Position numbers and translations under genes: made by a program. DNA of 46,746 nucleotides from a virus. Shown here piece after piece: positions 1 to 46,746 of the stretch. The stretch's first letter is position 1; each line of letters starts with the position of its first letter. The DNA is taken from positions 1 to 46,746 of IMG/VR virus record IMGVR_UViG_3300025280_000049. One strand, given 5' to 3'. The notes beneath the pieces are model-generated. The model did no database searches. It was not told the DNA's origin and saw nothing but the letters and a program-made list of their open reading frames with translations.

Positions 1-18
1 ATTTTCGAGGGGTTTAAA

Positions 19-603
19 ATGCCACGTTATGACACACACCGAGACGCTGATATGAGGCTGTCTGGGACAATTCTTACCTATGGGGGGCAAGCCATTCGTG
101 TGATAGGTGCTAGGGAGGATTTGAAACTCCATTGTGTTAAACTGAGGAATGGTGAGGAAGTTGTTATTGATCAAGATGATGAACAACTTAGCTTCATTGC
201 CCCTGCTCTTGGTTATATCAATAGTACTATGGGTGCCTTCTACTTGATGCGTCAACCTGCTAGACGATATAAGCAGGGTATTGATATGAGTCGTATCTAT
301 GTACATGGCACCGGGAGGCTTCATCCTGCTATCAGGGAGAATACGAGAGCCCTAGCCGATTGCTTTGAAGGGGTATATCCAACAATTGAGCAAGCTAAGG
401 GTAAGTTTGGAGGAAAGAATCCTTTCAAACAAGAACGTATTCGATCTGTAGCTTTCTCTCGTAAGTTTGCTATAGCTGATGGAGGTAATGGGTTCAAGCT
501 TGAGTATCGAGGACGTATAGTTGGTGAGTTTCAAGACAACCATCCTGTCCTTGAGCGTAAGTTTGAATATCTTCAAGAACTGTTGGACGGAGTGGTAGTA
601 TGA
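19..603 (+). CDS. Hypothetical protein upstream of the amidoligase
   Basis: A 194-residue protein that I do not recognise. The ATG at 19 follows a GAGGGG ribosome-binding site at a normal distance. The protein is basic and mixed alpha/beta in character, with no signal peptide or membrane segment. Its stop overlaps the ATG of the amidoligase gene (ATGA-type overlap at 600-603), so the two are probably translationally coupled. This position suggests, but does not show, a role with the amidoligase / ATP-grasp pair. The ORF that runs off the right end of the window would, if the molecule is circular, overlap this gene's start. Confidence 0.8.
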   Translation: MPRYDTHRDADMRLSGTILTYGGQAIRVIGAREDLKLHCVKLRNGEEVVIDQDDEQLSFIAPALGYINSTMGAFYLMRQPARRYKQGIDMSRIYVHGTGRLHPAIRENTRALADCFEGVYPTIEQAKGKFGGKNPFKQERIRSVAFSRKFAIADGGNGFKLEYRGRIVGEFQDNHPVLERKFEYLQELLDGVVV

Positions 604-1478
604 AGACTGTCCGCGAGTGGATGAGAGTAAGAAACACAGAGGGCGATGTAGGCATCGAGGTTGAGGTTGAAGGCAACAATCTTCCCCACATTGACGAATA
701 CTGGAATGTGACACATGACGGGAGTCTCAGAGGGGAAGCATTGGAGTATGTCTTTAAACGGCCTCTAGAGCTTTCTAAGGCGAAAGAAGCTTTAGACTAC
801 CTAGGGCACCACCTGAGCAAGAAAAACGTCTCAGTGCTTGATTCTGGGCGTTGTGGGGTGCATGTTCATATCAACTGCCAGAAACTATCCATTGTGGAGT
901 TGTATAATTTCTTCACACTCAACTTTATCCTTGAGGATTTGCTAACAGCTTTCTGTGGGGAGTCACGAGTAGGCAATCTGTTCTGTCTTCGGGCTAAAGA
1001 CGCTGAGTATCTGATTGATCAGTTGTCTACAGCAGCAGAGACTAAAGATTTCCGACGGGTATTTAGTTCGGATGACCTACGCTATGCAGCAATGAATGTT
1101 AAGTCTCTTGCTCAGTATGGGAGCCTTGAGTTCAGAGCTATGCGTGGTACAACAGACCCTGACTTGATCCATAAGTGGGCTTCTATCCTTGTACACCTCC
1201 GAGAAGTAGCTAAGACCCACCCTCATCCTGCTGAAATTGTTATGGAGATGAGTGCAGGTGGTGGTGAAGCCTTCATGCGTAATGTGTTGGGGGAATACGC
1301 TGATGAGTTCATGTCCTTTGATGATTGGGAGCAATCATTGATTGATGGAGCTCGTATTGCTCAAGATGTAGCGTATGCAGGTGATTGGGAGGAACTCTCT
1401 CGTGTCCCAAAGAAGAAGATCGGGGGGATAGAAGTGGATGGGAATTGGGACGAGGACTTCCCCCCGATGGACGTGTAG
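600..1478 (+). CDS. Amidoligase-family enzyme (glutamine synthetase-like COOH-NH2 ligase)
   Basis: A 292-residue protein with the pattern of the amidoligase_2 family, whose members have a glutamine-synthetase-like fold and are predicted to form amide or peptide bonds using ATP. Visible landmarks are an N-terminal GIEVEVEG stretch (about residues 18-25, acidic metal/ATP-binding strand), the family hallmark CGVHVHI (85-91), and a C-terminal SLEFRAMRG strand (about 170-180) with the conserved acidic and arginine residues. It is followed by a tiny ORF and then an ATP-grasp ligase, a pairing that computational work on non-ribosomal amidoligases has linked to peptide or metabolite ligation. The substrate is unknown; capsid, cell-wall or small-peptide targets are all possible. 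Family assignment is confident, function is inferred. Confidence 0.82.
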   Translation: MKTVREWMRVRNTEGDVGIEVEVEGNNLPHIDEYWNVTHDGSLRGEALEYVFKRPLELSKAKEALDYLGHHLSKKNVSVLDSGRCGVHVHINCQKLSIVELYNFFTLNFILEDLLTAFCGESRVGNLFCLRAKDAEYLIDQLSTAAETKDFRRVFSSDDLRYAAMNVKSLAQYGSLEFRAMRGTTDPDLIHKWASILVHLREVAKTHPHPAEIVMEMSAGGGEAFMRNVLGEYADEFMSFDDWEQSLIDGARIAQDVAYAGDWEELSRVPKKKIGGIEVDGNWDEDFPPMDV

Positions 1479-1582
1479 CGTTCGACCCCGAGACGCTAGA
1501 AAGATATCAAAGGGATTTGTTTAGAAGAATGGAAGCTTTTGATAGAGCAAGAAGACACATACCTTTTGAGGATGATTTCTAA
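1445..1582 (+). CDS. Tiny coupled ORF between amidoligase and ATP-grasp
   Basis: A short reading frame starting inside the end of the amidoligase gene and ending with TAATG, so that its stop shares a base with the ATP-grasp start. There is no ATG at a good position. I chose the TTG at 1445, which gives 45 residues; TTG 1385 (65 residues) and TTG 1517 are alternatives, and no strong ribosome-binding site settles it. The product is highly charged and ends in HIPFEDDF. The exact coupling to the ligase start argues that the frame is translated, possibly as a small substrate or partner peptide. This is low-confidence and the start is uncertain. Confidence 0.4.
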   Translation: MGRGLPPDGRVAFDPETLERYQRDLFRRMEAFDRARRHIPFEDDF

Positions 1583-2337
1583 TGATTATTTACCCGTATA
1601 AGCCCGGTTCTAACTCTGCTCGTGACTTGGCTCGTGAGCTTGATGTTCGTCGTATCTCCCACCGTAACTCACGTTTCCGTGGACGCCCCGAGAAGACAGT
1701 TATTAACTGGGGTGCTTCAACTGTACCTGAGGAAGTGGCTAAGTGTACCCTTATCAACCGTCCTGATGCTGTACGGTTGGCTAGTGATAAGCTTCAGTTT
1801 TTCCGTAATGCTGAGTGTCGTAAGCCTGAGTGGTTTACGGACTGGGAAATGGCAGCCACTTACAGTGAGGACAATGACTGTACTATTGTTGTTCGCCATG
1901 TTCTCAACGGGCACAGTGGTGAAGGGATTGAGCTTGTAGAGAGGGGGCATTACATGCCTGAAGATGCTCCCCTTTACACAGTCTATGTCCCCAAGAAACA
2001 AGAGTATCGAGTACATGTTTTTAATGGGGAAGTGATTGACGTACAACGTAAGGCTCGTCGTCGGGATGTGCCTGATGAACAAGTCAACTGGAAGATTCGT
2101 AACAATGATAATGGGTTTATCTTTGCTCGCAATGGTGATGCTCTGGGTGACGTTCCTCAAGACGTTCTCAATCAAGCAGTCCAAGCGATCACCAGTCTGG
2201 GACTTCACTTTGGCGCTGCTGACGTTGTCTATAACAACTCTCGCTCTCAAACCTTTGTTCTAGAAGTGAATACAGCACCGGGTCTCGAAGGCACCACCCT
2301 TGAGAACTATGCACGGGCTTTCCGAGCTCTTCAATAA
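1582..2337 (+). CDS. ATP-grasp ligase-like protein
   Basis: A 251-residue protein with ATP-grasp features: a basic/aromatic strand region EYRVHVFNGEVIDVQRKARR near residue 135, and a C-terminal metal-binding strand VLEVNTAPGLEGT near 227-239 that matches the conserved E-x-N motif followed by PG. ATP-grasp enzymes activate a carboxylate as acyl-phosphate and ligate it to an amine or thiol; the RimK/YheC-like subgroup is the nearest in look. The start overlaps the stop of the tiny upstream ORF. Together with the amidoligase at 600-1478 it forms a two-ligase operon. The substrate cannot be read from sequence. Confidence 0.82.
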   Translation: MIIYPYKPGSNSARDLARELDVRRISHRNSRFRGRPEKTVINWGASTVPEEVAKCTLINRPDAVRLASDKLQFFRNAECRKPEWFTDWEMAATYSEDNDCTIVVRHVLNGHSGEGIELVERGHYMPEDAPLYTVYVPKKQEYRVHVFNGEVIDVQRKARRRDVPDEQVNWKIRNNDNGFIFARNGDALGDVPQDVLNQAVQAITSLGLHFGAADVVYNNSRSQTFVLEVNTAPGLEGTTLENYARAFRALQ

Positions 2338-2392
2338 GTTGTATGGGTTTCTGTAAAAAGTAGGTATTTACTAGTCCATATGGAGAATAGAT

Positions 2393-2575
2393 ATGATCTT
2401 CACACTATTGCTTGGCCTAACGCTCCTTGATGGTTCCATTGTCTACCAGAAGTATCAGAACCTAGAGAGCCCTAAGATGTGTAACCTGATTGCTGCTACG
2501 GTAGCTAGGGAATACTTTGACAGAGGTGTTCTAGATAGGATTGAAGTTGTGTGCTTCGGAGGAAATGAGGTATGA
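2393..2575 (+). CDS. Small protein with N-terminal hydrophobic segment
   Basis: A 60-residue product with a hydrophobic first 15 residues (MIFTLLLGLTLLDGS), consistent with a signal peptide or short membrane anchor, then a Cys-containing soluble part. A GGAGAA ribosome-binding site precedes the ATG. The stop overlaps the endolysin start by four bases. Small exported proteins of this shape are common beside phage lysis genes, but no spanin or holin signature is clear here. Confidence 0.65.
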   Translation: MIFTLLLGLTLLDGSIVYQKYQNLESPKMCNLIAATVAREYFDRGVLDRIEVVCFGGNEV

Positions 2576-3045
2576 GCATATACAAATATGTAGAGCTACA
2601 GATCAGCGATGAGGGAGCGGACTTCATCGGTGACTGGGAAGGAGAGGAACTTGTAGCCTACCAAGATGTCAAAGGTATCTGGACCATCGGTATAGGACAT
2701 ATAATCAATGTACAAGAGGGGATGGTCATTACTAAAGAGAAAATGTTTGAACTCTTTAGGCAAGATGTGGAACGTTACGTTGAAGCTATTAACAATTCCG
2801 TTACTGTTGCTCTTAGTCAGCGTCAGTACGATGCTTTGGTTAGCTTGTGCTTTAACATTGGTATATCAGGCTTTGAGAGATCGACAGTTTGCCGGAGGCT
2901 TAACGAGGGTAACTACCTTGGAGCAGCAGACGCCTTCCTCATGTGGAACAAAGTTCGTGACATGGGACGTCTCCGAGAAGTCCAGGGGCTAACCAATCGT
3001 AGGCTGGCAGAGAAAGAAATGTTTATTGAGGGGATGTGGACTTGA
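2572..3045 (+). CDS. Endolysin, T4-type lysozyme (GH24)
   Basis: A 157-residue glycoside hydrolase family 24 lysozyme that cleaves the MurNAc-GlcNAc bond of peptidoglycan. The T4-lysozyme catalytic triad E-D-T is visible with normal spacing: Glu23 (DWEGEEL), Asp32 and Thr38 (QDVKGIWTIGIGH). Length is close to T4 lysozyme (164 residues). There is no clear signal-arrest segment at the N-terminus, so export probably depends on a holin; the candidate holin lies far away in the leftward arm (37262-37822). The gene overlaps its upstream neighbour and the MazG-like gene downstream. Confidence 0.93.
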   Translation: MSIYKYVELQISDEGADFIGDWEGEELVAYQDVKGIWTIGIGHIINVQEGMVITKEKMFELFRQDVERYVEAINNSVTVALSQRQYDALVSLCFNIGISGFERSTVCRRLNEGNYLGAADAFLMWNKVRDMGRLREVQGLTNRRLAEKEMFIEGMWT

Positions 3046-3371
3046 AAGTACAGGTGAAAGAAGTTACTCAGCGCTATCCGAAAGATAAACTCATCTTGCA
3101 ATGGGCTAGTGACCGACAGATTCTACAGAACTCTACTAGCCTAGCTCAACTGGGTAAGCTAGAAGAAGAGTTTCATGAGCTTTGTGAGGGTGTAGACACA
3201 AAAGACAAAGACGAGATTAAGGATGCTATTGGGGATATGTACGTTGTAATGACCCTCATTGCTAATATGTCCGGTCTCACTATCCCTGAATGTGTAGACT
3301 ACGCCTACGATTCTATCAAAGACCGTAAGGGCTACCTTAATGAACAAGGAGTCTTTGTTAAGGAGGTATGA
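3036..3371 (+). CDS. MazG-like nucleotide pyrophosphohydrolase
   Basis: About 110 residues with the all-alpha NTP pyrophosphohydrolase pattern: a GKLEEEFHELCEG helix (EExxE-type metal ligands) followed by DAIGDMYVVM (the second acidic pair). Members hydrolyse nucleoside triphosphates, and in phages are thought to tune nucleotide pools or (p)ppGpp. The start is GTG at 3036 or TTG at 3042; both follow a GAGGGG ribosome-binding site inside the end of the endolysin gene. It fits the DNA-precursor theme of this arm. Confidence 0.85.
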   Translation: MDLKVQVKEVTQRYPKDKLILQWASDRQILQNSTSLAQLGKLEEEFHELCEGVDTKDKDEIKDAIGDMYVVMTLIANMSGLTIPECVDYAYDSIKDRKGYLNEQGVFVKEV

Positions 3372-3532
3372 TGTACCATCCAAAGGGTGAGATGTGTCTA
3401 GTATGCAAGCATCTTCATAAGAATTGTTCTGGTTTACCTTTCAAAGAGATGAGAGTCTTAGAAAAATACACAGATAAGAAAGAAGAGCATACAATAGTTA
3501 AGTGTGTTCAGTTTTCTAAGGAGAGTAAATGA
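3371..3532 (+). CDS. Small cysteine-rich protein, possible zinc knuckle
   Basis: A 53-residue ORF. It starts at an ATG four bases after a strong AAGGAGG sequence and overlaps the preceding TGA. It contains C-x2-C-x5-C spacing (CLVCKHLHKNC) plus a histidine, consistent with a small zinc-binding fold. It ends in an ATGA overlap with the next gene, so it belongs to a tightly coupled set of small genes before the primase. Function unknown. Confidence 0.6.
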   Translation: MYHPKGEMCLVCKHLHKNCSGLPFKEMRVLEKYTDKKEEHTIVKCVQFSKESK

Positions 3533-3690
3533 AAGACTATCCTCTTCCCAACTGGCTCACCCTTTGTGAGCGTGGTGGTCAGTTCTATATTAGTGAGGAA
3601 GCCGAGCCCAAAGATACAGTGTATGTGGGAGACCTCAATGATTTTTATGAATTTGTGGAGGCGCTAAATAAACTAGCCGAGGAGATGTAA
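3529..3690 (+). CDS. Small acidic hypothetical protein
   Basis: A 53-residue acidic ORF beginning in an ATGA overlap with the previous gene and ending in a TAATG overlap with the primase-helicase start. A GGAGAG ribosome-binding site sits just before the ATG. I do not recognise the protein. Both overlaps and the ribosome-binding site support real translation. Confidence 0.6.
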   Translation: MKDYPLPNWLTLCERGGQFYISEEAEPKDTVYVGDLNDFYEFVEALNKLAEEM

Positions 3691-4664
3691 TGGGCCAATG
3701 CGTAATGAAGGTTCCTCATTCATGCGGAACTAGAGATGGTCTACAGGTATTTGAACAGGATGATGGGGAGATCACAGGCTATTGCTTTAGCTGTCACTCC
3801 TTCGTAAAAGACCCTTTAGGTGGTCAATCCGTAGAAGACTTCCCAGTTAAGAAACGGATTAAGAAAAGCCCTGAGGAAATCCAAGCAGAGATAGATGAGA
3901 TTAGTACCTATCCAGTGGACCACCTTCGTGACAGAAAGCTGCATAGAGAGGCTTTGGACTACTACGGTATTAAGCTCGGGTATAACGAGGAAGACGGTAC
4001 AACCATCAAGTTCATCTACTTTCCTTATTATGAAGGAACAACTCTCAAGTCTTACAAGGTTAAGCTAGTAGAGAATAAGAAGTTCTGGTCAGTAGGTGAT
4101 CAATCAGATGTAGATTTGTTTGGTTGGCAACAAGCTATTGCAACAGGTGCTAGACGCCTAATCATTACTGAGGGTGAGCTAGATGCACCAGCCCTCCTAG
4201 CGTGCCTTAAGAAGCACACTAAGACGGAGTATAGGGACAACATACCTGCTGTCGTATCTCTCCCCCACGGTTCTTCTAGCGCAGGTAGAGACCTAGCTAG
4301 ACTTGCCCCCAAGATTAGGAAGCACTTCAAGGAAGTTAGTTTCTGCTTTGATAATGATGCTGCTGGTGAGAAGGCAGTGGAAGAGGGCCTTAAGGTTCTC
4401 CCAGAAGCAACAGTCATCACTCTCCCCCTTAAAGATGCTGGTGACTGCTTGATGCAGGGGAGAGCTAAGGCTGCTCATGCTGCTGCTGTATTCAACGCTG
4501 GTAAGCCTAAGAACACTAGTCTAGTCAATGGCAGGGATTTACACGAGGCTGCCAAGACCCCGGCTAAGTGGGGCGTGTCGTGGCCTTGGAAGAAGCTCAC
4601 TGACTTGACTCGTGGTGTTCGTACTGGTGAGACATACTACCTTGGTGCTGCTCAGAAGATGGGT
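3690..4664 (+). CDS. Primase-helicase, exon 1 (T7 gp4-like), interrupted in the P-loop
   Basis: The first 325 residues of a bifunctional primase-helicase that unwinds the fork and lays RNA primers. An N-terminal zinc site is visible (Cys4, His10, Cys12, Cys32, Cys35). A TOPRIM primase domain follows, with ITEGELDA near residue 160 and SFCFDNDAAG near 218, then a linker and the start of the RecA-like helicase. The uninterrupted frame reads on to a stop at 4682, but the last residues WLQPM are intron sequence. Exon 1 ends at T4664, leaving the Walker A motif half written (AAQKMG, residues 320-325). Spliced to exon 2 the protein is 551 residues, near T7 gp4 (566). Confidence 0.93.
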
Positions 4665-5075
4665 TGGTTGCAGCCCATGTAAAACCGTGTGAATTCAGGG
4701 GAAGTCCAGAACGGATAATCCTGAGCGAAGCTGTTGGGAGGTTGGCTTAGAGGCAGCCATCCTTTAAAGAGTGAGGCGAAGCACCCAAGCTGCGAAATGC
4801 TGTAGAGTGTCGGGCCCTTGGTGGCACAAAACAGTGATGTGGCGAGGGTAAAATGTGGAAGTGTGGAGCCACCCCGTAACTGGTAAGGGCTCCTCCCTTT
4901 TTGGCGTAGAAGCACACCAACAGAACGTGCAACGACTATCCCGCAAGGGAGTAGGGCCAAGCGGTCCGAAGCGCACGGCACTCGTCAGAGTGATGATATA
5001 GTCTGGTCTGCATGGGAACATGCAGCAGTTCATAAGAGAACGGGGCAGGATTAGCGACCCTGCCTGAACATAACG
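4665..5075 (+). ncRNA. Group I self-splicing intron, 411 nt, without an ORF
   Basis: The boundaries restore the helicase P-loop exactly (MG | KS). P1 is clear: the exon end ATGGGT (4659-4664) pairs with the guide GCCCAT (4673-4678), giving the required U.G pair at the 5' splice site. The intron ends with G (5075). P7 pairs GACTAT (4934-4939) with ATAGTC (4998-5003). P8 is CCC-GCAA-GGG (4940-4949), a GNRA loop. P9-type hairpins are CTGCATG/CATGCAG around GGAA (5008-5025) and GGCAGG/CCTGCC (5044-5064). There is no internal homing endonuclease; the only open frames inside are reverse-strand shadows. Confidence 0.95.
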
Positions 5076-5756
5076 AAATCTGAGGTAGTTAATACTCTTG
5101 GTGCGTGGTTCATCCAGTTTCATGGGTGGCGTGTCCTCATGGCTAAGCCTGAAGAGGCCAATGCCAAAACCTACAAGCTGGTTGCTGGTAAAATTGCTGG
5201 AAAAATTTTCCACGATCCAAAGGTAGAGTTTGATGAGAAAGCGTATGACCAAGCTGGTGAGGTAATTGGAGATAAGCTATGGATGGTTAATCTCTACCAG
5301 CACTTGGGTTGGGAGACACTTCAAGCTGACATTCGTGCTGCTGCACATGAAGGTTGTAAAGCTATCTTCATTGACCCTATCACCAATCTAACCAATGGGA
5401 TGAATGCTGCTGATGCGAACACGAAGCTACAGGAAATCGCACAGGAGCTCGCAGCTATGGCAAAAGACCTTGACGTTGCAATCTTTATCTTTTGCCACCT
5501 TCGTAACCCTGAGTCTGGTCTTTCTCATGACAGGGGGGGACATATTCTTACTAGCCAGTTTGCCGGGTCTCGTGCTATGGGTCGCTCTTGTAATTATATG
5601 TTTGGCCTTGAAGGTAATAAAGACCCGGAACTCTCTGAAGAAGAAAGGAACATCAGACATCTAGTCTTACTGGATGACAGGGAGTTTGGTGAGGTAGGTA
5701 GTGTACCTCTGTTCTGGAACAGGAAGAACGGATTATTTTCGGAGATGGTGTTATGA
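5076..5756 (+). CDS. Primase-helicase, exon 2 (helicase domain)
   Basis: 226 residues that complete the helicase. It begins with KSEVVNTLG, supplying Lys326 and Ser327 of the Walker A motif. Later landmarks are IFIDPITNL (Walker B) and FIFCHLRNPESG (DnaB/gp4 motif 3 with catalytic-type His), then SQFAGSRAMGRSCNYMFGLEG (motif 4 with the arginine-rich finger region). A search that ignored the intron would start this gene at the internal ATG 5139, in the same frame, and miss the P-loop. Its end overlaps the next small ORF (TTATGATG). Confidence 0.93.
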   Translation, partial: KSEVVNTLGAWFIQFHGWRVLMAKPEEANAKTYKLVAGKIAGKIFHDPKVEFDEKAYDQAGEVIGDKLWMVNLYQHLGWETLQADIRAAAHEGCKAIFIDPITNLTNGMNAADANTKLQEIAQELAAMAKDLDVAIFIFCHLRNPESGLSHDRGGHILTSQFAGSRAMGRSCNYMFGLEGNKDPELSEEERNIRHLVLLDDREFGEVGSVPLFWNRKNGLFSEMVL

Positions 5757-5914
5757 TGTTCGAACTTAAGTATCGTTATAGAGATAATCCAGAGCATATA
5801 TTTACCTATCATAAGTACATGGAATTCACTAACTGCGCTAAATCCCTTTCCATGTTGCGAGAATGCCATTCAGCACTCGATTTCTGGGTAGAAGCGAGGG
5901 ACGAACATGATTGA
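5753..5914 (+). CDS. Small hypothetical protein
   Basis: A 53-residue ORF whose ATG overlaps the helicase stop (ATGATG at 5753-5758; the second ATG is an alternative). A GGAG sequence lies about nine bases upstream. It is aromatic and charged with no motif that I recognise. Its end overlaps the ATG of the sigma-like gene at 5907, so it is a link in a coupled operon. Confidence 0.6.
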   Translation: MMFELKYRYRDNPEHIFTYHKYMEFTNCAKSLSMLRECHSALDFWVEARDEHD

Positions 5915-6407
5915 AGAGTTCTATACAGAGAACTTCGACAGGCTAGTAATCCAATTATCTCGTAGAGCAGGTTCTATACAAAATGCTGAGGACATTGTTC
6001 AAGAAGCCTTTACTAGGGCGCTCACATACAAGGATGCTTACAACCCCAATCTCAATCAGTTCTCAACATGGTTTAATGGCATCTTGCGCAGATGTTTATA
6101 CGACTTCAAGCGTGTGGAATTGAAGCAGGGTATGGCAATCCTCGAAGAAGAACCGTTGGTTGAAGAGACAGTAGATTTGGATGGGTACGAGCAGAAGTTT
6201 GCTGCTGAAATTGAAAAACACATTGAGCAGAAAGCTAACGTAGCTCATAAGAACGTCCTCTACCTATACTTCATTCGTGGCTACCCTCGTAGGGATATTG
6301 TGAAGATCACTGATGAGTCTATTAAGAACATAGAGATCATCACATACCGATTCAAACAGGAGATGAGAGAACGCTATGGAGATTCAAGAGCAGAAGCGGC
6401 TCGCTGA
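5907..6407 (+). CDS. RNA polymerase sigma factor, ECF-like
   Basis: A 166-residue protein resembling extracytoplasmic-function sigma factors. Region 2 is clear: AEDIVQEAFTRAL (about 27-39, the 2.1-2.2 core-binding helix) and FSTWFNGILRRCLYDFKR (about 52-69, 2.3-2.4). A C-terminal helical region (about 118-157, VLYLYFIRGYPRRDIVKI) resembles region 4 but is more divergent. Such a factor would bind host core RNA polymerase and direct it to phage promoters. This makes sense in a phage that carries no RNA polymerase of its own. It lies between helicase and polymerase genes, suggesting that it serves middle or late transcription. Confidence 0.8.
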   Translation: MIEEFYTENFDRLVIQLSRRAGSIQNAEDIVQEAFTRALTYKDAYNPNLNQFSTWFNGILRRCLYDFKRVELKQGMAILEEEPLVEETVDLDGYEQKFAAEIEKHIEQKANVAHKNVLYLYFIRGYPRRDIVKITDESIKNIEIITYRFKQEMRERYGDSRAEAAR

Positions 6408-6960
6408 TTCAATCCTTGATAGGTTGTCCTTCTATCCAGATGTTGTATTAGCTGGCGGTGCCCCAAGAGACTGGACTGTGGGTATGGAAGCTAAAGACTT
6501 AGACTTTTTCTTTGGAGGGGTAACACAAGCAGAACGGATTGACTTAAAGATTAGTGTTGAGCAAGCTCTAGGTATGGTAGAGCTTACACCAATTTCTGGC
6601 AATAAATATGAAGATTCCCCATTCGAGGGATATGAGTGTGAGATTGCCGGGCAGCCTGTTCAGTTTCTTTTCCACACTAAAAGTTGTGATGAAGTAGTTG
6701 AGAGTTTTCCTTTCAACTCTAGTCGAGTCTCATATCGTAATGGGGAGTATACAAAAGGTAAAGACTTCTTCTATTTTGAACGCTACAACCTAATGCTAGA
6801 GGGGACACCAGAGCAAAAATATGCTCCCGATCATTACTACGAGAGGATGAGAAGTAAGTTTCCTAACACGGCTGTTCACGATAATAAGAGGCAATTATTG
6901 AGAGCTCTCGGGAAGAGAGCGGCAGCTATTCAAGAAGCCGATGAATTAGTAGAATGGTGA
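6376..6960 (+). CDS. Nucleotidyltransferase-fold protein
   Basis: A 194-residue protein with a polymerase-beta-type nucleotidyltransferase signature: GGAPRDW (residues about 26-32) then KDLDFFF (about 39-45), the GG...D-x-D metal site of tRNA-nucleotidyltransferase / poly(A)-polymerase head domains. It is much shorter than cellular CCA-adding enzymes, and the substrate cannot be assigned. It overlaps the sigma-like gene by 32 bases and the DNA polymerase gene by seven, so expression is coupled. Similar short proteins occur in other phages. Confidence 0.75.
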   Translation: MEIQEQKRLADSILDRLSFYPDVVLAGGAPRDWTVGMEAKDLDFFFGGVTQAERIDLKISVEQALGMVELTPISGNKYEDSPFEGYECEIAGQPVQFLFHTKSCDEVVESFPFNSSRVSYRNGEYTKGKDFFYFERYNLMLEGTPEQKYAPDHYYERMRSKFPNTAVHDNKRQLLRALGKRAAAIQEADELVEW

Positions 6961-8900
6961 AGAAGGTTAGATGTTTTGACATCGAGGCAGATGGCTTACT
7001 CCACGAGATAACAAAGGTACATTGTGGGGTGGTCTCCGACCTTAAAGGAAAGAGCGTATGTAAGTTTAGACCAGACCAGATAGAAGAACTTCTTGCAGAA
7101 CTCCAATCAGCAGATGTTCTCATTGGGCACAACATCCTTAGTTATGATCTTCCAGCGTTGAAGAAGTTATACGGATTTGAGTATAAGGGGCAGGTAGTAG
7201 ATACTCTCGTAATGAGTAGGCTACAGAAACCTGATAGACCTGTACCAATCCACGCTAAGGATAGGGCTAAGGCTGTCAAGACACACTCTCTCTACACATG
7301 GGGTGTAAGAGTAGGAGTCGATAAGCCTGACTATGATGAGTGGGATGAGTTCGATGAGGACATGCTGCACAGATGTTCAGAGGATGTCCGTATCAACTGT
7401 CTAGTATTCTTCGAACTAATGAAGGAGGTACAGGGACAGAGCTGGAAGAACGCACACAAACTTACATTCAAACTCTTCGAGAACTTACATAAGCAGGAGG
7501 AATATGGCTGGTTAGTAGACAGAGAATATATGGACAAGTCAATCAGTCTACTAACTCATTGGATGGATAGGATTGACAGAGCTATTCACCCCTACCTACC
7601 GCTTAAGGTTGTTGTCGAAGAGACTAAAACCAAAGGGGAGTATGGCTTTGTCAAGAAGCCCTTCAAGAAAGACCGAACCTACACCCAGCAAGTTCTTAAG
7701 TGGATGGATGCTGCTGATATTGGTCCTGATAAAAGAACTGTGGTGGGCCCTTTTACTCGTATATCTTTTAGGTTGGTATCTTTAGACAGCAATGACGAGA
7801 CCAAAGAGTTTCTTCTCAGAGAGGGGTGGGAGCCTGAGACATGGAACTTTAAGAAGGATAAGAAGGGTAAACCTGTCAAGGATGATGGCGGTCAACTAAT
7901 CTATACTAGCCCTAAGCTTCACGGGGATGATCCTTTCGTAGGTATTGAGGGTGGGGTAGGTAGATTGATTGCTAAGCGTGTCCAGTGTAGACACAGACGC
8001 TCTCAAATAGAAGGATGGATTAAGCTAATCAGGCCTGATGGCAGGATTAGCGCTCGTGTAGCAGGTATAGCAACTACCGGGAGGATGAAGCATGCCGCTA
8101 TTGTTAATGTCCCCGGCGGTGATGCGTTCTTTGGCAAGCAAATGCGTACTTGTTTCACTTGCAAACCCGGGTATGTCTTGGTGGGTTGTGACTCAGCAGG
8201 TTGCCAGAACCGAATGCTTGCCGCAAGAGTTGGTGATCCGTTCTTTACAGAGACTCTCATTCACGGAGACAAGAACCTCGGCACCTCTATCCATCACGTT
8301 AACCAACGAGCAATTAAGGAAGTTGCAGGGCTTGACGTGTCTTATCACATGGCAAAAACCCTCAACTATGCCTTCATGTTCGGAGCCTCAGACAAGAAGC
8401 TGGCTAGTTCTTACGGCTCCACAAGCATTGAGCTTGGGGCTAGAATCCGAGAAGCCTTACTATCGGTGGCTGCGGGCTTTGAAAGATTGGTTAATGAACT
8501 GACAAAGGAGTGGAGAAGTAACGCTAAGAAGCGTCTCAACAAGTGGGGTAAGATGGATTACTACCACGGCTGGGTAACTGGTCTTGATGGTCGTCCTATC
8601 TATATTGAATCAGAACATCAGATTCTGGTTTATGTCCTACAATCTGATGAAGCAATCATGATGACTGCGGCCTATAATCTTGTATGCAAGAGACTTGCTA
8701 AGAAGTATAGATACGGAGTTGATTATGGTGTGGTCTGTTTCTATCATGATGAGTACACTATCGAGTGTCGGGAGGAAATAGCTAAAGATGTAGCCCGTAT
8801 AGCAGAGAAGTGTATCGTAGACGCTGGTAAGTTCTACAAGATCGCTTGTCCTCACTCGGGGGAAGCGGAAATAGGGAGAAATTGGTTTGAAATTCACTGA
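6954..8900 (+). CDS. DNA polymerase, family A (T7 gp5-like) with 3'-5' exonuclease
   Basis: A 648-residue replicative polymerase. The exonuclease part has Asp9 and Glu11 (FDIEAD) and HNILSYDLPAL; the third motif reads HRCSEDV and lacks the usual tyrosine four residues before the Asp. Polymerase motif A is GCDSAGCQNRMLA, motif B is KTLNYAFMFGASDKK with Tyr at the dideoxy-selectivity position, and motif C is YHDEYTIEC. It is slightly shorter than T7 gp5 (704). It starts within the nucleotidyltransferase gene and runs into the next small gene. Confidence 0.96.
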   Translation: MVKKVRCFDIEADGLLHEITKVHCGVVSDLKGKSVCKFRPDQIEELLAELQSADVLIGHNILSYDLPALKKLYGFEYKGQVVDTLVMSRLQKPDRPVPIHAKDRAKAVKTHSLYTWGVRVGVDKPDYDEWDEFDEDMLHRCSEDVRINCLVFFELMKEVQGQSWKNAHKLTFKLFENLHKQEEYGWLVDREYMDKSISLLTHWMDRIDRAIHPYLPLKVVVEETKTKGEYGFVKKPFKKDRTYTQQVLKWMDAADIGPDKRTVVGPFTRISFRLVSLDSNDETKEFLLREGWEPETWNFKKDKKGKPVKDDGGQLIYTSPKLHGDDPFVGIEGGVGRLIAKRVQCRHRRSQIEGWIKLIRPDGRISARVAGIATTGRMKHAAIVNVPGGDAFFGKQMRTCFTCKPGYVLVGCDSAGCQNRMLAARVGDPFFTETLIHGDKNLGTSIHHVNQRAIKEVAGLDVSYHMAKTLNYAFMFGASDKKLASSYGSTSIELGARIREALLSVAAGFERLVNELTKEWRSNAKKRLNKWGKMDYYHGWVTGLDGRPIYIESEHQILVYVLQSDEAIMMTAAYNLVCKRLAKKYRYGVDYGVVCFYHDEYTIECREEIAKDVARIAEKCIVDAGKFYKIACPHSGEAEIGRNWFEIH

Positions 8901-9078
8901 CATGTCTACAAAACAGTGGGTAGATTTTGAACTCTCAAGGCAAGAGAAGTTGGTAGAAGAGATAGCTGACTTACCTTGGGAAGAGTATGTCGATAAGCAA
9001 AAAGAGCTGATAGATCATATAGCTAAAGCTCAGGTGTTACGTACCGTCCAAAAGAAACTGAACGAAGAGGCTAAATAA
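8887..9078 (+). CDS. Small helical hypothetical protein
   Basis: A 63-residue, charged, helix-rich product (about a third Glu/Lys). I take the TTG start at 8887, because AGGGAG lies about seven bases upstream; the ATG at 8902 has no convincing ribosome-binding site. It overlaps the polymerase gene end. No family recognised; it could be a small replication accessory protein. Confidence 0.6.
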   Translation: MKFTDMSTKQWVDFELSRQEKLVEEIADLPWEEYVDKQKELIDHIAKAQVLRTVQKKLNEEAK

Positions 9079-9079
9079 T

Positions 9080-9826
9080 ATGGCTTTGAACGCGAAGAAA
9101 GTACCTAAAGCTGGTGGTAACGGAAGTAACTTCAAGAAGCAAGACCCAGTAGAGCCGGGTACATACCCTGCCCGTCTGGTACAAATCCTTGACCTAGGGG
9201 TACAACCTCAGCGCCCCTACAAGGGCACAGAGAAACCGCCCTGTCAGACTATCCAACTGACATGGGAGCTTGTAGATGAGTTCATGACTGACGAAGAGGG
9301 TAATGAATTAGAGGACAAGCCTCGTTGGATTAGTGAGACTATGCCCTTCCGTAACTTGGAGAGTGACCTAGCCAAGTCTACTAAGCGGTATAAGGCTCTC
9401 GACCCTAAGGAAGAGTTTGAAGGGGATTTCTCTCAGCTGTTGGGCTTGCCTGCTAATGTCCTTCTCACTACGTATCAAGTGAAGAACGGGCCTAACGCTG
9501 GTAACGAGAACAACGCTGTTGATAATGTAACAGCTATGCGTCCTCGTGATGCAGCTAAAACCCCTGAGCTTGTTAACGAACCTAAGATTTTTGTCTTGGA
9601 CGAGCCAGACCTTGAAGTATTCTTGAGCCTTCCTGACTTCTTGCAAGAGAAAATTAAGGCCAACCTAGAATACGCAGGAAGCCCCCTACAAGAGGCGCTA
9701 GAGGGAGGCAGTAGTAAGCCTAAGGGTAAGGCTAAGAAAGCTCCTGAGGAAGCTCCTGAAGAACCTGAGAGTGATGAACAACCTGATCTTGGAGATGACG
9801 ATGACGATATGCCGTGGGACGATTAA
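9080..9826 (+). CDS. Single-stranded DNA-binding protein-like
   Basis: A 248-residue protein with a compact N-terminal domain and a C-terminal tail rich in Pro/Glu and then Asp, ending DDDDDMPWDD. An acidic tail with a terminal aromatic cluster is characteristic of phage SSBs (T7 gp2.5-type) and of bacterial SSB, where it recruits replication partners. A KKAPEEAPEE linker joins domain and tail. Its place between polymerase and 5'-3' exonuclease supports the role. The OB fold itself cannot be proven by eye. Confidence 0.78.
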   Translation: MALNAKKVPKAGGNGSNFKKQDPVEPGTYPARLVQILDLGVQPQRPYKGTEKPPCQTIQLTWELVDEFMTDEEGNELEDKPRWISETMPFRNLESDLAKSTKRYKALDPKEEFEGDFSQLLGLPANVLLTTYQVKNGPNAGNENNAVDNVTAMRPRDAAKTPELVNEPKIFVLDEPDLEVFLSLPDFLQEKIKANLEYAGSPLQEALEGGSSKPKGKAKKAPEEAPEEPESDEQPDLGDDDDDMPWDD

Positions 9827-9827
9827 T

Positions 9828-9953
9828 ATGAACTACTCTACTACACATAAAGGTTTACCTCTCTTCCACTTCTGTATTCGAGAGGTGTATCGGGAGAACT
9901 TGAAAAAGAATCTAGCCGAGAAGGCTTGGCAGGAGTATGTAGATGGGGATTAA
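9828..9953 (+). CDS. Small hypothetical protein
   Basis: A 41-residue ORF starting one base after the SSB-like gene stop and overlapping the next gene (start 9943). It is basic and aromatic with no recognised motif. Supported only by tight packing. Confidence 0.5.
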   Translation: MNYSTTHKGLPLFHFCIREVYRENLKKNLAEKAWQEYVDGD

Positions 9954-10194
9954 TGTTGGTGATCCAGTAATTCTCAAGGATGCTAGCAAGCTTAAGAAGT
10001 ATGGCTTGTCCAAGGATATGAAGGGATACTGCAACAGTATCTCCATCATTCCGGGAGAGGGTGAGTATATTTGGTTCATGCCTGATGGTATCAAACAGAG
10101 CTATGTCATCACCCTTGACCGTTGTATCCTCGATGAAGAACGTCTTCAAGCAATGAAGGAAGAGGGAGATGACAACAGCTCTCATCGACGGTGA
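9943..10194 (+). CDS. Small hypothetical protein, possible beta-barrel
   Basis: An 83-residue protein opening with GINVGDPVILKD, a pattern seen at the start of small SH3-like or KOW-type barrels. The start overlaps the upstream ORF and the end overlaps the exonuclease gene. No function can be assigned; the fold idea is weak. Confidence 0.65.
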   Translation: MGINVGDPVILKDASKLKKYGLSKDMKGYCNSISIIPGEGEYIWFMPDGIKQSYVITLDRCILDEERLQAMKEEGDDNSSHRR

Positions 10195-11044
10195 TATATT
10201 GCTCTATGAGTGTGGGTTCGCTGGTGAGTACAAAGACGAAGAGACAGGAGAGAAGGCTCCTAAGAACTTCGAGGACGTAAAGGAGATACTGGACCAGCGA
10301 ATCCTAGAGATTTGTGAAGCTGTTGAGGCCACGGAACGGCCTCTTATTTTCCTAACTGGTGATGAGAGGTTACTGAAAAGTGTCAACAAAGAACGTAGTC
10401 GTAGAGGGGAAGAGGCTCTTCCTTGGAAACCTAACTTTAGGTTTGAGGTCGCTAAGAGTCGTCCTTACAAAGAGCGAACAAGCACTAAGCCCTACCATTA
10501 TCACAACCTTCGAGCCTACCTTCGAAGCAGGTATAAAGTCCGTATTGCTTGGGGCATGGAAGCTGACGATTTGCTTTCAATACATCAAGTTCTCTCTGGG
10601 TGCGGACAAGACACAGTTATCTGTTCCAGAGACAAAGATTTACGAATAGTACCGGGCCTCCACTATGGCTGGGAGTGTGGACTCCAAGCTGAGTTTGGTC
10701 CTGAGTTAGTAGACGAGCTAGGCTACCTTAATGAACCCACCAAGAGTGGTCTTAAAGGTGTAGGTCTTAAGTTCTTCTACGCTCAGATGATTATGGGGGA
10801 TGGAACAGATACCATACCCGGACTACCCGGTGGTGGTAAAGCACTTGCATACAAGAGCCTCAAAGACTGTGGCTCAGAGGAAGAACTTTATGAAACCACG
10901 GCTGAGTTATATAGAAAAAAGATTGGGGATTCTTGGGCTGATTATTTTCAGGAGCAGGCAAGCTTACTCTGGATGGTTCAGCAACTCGATGAGGAAGGAA
11001 ACCCCATCCTATATGTACCTCCTGTACACAGACAGGTGCCCTAG
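10169..11044 (+). CDS. 5'-3' exonuclease / flap nuclease (T7 gp6-like)
   Basis: A 291-residue FEN-family nuclease that removes RNA primers and processes 5' ends, supplying nucleotides from host DNA. The acidic metal-site motifs are visible in order: ALIDGDILLY (Asp7, Asp9), GMEADDLLS (about 131-139), CSRDKDLRIVPG (about 153-164) and GDGTDTIPGLPGGG (about 212-225, helix-hairpin-helix region). The start overlaps the previous gene by 26 bases. Confidence 0.93.
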   Translation: MTTALIDGDILLYECGFAGEYKDEETGEKAPKNFEDVKEILDQRILEICEAVEATERPLIFLTGDERLLKSVNKERSRRGEEALPWKPNFRFEVAKSRPYKERTSTKPYHYHNLRAYLRSRYKVRIAWGMEADDLLSIHQVLSGCGQDTVICSRDKDLRIVPGLHYGWECGLQAEFGPELVDELGYLNEPTKSGLKGVGLKFFYAQMIMGDGTDTIPGLPGGGKALAYKSLKDCGSEEELYETTAELYRKKIGDSWADYFQEQASLLWMVQQLDEEGNPILYVPPVHRQVP

Positions 11045-11165
11045 GTGTACATCTAGGCTGTTCTTCGACAGCTTTGAAACGTATAAGAAAGGTGTAAAAG
11101 GAGAGATTGCTAGGTATGAGTGTTCCAACCCCGAGTGTGACTATGTACGACGAGAGAATCAATAA
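11013..11165 (+). CDS. Small zinc-ribbon protein
   Basis: A 50-residue product with C-x2-C (CPRC) near the N-terminus and C-x4-C (CSNPEC) near the C-terminus, a four-cysteine zinc ribbon. It starts inside the end of the exonuclease gene; a purine-rich GAGGAAGGAA lies further upstream than ideal. Small zinc ribbons of this kind are common, uncharacterised phage proteins that often bind nucleic acid. Confidence 0.65.
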   Translation: MYLLYTDRCPRCTSRLFFDSFETYKKGVKGEIARYECSNPECDYVRRENQ

Positions 11166-11331
11166 GACTATGATTGAACAGTTCTACAACAAGATTGCTA
11201 GAGACAAGATTAAATTCCTTCTAGATCGGGGTGGTGTGTTGGAACTAGTAGACGAAGAGGTGGCAACTATCAAGTGTGACAATGGTGTTGCTGAGGTGTG
11301 TATATATGGCTCAGTACGCTGGATTGCTTAG
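11116..11331 (+). CDS. Small hypothetical protein
   Basis: About 71 residues from the ATG at 11116. TTG 11107 and ATG 11143 or 11170 are alternatives, and none has a strong ribosome-binding site. The conserved-looking core starts at IEQFYNKIARDKIKFLLDRGG, acidic and alpha-beta. It lies between the zinc-ribbon and HNH genes. Not recognised. Confidence 0.5.
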   Translation: MSVPTPSVTMYDERINKTMIEQFYNKIARDKIKFLLDRGGVLELVDEEVATIKCDNGVAEVCIYGSVRWIA

Positions 11332-11340
11332 GAGAATAGT

Positions 11341-11760
11341 ATGGCTGGTGGCCGTCCGTCAGGACCTAAAGAACATTGTGGAGGACGTTGGACTAGAGCA
11401 AGGAAACGCTCGTTCATCACCTCCCTTCTTCGTCAGGGGACACGTAGATGGGCCCCTATCACAGACGTAGACAGAGCAGCTACAACTAAACGGGGGTTCA
11501 GACTATGTGCTGAGTGTAAGCAAGAGGTACCTGTTACCACAAGAGAGGGTGGCAAGAAGGTTAAGAACACATTTGTTGATCATATTGTCCCCATTGTACC
11601 CCCAGAGAAAGGGTTCACTAGTTGGGACAACTTCATTGAGGGGCTCTTCTGTGAAGAAGACAACCTTCAAGTTCTTTGTAGGGAGTGCCACACTAGCAAG
11701 TCAAATGAAGAACGAGCCATTGCTGCCCAACGTCGGGATAACGAAAAGGAAACTAAATGA
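11341..11760 (+). CDS. HNH endonuclease
   Basis: A 139-residue HNH nuclease with a treble-clef zinc site (CAEC ... CREC) flanking the active-site strand VDHIVPI and the helix containing NLQVLCRECHTSKS. The N-terminal 50 residues are basic and probably bind DNA. It could be a genuine replication or recombination nuclease, filling the role of T7 endonuclease I which I do not find here, or a free-standing homing endonuclease. Its integration in the operon (overlap with the next ATG) leans toward the former. Confidence 0.85.
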   Translation: MAGGRPSGPKEHCGGRWTRARKRSFITSLLRQGTRRWAPITDVDRAATTKRGFRLCAECKQEVPVTTREGGKKVKNTFVDHIVPIVPPEKGFTSWDNFIEGLFCEEDNLQVLCRECHTSKSNEERAIAAQRRDNEKETK

Positions 11761-12032
11761 GCTATAAAGGCTATGCCACATTCGAAGACGTTGAGAACGT
11801 ACGTATCCGAACTTGGAACCGAGTTGCTACAGCCTTCAACATCTACGAAGATAAGGGAGATGACTTCCTAGTTGGCTATCTAGAACAGTTCTCTGAGAAA
11901 GATCAAGGACTAATTCGTATTGTCTTTGAGCGTCTAGTAGCTATGCGTAAGAAGATGGGGGCTAAGGAAGGTTATGAGTATGTGAAGCGTGAGCTTTGTT
12001 ACCGGGAGGAAGAAGATGACAGCACTGAATAA
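11757..12032 (+). CDS. Hypothetical protein
   Basis: A 91-residue helical acidic protein, starting in an ATGA overlap with the HNH gene and overlapping the DUF3310 gene. No motif recognised. Confidence 0.65.
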   Translation: MSYKGYATFEDVENVRIRTWNRVATAFNIYEDKGDDFLVGYLEQFSEKDQGLIRIVFERLVAMRKKMGAKEGYEYVKRELCYREEEDDSTE

Positions 12033-12231
12033 ACAAGAAGGTGGTGGTCATTACAAAGATTGTGCTATCCAGCCTGTAGAGTACATCTACCATAACGGTA
12101 TTGGATACTTAGAAGGTAACATCATCAAGTATGCTACTCGTCATCGAGATAAGAATGGTGCTGAGGACTTGAAGAAAGTTATCCATTACGCAGAACTTCT
12201 CCTTGAATTGGAGTATAACGTTGAAAGTTGA
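12016..12231 (+). CDS. DUF3310 family protein
   Basis: A 71-residue protein matching the small DUF3310 pattern: HYKDCAIQPVEYI, then GNIIKYATRH and GAEDLKKVIHYAELLLELE. The ATG at 12016 follows GGGAGGAAGA; a longer GTG start at 11989 would lie in the preceding gene. The family is widespread in phages and related to a domain of the T7 gp1.7 nucleotide kinase, so a nucleotide-metabolism role next to ThyX is plausible but not shown. Confidence 0.8.
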   Translation: MTALNKQEGGGHYKDCAIQPVEYIYHNGIGYLEGNIIKYATRHRDKNGAEDLKKVIHYAELLLELEYNVES

Positions 12232-12862
12232 TTACATTGATCACATGGGGAATGACGAGCGAGTGGCAGATTCTGCTCGTGTTTCGTTCGATAAGATTGC
12301 TTCAAACTACTCAAAGGAGCAAAATGATAAACTCATTTCTTTCTTGGCTAGGAACGGGCACTTCAGCCCCTTCACCCACCCGCAACTTACATTACGATAC
12401 ACGGTTCCCATCTTCGTAGCCAGACAAGAGTTCAAACACATTGTTGGCTTTACACGTAATGAGGTTAGTAGGCGTTACGTAGATGAAAATCCTGAGTTCT
12501 TTGAGCCTGTTGCTTGGAGGTCTCGCCCAGATAAAAGTATCAAGCAAGGAAGTGGAGAGAACCTAGACAGGGGCCTACAAGAATACTATGACGAGTATTA
12601 CACACGTCTCCTTGAGTTTGTTGAAGAGATGTATAGGCAGATGGTTGTGGATGGTGTAGCCCCCGAACAGGCTAGGATGATTCTCCCCCAGTCAATGTAC
12701 ACTTCCTATTACATCACTGGTTCACTAGCAGCATTCGCTAGGTTCTATAAACAACGCTCTGATAATCACGCACAGAAAGAAATAAGACAGCTAGCTCAAA
12801 TGGTAGCAAATGTGGTAGAGCCTATCTACCCCATATCTTGGGAGGCACTTACAAGTGGATAG
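12221..12862 (+). CDS. thyX: Flavin-dependent thymidylate synthase (ThyX)
   Basis: A 213-residue ThyX, which methylates dUMP to dTMP using FAD, NADPH and methylene-tetrahydrofolate. I place the start at TTG 12221, with GGAG seven bases upstream; this gives the typical N-terminus KVDYIDHMGNDERVADSARVSF. The signature region reads KHIVGFTRNEVSRRY. The His, NE and SxRY are kept, but the canonical RHR-x7-S is altered to KHI with one extra residue. The C-terminal RxxxDxHAQxE helix (KQRSDNHAQKEI) is present. Its stop overlaps a homing endonuclease gene. Confidence 0.93.
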   Translation: MKVDYIDHMGNDERVADSARVSFDKIASNYSKEQNDKLISFLARNGHFSPFTHPQLTLRYTVPIFVARQEFKHIVGFTRNEVSRRYVDENPEFFEPVAWRSRPDKSIKQGSGENLDRGLQEYYDEYYTRLLEFVEEMYRQMVVDGVAPEQARMILPQSMYTSYYITGSLAAFARFYKQRSDNHAQKEIRQLAQMVANVVEPIYPISWEALTSG

Positions 12863-13283
12863 TTTTTCGAAAGGGTACCTATCGGGGCTGATTGACGGGG
12901 AGGGATACTTCTACATATCAAAATCCCGGGGGAGGTACAAGAGGGAGTATGTATACCAACCCTACTTCGGCATAACCATGCGGGAAAGAGAACCTCTTCA
13001 GCTTTTTATTGATCAGTATGGAGGAAAACTAACGGACATCAAGGGCCGAGGAGAGAATCACAATGATTACTTCGAGTGGAAATGCAACGGAAATCGTTTG
13101 AGAAGGATTTGCGAAGAGTTCTCTGGGGCATTGGTTGTAAAAGTATCGCAGATTTCCATTATAAAAGACTTTATGGAACTCCAGAAGAAGACAGGGAATC
13201 AGCCTGTCTCAGATGAAAATTACTCTGAGCAAGAAAAACTATACTGGTTAATGAGAAAAGCTAACAAGAGAGGGAAACTATGA
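12855..13283 (+). CDS. LAGLIDADG homing endonuclease, free-standing
   Basis: A 142-residue single-motif LAGLIDADG protein; the signature is YLSGLIDGEGYFYI at residues 8-21. Single-motif members act as homodimers and cut long target sites to spread their own gene. It starts at GTG 12855, overlapping the end of thyX, and ends overlapping the exonuclease start. No intron or split gene surrounds it: both neighbours look intact. Base usage (runs of G and C) differs from the flanking genes, consistent with recent arrival. Confidence 0.88.
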   Translation: MDSFSKGYLSGLIDGEGYFYISKSRGRYKREYVYQPYFGITMREREPLQLFIDQYGGKLTDIKGRGENHNDYFEWKCNGNRLRRICEEFSGALVVKVSQISIIKDFMELQKKTGNQPVSDENYSEQEKLYWLMRKANKRGKL

Positions 13284-14044
13284 AAATCTTAGTTGTAGAC
13301 CTAGAAACTGCTCCGAAATTGGCTTACGTCTTTAACTTCTGGAACACTAACGTAGGGCTCAATCAAACTCTCTCATCAACCTACATCATGAGCTATGCGG
13401 CAAAGTGGCTAGGTAGTAACAAGGTAGCCTACGCTGAGACACGGGATGAGAATGATGAGATTCTATGTGAGCAGCTAGCCTCTTACTTCGACACAGCAGA
13501 CATGGTGATTGCACACAATGGGAGTAGGTTTGATATTCCTATCGTTCGTGCTAGATGTGTGCTCCATGGGATTAAGCCTTGGTCCCCTATCAAAGAGATT
13601 GATACACTCAAGGTTGCTAAGCGTGAGTTTAGGTTCGACAGGAACAGTTTGGCCTACCTAGCAGACTACTTAGGAGTAGAAGAGAAGGAAGAGCATAAGG
13701 AGTTTCCCGGCTTTGAGTTGTGGAGTGAATGTATCAAAGGAAACCCTGCTGCTTGGCGGGAGATGAAGAAGTATAACATTCAAGACGTAGAAACACTTGA
13801 GCAGGTGTACTTTAAGCTACGCCCTTGGATGACTAACCATCCCAACCTTGCTGTACTCGCTGAGAAGGATAAGGTGGTATGTCCGAAATGTGGTGGAGAC
13901 CATGTACAGTTCCGAGGTTATGCTTATACTAACGTAGGTAAGTATCACAAGTATCAATGTCAAGGATGTGGTGGTTGGGGGCGTACTCGATTTACCCAAT
14001 ATCCGAAGGATAAGCGTAATAGTCTGACGGTGAATGCGGTATGA
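13280..14044 (+). CDS. DEDDy 3'-5' exonuclease with C-terminal zinc ribbon
   Basis: A 254-residue RNase H-like exonuclease: VVDLET (Asp7, Glu9), IAHNGSRFDIPIV (about 78-90) and YNIQDVETL (about 165-173, Tyr-x3-Asp). A separate C-terminal zinc ribbon follows (CPKCGG ... CQGCGG), suited to nucleic-acid binding. The last residues RNSLTVNAV are remarkable, because partial copies of the DNA encoding them recur after each of the next two genes. It is a second proofreading-type nuclease in addition to the polymerase domain. Confidence 0.88.
   Translation: MKILVVDLETAPKLAYVFNFWNTNVGLNQTLSSTYIMSYAAKWLGSNKVAYAETRDENDEILCEQLASYFDTADMVIAHNGSRFDIPIVRARCVLHGIKPWSPIKEIDTLKVAKREFRFDRNSLAYLADYLGVEEKEEHKEFPGFELWSECIKGNPAAWREMKKYNIQDVETLEQVYFKLRPWMTNHPNLAVLAEKDKVVCPKCGGDHVQFRGYAYTNVGKYHKYQCQGCGGWGRTRFTQYPKDKRNSLTVNAV
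14027..14044 (+). repeat. Exonuclease 3'-end repeat, copy 1 (native end)
   Basis: ACGGTGAATGCGGTATGA encodes TVNAV-stop of the exonuclease and contains the ATG of the next gene. The related copies are at 14672-14689 and 14865-14882. Confidence 0.85.
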
Positions 14045-14658
14045 GGGTATTAATCGCGTGCGAAGAAAGCCAGGCGGTGTGTAAGGCATTCCGGGAGAGG
14101 GGTCACGAGGCTTTTTCTTCAGATATTAAACCCCCCTCGGGGGGAAAACCCGAGTGGCACATTCAAGGAGATGTTTTAGGGATTCTAAACGAGGGCTGGG
14201 ACCTGATGATAGCACATCCACCCTGCACTTATTTAACCACAACGGGGGCTAGGTGGTTATATAACAAAGATGGGAGTAAAAACGAGCAACGGTGGAAGGA
14301 CAGAGAAGAGGCATTAGTTTTTGTTAACTGCCTTTTAAACGCCCCCATACCCAAGATAGCTTTAGAAAACCCCGTAGGGGCAATTTCTTCTGAAATAAAG
14401 AAACCGTCTCAAATTATACAACCCTTTTGGTTTGGGGACAGTGCATCTAAAAAGACATGCCTATGGTTAAAAAACCTGCCCAATCTTGCCCCCACATCCT
14501 TGGTTGACGTTGAATATGTCACCACCTCTTCCGGGAAAAGATTCTCTAAGTGGTATTGGGAGACCTCTAGGTTAAAAGGGGAGGCAAGGAGGGCGGCGAG
14601 AAGTAAAACTTTCCAAGGAATAGCAAACGCTATGGCAGACCAATGGGGGTCACTTTGA
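14041..14658 (+). CDS. Cytosine-C5-methyltransferase-like protein (cassette gene)
   Basis: A 205-residue protein of a phage family related to DNA methyltransferases: N-terminal VLIACEESQAVCKAF (SAM-binding type loop with acidic residues), HPPCTYLTTTG (a PPC motif that would carry the nucleophilic Cys62) and ALENPVG (ENV-like motif VI). A classical target-recognition domain is missing, so activity is uncertain. The ATG lies in the exonuclease stop overlap. A second copy of the exonuclease C-terminal coding sequence follows directly, marking this gene as an inserted cassette. Codon and base use (long G/C and A runs) differ from neighbours. Confidence 0.75.
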   Translation: MRVLIACEESQAVCKAFRERGHEAFSSDIKPPSGGKPEWHIQGDVLGILNEGWDLMIAHPPCTYLTTTGARWLYNKDGSKNEQRWKDREEALVFVNCLLNAPIPKIALENPVGAISSEIKKPSQIIQPFWFGDSASKKTCLWLKNLPNLAPTSLVDVEYVTTSSGKRFSKWYWETSRLKGEARRAARSKTFQGIANAMADQWGSL

Positions 14659-14689
14659 GCGTAACCAACTTACGGTGAATGCTGTATGA
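14659..14689 (+). repeat. Exonuclease 3'-end repeat, copy 2
   Basis: Directly after the methyltransferase-like stop, GCGTAACC... to GTATGA would encode RNQLTVNAV-stop, against RNSLTVNAV at the true exonuclease end. The 18 bases at 14672-14689 differ from copy 1 at one position. The repeat's ATG starts the next gene. Confidence 0.85.
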
Positions 14690-14871
14690 AGACTAAAACT
14701 ACCTGTCAAAAGTGCGGAGATGATTTCTCCAATGAAAGTTTTGAGTTGGGGATATGTTGCGGGCTCCCTTTAGTGGAGATTCCTTTTACAAAAGAGGATT
14801 GGAAAAAAGAGATCCTTAGGAAAAAAGCAGAATCAAAAATCCAAGAAGAAGCTTCTAAATTGGGATGGTGA
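14686..14871 (+). CDS. Small zinc-finger protein (second cassette gene)
   Basis: A 61-residue protein with CQKCGDDF near the N-terminus and a CC pair at 24-25, suggesting one zinc site, followed by a charged helix. The ATG is inside repeat copy 2. A shorter repeat copy overlaps its end. Not recognised; its only notable property is the cassette context. Confidence 0.6.
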   Translation: MKTKTTCQKCGDDFSNESFELGICCGLPLVEIPFTKEDWKKEILRKKAESKIQEEASKLGW

Positions 14872-14882
14872 ACGCTGTATGA
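14865..14882 (+). repeat. Exonuclease 3'-end repeat, copy 3
   Basis: ATGGTGAACGCTGTATGA differs from copy 2 at three positions and in the exonuclease frame reads MVNAV-stop. It overlaps the stop of the zinc-finger gene and contains the ATG of the SLOG gene. Confidence 0.75.
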
Positions 14883-15214
14883 TAGTTCTAGTGTGCGGAG
14901 GGAGAGATTATAAAGACAGGGGTGCTGTCTATCGAGAGCTAGACGAGTTACAACCTACCTGCGTGATCTCAGGAGCAGCAAGGGGAGCCGATACTTTTGC
15001 TAAAGATTGGGCTATCCTTAATAAAGTGAACTTGATCCTTGTCCCAGCTAAGTGGGACAAATATGGGAAGTCAGCGGGGTACAAAAGGAATGTAGAGATG
15101 TTGACCTTTAACCCCGATAGGGTGGTAGCCTTCCCCGGAGGTAAGGGGACTGATATGATGGTGAGCCTCTCTCATAAGGAAGGGGTGTTTGTTCAAGACC
15201 TAAGGAATATTTAA
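14879..15214 (+). CDS. SLOG-domain protein (DUF2493 / YspA-like)
   Basis: A 111-residue Rossmann-like protein: MIVLVCGGRDY at the start, CVISGAARGADTFAKDWA in the middle, PAKWDKYGKSAGYKRN and a VVAFPGGKGTDMM strand. This is the SLOG superfamily, proposed to bind nucleotides or nucleotide derivatives. In phages it often sits with replication genes and its role is unknown. The start is in repeat copy 3; its stop overlaps the PhoH gene. Confidence 0.85.
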   Translation: MIVLVCGGRDYKDRGAVYRELDELQPTCVISGAARGADTFAKDWAILNKVNLILVPAKWDKYGKSAGYKRNVEMLTFNPDRVVAFPGGKGTDMMVSLSHKEGVFVQDLRNI

Positions 15215-15852
15215 TGACTAAAGCTCATGATCTGTACTACAATGCGCTTCGAGACCGGGACTTGCTCCCGGTTATTGCCTACGGAAGTGCTGGAACAGGG
15301 AAGACTTACGGAGCAGTTGAAAGAGCTATTGAGTGGGTGGAAGATCCACGTAAGAAATGTGTTATTACTCGACCTAATGTGAGCTTTGCAGATAAAAATG
15401 GGTTCCTCCCCGGAACAGAAAGGGAGAAGATGGAGCCATGGATTCGTCCTATTGAGCAGAACTTCCAAGAGCTAGGGGTAAGCAAGGGACAGCTTACTTC
15501 TTGGGAGGGGGGTAAATATCCTCGTCTCTACTACTATCCGCTAGAGATGATTCAAGGGTTGACCTTTCATGATTCTCTAGTGATTGTGGATGAGTGTCAG
15601 AACATGTCCTTCGAGCAGCTTAGAGTATTCCTAACCCGCACAGGGAGATACAGTAAGGTTGTGCTCTGTGGAGACGTAGCTCAGACCAGCCCTAAGTTCC
15701 ACAACAGTGGTCTAGCTAAACTGGTTAAGATGGTTGAGACTCTAGATATGCCTTGTCATACAATTCACTTCACACTTGATGACTGTGTACGAAGCGGACA
15801 ATGTAAGACTTGGTTGAAAGGTTTTGAAGACTGGGAGAAGATTGATGGCTGA
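15214..15852 (+). CDS. phoH: PhoH-like P-loop ATPase
   Basis: A 212-residue PhoH family protein: Walker A GSAGTGKT (24-31) and Walker B LVIVDECQNM (about 124-133), then CGDVAQT (sensor-type motif). PhoH-like genes are frequent in marine phages; a helicase-like or RNA-metabolism role linked to phosphate stress has been suggested, without agreement. It overlaps the ClpP-like gene by eight bases. Confidence 0.9.
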   Translation: MTKAHDLYYNALRDRDLLPVIAYGSAGTGKTYGAVERAIEWVEDPRKKCVITRPNVSFADKNGFLPGTEREKMEPWIRPIEQNFQELGVSKGQLTSWEGGKYPRLYYYPLEMIQGLTFHDSLVIVDECQNMSFEQLRVFLTRTGRYSKVVLCGDVAQTSPKFHNSGLAKLVKMVETLDMPCHTIHFTLDDCVRSGQCKTWLKGFEDWEKIDG

Positions 15853-16408
15853 AGATAAAATTATTGACGGTATGCACCACGTAGCTCAACCCCTTGGGTT
15901 GGAACACCACTTCTACCTAGACTTCGCTATTGAGGAAGCTGAGCCCTTTTACGACTTCTTCACGGTGCTTCGTACTGCTGGGCCTGAAGATATTGTCTAC
16001 CTACATATCAACTCCCCCGGTGGGTATGTCTCCACTATGACTCAGATTATTGGGGCTATTAAGTCAGCACCTTGTGCTGTTATCGGTGTAGCTGAGGGAG
16101 AGGTAGCTAGTGCAGCAGCTATGATCTTCTTCTCTTGCCATGGATTCATGGTTGCTGACTACTCACAGTTCCTTGTACATAATGGTATGAGTGGTCATAT
16201 TGGTAAACCTAATGACAATCTAGCTGCTGCTGACTCTCACCATATCCGTACTAAGAAAGTTATGAAGGGAATCCTTGGTCCGTTCTTCTCTAAGAAAGAG
16301 ATTAAGTCTATCCTCAATGGTCGAGAGTTCTATATGGACGGGGATGAGGTTGTAGAGCGTCTACAGAAAGCAGAAGAGAAAATGGAGGCAAAGGTTGAAG
16401 AAGAATAA
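15845..16408 (+). CDS. ClpP-like serine protease
   Basis: A 187-residue ClpP/crotonase-fold protease. INSPGGYV (55-62) forms the oxyanion-hole strand, Ser89 in GEVASAAAM is the nucleophile, and His112 in LVHNGMSG is the general base. The start is ATG 15845; a TTG 15824 extension has no support. It sits with PhoH and RNR genes in the early arm, not next to capsid genes. It may remodel host proteins or act as a head-maturation protease from a distance. No ATPase partner is encoded nearby unless the host ClpX/A serves. Confidence 0.85.
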   Translation: MAEDKIIDGMHHVAQPLGLEHHFYLDFAIEEAEPFYDFFTVLRTAGPEDIVYLHINSPGGYVSTMTQIIGAIKSAPCAVIGVAEGEVASAAAMIFFSCHGFMVADYSQFLVHNGMSGHIGKPNDNLAAADSHHIRTKKVMKGILGPFFSKKEIKSILNGREFYMDGDEVVERLQKAEEKMEAKVEEE

Positions 16409-17384
16409 GGTCCAAATGCTCACACCGAAGGAAGCGTACACCTTCGATTATCAATGGGCGCTAGACTACGAACTTAAACAACGTAAGGTCTTGTGGAATC
16501 CTGAAGAGTTTGAAGTGAGTAAGGATGTGCAAGACCTTATGGTTAACATGACCCCGGCGGAAGCGCACGGGGTTAAAACCGTTCTCAAACTATTCACTAA
16601 GTATGAACTGATTGTTGGTCAGGAGTATTGGACAGGGGCTTTCCAGAAGTTCTTTCCTCGTCCTGACCTAGTACGTATGGGTAGTTGCTTTGGCTATGTG
16701 GAGTTGAATGTACATGCACCTTTCTACAACAAAGTTGACGAAGCACTTATGCTCAATACGGAAGAGCATTACCTTGCGTACAAGGATGATCCTGTGCTCG
16801 CCAGTAGGGTTGATTTTCTGGATGGAATTGTTGGAAGCAAGCATCCTCTGTTATCTGTGGGCGCTTTCTCTATGACAGAGGGTGCAATCCTCTACTCCAA
16901 CTTTGCTTTCTTGAAACACTTCAACTCAGGTGGTAAGAATCTCATCAAGAATGTTGTGTCTGGTATCAACATGTCAGTGAATGATGAGAATCTTCACTCA
17001 GAGGCTGGTGCTGCTGCCTACCGTACTCTACAAGATGAGATGATTAGGGCTAATGCTATCACCCAGAGTGAACTACGGGGGGTACAGGACCAGCTTATCC
17101 AAACAGCCATGACTGTATACGAGCATGAATGTCGTATCATTGAGATGATCTTCGAGCATGGGAAGATTAAGGGCATTACCCAGACACAGATGGAGAACTT
17201 TGTCCAGTCTCGTCTTGATCTGTGCCTTGCCAACCTCGGCATACAGCCTGTGTTTAATCCTTCTTATAATCCGATTTCGTCTTGGTTTTACTCCGACATC
17301 AACGACTACCAGTTCAATGACATGTTCAACAACCAAGGTCGAGAGTACAACAGAGACTGGACAGAATCCAACTTCACATGGTAA
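16395..17384 (+). CDS. nrdB: Ribonucleotide reductase small subunit (class I R2)
   Basis: A 329-residue ferritin-like R2 that generates the radical for nucleotide reduction. Metal-site candidates are Glu77 (GQEYW), Glu103 and His107 (VELNVHAPFY), Glu162 (SMTEGAILYSNF), Glu198 and His201 (NDENLH); the radical tyrosine candidate is Tyr111. The second-helix spacing is E-x3-H instead of the usual E-x2-H. The start is TTG 16395 with GGAGG six bases upstream; ATG 16416 is a reasonable alternative. It overlaps the ClpP-like gene and is followed ten bases later by nrdA. Confidence 0.93.
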   Translation: MKKNKVQMLTPKEAYTFDYQWALDYELKQRKVLWNPEEFEVSKDVQDLMVNMTPAEAHGVKTVLKLFTKYELIVGQEYWTGAFQKFFPRPDLVRMGSCFGYVELNVHAPFYNKVDEALMLNTEEHYLAYKDDPVLASRVDFLDGIVGSKHPLLSVGAFSMTEGAILYSNFAFLKHFNSGGKNLIKNVVSGINMSVNDENLHSEAGAAAYRTLQDEMIRANAITQSELRGVQDQLIQTAMTVYEHECRIIEMIFEHGKIKGITQTQMENFVQSRLDLCLANLGIQPVFNPSYNPISSWFYSDINDYQFNDMFNNQGREYNRDWTESNFTW

Positions 17385-17393
17385 GGAGTAATA

Positions 17394-19094
17394 GTGGAAG
17401 AGTTTACTAACGAATACGAAGAACTTAGTAAAGAGAGGAAGGAGCTTCAGGAAGGGGGGCTTCTTCCTAAATGGTATACAACAGGGGGGTATCAACTACT
17501 TAAGAGTAAGTATCTAGAAGAAGGAGAGACTCCCTTTGAGCGTTATTCAAATGTAGCGTACACAGCTGCACAATACACTAACGACCCTAACTACTGGGCT
17601 GAGAGATTCTTCGACGTAATGTGGAAGGGCTGGCTCAGTCCAGCTACTCCTGTCCTTTCTAACATGGGCACTGACAAAGGAATGGTTGTTAGCTGCTCCG
17701 GTAACTATGTAGGAGACAGTGTCCATGAGTTCTACTACGGACAAGTTGAAACTGCTGTCCTCACTCAAAACGGATTTGGAACATCTTCATACTTTGGAGA
17801 CATACGACCTAGAGGAAGCAAGATCTCATCCGGTGGTAAGGCAAGCGGTGTCCTACCTGTCCTCAAAGATTATGTTCAGCTTAGCCGAGATATCACCCAA
17901 GGAAACAACAGAAGAGGTGCTTGGGCAGGATACTATCCAATTGATGGAAAAGACTTCTACGAAGTTGCAGACTACCTCTTCCACTACCCAGACGATGTAA
18001 ATATTGGTTGGGTGTGGAGTAAGGAGTTTAAGAAGAGACTAGACAAGGGAGATGAGGACGCAGTTAAGCGCTACCAGAGGATGATGAAGGTAAGGGCTGT
18101 AACTGGTAAGGGATATGTGTTCAAGAAGTGGACAGTAGACGAGAATCGTCCTCAGATGTACAAGGACTTGGGTCTTGATGTTAAAGCCTCTAACCTCTGT
18201 ACAGAGATTCTTCTCCATTCGTCAGAGGAACTAACCTTTACTTGTGTCTTGTCCTCTATGAACCTTTACTACTGGGATGAATGGAAGGACACAGATGCTG
18301 TTGAGGTTGCTACACGGTTCCTTGATTGCGTATGTGAAGACTTCATCCAAAAAGGGAGTAAGGTGAAGGGCCTTGATAAGGCTGTAGAGTTTACCCGCAA
18401 GGGCAGGGCTCTTGGTCTTGGTGTTCTAGGCTTCCACTCCTATCTACAAGAGCATATGATTCCCTTCGAATCCTTTGAAGCGCACAACATTAACAACCAG
18501 ATGTTTAGGAAGATAGGTAAAGATGCCCTCAAAGCCTCTCAGGAGCTCGCACAAGAGCTTGGAGAGCCTGAGTGGTGTGTAGGGTACGGGGTAAGGAATA
18601 CGCACCGTACAGCCATTGCCCCGACGATGTCAACCAGTCTCTTGTGTGGGGGACTAAGTCAAGGGATTGAGCCTGTGGTTATGAACGTCTACACACAAAC
18701 TACAGCAGGTGGTGGTGTTAGTCGTATTAACCCTGTTCTTCTTAACCTGATGAAAGAGAGAGGTGTCTACTCTGGTGAAACAATCCAAGACATCCGAGAC
18801 AACTACGGATCAGTGCAGCATGTCGGTTGGCTCTCTGATGAGGAAAAGCTTGTATTCAAGACAGCATTTGAAATTGACCAAGCTGCTATTCTCCGCTTGG
18901 CTTCTGTACGACAAACACAACTATGCCAGACGCAGAGCCTTAATCTGTTCTTTGCTGCGGAGGAAGAGGAACAATACATCTCTCAAATCATGAGAGAGTT
19001 CATTGAAGATGAGAACCTTCCTACACTCTACTACCAGAGAGGTCAAGCAGGTGTTAAAGCATCTAAAGGAGAATGTCTTGCGTGCCATGCCTAA
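17394..19094 (+). CDS. nrdA: Ribonucleotide reductase large subunit (class I R1)
   Basis: A 566-residue catalytic subunit, compact compared with E. coli NrdA (761) and without an N-terminal ATP-cone. SPATPVLSNMG and VSCSGNYVGD carry the first redox cysteine, NLCTEI holds the catalytic Asn-Cys-Glu, and TCVLSSMNL the second redox cysteine. A nucleotide/radical region with NTHRTAIAPTMSTSLL is followed by a C-terminal CLACHA pair for re-reduction. The GTG start at 17394 follows AAGGAG. The missing ATP-cone suggests loss of overall activity control by dATP, a common phage adaptation. Confidence 0.95.
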   Translation: MEEFTNEYEELSKERKELQEGGLLPKWYTTGGYQLLKSKYLEEGETPFERYSNVAYTAAQYTNDPNYWAERFFDVMWKGWLSPATPVLSNMGTDKGMVVSCSGNYVGDSVHEFYYGQVETAVLTQNGFGTSSYFGDIRPRGSKISSGGKASGVLPVLKDYVQLSRDITQGNNRRGAWAGYYPIDGKDFYEVADYLFHYPDDVNIGWVWSKEFKKRLDKGDEDAVKRYQRMMKVRAVTGKGYVFKKWTVDENRPQMYKDLGLDVKASNLCTEILLHSSEELTFTCVLSSMNLYYWDEWKDTDAVEVATRFLDCVCEDFIQKGSKVKGLDKAVEFTRKGRALGLGVLGFHSYLQEHMIPFESFEAHNINNQMFRKIGKDALKASQELAQELGEPEWCVGYGVRNTHRTAIAPTMSTSLLCGGLSQGIEPVVMNVYTQTTAGGGVSRINPVLLNLMKERGVYSGETIQDIRDNYGSVQHVGWLSDEEKLVFKTAFEIDQAAILRLASVRQTQLCQTQSLNLFFAAEEEEQYISQIMREFIEDENLPTLYYQRGQAGVKASKGECLACHA

Positions 19095-19320
19095 ATCCTT
19101 CATGACAGCTAATGAAGCTAGAGAACAATCAGAACTTAACAGGGAGGTAGAGGATACCATTACAGAACAAAGAGTAGGAGACCACATAAAGGAGGCTATC
19201 TCTAGCGGAGAGTTCTCTGTAACTATTGGCTATAGTGTTAACGCCAGAACCCTAGAGAGGTTGGAAGAGAATGGATACTCCTTCACCTCCAAGAATGGGT
19301 TTATTACGATCCACTGGTAA
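19087..19320 (+). CDS. Small hypothetical protein, last gene of the rightward arm
   Basis: 77 residues from ATG 19087, with ATG 19102 (MTANEARE) equally possible. An AAAGGAG lies about 15 bases before the first. The pattern MTANEAR followed by a helix and SVTIGYSVNARTLERLEENGYS is seen in small alpha-beta proteins of many phages; function unknown. It overlaps the nrdA end and is followed at once by the arm terminator. Confidence 0.65.
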   Translation: MPKSFMTANEAREQSELNREVEDTITEQRVGDHIKEAISSGEFSVTIGYSVNARTLERLEENGYSFTSKNGFITIHW

Positions 19321-19332
19321 GACATAAAAATA

Positions 19333-19370
19333 GGGAGCTCTAGCTTAATTGCTAGGCTCCCTTTTCTTTT
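19333..19370. terminator. Bidirectional Rho-independent terminator between convergent arms
   Basis: Stem GGGAGC(T)CTAGC / GCTAG-GCTCCC (19333-19361, one bulged T, loop TTAATT) followed by TTTTCTTTT on the plus strand. In the other direction it is followed by CTATTTTTA. It serves both the rightward RNR operon and the leftward virion operon. Confidence 0.9.
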
Positions 19371-19372
19371 AT

Positions 19373-19684
19373 CTACTGACCTTCCAAAGCTTTAGTCCTT
19401 TCATCTAACCTGCCTACACTAACTGATAGTCTATCTACGCTATTAGCTAGTTTCTCAAAGACCTCTAACGTTCTTTCATTGGACTTCGTGAGTTGATTAA
19501 TCTTCTCTTCCATCCTAGTCAGTCGTTCATTGGTTCCCTTCATATCCCCAAGACTTGTCCATATAGCACTTATAGCTTGTTCATTCTCATTAAGTTTAGA
19601 TTGACTGGTAGAATAACTAATCGCTATACCCCCAGCTAGGGTTAACACCGCTACAGCAGCGATGATTTTATCAGTTAGATTCAT
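19373..19684 (-). CDS. Membrane-anchored coiled-coil protein
   Basis: 103 residues from the ATG at 19684: an N-terminal membrane segment (about 5-25, IIAAVAVLTLAGGIAISY) followed by a long heptad-like coiled coil with repeated K/E/L residues. It is the last gene of the leftward arm, overlapping the end of the internal virion protein gene. The shape fits XhlA-like or other phage lysis/holin-accessory proteins, or a spanin-like linker; I cannot choose between them. Confidence 0.7.
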   Translation of the reverse strand: MNLTDKIIAAVAVLTLAGGIAISYSTSQSKLNENEQAISAIWTSLGDMKGTNERLTRMEEKINQLTKSNERTLEVFEKLANSVDRLSVSVGRLDERTKALEGQ

Positions 19685-21455
19685 TGTCGGATTCGTCCTC
19701 TCCAAAGAGTCCTGCATAGTTCGCCTCATAAATCTGTTTGTAATCTTTAGTACCTTGGAGGTGAGCACCCATGCGGATGAGACGGTTCAAGACAGGAGCA
19801 ACACTCTTGTTAAGGTTCGTAACCTTAGCGTTAACTCGTGTATTACTTCTATCATTTGCCACAAAGGATACACCTGTGCCAGACCAAACCGGCTGAATAA
19901 GAGAAGTTGCTTGAGTTTCAGTTCCGGTAGTACCTAGCACACCAGAAGTAGGAAGCACAGAGGTTGTTACCTTCGAGTTCTTCCACTCTTCTTCAATGAG
20001 AGGAAGCACAGCCATTTCGTATTGTTGTTGTAGAACTTCTTTAGCGTTAGAAGCTGCTTCACTATTAAGTTTAACACCCCCACCAGCCGCATAGTCTCCG
20101 AAATCAGGAGACGCAATAAAGTCAACCAACTTGTTATATTGTTCAGGGCTTTCTACAGCACCTGAATAAGCAGAGATACCTTTCAACACATTGTTGAGGT
20201 TGGTAGTTACTTCTCTCTCTGCGTCCTTCCCCCCTACCAACTCCCCTCCTGAATTAACCCCCCTCAAATTACTCTTCAAGATGTTCAAGTAGTCGGTAGA
20301 TTGTCTATCGTCCTCAGGGTCAACCAAGTTAGCAGCAGGTCCTGTATCCTTACTATTCTTACTTAGCATATTAGACACAACCGTGTCAATAGCATAGTTC
20401 TGAATAGAAGTGACATTAGGAAGGAGCTTGCTAGTAGCTACAATCTGGGCAATCTTAGGATCACCTGTGAGCATAGCTGACTGCCTAGCTACAGCATTAT
20501 TCACTTGAGCGTCATACACTTCCTTATCCACTTCACCCAAGATACGCTTACGAGTATTCTCGTAGACAGACTGCATAGGAGAGAGCAGGTTCTGGACATA
20601 GCCTGAGCCTGCCTCAGAGCCCACCTGAGCGGTTATACCTTGTAGGCTGGTCCATTGCCCATCTAGGAGATCAAGAGCCTCCTTCTGGTCTAGTTGGCCT
20701 GTCTCGACCTGCTCTAGAATCCGTTGACTCTCTGATCTAAACTTAGGAAGGTAAGCATCCCCCATAGTCCCCAGTGCTTGCTGAGATTTAATCTCTGCTT
20801 TCTTCTGAGCAAGAGTAATCTGAGCATTCTGGTTATTAATCTGGGCAGTAGACAAACCAACCCTGTCAGACTTGAGACCAATGTTAGCACGCTGTAGAGC
20901 AATCTGGTTCTGAGCAGCATCAATCTGCTGTTGAGCTCTATTGAACTCTTGCCAGTTAGCTGTAGCCTCAGCAGCCTGCTGTTGGCTCATACTAGAAGTG
21001 ACCCACCCATCCTTAGTAGCCTGCGTCATAGCAGCATTGAAGGCTTGTTCCTTCTGTGTACCCTCGGCTGCTACAGCACCAAGTCCTTTGGTGCCAATCA
21101 TATCCTTGTGAATCTTTGTAATTTCATCAACCAGTTCGGGGTTGTTAGCCACAGCAGAAGCGTAGTTGGCACGCATACGCATACGAGCTTCCTGTGAACT
21201 AAGGCCCCCTTGGTCTACAGCATCAGCAATCTGAAGCTGTTGAGTAGCAAATCTAGAACCTACAACACTTACCTGCTGCTGACGCTGAGCCTGCGCTTCT
21301 TGAGCAGCGCTAGGCTGAGACTGAGCAAAAGAATTAATCAAGCCTGAGAAGAGGCTAGCAGTTGTAGCAGCAGCAGAGGGTTCTTGAACACCTCTCTGGG
21401 CTTGAACAGGGGAGCCCTGAGGCCCCCCAATTTGTGCCAATGTAAAGTCGGCCAT
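19671..21455 (-). CDS. Internal virion / ejection protein (594 aa)
   Basis: A 594-residue, Gln/Ala-rich and largely helical protein, with long stretches of Q, A and N (for example residues 45-75 and 165-230). Its position after tail genes and next to two other such proteins matches the T7 gp14-gp15-gp16 ejectosome set. No enzymatic motif is visible. The order in this arm (166, 1579, 594 residues) parallels the small and large core proteins of T7-like phages. Confidence 0.75.
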   Translation of the reverse strand: MADFTLAQIGGPQGSPVQAQRGVQEPSAAATTASLFSGLINSFAQSQPSAAQEAQAQRQQQVSVVGSRFATQQLQIADAVDQGGLSSQEARMRMRANYASAVANNPELVDEITKIHKDMIGTKGLGAVAAEGTQKEQAFNAAMTQATKDGWVTSSMSQQQAAEATANWQEFNRAQQQIDAAQNQIALQRANIGLKSDRVGLSTAQINNQNAQITLAQKKAEIKSQQALGTMGDAYLPKFRSESQRILEQVETGQLDQKEALDLLDGQWTSLQGITAQVGSEAGSGYVQNLLSPMQSVYENTRKRILGEVDKEVYDAQVNNAVARQSAMLTGDPKIAQIVATSKLLPNVTSIQNYAIDTVVSNMLSKNSKDTGPAANLVDPEDDRQSTDYLNILKSNLRGVNSGGELVGGKDAEREVTTNLNNVLKGISAYSGAVESPEQYNKLVDFIASPDFGDYAAGGGVKLNSEAASNAKEVLQQQYEMAVLPLIEEEWKNSKVTTSVLPTSGVLGTTGTETQATSLIQPVWSGTGVSFVANDRSNTRVNAKVTNLNKSVAPVLNRLIRMGAHLQGTKDYKQIYEANYAGLFGEDESDNESN

Positions 21456-21457
21456 AT

Positions 21458-24400
21458 TTATTCGTCCTTATAACTGTCGATGTAGTTGAGAGTATCCCTA
21501 AGCTTCTGCTTCTTCTCTTCGGGCATAGGAGCCTCATTGATAACACCCTCTAGCTCCTTGCGGTCCATGATACCAATAGAGCGTCTGATAGAATCAAAGA
21601 GACTGACATCCCCATTCTCAACATCATACTTCATCTGTTGGAGAACAATCTCTCTGGCCTTAGGACTATCCTTGAAGGCAGCCATCATTGAGTTGTTAAC
21701 ACGCATACTCCACTCAAGCTCTTCTGGCTTAACACCTTCCTTGGTCAAGCTACGCTTCAGCTCTTTGTACCATGCCTGAACATCAGACTTGAACTCTTTC
21801 CGACTTTCATACATTTTTCCTGTGACATAATAACGATTCCTTTCGTCAATAGTACCAAAGCCAAAGATCCTCCAAACAGCTTCAGGAGTGTTTACAGTTG
21901 AGTCTGTAACACCACCGTAGGCATTGTACCTCTTAGCGTACTCCATTGCCTGACGAGCCTTGTAGTAGTTAGAGTAGCCAGATGAAAGCTTAGCTACCTC
22001 CTCTATAAGCTCAGATGCTGTAGGTGGGTCGAGGTCGGGGTCTTCTGTGAAGTGGAAGAATCTAGAAGCTTCCTTCGCTACGTTAGTAAGACGAGCATTC
22101 CCACCAAACAACAGACCACCAGCGGGGGTTGCAGCAGCAATCTCACCAGCATTAGTAGTAGCTAGGCTAGAAATGAACTTAAAGAGACCAGCAGTGTCTG
22201 TAGCTGCTAGCCCACTAAAGTCTACCTGCACATCTTTCCCGTAGCTAAGAGACATCCCCTTGTTGAAGATATAGCCTTCGAGACCCTGAGTAATCACGCT
22301 ACGAAGCTCACCATCTTCGGGTAGGATTTGCTCGAGGAGCAGGTAAAGAGCAGACGCAGGAGGTGCCCCATAAGCTAGGGCATTGAATGTGGCCAACTTA
22401 AACTTCTGAGTCTTGGTTAAGTTACGATTGGTCAGCATCTGCAACATAGCTTTATGCGGGACCTGCATGAACTGGAATACCAGCCCCAAGAAGTTCTCGT
22501 TGTAAGGCATGTCCCCAGCACGGTTCATATTGTAGGTGAAGTCACGAGCTCTAGCAGTAACCTCATCCAACTCTCTCTGATCAAGCTTCTTACCTTTCTT
22601 AGCAACAGCCATATTGTAATGAGTAAGCCATGAGGTCATCATGTTGATTTCCTCACCAGTATCGAACCCTGCCTTACGAGACACAGCAACACCTCTAGCA
22701 ATAGGGTTCTTCCTTCCAGCAATACGAGAGTTCTCAGCCAACTCTGTCAAGCTACCACGGACTAGGTTCTGCTTATCAATTGAAGCAGATAGTCCTGACT
22801 CTTGGAAAGCTTGCCACATATCCTTCAACTCTTCTTTACTACGTCCTGTAGCTCTGGCTGTCAAATCCCAAGCTTCACCACCAACCTTCATCTGCAACAA
22901 AGCTGCTAGATCAGTAGCCAGCCTAGTAGACACATACTTAGGAGCAATGGCAAACAACTGCACAGACTGATGAGCCTGAATTATAATCTGCCTAGCAGGG
23001 TTAAGAGCAAGGTATAGAGTAAAAGCAGTATTACGACCTACAGAAGTGGGCCCTCTCATCTCTGAACCAGCCCTTGCGACCCTCTCTGCTGAAGAGATAC
23101 CTCTGGCACCAGCAATATCTGCTATAGCGCTGAAGACGCTCTTAATACCCTCATCCATTGAGTTGATGTAACCATCTTCTAGATACTTAATGTACTCAAC
23201 AGTTGTACGAGCATCTGCTACCTTCCTAGAGAACTCTTTACCCGGAGAAGTTACAGCGCCAGAAGAGTCGGGGAAGACAGGCTGTCCATACTTATTCTTC
23301 GGGAAGAACTCCCCATATTTCTCAATAGCTCTCTGCTTAGTTGCCTCGAGATAGTCTCTCATAGGTACACGAGCAGACACGCTACGAGCAGAGGTAATCA
23401 AGCTGTCTACTGGACCCATGATGTTGTTGTGAGAAGGATCAGTAATGGGAGAAGAAGCATCTTCTAAGCGCTCACCACGAACTCTCTGTGCTGTGCGACC
23501 TGAGGCCATCTGTAGTTCCCAGTTCTGATCACTGTCGCCTCTAATCTTCTTAACATCTCCCCTCACTTCGTATGTGCCCCCATCTGTGGCAGCCATACGT
23601 CTACTCATGAGGTCTGCTTCCTTACGAGTACCTGCTGTAGCAACTGCTCTACGGTAGAGTTCATCGCCAGCAGCATTCTTCTCAATCTTCACAATGAAGT
23701 GAGGATCAGTATAGTAGACTGAGTAGTAACCTTCACGATAATTAAGAACAGTATCGTCGTCTCTCAGCCCACGAAGGTAAGAACCATCAGGACGATTAGA
23801 AACAGTTGTGAACTCGGCTGCTTCGTCTCCAACCCTCATAGGCTGTCTCATCCTGACAACACTCCCACCACTTTCATACAGAGCCTTGAGTTCAGCCTCA
23901 TCAAGGTTACGCATCTGGCCTGTATTCAAATCGTACACTCTCTTATGAGAGCCTGCCTGTTGCCTGCTCATACTCTTAGCAAACAAACGAGTGTCAGTAG
24001 CGCTATCTTCAACTACTCCATACCCCCTGTTACGAAGAGACTTAACTAGGTCTGTGTTCTCCAACCAGTACATAGTGTCCCAAGTATCTCTCCAAGCACG
24101 GAGGATATTAATTTCCTCATCAGTCATCCCCTCAGCACGCATCTCAGCTTTAGAAGGAAACTTCCCTTCATAGTTCATCTGCTTAATCTTCTGCTCAAGG
24201 ATTTGTTGACGACCTTTCTTGAGCTTGCCATAGGGCTTAGCAAACTCTTGAGTCTGTTCAAGCAGAATCTTTTCAAGAGCAGCAGCCTTATCTACAGCTA
24301 CGTTAGCACCAAGAGTAATGTTCGGGTGTAGCATAGAATGAGCATCAACAATATGACGCTGAAAGCTACCACCACTAGCTCCACTCATGTGAGGAATACG

Positions 24401-26197
24401 ATCAAAGAAGTTATTAAATACGTCTAGGTCTGCCCAGTCCTCTACATCAGAAGAACTAAGCTTGTACGGGTACTTAACTTTAACTAGATAGTCCCCGCCC
24501 TCTTGCGCTTCTGAAACCTTAACAGGCTTGTACTCACTACCTACACGCTGCATAAGGGTGAGGTCTGAGTCCTTAACCCCGTAATGACGCATACTCCACT
24601 TAACCATATCCACAGCATCTTGACCAGAAGACCAACCCATATCCCTAGGCCCATAGGTTACTTCTACATCGATACCCCCACTAATCTCATTACCACGGGG
24701 AGCATTCATTTCCTTACGTGTAGTAAGACCAACAGCATTGTTGAAGTCGTTAACTACTCGGGTGGCTGCTGAAGCTTTCTCTGCGTCAGTAAGGTAGATA
24801 GCTCCATTCTTATCAGCGAAGTCCATAACCCTAGGACGCGGAGGTGGAGTATTCCTGCGACCCTGATTGGGCATAGAAGGCTTAGCATTAACTGAGCCAT
24901 CTGTCTTAGCAATTTCAGGGAGTTCGTCACCAGCCACTGCTTCTGTGCGGTTAGTACCGTAAAGAGCTTCTGCCACCTCATCACTCTCTGCTGCTGCTTT
25001 GTTAGCTGCACGAGCTTTAGAGGGATTAGTATCTTTGTAGTTCTGAGCAAGAGACACAGGTTGTACATCAGAGCGTACATAATCCTTGCTGGCTTTCTCT
25101 TGAGAGAGTTGTCCAGCATCAATCTTTCTACCTACTACCTCGCCCTCAATAGTAGAGTCTACCTGAGGAGCCCCAGAGGGGGGCTGTGAGCCACGTTCTC
25201 CACCGGGGATGAACTCCCCTTCCATCCCATCTGTTCTTCCTGCCTGAGCGGCTTCTTCAGCCCTTCTAGCACCCCTCAAAGCTTTGATGCCTCTCCCGAT
25301 AACACCACCAAGCGCAGTCATGTCCAAGAGACTAACAGCATTGTCTACCCACTGTTGTACATCTGAGTAATGTCCCTGTTCCAAAGCAGTCTTAAGTAGG
25401 TCAGCACGAGCATAATCATTACCGTCTGTCAACACCACACCCGGAGATGAGTTGATAGCGTCAATGATACGCTCAGTTACTGCTCCACGCTCTGAAGGGG
25501 GGAGGGAGAACAGAATCTCTCTCAAATCTTTCTTCCCCTCACCCATAAGAGCAATAGCTTTAATCTGAGCAGCCTTATCCCCACCCTTGGCTTTGTTAAG
25601 GACAGCGCCTACGTTCTCAGCTTCAGCAAAAGGAAGTAGAATCTCAGCAAGGTATACGCCCTGCTTAAGGATAGAAGGATCAGACTTAGCAAGCTCAGAG
25701 TTAAGAAGAGCTTGTCTTCTCTTCTTCTCTCGGTTAACCCCATCAATAGCGCTAGCAAGAGAGACACGCTGATACTCAGCTTCTACTGTCTCGTCTTCAC
25801 TATCATCAATAAGAGCTCCCTCAGAGACAGCATTACGAATGTTATACATCTCATTCGTCTGATCAAGTACAGCAGTGGCTGCTGATCTCTTCTGTTCATC
25901 AGTGATTGAGGGATCAGTAAGGACATTGATAAGAGCTTGTCTATTCTTAGTAAGACCTTGCTCGTTAGCTCTCTTCTTTACTTGCTCAAAAGTCTGAGAA
26001 GAACCTGTTTGATCTTGTTCACTAGCGGTCTGGAGATAGATAGCCTCAACTGAATCAGGATTGCCAGACAAGGCTGCTGTGTAAGCCGCTAGGTTTTTAT
26101 TTGACTTCTCATTATTGATTGGTACTATCGGAGCCTCAATCTGGAAGGCATCCAGAGAAGCAGCAGATGTGTCTGTAAATTTGTCAAGGCTAGCCAT
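21458..26197 (-). CDS. Large internal virion / DNA ejection protein (1579 aa)
   Basis: The longest gene in the window. It is a 1579-residue helical protein in the place and size class of T7 gp16 (1318), expected to be ejected and to help form a DNA channel through the envelope. I do not see a lytic transglycosylase motif at the N-terminus as in T7 gp16. The C-terminal third contains hydrophobic, partly membrane-like stretches (around residues 1080-1130 and 1265-1340). It is not an N4-type virion RNA polymerase: no polymerase motifs were seen. Confidence 0.78.
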   Translation of the reverse strand: MASLDKFTDTSAASLDAFQIEAPIVPINNEKSNKNLAAYTAALSGNPDSVEAIYLQTASEQDQTGSSQTFEQVKKRANEQGLTKNRQALINVLTDPSITDEQKRSAATAVLDQTNEMYNIRNAVSEGALIDDSEDETVEAEYQRVSLASAIDGVNREKKRRQALLNSELAKSDPSILKQGVYLAEILLPFAEAENVGAVLNKAKGGDKAAQIKAIALMGEGKKDLREILFSLPPSERGAVTERIIDAINSSPGVVLTDGNDYARADLLKTALEQGHYSDVQQWVDNAVSLLDMTALGGVIGRGIKALRGARRAEEAAQAGRTDGMEGEFIPGGERGSQPPSGAPQVDSTIEGEVVGRKIDAGQLSQEKASKDYVRSDVQPVSLAQNYKDTNPSKARAANKAAAESDEVAEALYGTNRTEAVAGDELPEIAKTDGSVNAKPSMPNQGRRNTPPPRPRVMDFADKNGAIYLTDAEKASAATRVVNDFNNAVGLTTRKEMNAPRGNEISGGIDVEVTYGPRDMGWSSGQDAVDMVKWSMRHYGVKDSDLTLMQRVGSEYKPVKVSEAQEGGDYLVKVKYPYKLSSSDVEDWADLDVFNNFFDRIPHMSGASGGSFQRHIVDAHSMLHPNITLGANVAVDKAAALEKILLEQTQEFAKPYGKLKKGRQQILEQKIKQMNYEGKFPSKAEMRAEGMTDEEINILRAWRDTWDTMYWLENTDLVKSLRNRGYGVVEDSATDTRLFAKSMSRQQAGSHKRVYDLNTGQMRNLDEAELKALYESGGSVVRMRQPMRVGDEAAEFTTVSNRPDGSYLRGLRDDDTVLNYREGYYSVYYTDPHFIVKIEKNAAGDELYRRAVATAGTRKEADLMSRRMAATDGGTYEVRGDVKKIRGDSDQNWELQMASGRTAQRVRGERLEDASSPITDPSHNNIMGPVDSLITSARSVSARVPMRDYLEATKQRAIEKYGEFFPKNKYGQPVFPDSSGAVTSPGKEFSRKVADARTTVEYIKYLEDGYINSMDEGIKSVFSAIADIAGARGISSAERVARAGSEMRGPTSVGRNTAFTLYLALNPARQIIIQAHQSVQLFAIAPKYVSTRLATDLAALLQMKVGGEAWDLTARATGRSKEELKDMWQAFQESGLSASIDKQNLVRGSLTELAENSRIAGRKNPIARGVAVSRKAGFDTGEEINMMTSWLTHYNMAVAKKGKKLDQRELDEVTARARDFTYNMNRAGDMPYNENFLGLVFQFMQVPHKAMLQMLTNRNLTKTQKFKLATFNALAYGAPPASALYLLLEQILPEDGELRSVITQGLEGYIFNKGMSLSYGKDVQVDFSGLAATDTAGLFKFISSLATTNAGEIAAATPAGGLLFGGNARLTNVAKEASRFFHFTEDPDLDPPTASELIEEVAKLSSGYSNYYKARQAMEYAKRYNAYGGVTDSTVNTPEAVWRIFGFGTIDERNRYYVTGKMYESRKEFKSDVQAWYKELKRSLTKEGVKPEELEWSMRVNNSMMAAFKDSPKAREIVLQQMKYDVENGDVSLFDSIRRSIGIMDRKELEGVINEAPMPEEKKQKLRDTLNYIDSYKDE

Positions 26198-26206
26198 ATA
26201 AATTCC

Positions 26207-26707
26207 TTAGTAAGTAAAGGTCCCATCCATAAGGTTTGTAGGTTGTCCTGTGCCCACAGAGTCAGAGGGAGTCTGTTGGAAGGCACCGAAGCCCCCAGAT
26301 GCTCTGAAGACACTGCCACTAAGCTGACCAACACCCTGCCACAAAGAACCTCTTGTATTAGCATCCAGAGCCTGTTGGTTAGCTTGTCCGACACCCCTAG
26401 CTGCTCTAGTGTCGCTAGACATGAAGGCTAAGTTGCCTGCTGTCTGAGTCCCAAGAGAGCCTAGAGCACCTAATTGAGAAGAGCTACCAGAAACCCCTGT
26501 GTTTTGACTAGCTTGGAGGATACGCGCCCTACGGATACGTTCTTCTCGAATTTGCTGTCTACGCTGTTGATTCTGTCTATTAGTACCCTGCGCTGTACTA
26601 ATATCTTGGGCCTCTTCCCTAGCATCAGCAGCATCTTGTGCAGATTGATATTGTCTATATGCGCTCACCGCTGTAACAGCGAGAGCAGCAGCAGCTACAA
26701 TTCCCAT
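26207..26707 (-). CDS. Internal virion protein, gp14-like
   Basis: 166 residues with a hydrophobic N-terminus (MGIVAAAALAVTAVSAY) followed by a Q/A/R-rich helical middle and a G/S-rich tail. Small core proteins of T7-like phages have this layout and form the outer-membrane part of the ejection channel. It lies just upstream of the 1579-residue gene. Confidence 0.72.
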   Translation of the reverse strand: MGIVAAAALAVTAVSAYRQYQSAQDAADAREEAQDISTAQGTNRQNQQRRQQIREERIRRARILQASQNTGVSGSSSQLGALGSLGTQTAGNLAFMSSDTRAARGVGQANQQALDANTRGSLWQGVGQLSGSVFRASGGFGAFQQTPSDSVGTGQPTNLMDGTFTY

Positions 26708-26982
26708 CTCAACACCTCATAGTGTTTATTCATATATTCAAATTCATCTATTTTCTCACCACCCAACATCTTACCAAACTTGGGGTTGGGTGTGTAGGAA
26801 AATAATTCTTCCCACCCGTAAGACAAGCAAGCAACTTTTATTTCTTCTAACACCACCTGCATCTGCTTAAATACAGATTTAGAGAAATTGTCAACCTCGC
26901 AATGAAGGAAGAGAATTGAATCTTTCTCTTCCAGCACTGCATTAAAGTTCTCATCTTTATAGAGTACCCTGTGGTTAGACAT
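26695..26982 (-). CDS. GNAT-like virion-module protein (T7 gp13-like position)
   Basis: A 95-residue protein ending in YTPNPKFGKMLGGEKIDEFEYMNKHYEVLRWEL, which resembles the C-terminal half of N-acetyltransferase folds, as does T7 gp13. An acetyl-CoA-binding loop is not evident, so it is probably structural or an assembly factor. It overlaps the tail tubular protein B gene and the gp14-like gene. Confidence 0.65.
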   Translation of the reverse strand: MSNHRVLYKDENFNAVLEEKDSILFLHCEVDNFSKSVFKQMQVVLEEIKVACLSYGWEELFSYTPNPKFGKMLGGEKIDEFEYMNKHYEVLRWEL

Positions 26983-29287
26983 TGGCTGTCACCCCTACGA
27001 GCATAGACCACCCTAGAAGTTTACAATCCTTCTCGGGGGCTGTCTTCATCTTCAAAGACAAGACTTTCCCATGCCCTCTCAGTTTATTCTTGGTGGAAAT
27101 AACCTCGTGCCCGTTGTCAAACTCATCTGCCGGGCCGGATGGGCTGTAGAGGCGTCTATATCTATATGCCTCAAACTCCTTACCCCACCGATTACTATTA
27201 GCCGAGTTAGTCCACTCCCATTGAGCTTGGACCTTACAAGAAGATTGATTAGTGGGGAACAAGTTACCAGTTCCATCATCCATAAACCCATCCTCAGTCC
27301 TTGTGAGGTGGAACATAATATAAGGAACCTGCTTGCTTCTCAAGAAGTCTCCACCAGATAAATACCCTGTAACCAAGTAGGCTTCAGCATCAACACCCAC
27401 CCCGTCTTCTGACACCCAGTCTTTGAACTCCAAATCCCTATACAGAGAAAAGGTATATTGCAAGGGAGCTAGGTCTGTCACAGTGAGGTAAGCAATCTCT
27501 TTTGTACCCTGACCCCTAAGAGGCTGCTCTTGTGTGACAAGCTCCCCCTTGTAGACTACTTCATCGCCTTCGTATACAACAGAGTTCTGCAAAGAAGTTA
27601 ATCTGTAAGGGGAGATTTCTACAGGGGACGCCACCTTAGGGTAGGAGGACGATCCCACTTGACCAATAGTTGAGGTGTAGAAGGCTCCAAGAGTTAGGTC
27701 AAGGATAAGTTCCCTACTAGGCTCTTGTGTTTGCAGCCTATTCTGGTAAACCCACCTAACCTTTCTATCATAGCTGTCGTAAGAACCTTGTGCATAGAGC
27801 TTGTCTATAGGATCAATACTATCATAGAAGGTTTGAATAGTGGTTTGAGTGAGATTCTTAGCTTGATAGTCTCCAAACTGATCAGGGGAGATTTGATAGA
27901 TGGCGTCATCTGCCCAAAAAAGGATAGTGTTATCTACAACAACAACAGAACCCGGCGAGTCAGCACCATACTCAGACAGCTTACGACGCATGTTGTTAGT
28001 AGCAGTGAATCCGTAGTCACTCCCACCTGTAATCATCCATGTTCCGTTCTCTGCCAGAACAATTAGACCTGAACCTACGTTAACCAACCTTTGGATGTTG
28101 TAAGCACCATCTACCCGAATGTATCCCCCATCGGTATCAACAAGGTCGGGAGCCTCTTTAGAGGTAGGGTCGCCTTCCTGATAACAAGCGCCAATATTTG
28201 AAGGACTTTGTACTAACTGACTATAGAATACATAGGAAGAGAGCTTAGGGCTTCTGTTATCCCCATCAATTATTTGACCAGAGAATCCTCCATACCAAAC
28301 CCTTCCTGCGTATTCAGACACACAAGTGGCGCCTCCGGGTGTCTTGTCGGTGGGGAGATCATTGATAGCGTAGGCAAGTTCTGGATTCTGAGAGTAAAGC
28401 TGAGCAGCCTCTAAAATGCGGCTATTGCCTCGCTCAAGAGCGTCTATGATGAAGAACCCTTGTGGAGCTAAGAAAGTTCCCGGAGGGTTGCTTTTCAAAT
28501 CTTCCGGGTAGAACTGATCGCCAGTCCTGTTATCCCCATCATTAGCATTGGGGTAGAGCGCATAGTTCACATTATCAGCATTAGACGGGAACTTCCCAAC
28601 AACCGTGTTGAATCTTGAGATGGGGTCAATAATATCCCTGCTGCCCCCGTCCCTCTCTCTGGGGAGACCCCAAGTTTGGTTACGAAGATTATATCTGTGC
28701 GCTTGACTAAGAGATGTCGGGCGAAGAGTAACCTCAACCCCCTCAGTTAGATCGCTTCCAGAGAAACTATCTTCTACTCCAAACTGGTCTCTGATTTTGA
28801 TAATCTTGCTGCTTAGGGTAATATTTCCGTTATCATACTCAAGCACTTGTACAAGCTTCTGGCCTGTGACAACAACAAGAATACCATCTACAACTGTATA
28901 TGAGAAGATTTGTTCTTCATCAGCATCAGAGAAAATTTCAGTATGAATTCTCCCGGATGAAAGGGGGCTTATATCCACATCAAAAAAGTCTAGACGCTGA
29001 CCAATCTGAACCACCACTATGTTCTTAGAAGCAAGTCCCCCAGCATTCTTCCAAGTAAACGTAGAAAGAGCTAGTTCCCCAGACTCAATGTTGTTGATTC
29101 CAGTATTAATCTTCTGGAAGCCTGTTTCATAGTTGATGCCCAAGCGACGTTCCCGACTACCATCCCTCTTGAGCACAAAATTATCTTCGTCAAGAGAGGC
29201 ATTGTCGGGAAAGGTCAAAGGGCTGGCTTCAGTAATAAGTCCGCGTACGAACGTATTAACCTCAATCGGTTGTTTTTGCCTCGCCAT
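26975..29287 (-). CDS. Tail tubular protein B / nozzle (T7 gp12-like)
   Basis: A 770-residue beta-rich tail protein. The N-terminus (VNTFVRGLITEASPLTFPDNAS then DEDNFVLKRDGSRERRLG) is the recognisable start of gp12-type nozzle proteins. It forms the distal tube through which DNA leaves. It overlaps the 65-residue gene upstream. Confidence 0.88.
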   Translation of the reverse strand: MARQKQPIEVNTFVRGLITEASPLTFPDNASLDEDNFVLKRDGSRERRLGINYETGFQKINTGINNIESGELALSTFTWKNAGGLASKNIVVVQIGQRLDFFDVDISPLSSGRIHTEIFSDADEEQIFSYTVVDGILVVVTGQKLVQVLEYDNGNITLSSKIIKIRDQFGVEDSFSGSDLTEGVEVTLRPTSLSQAHRYNLRNQTWGLPRERDGGSRDIIDPISRFNTVVGKFPSNADNVNYALYPNANDGDNRTGDQFYPEDLKSNPPGTFLAPQGFFIIDALERGNSRILEAAQLYSQNPELAYAINDLPTDKTPGGATCVSEYAGRVWYGGFSGQIIDGDNRSPKLSSYVFYSQLVQSPSNIGACYQEGDPTSKEAPDLVDTDGGYIRVDGAYNIQRLVNVGSGLIVLAENGTWMITGGSDYGFTATNNMRRKLSEYGADSPGSVVVVDNTILFWADDAIYQISPDQFGDYQAKNLTQTTIQTFYDSIDPIDKLYAQGSYDSYDRKVRWVYQNRLQTQEPSRELILDLTLGAFYTSTIGQVGSSSYPKVASPVEISPYRLTSLQNSVVYEGDEVVYKGELVTQEQPLRGQGTKEIAYLTVTDLAPLQYTFSLYRDLEFKDWVSEDGVGVDAEAYLVTGYLSGGDFLRSKQVPYIMFHLTRTEDGFMDDGTGNLFPTNQSSCKVQAQWEWTNSANSNRWGKEFEAYRYRRLYSPSGPADEFDNGHEVISTKNKLRGHGKVLSLKMKTAPEKDCKLLGWSMLVGVTANV

Positions 29288-29459
29288 TTTTCTGCCCCTT
29301 CACTTTAGTAGACTCATAGGAGTCAATAGCTTCTTTAGCTTCCCTATAGCCTGTGTACTGTCCCCTCAAGGGTTTAGGCACTGTTCCTCGGCCAAGAGGT
29401 TTGATGAGCTTCATCCCGAATGTGCCATCACCTTCAATCTTATATCCCCGATATTCCAT
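29262..29459 (-). CDS. Small hypothetical protein in tail module
   Basis: A 65-residue, basic, Gly/Lys-rich product (MEYRGYKIEGDGTFGMK...) between the tubular A and B genes. It overlaps the start of tubular B and lies two bases after tubular A. Not recognised; the C-terminal third looks disordered. Confidence 0.65.
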   Translation of the reverse strand: MEYRGYKIEGDGTFGMKLIKPLGRGTVPKPLRGQYTGYREAKEAIDSYESTKVKGQKNGEAKTTD

Positions 29460-29461
29460 GC

Positions 29462-30250
29462 TTAATCATTCCTTTCAAATGTTGGGTCCCTACGATATTT
29501 GGCTGTTCCTCTCCCATAATTGGGATAGCGGATACCACCCTTCACCCGCCAACTGTTCTGAGCAAGCCAACGTTGTTGTCTGCGAGATTCTTGCTCTGCC
29601 TTGACATCTTCCATCTGTTTAAGACGGAACATACACCTGCTCTTAGCCTCTTCTACAAGGGCAGGGAAAGCCTCTTCAGGCAGGTCCGGTACGTGTGTAT
29701 CAGTGTGTGACCAACCCGGTGTGACATAGGCTTGTGCTTGGACTTTGCTATTTTGGAGAGTGTCTTCAAGCTCTTTGTTGTAAGCATTGAATACAAGAAC
29801 CTCGTCATCGAATGAAGTGAAGTAGGTAGGGTTCCTATCGTTACGGATCATCAACTCAATACCACTTGGGTCGATGATTATATCAACCACATTCTGGTCT
29901 GTGTTCTGAGCGTTAGTAAGCTTCAGGAAGTCTTCAGGCTCCCTCCACTTCATTTCTTGGTAGAACTTACGGGACTCTCCTACCTTGGCGCAGTTGTAGT
30001 TGAGGAAGATAAGACGCTTGATAGAGTCTTGGACCTTCATATGAGTAGGGTAGGTTGTATCACTAAAAGGATTAATCTGGATAGCCTTCTTCAGATGAGG
30101 CCAGTCTCTATTAGCCATCATCGAGAAGAAAGTAGAGCGTACAATAGTGGCTACTTGTTCAGACTCAATAGTGTCGGAGATGGAGTTGACTTCGTCACTA
30201 TCCATGTCTGAAAGGATTTCTTGACAAATCTCTAGGAGAGTAGCTTTCAT
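29462..30250 (-). CDS. Tail tubular protein A / adaptor (T7 gp11-like)
   Basis: 262 residues from the ATG at 30250 (the frame is open further upstream, but this start lies two bases from the previous gene). The N-terminal helical region TLLEICQEILSDMDSDEVNSI and the LIFLNYN strand are typical of gp11-type head-to-tail adaptor proteins, which bind beneath the portal ring. It sits directly upstream of tubular B. Confidence 0.85.
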   Translation of the reverse strand: MKATLLEICQEILSDMDSDEVNSISDTIESEQVATIVRSTFFSMMANRDWPHLKKAIQINPFSDTTYPTHMKVQDSIKRLIFLNYNCAKVGESRKFYQEMKWREPEDFLKLTNAQNTDQNVVDIIIDPSGIELMIRNDRNPTYFTSFDDEVLVFNAYNKELEDTLQNSKVQAQAYVTPGWSHTDTHVPDLPEEAFPALVEEAKSRCMFRLKQMEDVKAEQESRRQQRWLAQNSWRVKGGIRYPNYGRGTAKYRRDPTFERND

Positions 30251-30251
30251 A

Positions 30252-30659
30252 TTAAACCCCCGCTTGGAGAGCTTGGATAACTGCGTTAACTTTGTTTGCA
30301 ACATCTTCTGCTGTTGCTGTGGTTGGGTCCGCAATCTCTGTTAGAGCAGCAATCTCAGCTTTACTAGCGACTATAGTTATAACTTCATCCGGTACTGGCG
30401 AGAATTCCGTTGGGATATTGGTTACCTCTCCCCAAGGAACTGATGCTGAAGACTGTACCCCACCAGACCCGTCTGTCTTTAAATATTCTCCGCTGTTAGT
30501 AGTGTTGCTAATAATACCCTGCATGCTATCAGCATCTACTAGAGACCAGTTACCACTACCTGCACCATCCGCTGTATAAACCCTGTGGACAGCAGCATTG
30601 CTTATCCCCTTGGGTTCATGCAACCCATCTTCAGGAATATTCCTGTGCTCTACAGCCAT
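30252..30659 (-). CDS. Virion protein, head-fibre / collar-like
   Basis: A 135-residue protein starting MAVEHRNIPEDGLHEPKGI, with TADGAGSGNWS, a pattern found in small phage structural proteins annotated as head fibre or collar. The C-terminus is a helix (about 105-135). It follows a terminator and the capsid/decoration genes, so it is the first gene of a tail subunit cluster. Confidence 0.65.
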   Translation of the reverse strand: MAVEHRNIPEDGLHEPKGISNAAVHRVYTADGAGSGNWSLVDADSMQGIISNTTNSGEYLKTDGSGGVQSSASVPWGEVTNIPTEFSPVPDEVITIVASKAEIAALTEIADPTTATAEDVANKVNAVIQALQAGV

Positions 30660-30675
30660 AATTTATCTCCATCCA

Positions 30676-30715
30676 ATAAAAAAGGGCTGAAGCCGGAATT
30701 CCCGACCCAGCCCTT
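30676..30715 (-). terminator. Rho-independent terminator after capsid genes
   Basis: On the minus strand AAGGGCTG pairs with CAGCCCTT (8 bp; plus-strand positions 30682-30689 and 30708-30715), followed by TTTTTTATT. It would cut transcription after the major capsid and decoration genes, setting a high ratio of capsid to tail transcripts. Confidence 0.85.
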
Positions 30716-30845
30716 ATATAAGAACCCTCACGTAAGCTAAGCTAAGAGGCGAGGGTCGTGTTAAAACACACCCCAAGGTGCGCTTCCAGTCTTGGTCCTA
30801 AGTTGGTTGGACTAGTGCTGTCGAGAGGCGTGGGGTGTTCGTCCA
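30716..30845 (-). other. Noncoding structured spacer after the decoration gene
   Basis: 130 bases without an ORF. Pairings include ACCCTC/GAGGGT and a wider ACACCCC/GGGGTGT around about 60 bases. It lies just upstream of the terminator, so it becomes the 3' UTR of the capsid mRNA. Confidence 0.45.
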
Positions 30846-31220
30846 TTAAGCGATGTGGCGATAGTAGACCAGAACAGTACCAGCAGTCGGGCCTTCGATG
30901 ACGAGTTCGCCACCAACCGGGCCAACAGCAGTTGCTTCAGTACCGTCAGCAGTAGAGACATCGTCTCCACCAACAGTAGCGGTGGTCACTGAGCCTTCTG
31001 CAAAGTCGGTAACGACATTGATGACATAAGAACCAGCAGGGAGATAGACCGGAAGATCAATGGTATCCCCATCAAAGTTCATAGCAGCTTCGGTCTCAAC
31101 ACCTTTAGCAGGGTAGACACCTTCTGCGTTTCCAATCTCACGAGCACCGAAATGAGTGCTCACATCGCTAGTTACGTTAGTACCGTTGGCGTTGCCAAAG
31201 GCTGAAGTTTCGTAAGCCAT
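30846..31220 (-). CDS. Small virion protein, decoration-like
   Basis: A 124-residue protein with Gly, Thr and Val-rich beta strands (LPAGSYVINVVTDFAEGSVTTATVGG). It lies immediately downstream of the major capsid gene and upstream of the terminator, as is usual for head decoration or minor capsid proteins. No enzymatic motif. Confidence 0.65.
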   Translation of the reverse strand: MAYETSAFGNANGTNVTSDVSTHFGAREIGNAEGVYPAKGVETEAAMNFDGDTIDLPVYLPAGSYVINVVTDFAEGSVTTATVGGDDVSTADGTEATAVGPVGGELVIEGPTAGTVLVYYRHIA

Positions 31221-31232
31221 GTTAATCTCCTA

Positions 31233-32171
31233 TTAGTAGTTAGAGGCTGAGGTGATGATAACACCAAGGGTGTCAGTACGCTGTACACCCATACCCCAAC
31301 GAGCACGGACAACGAACTCATCACGAGCACGGTCCTTGTTACGCTCACCCTCTGACTTAGGCATACGACGCCATGCAGCCATAACCGGCTTAGTCTGGTC
31401 ATCCTGCACACACATGAAGATGTTGGCTACGCCATCAGCAACAGTAGTAGTGCCGTCACCGAAGGAACCCTTGGGCAGACGGTTAGAGGTCAGAATGTCG
31501 AAGCCATACAGAGACATGATGAAGCGCTGACCACGAGCCATGCCGTCTTCGATAATGTTCTGAGCAAACGGAGTAACATCATTGGAGATGGTTACGAGAC
31601 CGTTAAGGGTTGCTTCAGCGACCGGATCAACGATACCGACACGACCTTCAGCAGGTACGTTAGCTTTATCGAAAGCAATACGCATAGCAATCAGGTGAGA
31701 CAGAGAGAAGACGTTGTTGGTCTCAGCAGAGGCAATACGATGGGCAAAGCCATTGATGACGTTCGGGTCATTAGCAACCTGACCTCCGTTAGCCACCTCA
31801 AGGAAACGAGTCTCGAAGTTCTCTTGAATTGCACGGGTAGACTCAGCAACACGCTGGGCCATCAGCAGGTCGATGTTGGTACCGTCTTCACGCAGGTCAT
31901 CAGTCACGGCCCACGCATCGCCGATGTAGTCAGTCATCTGAAGGGTAACTTCACCGGTTTCAATCGGAGAGTAGAACAGCGGGGTATCTTCAGCGGCTTC
32001 TTGAATAGCCACAGAACCCACGGTCTTGATGTGGAGGGTATCGCCAGAACCGAAGTCAGAAACATTTCGGTAAAAGGATTCAGGCAGGAGACCGTCGTGC
32101 AAGTTCTCCAAGATGAAGTCCGAATACTGTTCGGCTTCAATAAAAGCTCGGGTATTAGTAGTAAGTTGCAT
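31233..32171 (-). CDS. Major capsid protein
   Basis: 312 residues with the feel of an HK97-fold capsid protein: an N-terminal helix (NTRAFIEAEQYSDFILENLHDG), the strand/turn ETGEVTLQMTDYIGDAWAVTD, a spine helix (AQRVAESTRAIQENFETRFLEVA) and a C-terminal RARWGMGVQRTDTLGVI strand. It is placed between scaffold and decoration genes. The scaffold upstream and the terminator downstream support high expression. Confidence 0.88.
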   Translation of the reverse strand: MQLTTNTRAFIEAEQYSDFILENLHDGLLPESFYRNVSDFGSGDTLHIKTVGSVAIQEAAEDTPLFYSPIETGEVTLQMTDYIGDAWAVTDDLREDGTNIDLLMAQRVAESTRAIQENFETRFLEVANGGQVANDPNVINGFAHRIASAETNNVFSLSHLIAMRIAFDKANVPAEGRVGIVDPVAEATLNGLVTISNDVTPFAQNIIEDGMARGQRFIMSLYGFDILTSNRLPKGSFGDGTTTVADGVANIFMCVQDDQTKPVMAAWRRMPKSEGERNKDRARDEFVVRARWGMGVQRTDTLGVIITSASNY

Positions 32172-32182
32172 CTATATTTTCC

Positions 32183-32986
32183 TTAATCTTCGATGCCCAA
32201 GCGCTTATTAGTCCGTCTCTTCAAAGCAGCCATATACTCGGCTTGATCTTTCGAAGAAGCACCACCAAGGAGAGAGCGTTTAGGTTTTGGAAGCTCTTCT
32301 TCATCTTTGGTTGTGACAGGCGGGATATTAACGCTTGAGCTAGGGGATGATTTCCCTCCTTGAGCGGAGGATTTAATCTCGAACAAAGCCATAACGGCTT
32401 TCGGGCTATTCGCTGCCCATTGACCAAGTTGTTCAGCAGTCATGCCGTATTCCTTAGCTTTTTGGGCTACAACATCTGAAGCTTTCTCGCCATAGGCTTG
32501 ACGGATAGCCTGTTCAACTTGCTGAGAGTTCTGTTGGGCAGCTTGTGCCTTCTCACGCTCAGAAAGTTTCTGTTCCAGCAAATCCTGTAGTTGCTCAGCA
32601 GTCAATCCCTGTGAGGTTTGTTGTTCCTCTTTGGGTTCCTGTTGCTGGCCGAGTCGATCAATAGTCTGTTCCAATTCTTCTGCCCTCTGTGCTTTTTGAC
32701 GAAGTTGCTCAATTTCCTGTTTGAGAGTTTCATTCTCACTCTTCAAAGCTGGGATATACTCTTGCGAATGTTTCAAAGCATCTAGCGCAGTAGGAACATC
32801 CTTATATTTTGACTCACCGCTCTCATTCTTGATAGACGCAAGCTGGTCTGCCCACAGATTATCAGATTGAGCGTTAGGTTGCTGCGTAGTCTGAGTAGTC
32901 TCTTGTTCTTGAGTCTGCTCAGTTGTAGATTCTTGTGGCTGGGTAGCCGGTTCATCAAATACTGAACCTGAAGACTGGTCGGTCAT
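32183..32986 (-). CDS. Capsid scaffolding protein
   Basis: A 267-residue, acidic, Gln/Glu-rich protein with long coiled-coil runs (about 75-150) and a basic C-terminal helix (about 245-267, AALKRRTNKRLGIED) of the type that binds capsid subunits. It is directly upstream of the major capsid gene. AAGGAGAA precedes the ATG. Confidence 0.85.
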   Translation of the reverse strand: MTDQSSGSVFDEPATQPQESTTEQTQEQETTQTTQQPNAQSDNLWADQLASIKNESGESKYKDVPTALDALKHSQEYIPALKSENETLKQEIEQLRQKAQRAEELEQTIDRLGQQQEPKEEQQTSQGLTAEQLQDLLEQKLSEREKAQAAQQNSQQVEQAIRQAYGEKASDVVAQKAKEYGMTAEQLGQWAANSPKAVMALFEIKSSAQGGKSSPSSSVNIPPVTTKDEEELPKPKRSLLGGASSKDQAEYMAALKRRTNKRLGIED

Positions 32987-33143
32987 TCAGTTCTCCTTAA
33001 AATTATTTAGAAGTAGTATATATTGAAGAGTGACTGTTACTAACGTAACTACTATTCCTACGTAATCACTACTCTTCATATAATCTACTCTTGTATGAGT
33101 ATATACCTATTTTTTAGAAAAAAGCATACGACTTTTTGAATTT
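32987..33143. promoter_or_regulatory. AT-rich intergenic region upstream of the scaffold gene
   Basis: 157 bases rich in A and T, likely to hold the promoter for scaffold and capsid transcription leftward. It has imperfect repeats on the minus strand (AGTAGTGATTACGT and AGTAGTTACGT), a GAAGAGT/ACTCTTC inverted pair, and TATAAT-like hexamers in both directions. Its right edge holds a 31-base element shared with an early gene leader (see 33099-33129). No TTGACA-type box is clear. Confidence 0.5.
33099..33129 (+). repeat. 31-bp shared element, copy 1
   Basis: GTATATACCTATTTTTTA... ending GCATAC, identical at 26 of 31 positions to 46284-46314. Upstream, TACTC/GAGTA can form a small hairpin; the other copy has TACCT/AGGTA there, a compensatory difference. 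On the plus strand it points against local transcription. Confidence 0.75.
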
Positions 33144-33389
33144 CTAGTCTTTAAGAAGACTTTTTATTTCCTTGAGCGCCTCTTCATATCCTCTTGCGTA
33201 AGCTTGTTCTAGCGCCCAATTGGGTCTTTCAAAACCTGCTTCACCCATAGACTTGTTCCAAGACTCTTCCATCTTGCGTTCAAGTATTTCCATTAGGCGC
33301 TTACGCATAACTAGGGCAGCCTTAAAAGACTGCCTAATCTCTGACTTACGGTCAGCATCCATGCGTCCCGGAATCCATCCTAGCTTCAT
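33144..33389 (-). CDS. Hypothetical protein between portal and scaffold
   Basis: An 81-residue basic helical protein (MKLGWIPGRMDADRKSEIRQSF...). Its start overlaps the portal stop by one base. Short helical proteins in this position are frequent in podoviruses; no function recognised. Confidence 0.7.
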   Translation of the reverse strand: MKLGWIPGRMDADRKSEIRQSFKAALVMRKRLMEILERKMEESWNKSMGEAGFERPNWALEQAYARGYEEALKEIKSLLKD

Positions 33390-35149
33390 TAGAAACTCCC
33401 TTCTGCTGGAGTACTAGCAGCAGTATCCACGTCCTCACCTGCTTGGTTCATAAGACCTTGGGTCTCTGCTTGCTCAGCGATAGCTACGTTAGGTCTGAAC
33501 ATATCCCAACCAGAGAGGCCAAGAACATCCTCTACGAACTGGCTCATAACCTTACCAGAAGTATGTGGAGCAATCATCTGACCAATAGGTGAGTTGAAGA
33601 TGCCTACAACATTCTGAAGGTCTTGAGCCTGTTTAGCGAAGTGTCTAGCTCCGATAGGACGAAGCTTACCATTCGCAGTAATGTCTTCTTTCGTAACGGT
33701 GAGGAAGGTGTCAATACCAAGGTCTTGGTCAGCAACACGAATAATATCAGAACCCTCAAGTTGTCTACGAGCAATCTCAAGCATACCGTTCAGAGAGCGC
33801 TCTAGAAGTTCAATCTCAAAGGATGTGATCTTCTCTTGGAACAATCTTCCAGCGGCGTTCTGAAGGCTCTGTACTTCGAATGCAGTCTTCTCACCGGGTG
33901 TGCGGATACCCATAGCTTCCCTAGGAGCACCAGCATATGCCTCCATACGATCTTCAAGGATTTGAATCTCGTTGTTAGCAGTGATAATACCATTCAGATT
34001 CTGGCCCATCTCTTGCACATCACCACCCTCATCAATATGAATCTGAGTGTTGGGTCCCCAATCAAATTCTTCTACCTCTCCAATAATCTTCAGGGGCGGA
34101 TGAACTGTTAAGTCCATAGCGTCAGCTTTGAGGTTCTCTAGGTGGTCAATACGATATTGCATACCCACCAAGTTATCAAGAGGACCCATAGCCCAGAGAT
34201 TGTCTGGACGGAAACGCCACCCTACATGGTAGATAGGTGCTGTCCCAAACCAATTAGGAATGTCTTCTTGCTGTACAGTACAAGCACGATCAACAACAGT
34301 AATCTTCTGCTTAGTGGTTAGTTCACCAGTTGACGGGTCATGGTAATCTCCGTAGAAAGTAAGAATCTCTACGTAGTCTGACTCATAGTATTCCTTAAGA
34401 GAACCAAAACCATCGACAGCATATCCTACAGACTTCTGGAAGTCCTCGTAGGAATAGCCTCCACCAAGGCGCTTAAGCTTCTCTCTACGCTCCAAAGCAT
34501 CCAACCAATAGGATTCCTCAGGGTTCTCTTGAGCGATCCTCTTGAGCTCTCCTATGGTCTTTACAGAGCGTACAATCTTAAAGGTGTCCTCAAAGCTTGA
34601 GGCTAAGGGGTTGAAGACAATATCCAAAGGACTGATACGGTAAAGGCGAGGGCCAACATAAGAGGTAACACGAGATCCATCAGGCATCTCCTTGTAGGTT
34701 GACTCGAAGTCTACGGTTGCGAAAGCATTGCCATAGTCGATGTAGTCATACAAGACTTTGCCCATCTCTGTACGGAAGTGAGACTCTCTGGCCTTACTAG
34801 CCATATACGACTGGATGGCTTGTGCTTTCTGTTTAACTGAATCTTCTTTTGAGAAGCCTACCCAACGAAGCCATGAATCGTTAGGAAAGAGGGCACTCAG
34901 ATAATTTGAATACAGGTTGTCACGAATCTGACAAAGCTTAGGAAGAGTTGTTGAGTTCTTCCAAGGTAGGGTGGAATTACTAGTGGTCGAGGTGTCGGTA
35001 GCGAAGACATAGTTACGTAGTTCCAACCACTCTTCAAGTTTGCCACCCCGTTGCATGTTATACTTATCCCAAGTATGGGCAATGAAAGAAGCAGGGTCAT
35101 CTTGTGCGAACGCACTCTGCAACTCTACTACTGGTTTCTTACCGGCCAT
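33389..35149 (-). CDS. Portal protein
   Basis: 586 residues with podovirus-type portal features: WDKYNMQRGGKLEEWLELRNYVF near the start, LWAMGPLDNLVGMQYRIDHLENLKADA in the clip/stem region, PGEKTAFEVQSLQNAAGRLFQEKI, and a disordered acidic C-terminus. It forms the dodecameric DNA gate. It lies directly downstream of the large terminase, the usual order. Confidence 0.92.
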   Translation of the reverse strand: MAGKKPVVELQSAFAQDDPASFIAHTWDKYNMQRGGKLEEWLELRNYVFATDTSTTSNSTLPWKNSTTLPKLCQIRDNLYSNYLSALFPNDSWLRWVGFSKEDSVKQKAQAIQSYMASKARESHFRTEMGKVLYDYIDYGNAFATVDFESTYKEMPDGSRVTSYVGPRLYRISPLDIVFNPLASSFEDTFKIVRSVKTIGELKRIAQENPEESYWLDALERREKLKRLGGGYSYEDFQKSVGYAVDGFGSLKEYYESDYVEILTFYGDYHDPSTGELTTKQKITVVDRACTVQQEDIPNWFGTAPIYHVGWRFRPDNLWAMGPLDNLVGMQYRIDHLENLKADAMDLTVHPPLKIIGEVEEFDWGPNTQIHIDEGGDVQEMGQNLNGIITANNEIQILEDRMEAYAGAPREAMGIRTPGEKTAFEVQSLQNAAGRLFQEKITSFEIELLERSLNGMLEIARRQLEGSDIIRVADQDLGIDTFLTVTKEDITANGKLRPIGARHFAKQAQDLQNVVGIFNSPIGQMIAPHTSGKVMSQFVEDVLGLSGWDMFRPNVAIAEQAETQGLMNQAGEDVDTAASTPAEGSF

Positions 35150-35159
35150 AATTTATCCT

Positions 35160-36770
35160 TTACTTAAAACTAACTCCGCCGAAGCGAGAATGAGTGGGAA
35201 CCTTGGTATCAAACGGATTGAATACGTCATCTGCTGCCTTACGGCCCTTAGGACGAATAGCAATACCCACAGCAGAGGCTAGGGCATCCTTAACATCATC
35301 GTGGGCTGGGCGAGCTTGTATGAGCTCTTCCTCTAGCACAGGGGTATAGCCCCCTTCGAAGTGCCACATCTGTAGGTTGTCATATCTGTGTTCAAGGGCT
35401 GCTGCAATACGTTCTTCTTTAGCACCCTCTTGCTTACTAGGACGATACTCATCAACAGATACACTCATACCCTCAGACTTGATGAAGTCTTTAATATCGT
35501 TCACAATAACCTGCTGAGCTACTGTAACCTCAGCCCTCAGCTTCTTGAAGTGCCACTTGGAGTGAAGGTGAGCAATACGCTTGAAGTAGTCAATAGTCTT
35601 GTCCGACTTAAAACGATCAATATCCATGACGTAGATATTGTTATCTGAGTCAATACCAATAACCACAATAGCCGTGAAGTCAGCTTTCTTAGTGAGAGCA
35701 AAGGCAAAGTCCACAGCAGCGTAGACATTCAACCTCTTATCCTTGAAGTACCAAGTACCACCATCTCTCCTTAGCCACTTTCTGTCTGCGTACTGGAACT
35801 TGTCATAAGTTATACGCTGAGAAGAGGGGTCATTAGGATCGTTGTAATACTGGGCGTAGAACTGAACCCTGTCTGAATACTCTGCCTTGATACGTGAGAG
35901 GGTGGGGGGATTGAACCCGTAAGCCTTGTTGTCCTTCGGTCTTACCCGCCTAGGCCATACGAATATACCATCTGACTCTACAGCAAACTCCTTAACTTCC
36001 CAGACGGGGTGCTTGTCAATGACCTCCATCTCTTCGTTGTATACATCATACTCTTGCTTCTTCCAGACAGCGTAGATGTCAGAAGGATGGTAACGAGTAC
36101 CACAAGCCATTGTAAAGCCACCAGCATTACGGATAGAGGTGAACTGAGAAGCCTTCTTAGAGACGTTCTCTCGCCCTTCCTCGGTGTACGCATTCTCAGG
36201 CACAACAAGGTCATCGGCCACAACAATGTCAGCATGCCAACCTGTAGTGTTAGTGGTTAGGCCAGCAGTGGCAATAGTAGCGTCACGAACCGCCTCTTCT
36301 TTACGCTTGACATGGTCTACACTCATCTTGGTTGTAGCCCACTTCTCACGCTTACCCTCTTGGGGGTTTATATACTCGGGGAAGTATCTTCGATATTTAG
36401 TAGAACCAAGGATATTCTTGACAGCATATAGCTGAGTCTCTGCTAGTTCTGCTGTTGCAGAGATGTAGAGAATAGTAACCTCGGGATGTCTGGTGACAAT
36501 CCATGCACACCACGTAGCAACCATATGAGACTTAAGGTGGGCACGAGGAAGCATGATAAGTTTGTTGGCTGTGAATGAGCCTCCTTGCCCAAACAAGCTA
36601 TAGTCTTGCATCCACCTGAAGAGCTCCTTGTGAATTTCTCCGTACATGTAGCCGGGATTGACCAAGCTGGCAAAGAAGTACAAATCACTTAGAGCTCTCT
36701 CCCTAACATCCTTGGCATCTTGTGGCATCTTCTCTAAGCGCTTATAAGCACTAATCTGCCAATCTTCCAT
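35160..36770 (-). CDS. Terminase large subunit
   Basis: A 536-residue packaging motor. The ATPase half has a Walker A-like LPRAHLKSH (74-82), the ISATAELAE motif and DIVVADDLV as Walker B. The RNase H-like nuclease half shows AAVDFAFAL (first Asp, about residue 345) and HDDVKDALA near the C-terminus. It cuts and pumps concatemeric DNA into proheads. Next to the small-subunit candidate and portal. Confidence 0.95.
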   Translation of the reverse strand: MEDWQISAYKRLEKMPQDAKDVRERALSDLYFFASLVNPGYMYGEIHKELFRWMQDYSLFGQGGSFTANKLIMLPRAHLKSHMVATWCAWIVTRHPEVTILYISATAELAETQLYAVKNILGSTKYRRYFPEYINPQEGKREKWATTKMSVDHVKRKEEAVRDATIATAGLTTNTTGWHADIVVADDLVVPENAYTEEGRENVSKKASQFTSIRNAGGFTMACGTRYHPSDIYAVWKKQEYDVYNEEMEVIDKHPVWEVKEFAVESDGIFVWPRRVRPKDNKAYGFNPPTLSRIKAEYSDRVQFYAQYYNDPNDPSSQRITYDKFQYADRKWLRRDGGTWYFKDKRLNVYAAVDFAFALTKKADFTAIVVIGIDSDNNIYVMDIDRFKSDKTIDYFKRIAHLHSKWHFKKLRAEVTVAQQVIVNDIKDFIKSEGMSVSVDEYRPSKQEGAKEERIAAALEHRYDNLQMWHFEGGYTPVLEEELIQARPAHDDVKDALASAVGIAIRPKGRKAADDVFNPFDTKVPTHSRFGGVSFK

Positions 36771-36771
36771 A

Positions 36772-37281
36772 TTAGTCTCCGAACTGAGTTCTCAAGCGCT
36801 TAACATCGTCTTCAAATTCTTTATTGATATGAGCCTCCACCTTAGCATCATGCTCTGAGGTATCCTTCTTAGGACGACCCACACCATTCTTTTCCCACTC
36901 CTTATTGGCGATATACTTAGCAGCTTGGAATCCTTTCTCATCAGCAGTCATATCAACAATGTTCTTGAGGGCTGCTGATCTAAGCTTAAGCTCTAACTCA
37001 AATCGCCACTCATCAATATGCTTCCGAAGGATTTTGTTCTTACAAAGCCTCTGCCAGTGATTCCAACCCAGGAGGTAGGTACATGCAAAGTCATACTCTA
37101 CAACGTCCTCATGCTCCAAATAGAGCCGTTTAAGGGACGGGTAAGTAACACCCTCATAGTTCCAGTCCCAATCCTTAAGAGTGTACATTGCTTGTTCTGG
37201 GTTGTACCCAATCTCCAAGAAGAGCCCTTGAGTAAGGGCTACATTCTTAGGACCAACCATTCTACTTTTGTCGATTTTCAT
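36772..37281 (-). CDS. Terminase small subunit, putative
   Basis: A 169-residue charged helical protein lying immediately before the large terminase, with one base between stop and next start. The N-terminal 60 residues could form a helix-turn-helix DNA-binding domain and the end is a charged helix (HDAKVEAHINKEFEDDVKRLRTQF). Assignment rests mainly on position. It overlaps the upstream membrane-protein gene. Confidence 0.7.
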   Translation of the reverse strand: MKIDKSRMVGPKNVALTQGLFLEIGYNPEQAMYTLKDWDWNYEGVTYPSLKRLYLEHEDVVEYDFACTYLLGWNHWQRLCKNKILRKHIDEWRFELELKLRSAALKNIVDMTADEKGFQAAKYIANKEWEKNGVGRPKKDTSEHDAKVEAHINKEFEDDVKRLRTQFGD

Positions 37282-37822
37282 TCTCTCTCCTTACGGCTTG
37301 ATCTCTTTCAGCAGCGCTAGCAAACCTAGAGATAGTTGTATCTTTCTCTTTACTAGACAAACTTGATCCAAGCCAGAAAGTGGTTGTTCGTGTAAACTCA
37401 GCAGCAAGGGTACCCATTAAAAGGTAGGCTACAGCTTGACTAGCCGGAGGAATAGCGACGAACATAACGAGCAAAAGAAGAAGGGTGAACGCAGTAACAA
37501 TGATACCAGAGATAATCACAGGACCTTTACTAGACTTAATCAATCCTCTAGCATCCTGTACATCCTTAGTCCTAATCTCCAATTCCTTTATCTCAGCGTC
37601 CCTCATCCTCGACCTATACTCCATAGTAAGGCTAGGATCGCCTAGGATTGTCTGAGAAGCCTCTTCAAGGTCTTGTACGGGCCTACCTAGCACCTTACTC
37701 ATGATCGAGCTTACGACGCTTCCTAGGGCGATATTGCCACCACTAAGAGCAGTAGCTGCCCCACCAGCTACGGTGGGAGCAACATCTCGTCCCACGTCTA
37801 GCAACTTCTCATACCATGCCAT
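37262..37822 (-). CDS. Holin-like membrane protein
   Basis: 186 residues with two adjacent membrane segments (about 106-126 PVIISGIIVTAFTLLLLLVMFV and about 130-150), an amphipathic N-terminal region with Gly/Ala, and a charged tail. Holins of podoviruses of this group look like this, and the position next to terminase genes matches T7 (holin gp17.5 beside terminase gp18). The endolysin it would serve lies in the other arm (2572-3045). Confidence 0.7.
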   Translation of the reverse strand: MAWYEKLLDVGRDVAPTVAGGAATALSGGNIALGSVVSSIMSKVLGRPVQDLEEASQTILGDPSLTMEYRSRMRDAEIKELEIRTKDVQDARGLIKSSKGPVIISGIIVTAFTLLLLLVMFVAIPPASQAVAYLLMGTLAAEFTRTTTFWLGSSLSSKEKDTTISRFASAAERDQAVRRENENRQK

Positions 37823-37832
37823 ATCTCACCTA

Positions 37833-39053
37833 TTAGGTTTTAAACTCAACAGTGTAAGGTCCGAAAACCTCTTCATCGAACCGATAGTGGTAGTCAGATA
37901 CACCGGATTCTCTGCCGATAGTAATAGCAAAAGAATTCCCATGATTATCCGTACTTCCAGCTTCCAGCCAAGCTCCCCCATCTACTGAGAGAAATGCACC
38001 CACTTTAGGGGCTGCTCCAAAAATACGCCAAGAAAATGGTTGGTCTGGTTCGATTACTTCACCACTAATAGAGAAAGAGGCTTTAGTGGGGTACATCCAA
38101 ACGTCAGGTCGGATTTCTACTGATTGTCTCATTTGTACAATATTTTGTGAATATTTGTATGAGAAATCGTAATCCTCTTCTACTACGTCCCAAGTAAGCA
38201 AATCATCAAACAGAATATCTGGATCTTCCCAGACTGGATACTGTTTCTCCGAGAGTTCATTGAAGAAAGGAAAGTCTACAGAGTTTTGTTTTAAACCCTT
38301 CAGTACGTAAGCAGATTGAATAACTGAGCCTAGATAGCTGGGGTGAAGAAGGTCGGGCCCTGTTAGGCCCAACCGCGCGATTTTAAAATAGTTAATATCG
38401 AAAAAACTATCTACGGTAGTGAGGTTGTTGATGTAGCTCCGCAAAGAAATCCAATCTGATATAGCGGATTGAGTCCCCGAAGAAAGGGTTAGATTTTTAT
38501 GTTCAGAAGAGTGATACCCCTCAAGTAAATCCCCACTATTTTTATTCCAAAGAGATGGGAGGGTATCCTTGTTATACAAAGAAACCCCCTCCGTCCTTTC
38601 TTGGTTGTAAGGAACCATGTGTGCATGGACTAGAGTCACATCAGGGAGAGTCGTTTTAATATCTAAATAAAGCGTTAAGAAGTCCTCTTGGACTTGAGAG
38701 AGGGATCTTGCGTCTACTTTGGTGACTGTATCATTAAAACCTAATGCAGAGATAATAAGGGAAGGTTTGTATTCTTCTAATACCTCCAACACTGACTTAG
38801 TTCCGTAATAATTCTGGGTATTCATTCTAAAAGCAGTATTTGCATTTACAGCTAGGTTTATAATATCAGCAGTCTTTCCTGAGCCATAAATAGCCTCTTC
38901 TAGTTTATTCGGCCAAGCATCACCCATTAGGTTATTATGTGTTGTGAGAGAGTCGCCTAAAACAGCAATCTTTTTACCCTGCCGAAGTTCAGTAACTGCA
39001 ACAGATAAGCCACTATTTAGGTCTTGGAGATTGGTAACGCGAAGTGTTGACAT
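37833..39053 (-). CDS. SGNH/GDSL-type esterase, tail-associated
   Basis: A 406-residue SGNH hydrolase: block I GDSLT with nucleophile Ser35, block III GFND (Gly105, Asn107), and block V DLLH (Asp234, His237). A C-terminal beta-rich domain (about 300-406) would attach it or bind sugar. Such enzymes deacetylate host surface polysaccharides as part of phage tail fibres or spikes. It sits directly after the tail fibre gene, so a virion role is likely. Confidence 0.82.
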   Translation of the reverse strand: MSTLRVTNLQDLNSGLSVAVTELRQGKKIAVLGDSLTTHNNLMGDAWPNKLEEAIYGSGKTADIINLAVNANTAFRMNTQNYYGTKSVLEVLEEYKPSLIISALGFNDTVTKVDARSLSQVQEDFLTLYLDIKTTLPDVTLVHAHMVPYNQERTEGVSLYNKDTLPSLWNKNSGDLLEGYHSSEHKNLTLSSGTQSAISDWISLRSYINNLTTVDSFFDINYFKIARLGLTGPDLLHPSYLGSVIQSAYVLKGLKQNSVDFPFFNELSEKQYPVWEDPDILFDDLLTWDVVEEDYDFSYKYSQNIVQMRQSVEIRPDVWMYPTKASFSISGEVIEPDQPFSWRIFGAAPKVGAFLSVDGGAWLEAGSTDNHGNSFAITIGRESGVSDYHYRFDEEVFGPYTVEFKT

Positions 39054-39064
39054 AAAAATTACCT

Positions 39065-40513
39065 TTAAAGAAGTACGCCAGTGAAGAATGTACGAGAGGG
39101 AAGAGTGGAACTTTGAGTCCCTAGTATAGTGCCACCTGTATTTGCTGTCTCATCAACGACGGTTACAGTGTCACCAGCATTAAGATAAAGTGTAGTAGAT
39201 GCCTGAACCATCAATATTTCGCCAGCTCTACTCCACCCCGCAGCTGTATAATTTCCGTCTACTTTAACACCATTAACAGTAAACCAAACCTCAAGAGAAG
39301 TTCCTCCTGCCTCTACCGTCTCAAATAAACTAGCAGTAAAAGAGTAAACCCCTGTTACTGGACAAGTGAACTCATATGTACTTGTATTGAATCCCCGACT
39401 ATTTGGCTTAGTTGTCCCAAATGGTATTGTCTCTGGGTCAGTTACTTTATTATAATTACTATCGAGGTAAGCGTAGAACCAATAAACTTTAGAGGGAGTG
39501 GTGTAAGCTATGGAGCCACTGTCTATAAATCCAGAAAGACCTACATCTGTTTTGGTTGTGCCTCTGGCTCGGAGATTGGTATAGTCCCCGTTCTCATCAA
39601 AAACATCGGTGGTAGTTAACTTTGCCTTCTCACTGTCGGTAAAAGCGTTAGTGTTATCATTAGATTCGTAGGATGTTTTAATCTCAGCAGCCGATTGGTC
39701 TGCTGTAGCACCTACCTCAATACTGTCCAACTTACTCTTATCTGACGCAGAAAGGACACCAGCGTTACTAGGAGTAGCGCCTGAGATATCGGCATCACTA
39801 CCCGTGGAGCTAATGATAGACACGTATGTTGGGGAATAGGTTGTGGAGATATCGGCCCCTGTTCCGTTAAAGGTGATATCGGAGTCGGTAGAAGATCCTT
39901 CTGCTATAGTATAGTAAGAACCTTCCTCTATTGTTATTGCCTGCCCTTCAGAGAGAGAAAGGGAGGGGCCAAAAGACCAAGCATTCTTATTTTCAGGGAT
40001 TGTTACACTATTACCGATAAACTGATCATGCCAACTTATTGGGCTAAAAGCCGAAGCCTCTAAAGGGACTTCCCCTGTCAGCTGGGCTTGAAGATTAGCG
40101 TCTCCTGCCTGAAAATCCTGAGTGATAGCAGAATCTCTTGCAATCCTGTCGGAACGCTCTTGGTCCAATCCTTCTTTACGGACTGGTTCGTTACTATCAA
40201 CAGGGTTACGAACAAATACTGGGTGGTTCCCCATATCTACACTCCCCTGCATTATACCACCTGAGAGGTTTAGATACCGGGAGTCTGCTATAGCTATTGT
40301 CAAGGGGGAACCTGGGTCGTTTAGGTCATACCCTATATTCAAGATTGGAAAGCCATTCATATCCAGAGGCAATTCCATCTGATTAGCTTGACCTAGTTCT
40401 ACTCCTTGACGCCACAAGGCATTCAAGTTAATCCAATCTTCTACCTTCTGGAAGTTATCATTGATTACATTGGTTGAATAACCAGACGTAACCGGGTTGA
40501 GTTCTACTGTCAT
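39065..40513 (-). CDS. Tail fibre with C-terminal C1q/TNF-like domain
   Basis: A 482-residue fibre. The N-terminus (MTVELNPVTSGYSTNVINDNF) is a typical virion-attachment start of marine podovirus fibres. The middle has repeat-like blocks ending in SDKSKLDSIEVGATADQS and TDSEKAKL. The last about 140 residues (FDENGDYTNLRARG onward, with YEFTCPVTGVYSFTASLF) form a jelly-roll of the C1q type that would contact the receptor. Predicted receptor-binding protein. Confidence 0.82.
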   Translation of the reverse strand: MTVELNPVTSGYSTNVINDNFQKVEDWINLNALWRQGVELGQANQMELPLDMNGFPILNIGYDLNDPGSPLTIAIADSRYLNLSGGIMQGSVDMGNHPVFVRNPVDSNEPVRKEGLDQERSDRIARDSAITQDFQAGDANLQAQLTGEVPLEASAFSPISWHDQFIGNSVTIPENKNAWSFGPSLSLSEGQAITIEEGSYYTIAEGSSTDSDITFNGTGADISTTYSPTYVSIISSTGSDADISGATPSNAGVLSASDKSKLDSIEVGATADQSAAEIKTSYESNDNTNAFTDSEKAKLTTTDVFDENGDYTNLRARGTTKTDVGLSGFIDSGSIAYTTPSKVYWFYAYLDSNYNKVTDPETIPFGTTKPNSRGFNTSTYEFTCPVTGVYSFTASLFETVEAGGTSLEVWFTVNGVKVDGNYTAAGWSRAGEILMVQASTTLYLNAGDTVTVVDETANTGGTILGTQSSTLPSRTFFTGVLL

Positions 40514-40580
40514 ATTTCCTCCGTAACTATTCTAGAGAGACCCATTTGATATATAGCTGCTTGACGAGAGTTGTATAGAC

Positions 40581-41501
40581 TCATAGAGTGATACCTGCCC
40601 ATGTCGCGCTTTTAGACTCAAGATCGTTACGTTCTTGTGTGCTCAACGAACGTGGCAATATAACGCCGCCATAAAAATTACCGCCAAAGTAAGAACCACC
40701 ACGGTAACGTCCAATAGATATATTTACCGCCGCGATTAATCCTTGGGTATTGGTATTACTCGCCATCATTGTGCCGTTAACGTAAATAGCGTGGCCGGAA
40801 GATGAAAGTTCCCCAATATAGACCCTGGGCTGTTCTTGATTAGGAATCTGTGCCGCCGGAATATCAAGGTCGTTATAATATTGTCCTAACCTGAAAACAT
40901 CATCTTCTGTAAAACCCATATGAATCACGTCGTTTTCTGAGCCACTTTCCCTGTAATATTCAGCATATATATGATCCCGAGTGTTTGCGACTGACTCATT
41001 GCCGCCCCTCGCTATCACCGCATGAAGTGTGTAATTAGGCTGTAAAAGTAACTGTTCGACGGGAATATTGAGATGATCGTCAATCCCATCCAGCACTAGC
41101 CAATGGTTTGTGCCATCGGACATATATACCGGTCTAGAAGCTGAAGTCTGCTGACTAGCGTGATAAGCATTACCGCTTTTATCTTGCATCAGTCCTACCG
41201 GATCACCAGACACCGTGACAGGGACTGTCCCAGCCGCATCTTGAAACAACGTACTCATATCGCTAGGATCATACCATGCACCCTGTTGTCCCTCAGAGAA
41301 TAAGTTTAAAGAAGAGAATCCATTTCCAAATTGCTCTATAAGAGCTTGCCATCCCCTCTTATTCTCATAGGTATACTTAGCCAACCTATCACTAATGGTT
41401 CCTTCATAACCTAAAGAACCTAGATAGTTATAGACTCTCTCATTAATAGAGAAACCTCCATATCCCTCTAAAGCTTTCCTTATACTATCATTTACCCTCA
41501 T
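40581..41501 (-). CDS. Tail protein with lectin-like (LamG/ConA) domain
   Basis: 306 residues: an N-terminal helical adaptor (about 1-70) and a concanavalin-like glucanase/lectin fold (about 75-306) with LVLDGIDDHLNIP, YTLHAVIARGG and AIYVNGTMMASNTN strands. It is the first gene of the leftward arm. Likely a second receptor-binding or adhesin component. The ATG follows AAGGAAGAA. Confidence 0.75.
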   Translation of the reverse strand: MRVNDSIRKALEGYGGFSINERVYNYLGSLGYEGTISDRLAKYTYENKRGWQALIEQFGNGFSSLNLFSEGQQGAWYDPSDMSTLFQDAAGTVPVTVSGDPVGLMQDKSGNAYHASQQTSASRPVYMSDGTNHWLVLDGIDDHLNIPVEQLLLQPNYTLHAVIARGGNESVANTRDHIYAEYYRESGSENDVIHMGFTEDDVFRLGQYYNDLDIPAAQIPNQEQPRVYIGELSSSGHAIYVNGTMMASNTNTQGLIAAVNISIGRYRGGSYFGGNFYGGVILPRSLSTQERNDLESKSATWAGITL

Positions 41502-41533
41502 CTATGTTCTTCCTTATGCGTTAAGGTAATTAC

Positions 41534-41617
41534 GCCCCGGAGGGGCACATATACTAGAAACGTGTGTTAGCGAAGCTAACGTATAGGGGCTTACGCAGCG
41601 AAGCTGCACATATACTA
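41534..41617. repeat. Three tandem triloop mini-hairpins with 12-bp direct repeats
   Basis: GCCCC-GGA-GGGGC (41534-41546), GTTAGC-GAA-GCTAAC (41566-41580) and GCAGC-GAA-GCTGC (41595-41607). The second and third contain the exceptionally stable GCGAAGC mini-hairpin core. GCACATATACTA follows the first (41545-41556) and third (41606-41617) hairpins. Confidence 0.8.
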
Positions 41618-41655
41618 ATCAATGTGGTGTAGGAACTATCTGGGGCTATTACTTG

Positions 41656-41708
41656 GTAGTTTATGTGAGAAAATATTAAGGAAGCAGTAATATTGCTTAG
41701 AAAATATT
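41656..41708 (+). repeat. Relic copies of the early leader motif
   Basis: GTAGTTTATGT then AGAAAATATTAAGGA (41668-41682), and a second AGAAAATATTAAGG (41699-41712) followed only by an ATG-CAC-TAA minigene. The same AGAAAATATT plus ribosome-binding site precedes the genes at 43364 and 46616. Probably remains of deleted early genes. Confidence 0.65.
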
Positions 41709-41783
41709 AAGGGGCTATGCACTAAATAGAACCCCTGGGTACACCCCCTTGCCCACCCCCTAGACATTTATTCATAGTTTTCT

Positions 41784-41835
41784 AAAGGTTAGGCTCCTAA
41801 TACGTTGCTTCGCAACACTTACAAGGCTAACCTTT
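41784..41835. other. Two-level hairpin with GTTGC-TTC-GCAAC at its apex side
   Basis: AAAGGTTAG (41784-41792) pairs with CTAACCTTT (41827-41835) over nine bases and encloses GTTGC-TTC-GCAAC (41804-41816), the complement of the GCGAAGC mini-hairpin. AAGGCTA/TAGCCTT offers an alternative pairing followed by a T-rich tract, so it may act as a terminator. Confidence 0.65.
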
Positions 41836-42153
41836 AGCCTTGTCTTTATTCTTTGGGTAATAATTAGCAGCCTTACACTCATTACCATTCGTTCAGGCAT
41901 GCACAACCTATGCCAAAGGCATGTTTCTTTAGTATAATCAACGCCTTGCGGCGCACTTGCTCTTGCTATAGATAGTAGGCCCTAGCTTAGCTTGCTAATT
42001 ATATATATTCTACTGGTTAGCCTGCTATTCTAGGCGCTACTACTTATGCTATTCCATGCCTTGCCTTGTTACTTGCTGTTACATTTCTATCCTTGCTTTA
42101 TCCCTTGTTATGTCCCATAGTGTATATACACCAACGGCAACGAGGATAAAGAC

Positions 42154-42324
42154 ATGAAAATTACCGCACCTGGGGGCTGGTCGAAGCGCGGTCCTGAACA
42201 GGGATATATCATAACAAAAGACGAATTCGATAAAGCAAGCGAATATTGGCAGCATGTCATCCTTGAAGCTGGTGGAATCTTAAGCATTAACGAATACATG
42301 AAGATGAGGACCAAAGGTTATTGA
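42154..42324 (+). CDS. Small hypothetical protein, first rightward early gene
   Basis: A 56-residue ORF (MKITAPGGWSKRGPEQGYIITK...) with a GAGGA ribosome-binding site at normal distance and coding-like composition. It is followed at once by the ORF-free structured region. Unrecognised; early small phage proteins often bind host factors. Confidence 0.7.
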   Translation: MKITAPGGWSKRGPEQGYIITKDEFDKASEYWQHVILEAGGILSINEYMKMRTKGY

Positions 42325-42410
42325 CCAAGGCGAAACGCTAGCCTACACTGGTTAGCGTCTGGATGGGATAGCTCCCTATTCACTGATGAGCCAAGCTAAG
42401 CAAGAAACAG

Positions 42411-42445
42411 TTTGACAAGTTAGGTAAGGCAAGCTACCTTGAAAG
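42411..42445 (+). repeat. Internal RNA module, copy 1
   Basis: TTTGACAAG, three bases, then A-GGTA-8-TACC-T hairpin, then TGAAAG. It aligns over 35 bases without gaps to 42646-42680. Confidence 0.75.
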
Positions 42446-42645
42446 ACAAGGCAACACAAAGCGGGACAGTCAAAGATAAAGACGTTAAAACTCTAGTCTG
42501 CAAAGTGTTTGTTAGTTATCCGCTCATTGCGCCCTGACTAACTGGCCTTGAGAAGAAAGTGAAGAAAGTGTAAGATTGAAAGACACGTTGGGAAACGTCA
42601 CGATCTACCAAAGCAACAAGGTGGACTACAGTCTAAGCAATAATG

Positions 42646-42680
42646 TTTGACAAGGCTGGTATCCTAAACTACCATGGAAG
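42646..42680 (+). repeat. Internal RNA module, copy 2
   Basis: TTTGACAAG, then a T-GGTA-8-TACC-A hairpin, then TGGAAG. The closing base pair is T-A here and A-T in copy 1, so the stem is kept by a paired change. Confidence 0.75.
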
Positions 42681-43282
42681 TGTAAGACGAGTAACGGATG
42701 GCCTCCGAGTTTGAAGACTAAAAGGCCCATGCGATAAATAAGCGTGACAAGGTGAAGTAGAGGCGAGTCTACGCCAATGCTAAGCCGACCAATAGGTATA
42801 AGTGATAGTGTTTAGTGTACTAGGCTACGCAAATACACTATGGATTACGGACCCTATGATTTGGTTGGAATGGTACAAGCGTACAGTCTGGGGAGTCAGA
42901 CGCAAGCTAGACTACAGGTATTGACTGCGAGTCGGTACAATTACAGCCTTGGCACGGTGAACATTGCGTGACATGATTAGCGAAGGTTTGAAAACCTTGC
43001 CCACTTATTAGTGCGCTTCATCGCTAGTCCTATAGTCTGGGGGACCATGCCGACCGTGCGAACCCAGACGTTAAACCAAGGCCCTTGGGACTATCGGGGA
43101 CAATTCGGTTTTTGTCTCTATCCTAAGTCACTGGATTCAAAGACTCGGATTGTCTCACGTTCCATAGGGTAACGCTACTAGACAAGCCCTGAGTCTAGCT
43201 GGTAGCGTCCTAAGCCACGTTGATTGAACCATCGGAACCAATTAGCATTATGGAATAGGGCGCTGCTACAGGTAGGCTAAGC

Positions 43283-43363
43283 GTAGTTTTGTAAGTTACA
43301 AACGCAGTTTTGTAATGAGCCCTACCACAATTTTCCCTAGAAAATATTGTTGGAGATTAAACT
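43283..43363 (+). promoter_or_regulatory. Early promoter/leader element, copy A
   Basis: 81 bases aligned almost without gaps to 46536-46615. It has a TTTGTAAGTTACAAA dyad (43288-43302) overlapping a weak -35 (TTGTAA), a 16-base spacer, a -10-like TGTAAT (43311-43316), then AGAAAATATT (43339-43348) and TTGGAGA as ribosome-binding site. TAGGGC (43256-43261) can pair with GCCCTA (43319-43324). Reads as a host-type promoter with an operator. Confidence 0.65.
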
Positions 43364-43960
43364 ATGACCATTTCCTATGAAGCGCTGATTGAATCCATTA
43401 GCCGTGTCAAACAATCCGAGCGAGTAACCAAGTATGAATTGGGACTGCTCTCCCGTGACATCCTGTCCTACATGCTCGAAAGCGAGGACGTACGCCCAGT
43501 TAATGTCTTGCTGGGGACTAGTGAAGATGATTCTTTTGTCCTGACTCCTGTAAACTGGCGCATTGCTGCCCAATACTTTAAGCACTTCTTGCCGTTCTCT
43601 TCCAACTATGATGAAGTGAAGGCCAACGTCGAGAAAGGCGAAGGCAACCGCGAGCCCCTCGTATTCGGCAAGAAACAGAAACGCAAATGGGACAAAAAGT
43701 CTCAAGAGATTGCTGCATTCCTCGAAGATGAGGACAATACTATTTGGACTTGGAGTAAGAATGTCGAGATCAAGGCACAACCAGTAGACTATGCCAAGAA
43801 AGTGACTCAGGCTGTCAAAGCTGCCGCCAATCCTGAAAAGGGCGACATGACAGCGGCTGAAATTCTTGCCGCCATACTTGAAGCTGAGGGCATGAGCATG
43901 GGACAAATCATTGAAGCTGTACATGCCATGCATGAGCAAGAACAGCAAGAAGCTGCATAA
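43364..43960 (+). CDS. Early hypothetical protein (198 aa)
   Basis: A 198-residue acidic protein behind leader copy A, with a clear TTGGAGA ribosome-binding site. The N-terminal half is mixed alpha/beta, a basic patch KKQKRKWDKK lies near residue 105, and the C-terminus (about 160-198) is an acidic helix rich in Met, Glu and Ala. No family recognised. Being the first sizeable gene after the early promoter, it may target a host function. Confidence 0.78.
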   Translation: MTISYEALIESISRVKQSERVTKYELGLLSRDILSYMLESEDVRPVNVLLGTSEDDSFVLTPVNWRIAAQYFKHFLPFSSNYDEVKANVEKGEGNREPLVFGKKQKRKWDKKSQEIAAFLEDEDNTIWTWSKNVEIKAQPVDYAKKVTQAVKAAANPEKGDMTAAEILAAILEAEGMSMGQIIEAVHAMHEQEQQEAA

Positions 43961-43969
43961 GCTCTCATC

Positions 43970-44018
43970 TAAGGCATTCTAGGCGTAGGTCTGTACGTTG
44001 GTATAGGTCTATGCCTTA
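43970..44018 (+). other. Long-stem hairpin in early 3' UTR
   Basis: TAAGGCAT (43970-43977) pairs perfectly with ATGCCTTA (44011-44018). The 33-base interior contains TAGGTCT twice. There is no T-tract, so it is more likely an RNA processing or stability element than a terminator. Confidence 0.5.
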
Positions 44019-44061
44019 GAACGTCTCACAATGTCTGTGTGAACCATGTAAGGGGTGTATT

Positions 44062-44166
44062 ATGTATACCCATGCAAACTGTATTCCGTTCGTTTGTTCT
44101 ATTGACAAGTATACTAGCCTGACATGTATGTTCATGTTGGCTAATCTAATTGGGGATGAGATATGA
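44062..44166 (+). CDS. Small cysteine-containing hypothetical protein
   Basis: A 34-residue ORF with an AAGGGG ribosome-binding site, overlapping the next start in an ATGA arrangement. The second half is hydrophobic. Supported by signals only; unrecognised. Confidence 0.45.
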   Translation: MYTHANCIPFVCSIDKYTSLTCMFMLANLIGDEI

Positions 44167-44240
44167 TTATCTACCATCCATTACTAGCTGTATTCGTAGG
44201 ACAATGTACATTCTGGGGCATTGTCCTTTATATTATCTAA
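44163..44240 (+). CDS. Tiny hydrophobic membrane peptide
   Basis: A 25-residue ORF with a GGGGATGAG ribosome-binding site, almost entirely hydrophobic (one membrane span, LLAVFVGQ ... FWGIVLYII). Coupled to the upstream ORF through ATGA. Similar mini membrane proteins occur in early regions of T7-like phages. Confidence 0.5.
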   Translation: MIIYHPLLAVFVGQCTFWGIVLYII

Positions 44241-44327
44241 ACCTTTCCGCCTCGTTAGCTCAACTCAAATACAGTTGAATCTTACTCAAGGGTATGTTTT
44301 TGCATTGTTTCATATAATACCTTTATT

Positions 44328-44400
44328 GCCCCGCGTGCTGGATGCACAGCAGAGTCTTCTAAACTTAGCTTTCCGAGTTCGATTCTCGGGCGGGGTACCA
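44328..44400 (+). tRNA. tRNA-Arg(UCU)-like gene with reduced D arm
   Basis: A 73-nt cloverleaf with acceptor GCCCCGC/GCGGGGT (one G.U), a perfect T arm CCGAG-TTCGATT-CTCGG and an encoded CCA end. The anticodon loop is CTTCTAA, anticodon TCT at 44358-44360, for AGA/AGG arginine codons, which are common in this phage. Odd points: the D loop has only six bases (GATGCA) and no GG, position 8 is G, and the anticodon stem has an A-A mismatch. It may be a partly degenerate but functional tRNA. A TATAAT at 44313-44318 lies ten bases upstream. Confidence 0.7.
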
Positions 44401-44418
44401 ACAACAAACAGGTGCCCT

Positions 44419-44556
44419 ATGTATGAGAAATATAGCGGTGCAATAGACCAATGTGTAACCAACTGTTCTACTGATTGGCTACCGGGACTGTTAACCTTCC
44501 TCGTACTATGGGGAATCTGTTTTTTGTATAAAATTGTTATTGACTTGATTAACTAG
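44419..44556 (+). CDS. Small single-span membrane protein
   Basis: 45 residues from ATG 44419 with AGGTG ahead. A frame extension upstream would run through the tRNA and is rejected. One membrane span (about 23-43, LPGLLTFLVLWGICFLYKIVI), two cysteines before it. Unknown function. Confidence 0.6.
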   Translation: MYEKYSGAIDQCVTNCSTDWLPGLLTFLVLWGICFLYKIVIDLIN

Positions 44557-44565
44557 GAGAATATC

Positions 44566-44874
44566 ATGGCTAATAACTATCGTCATGGTGGTGCATGTTG
44601 CGGTGTTACCCATATTGCTGGGTTCAATCGTCTGAGTAATGATGATAAGGAACTAATCGCCAAGGCCGTACGAGATAGCCGAAACCGTGGTCATATGTAT
44701 GAAGTTATATTGACTGACAGTCAAATCATTTGTCAACCTGCAATAGCCAAGCTACTCAAGGATAGTGGATTCAAGTTGGTTAGTCGTTTCTTTAACGCTA
44801 ATTCAGGAAACTACTGTAACGTACTTCACCTTCACCGTAATGCCAGAGGAAAGTCACCTTGGGAGAAGTTGTAA
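44566..44874 (+). CDS. Early hypothetical protein (102 aa)
   Basis: A 102-residue protein with an AGGAGA ribosome-binding site. LSNDDKELIAKAVRDSRNRG is helical, followed by a YEVILTDSQIICQPAIAKLLKDSGFKLVSRFFN alpha-beta segment, a common pattern of small phage proteins whose role is not known. Overlaps the next start by one base (TAATG). Confidence 0.7.
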   Translation: MANNYRHGGACCGVTHIAGFNRLSNDDKELIAKAVRDSRNRGHMYEVILTDSQIICQPAIAKLLKDSGFKLVSRFFNANSGNYCNVLHLHRNARGKSPWEKL

Positions 44875-44969
44875 TGTTATGGTTTATTGGGTGTGTAGGA
44901 GTATTAGTTCTACTCTCCTATCTCTCACGTAAGGACAAACGTTACATGTATGACAAGTACAAGGACTAA
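44874..44969 (+). CDS. Tiny membrane protein
   Basis: A 31-residue ORF: a membrane segment LWFIGCVGVLVLLSYL, then a basic/aromatic tail. Starts in a TAATG overlap. Signals plausible; unrecognised. Confidence 0.5.
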   Translation: MLWFIGCVGVLVLLSYLSRKDKRYMYDKYKD

Positions 44970-44971
44970 GT

Positions 44972-45169
44972 ATGATATGGTTCATATATAAGAATGATGG
45001 TGGATTCCCTGTGGTGAAACATCCTCATCATCCTGACAACTATGCGCTATTCCATCAGTCGGCATTGTATGAAACCGATAGTTGGTGGAGAGAAAGGTTA
45101 ACAGACGGTATTTCGTACCATAAACGTAGTATAAACGGTTTAGATTTTGTAAGGACAATACATACATGA
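44972..45169 (+). CDS. Small hypothetical protein
   Basis: A 65-residue, aromatic and His-rich protein (MIWFIYKNDGGFPVVKHPHHPDN...). The end overlaps the cyclotransferase-like start in ATGA. Unrecognised. Confidence 0.6.
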   Translation: MIWFIYKNDGGFPVVKHPHHPDNYALFHQSALYETDSWWRERLTDGISYHKRSINGLDFVRTIHT

Positions 45170-45534
45170 ACCTAGTGTTTGTATACGGCAGCCTAAAGAA
45201 AGGATTTCATAACCATCGGATACTCGAACGCTCTGAATGTGTAGGGCGTGGGAGTGTGGACAATGCGAACCTTTATAGCTTGGGTAGTTTTCCTGCTCTT
45301 GTTAATGGAGGCGGTGTGGTCAAGGGTGAGGTATATGAGGCGGATGAAGAAACAATGTCACGTCTCGACACGCTCGAAGGTCACCCCAACTTCTACCGTA
45401 GGGAAACACACCTAGTAGAAATGAATGGTATGCAAGGTAAGCTGCCATGCCATGTATATATCTATCAAGGTAGGGTGAGAGACGAGTCTCATATCCCCTC
45501 AGGAGATTGGAGTCATGAACACTTACGCTCATAA
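45166..45534 (+). CDS. Gamma-glutamyl(amine) cyclotransferase-like protein (GGCT/AIG2)
   Basis: A 122-residue protein of the GGCT fold: the N-terminal VFVYGSLKKG (Tyr7-Gly8-Ser9-Leu10) forms the substrate-binding loop, VKGEVYEAD the central strand, and LDTLEGHPNFYRRE carries the catalytic glutamate region. The family releases 5-oxoproline from gamma-glutamyl amines or peptides. Its presence in the same genome as an amidoligase and an ATP-grasp ligase suggests that it removes or edits gamma-glutamyl linkages, an inference only. Confidence 0.85.
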   Translation: MNLVFVYGSLKKGFHNHRILERSECVGRGSVDNANLYSLGSFPALVNGGGVVKGEVYEADEETMSRLDTLEGHPNFYRRETHLVEMNGMQGKLPCHVYIYQGRVRDESHIPSGDWSHEHLRS

Positions 45535-45697
45535 GCCAATGCCATTTGGTGCCAAGGTAAAGAAACTGTTTGACAAGAAGTTCTACCTATCACCTGACGA
45601 TTACTCTGAACTCATCCTCAAACTAGACACTGGTTCTCTTGTCCGTATGCGTGATATTGTTGCATATGTAGATGAGAGAGGGAGTTGGTTAGACTGA
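45515..45697 (+). CDS. Small hypothetical protein
   Basis: A 60-residue basic-to-acidic ORF with an AGGAG ribosome-binding site, overlapping both neighbours. The LSPDDYSELILKLDTG segment looks helical. Unrecognised. Confidence 0.65.
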   Translation: MNTYAHKPMPFGAKVKKLFDKKFYLSPDDYSELILKLDTGSLVRMRDIVAYVDERGSWLD

Positions 45698-45876
45698 TGA
45701 TTAGGTACTTAGTCGAATATCGTTCAATAGGCCCTTGGATTCCATTAAAGATAGGTTATAACGGAGACACCGAGGTTGACAGTTTTGAGAGAGGTGTTTA
45801 TTCCAAGGAACTTATAAAGATATATAAAAATGTCAACAAATTTGGGTATGAGATTAGGCATAGGGAGCTTACATGA
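45697..45876 (+). CDS. Small hypothetical protein
   Basis: 59 residues from ATG 45697, which overlaps the previous TGA; a TTG extension upstream is unlikely. Beta-rich N-terminus (MIRYLVEYRSIGPWIPLKIG). The end overlaps the next ATG. Confidence 0.6.
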   Translation: MIRYLVEYRSIGPWIPLKIGYNGDTEVDSFERGVYSKELIKIYKNVNKFGYEIRHRELT

Positions 45877-46031
45877 AAGCTGTTATCTATGTCCTACCAT
45901 ACGTAACCAAGCCAGCCTTTGAGGCTATGGAACCTGACTTCCTTGAGGCTGGATATACTGACATGAAGACAATGAAGATGGGGTGTAAGGGTAAGTATAC
46001 TCCACCTGTATTTCTTAGGAGAGTGTCATAA
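45873..46031 (+). CDS. Small hypothetical protein
   Basis: A 52-residue ORF starting in an ATGA overlap, with a TAGGGAG ribosome-binding site eight bases before the start. Basic C-terminus. Unrecognised. Its stop overlaps the next start (TAATG). Confidence 0.55.
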   Translation: MKAVIYVLPYVTKPAFEAMEPDFLEAGYTDMKTMKMGCKGKYTPPVFLRRVS

Positions 46032-46180
46032 TGTACAAGATAAGACCGGGAACTATCCTGTTCTCTCTCACCTTCAATGGTATATGCCAGCGTATCCAAC
46101 TCATGCACGCTAACAAACCTGACTGGAAGTATAAGGTTAAACGTACTGACTTTGGACTATGGCAAGTAACCATCGTCTAG
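46031..46180 (+). CDS. Small basic hypothetical protein
   Basis: A 49-residue basic ORF with a TAGGAGAG ribosome-binding site. The C-terminus WKYKVKRTDFGLWQVTIV is strand-like. Unrecognised; last gene before an AT-rich regulatory gap. Confidence 0.55.
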   Translation: MYKIRPGTILFSLTFNGICQRIQLMHANKPDWKYKVKRTDFGLWQVTIV

Positions 46181-46314
46181 TATATTACTAGTATATGCTA
46201 GTATGGATAATACTACTACAACTTACGTTGTAACTATATCTTACGCTATATGTATTATACATATACTAACAATACCTGTATAGGTATATACCCATTTTTT
46301 AAGGAAACGCATAC
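46181..46314 (+). promoter_or_regulatory. AT-rich dyad-rich leader with 31-bp shared element
   Basis: 134 bases with several dyads: ACAAC/GTTGT (TTAC loop), ATATGTAT/ATACATAT, and ATACCT/AGGTAT. The last 31 bases (46284-46314), ending at the next ATG, match 33099-33129 at 26 positions and supply the AAGGAAA ribosome-binding site. Likely promoter/operator for the gene at 46315. Confidence 0.55.
46284..46314 (+). repeat. 31-bp shared element, copy 2
   Basis: GTATATACCCATTTTTTA... ending GCATAC, abutting the ATG at 46315. See copy 1 at 33099-33129. Confidence 0.75.
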
Positions 46315-46539
46315 ATGTTTCTCTATATGTTGAACTTCATGCGTCTCTATTGGCGTACCCTAAAGGGTTCCTGCTCTGAAGTGAGACGCTTACGTGAACA
46401 AGTGCAAGTCCTTGAATCAGCGCTAGAAGTACATAATTTTGGGCGTAAGCCTATTGTGCATCAAGAGACTGATGGGTATACGTATGTGTATGAGTGTGTA
46501 GGTAGGGTATTAACTCCACATTGGGCAGACCATAGGTAG
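46315..46539 (+). CDS. Small protein with coiled coil
   Basis: A 74-residue ORF: an N-terminal hydrophobic/aromatic segment (MFLYMLNFMRLYW), then a short coiled coil (SEVRRLREQVQVLESALEV) and a beta-like tail. The end touches leader copy B. Unrecognised. Confidence 0.65.
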   Translation: MFLYMLNFMRLYWRTLKGSCSEVRRLREQVQVLESALEVHNFGRKPIVHQETDGYTYVYECVGRVLTPHWADHR

Positions 46540-46615
46540 TTATGTAAGTTGCATAACAGAGTTATGTAATGAGTTCTAGCTGGATTTCCTTGAGAAAATA
46601 TTTCGGAGAATCAAA
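46536..46615 (+). promoter_or_regulatory. Early promoter/leader element, copy B
   Basis: 80 bases homologous to 43283-43363: GTTATGTAAGTTGCATAAC dyad (46539-46557), -10-like TGTAAT (46565-46570), AGAAAATATT (46593-46602), CGGAGA ribosome-binding site. AACTC (46512-46516) can pair with GAGTT, in the place where copy A has TAGGGC/GCCCTA. Confidence 0.65.
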
Positions 46616-46746
46616 ATGAATGGTAAGCAATCACGTCGTCTGCGTAAAATTATCCGTGAAGACATGAAAGACTTTCCCCCTATCCAATACCAAGAGACTA
46701 AGGTACATAACAAGAATTTCTTCACAGGTAATACCAATCTGGATGG
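46616..46746 (+). CDS. Partial basic early protein, cut by the window end
   Basis: 43 codons of an open ORF (MNGKQSRRLRKIIREDMKDF...), highly basic at the start, behind leader copy B with a CGGAGA ribosome-binding site. If the window closes on itself the frame continues for 17 codons into positions 1-53, ending in a TGA inside the first gene, giving about 60 residues. Unrecognised. Confidence 0.65.
   Translation, partial: MNGKQSRRLRKIIREDMKDFPPIQYQETKVHNKNFFTGNTNLD

Follow-up and report, generated by a model that had tools for sequence, protein, structure and literature searches.

The divergent hub of the viral genome analyzed here (a 46,746-bp IMG/VR virus record, referred to as the window) encodes on its plus strand a structured RNA with a predicted length of ~600 nt, and this RNA structure is under selection. 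It is almost certain that the hub harbors a structured functional RNA. The flanking gene and the layout of the hub place the closest relatives of this virus among the Zobellviridae podophages. The hub is a composite of several modules, which follow each other from 5′ to 3′ between the left-facing and right-facing genes:

42,325-43,282: divergent hub, flanked by left-facing genes (ending near 41,501) and right-facing early genes (from 43,364)
42,154-42,324, plus strand: 56-aa ORF, with its stop codon 3 nt before the hammerhead
42,328-42,401, plus strand: type II hammerhead ribozyme (Rfam RF02276, 33.4 bits, E 3e-4)
42,412-42,440, plus strand: promoter P1, TTGACA-17-TACCTT, predicted start ~42,447
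42,461-42,501, plus strand: pseudoknotted motif of ~40 nt, candidate put-like element
42,511-42,542, plus strand: second hairpin, 3′ of the motif, read from the sequence
42,548-42,576, plus strand: promoter P2, TTGAGA-17-TAAGAT
42,647-42,675, plus strand: promoter P3, TTGACA-17-TACCAT, predicted start ~42,682
42,682-43,280, plus strand: large structured RNA, predicted extent
43,283-43,350, plus strand: 5′-UTR element
43,364-43,960, plus strand: first early gene (198-aa protein)
44,328-44,400: tRNA-Arg(UCU)

RNA structure on the plus strand is under selection

Three other IMG/VR contigs (L020, L022, and L025) carry homologues of the large RNA at the same location (66-76% identity), flanked by like elements and lying ahead of the same gene. 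Identity between the window and L025 is 66% over 1 kb, including the pseudoknotted motif, and is about 75% over 165-240 nt for L022 and L020. The first-pass annotation, made from the window alone, had described ~1 kb devoid of any convincing ORF, and this description holds: the longest open stretch on the plus strand of 42,325-43,363 spans 63 codons and forms no plausible gene, and no reading frame is conserved across the homologues, whose open frames do not correspond. The many complementary stems reported at the same time go far beyond chance, with the 42,682-43,300 segment folding at -219.7 kcal/mol (z = -4.5) and none of 20 shuffles reaching as low an energy. The homologous region of L025 also has a z-score of -4.5. 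For the 600 nt upstream of the gene at 43,364, the z-score is -7.5, as compared to -0.65 for the coding sequence behind.

RNAalifold applied to the four sequences gave 137 pairs, 60 of which include at least one double change. Shuffling of alignment columns within classes of conservation and gaps, with RIBOSUM scoring, gave z = -12 in one run and -13 in another for the fold of the plus strand, against -7 for the reverse strand, indicating that the plus strand is the functional one. Moreover, 41 pairs are canonical in all four sequences and show double changes, while 150 shuffles gave 14 ± 3 such pairs and a maximum of 20. Leave-one-out structures kept 75-87% of their pairs in the tested sequence versus ~39% for slid controls. 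Letter pairs that were new in the left-out sequence were canonical in ~39-56% of cases, near the chance level of ~38%, and some helices in the variable stretches are therefore wrong. With covariation present and no reading frame conserved, the homologues agree with the earlier proposal of a giant ornate noncoding RNA. Incidental folding of a degenerate gene, an intron, or a repeat has a negligible probability; a group I intron does exist elsewhere in this genome, but such an origin is contradicted by the 41 all-canonical double-change pairs (shuffle maximum 20), by strand-specific covariation, by the lack of a conserved frame, and by the group I and group II intron models, which found no match on the large-RNA stretch.

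Covarying pairs extend from 42,697 to 43,278. The following parts of the large RNA were distinguished:

42,728-42,970, plus strand: 5′ domain, a long multi-helix arm (domain z = -9.4)
43,035-43,083, plus strand: central element AUAGUC...CAGACGUUAAAC with an invariant GACGUUAAAC (domain z = -4.5)
43,168-43,278, plus strand: 3′ domain, a hairpin with an AAGCYCUGA-like loop plus the stem 43,192-43,212/43,256-43,278 (z = -7.2)

Among the best helices are 42,918-42,938, 43,192-43,212/43,256-43,278, and 43,219-43,246, in which 8/10, 12/19, and 7/8 pairs are double-changed, respectively. The nested stem at 42,789-42,864 pointed out in the first pass is real and conserved in the homologues. The long-range contact then suggested between GCACGG (42,952-42,957) and CCGTGC (43,054-43,059) fared differently: both segments are found at these positions, but their pairing is rejected, with 6/6 pairs broken in L025 and 3/6 in L020, and the segments sit instead in the covarying helices 42,743-42,748/42,951-42,956 and 43,043-43,049/43,055-43,061. 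As for the proposed three-way junction at 42,975-43,029, it includes a segment of ~20 nt specific to the window, which is a gap in the three homologues.

The 5′ end of the large RNA is best placed at the start of P3 (~42,682), a promoter that sits at the 5′ edge of the RNA in each of the four homologues. Only the part of the hub from ~42,682 onward is assigned to the large RNA; the hammerhead, the promoters, and the put-like motif precede it, so that the interval annotated in the first pass is composite. On the other side, the 43,283-43,350 element recurs at 46,536-46,602 before another early gene, so that the 3′ end is best put near 43,280. This element ends in GAAAATATT, could form two mutually exclusive hairpins, and probably serves as the separate leader of a gene. 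Between the large RNA and the gene at 43,364, no intrinsic terminator was found. In all homologues, this gene adjoins the 3′ side of the large RNA. Relatives of its 198-aa product occur in 15 phage records, most of them from Zobellviridae, and the structure predicted for the protein is a poor model (pLDDT 58).

To our knowledge, giant structured phage RNAs fall into very few described classes, none with an understood function. Rfam models gave no meaningful match at E≤10 on 42,640-43,363, and none but the hammerhead at E≤5 on 41,500-44,500. GOLLD and ROOL models also failed to match L020, L022, and L025 at E≤1, and a blastn search of phages and plasmids with the large RNA returned no matches. 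The Rfam searches yielded no membership in GOLLD, ROOL, OLE, intron, or riboswitch families; since nothing in Rfam 15 matches the large RNA, it apparently represents a new family. Of the two options left by the first-pass annotation, a GOLLD/ROOL relative or a new class, the sequence comparisons lean toward the latter. In the literature covered, from which subscription journals were largely absent, we found no account of a noncoding Zobellviridae RNA.

At the level of description, the large RNA does resemble both GOLLD and ROOL, phage RNAs that often occur near tRNA islands and assemble into homo-oligomeric cages, a 14-mer in the case of GOLLD (PMC12286853). GOLLD is likewise phage-encoded, over 600 nt long, ornate, located near a tRNA gene, and of unknown function, and ROOL is likewise phage-encoded, ornate, and of similar length. 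Unlike GOLLD, the large RNA immediately precedes the first early gene, is associated with sigma70 promoters, and has a hammerhead and a candidate put-like element on its 5′ side; unlike ROOL, a widespread family, it has four known copies and another gene neighborhood. Covariance-model tests recognize it as a member of neither. It is very improbable that the large RNA is a highly diverged GOLLD or ROOL. The kind of genome, the size, and the ornate folding are alike, and the tRNA gene announced 1.1 kb downstream is indeed there, as would suit two families often found near tRNA islands (PMC12286853). However, no match of useful score was obtained in the window and none in the homologues scanned, and the nearby tRNA is one tRNA-Arg rather than an island. 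Single tRNAs also occur near the hubs of L020, L142, and L144.

A ribozyme, promoters, and a covarying pseudoknot precede the large RNA

The hammerhead was the sole relevant match to the hub in a relaxed-threshold Rfam scan, its 33.4 bits falling slightly under the RF02276 gathering score of 37. In the fold, its core is complete (GAAA, GUC, and CUGAUGA, with stem II open), and cleavage is predicted from the sequence to occur between 42,359 and 42,360. Its loop I (UAGCU) is able to pair with AGCUA located 3′ of stem II, a pseudoknot that constitutes the tertiary contact of natural type II hammerheads (PMC3088659). The window copy shares with RF02276 its catalytic core, the order of its stems, and the pseudoknot between loop I and the tail, and differs by its location, directly behind a small gene and ahead of a giant RNA. 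A syntenic hammerhead with different stems is present in L025, where it scores above the gathering threshold (37.3 bits), while the Rfam scan found none in L020 or L022; the ribozyme was found in only two of the four large-RNA members. The 56-aa ORF that precedes it in the window has no family match and no detectable resemblance to the ORF located ahead of the hammerhead in L025.

Promoters P1 to P3 were identified as sequence matches to sigma70-like promoters. The small motif located between P1 and P2 is composed of three helices, all on the plus strand and all showing covariation:

42,461-42,465/42,497-42,501, plus strand: outer stem
42,469-42,471/42,481-42,483, plus strand: GUC/GAC stem
42,474-42,475/42,491-42,492, plus strand: pseudoknot pairs, with an A-rich strand between

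Blastn detected ~30-40 nt around 42,466-42,500 in noncoding DNA of Zobellviridae, a Thalassavirus (Demerecviridae), and Krylovirinae (Autographiviridae). Together with pattern scans of viral contigs, this search yielded 32 distinct copies from three phage families, with the consensus CAGUCAADGAUAAAGACGUUAAAACHC and a nearly invariant core. The outer stem shows double changes at all 8 pairs, the GUC/GAC stem is swapped to GUG/CAC in three aligned phages, and a pair of the pseudoknot, whose core comprises only two base pairs, occurs as GC, AU, and UA. L145, misaligned in the motif alignment, seems when read by eye to have C-G and A-U at the pseudoknot. None of 500 shuffles reached the covariation score of the motif, and an offset-tolerant test gave a mean stem score of 5.2 versus 3.1 for 2,000 shuffles (maximum 3.84). 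A relaxed pattern retrieved L124, L131, and L132, which look real and show the GUG/CAC exchange; most other matches to this pattern lie in AT-rich coding sequence and were attributed to chance, as were those in the genome contigs L034 and L035, which are isolated and devoid of the surrounding layout. No Rfam 15 family matches the motif.

A sigma70-like promoter lies upstream of 28/32 copies (10% at random positions) and downstream of 31/32 copies (15% at random positions), and the spacing between the -10 element and the motif core is most often 26-31 nt. The motif is hence a promoter-proximal RNA element. By inspection, without formal counting of pairs, most homologues also have a hairpin at the position of the second hairpin. 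This compact, strongly covarying RNA common to unrelated phages is the more general discovery, and the phages that carry it include Klebsiella, Vibrio, and Pseudomonas phages existing as isolates.

What the motif does may be read in two ways. In position and layout, it resembles the put element of phage HK022, whose putRNA, ~70 nt with two stem-loops and an internal triplex, is located just downstream of PL and acts directly on RNA polymerase (PMC9378689). Both putL/putR and the motif lie just past a host-type early promoter. Two hairpins in ~75 nt would be a further common trait, the first stem of the motif being covarying and the second hairpin seen by inspection; the A-rich strand could form a triplex, and the motif would, by analogy, act without a phage protein. 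The motif differs in that a covarying H-type pseudoknot makes up its first hairpin, the word pseudoknot being absent from the cited account of putRNA (PMC9378689), and in that a second promoter follows. We consider put-like action of the motif to be an evenly balanced proposition. RNA alone reprogramming host polymerase at the motif would be directly testable with purified enzyme.

Somewhat less plausible is that the motif, rather than acting on polymerase, is bound by a host or phage protein, stabilizes the 5′ end, or senses a ligand. The near invariance of its GAUAAA loop and GUUAAAAC strand is what a specific binding pocket would typically show, and its H-type pseudoknot and A-rich strand are, in our estimation, reminiscent of preQ1-I-like aptamers. 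However, the strict place of the motif between two sigma70 promoters in unrelated families fits an action on transcription better than the sensing of a metabolite, and nothing resembling an expression platform, for instance a terminator, is seen after the motif of the window.

Structured hubs in other Zobellviridae

A covariance model (R1) built from the core of the 5′ domain (42,766-42,907) recovered only the four members among the 97 sources searched. Likewise, when the core model was applied to the longer of 80 loci with terminase relatives, it returned only the known four, and four further scans of viral contigs found no members beyond the four full ones and one partial. This partial member, L141, has a large-RNA 3′ domain recognizable by eye, with a weak profile match (E 0.88), and its downstream protein is 49% identical. 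The degenerate pattern AAGCGTACANNNTGGGNAGTNNG matched L116 and L117, both in coding sequence and attributed to chance, and two further degenerate patterns gave only chance matches, which the covariance model rejected.

The 600 nt preceding the 198-aa gene are unusually stable in other hubs as well, with z-scores of -7.3 (L001), -5.9 (L144), -5.4 (L146), and -4.3 (L009), while the coding stretches after these hubs are near zero in most. Three Klebsiella-phage hubs lacking any match to the large RNA of the window gave an alignment z-score of -6. In addition, the octamer CCTAGTTA was found in 6/16 hubs (L005, L008, L020, L022, L141, and L149) compared with 1% of control segments, and probably corresponds to a loop conserved among more distant hub RNAs. 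These observations suggest that Zobellviridae possess a general class of fast-diverging structured leader RNAs. Adding the large RNA and the motif to covariance-model libraries would make it possible to find them in phage genomes whose hubs are now left blank.

A boxA-like TCTTTAACAAT, reminiscent of the rRNA leader boxA of NusB/NusE antitermination, follows sigma70-like promoters in L003, L005, L008, L141, L142, L144, and L148, with up to three per hub. It is frequent in related hubs without the large-RNA core. Neither the window nor any of its three close relatives contains it. Its presence in related hubs fits a need for antitermination.

A candidate early-operon leader and the possible release of a large RNA

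Our preferred reading, to which we assign a probability of about 0.6, is that the hub is an early-operon leader in which a put-like RNA lets polymerase through and from which the large RNA is cut out as a stable product. Its first component, transcription of the hub as an early-operon leader, is highly probable. Host RNA polymerase would start at the tandem sigma70 promoters P1-P3, and the pseudoknot and second hairpin would act in cis on the elongating enzyme in the manner of HK022 putRNA, suppressing pausing and termination so that polymerase could pass the downstream promoters and the untranslated leader. Without such protection, Rho would be expected to attack this long untranslated stretch. 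The 5′ end of the large RNA could then be produced by the hammerhead, cutting read-through transcripts at 42,359/42,360, or by initiation at P3, and its 3′ side would be cut near 43,280, beside the repeated 5′-UTR element. The released molecule might act in trans as a stable RNA, as GOLLD and ROOL may do.

The odds that the large RNA is a separate trans-acting molecule, as opposed to a purely cis-acting leader, are even in our estimation. The main rival, a purely cis leader, falls somewhat short of this; its large fold would shield the early mRNA, regulate how the 198-aa protein is translated, or set the timing of early expression. In its favor, the same gene directly follows the large RNA in all four homologues as well as in L141, structured hubs before the 198-aa gene are widespread in Zobellviridae, and the lack of a terminator before the gene at 43,364 is no less compatible with a cis leader than with a free RNA. 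However, an element of ~600 nt whose conserved loops lie far from the start codon would be unusually large for a translational regulator, and the repetition of the 5′-UTR element (43,283-43,350 and 46,536-46,602) points to a separate module as the leader of the gene itself. A still broader version of the released-RNA reading is unlikely as a whole: Zobellviridae hubs would encode a fast-evolving superfamily of giant leader RNAs, with the present RNA as its best-resolved branch, a new protein-free pseudoknot RNA common to at least three phage families would modify host polymerase, and the large RNA would be trans-acting and possibly multimeric. Located at the start of an early operon together with promoters, a ribozyme, and a neighboring gene, the large RNA offers a defined place to seek function and a new case, open to testing, in which phages would employ RNA itself as machinery.

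Several other elements of the genome were observed. On the far side of the hub, the stretch 41,701-41,760 is matched at 83% identity by both Vibrio phages 1.235.O and 1.253.O at their genome ends, is partly common to L020, L022, and L029, and is perhaps a terminal or packaging element. Just past the late gene cluster, there is a 38-nt direct repeat (74%; 41,519-41,556 and 41,580-41,617) with G+C-rich hairpins. The early region encodes a gamma-glutamyl cyclotransferase-like protein on the plus strand (45,166-45,534; PF06094, E 3e-30). Finally, the group I intron (4,597-5,025, plus strand; Rfam RF00028, 64.8 bits) lies at the end of the primase/helicase ORF (3,690-4,682) and probably interrupts this gene.
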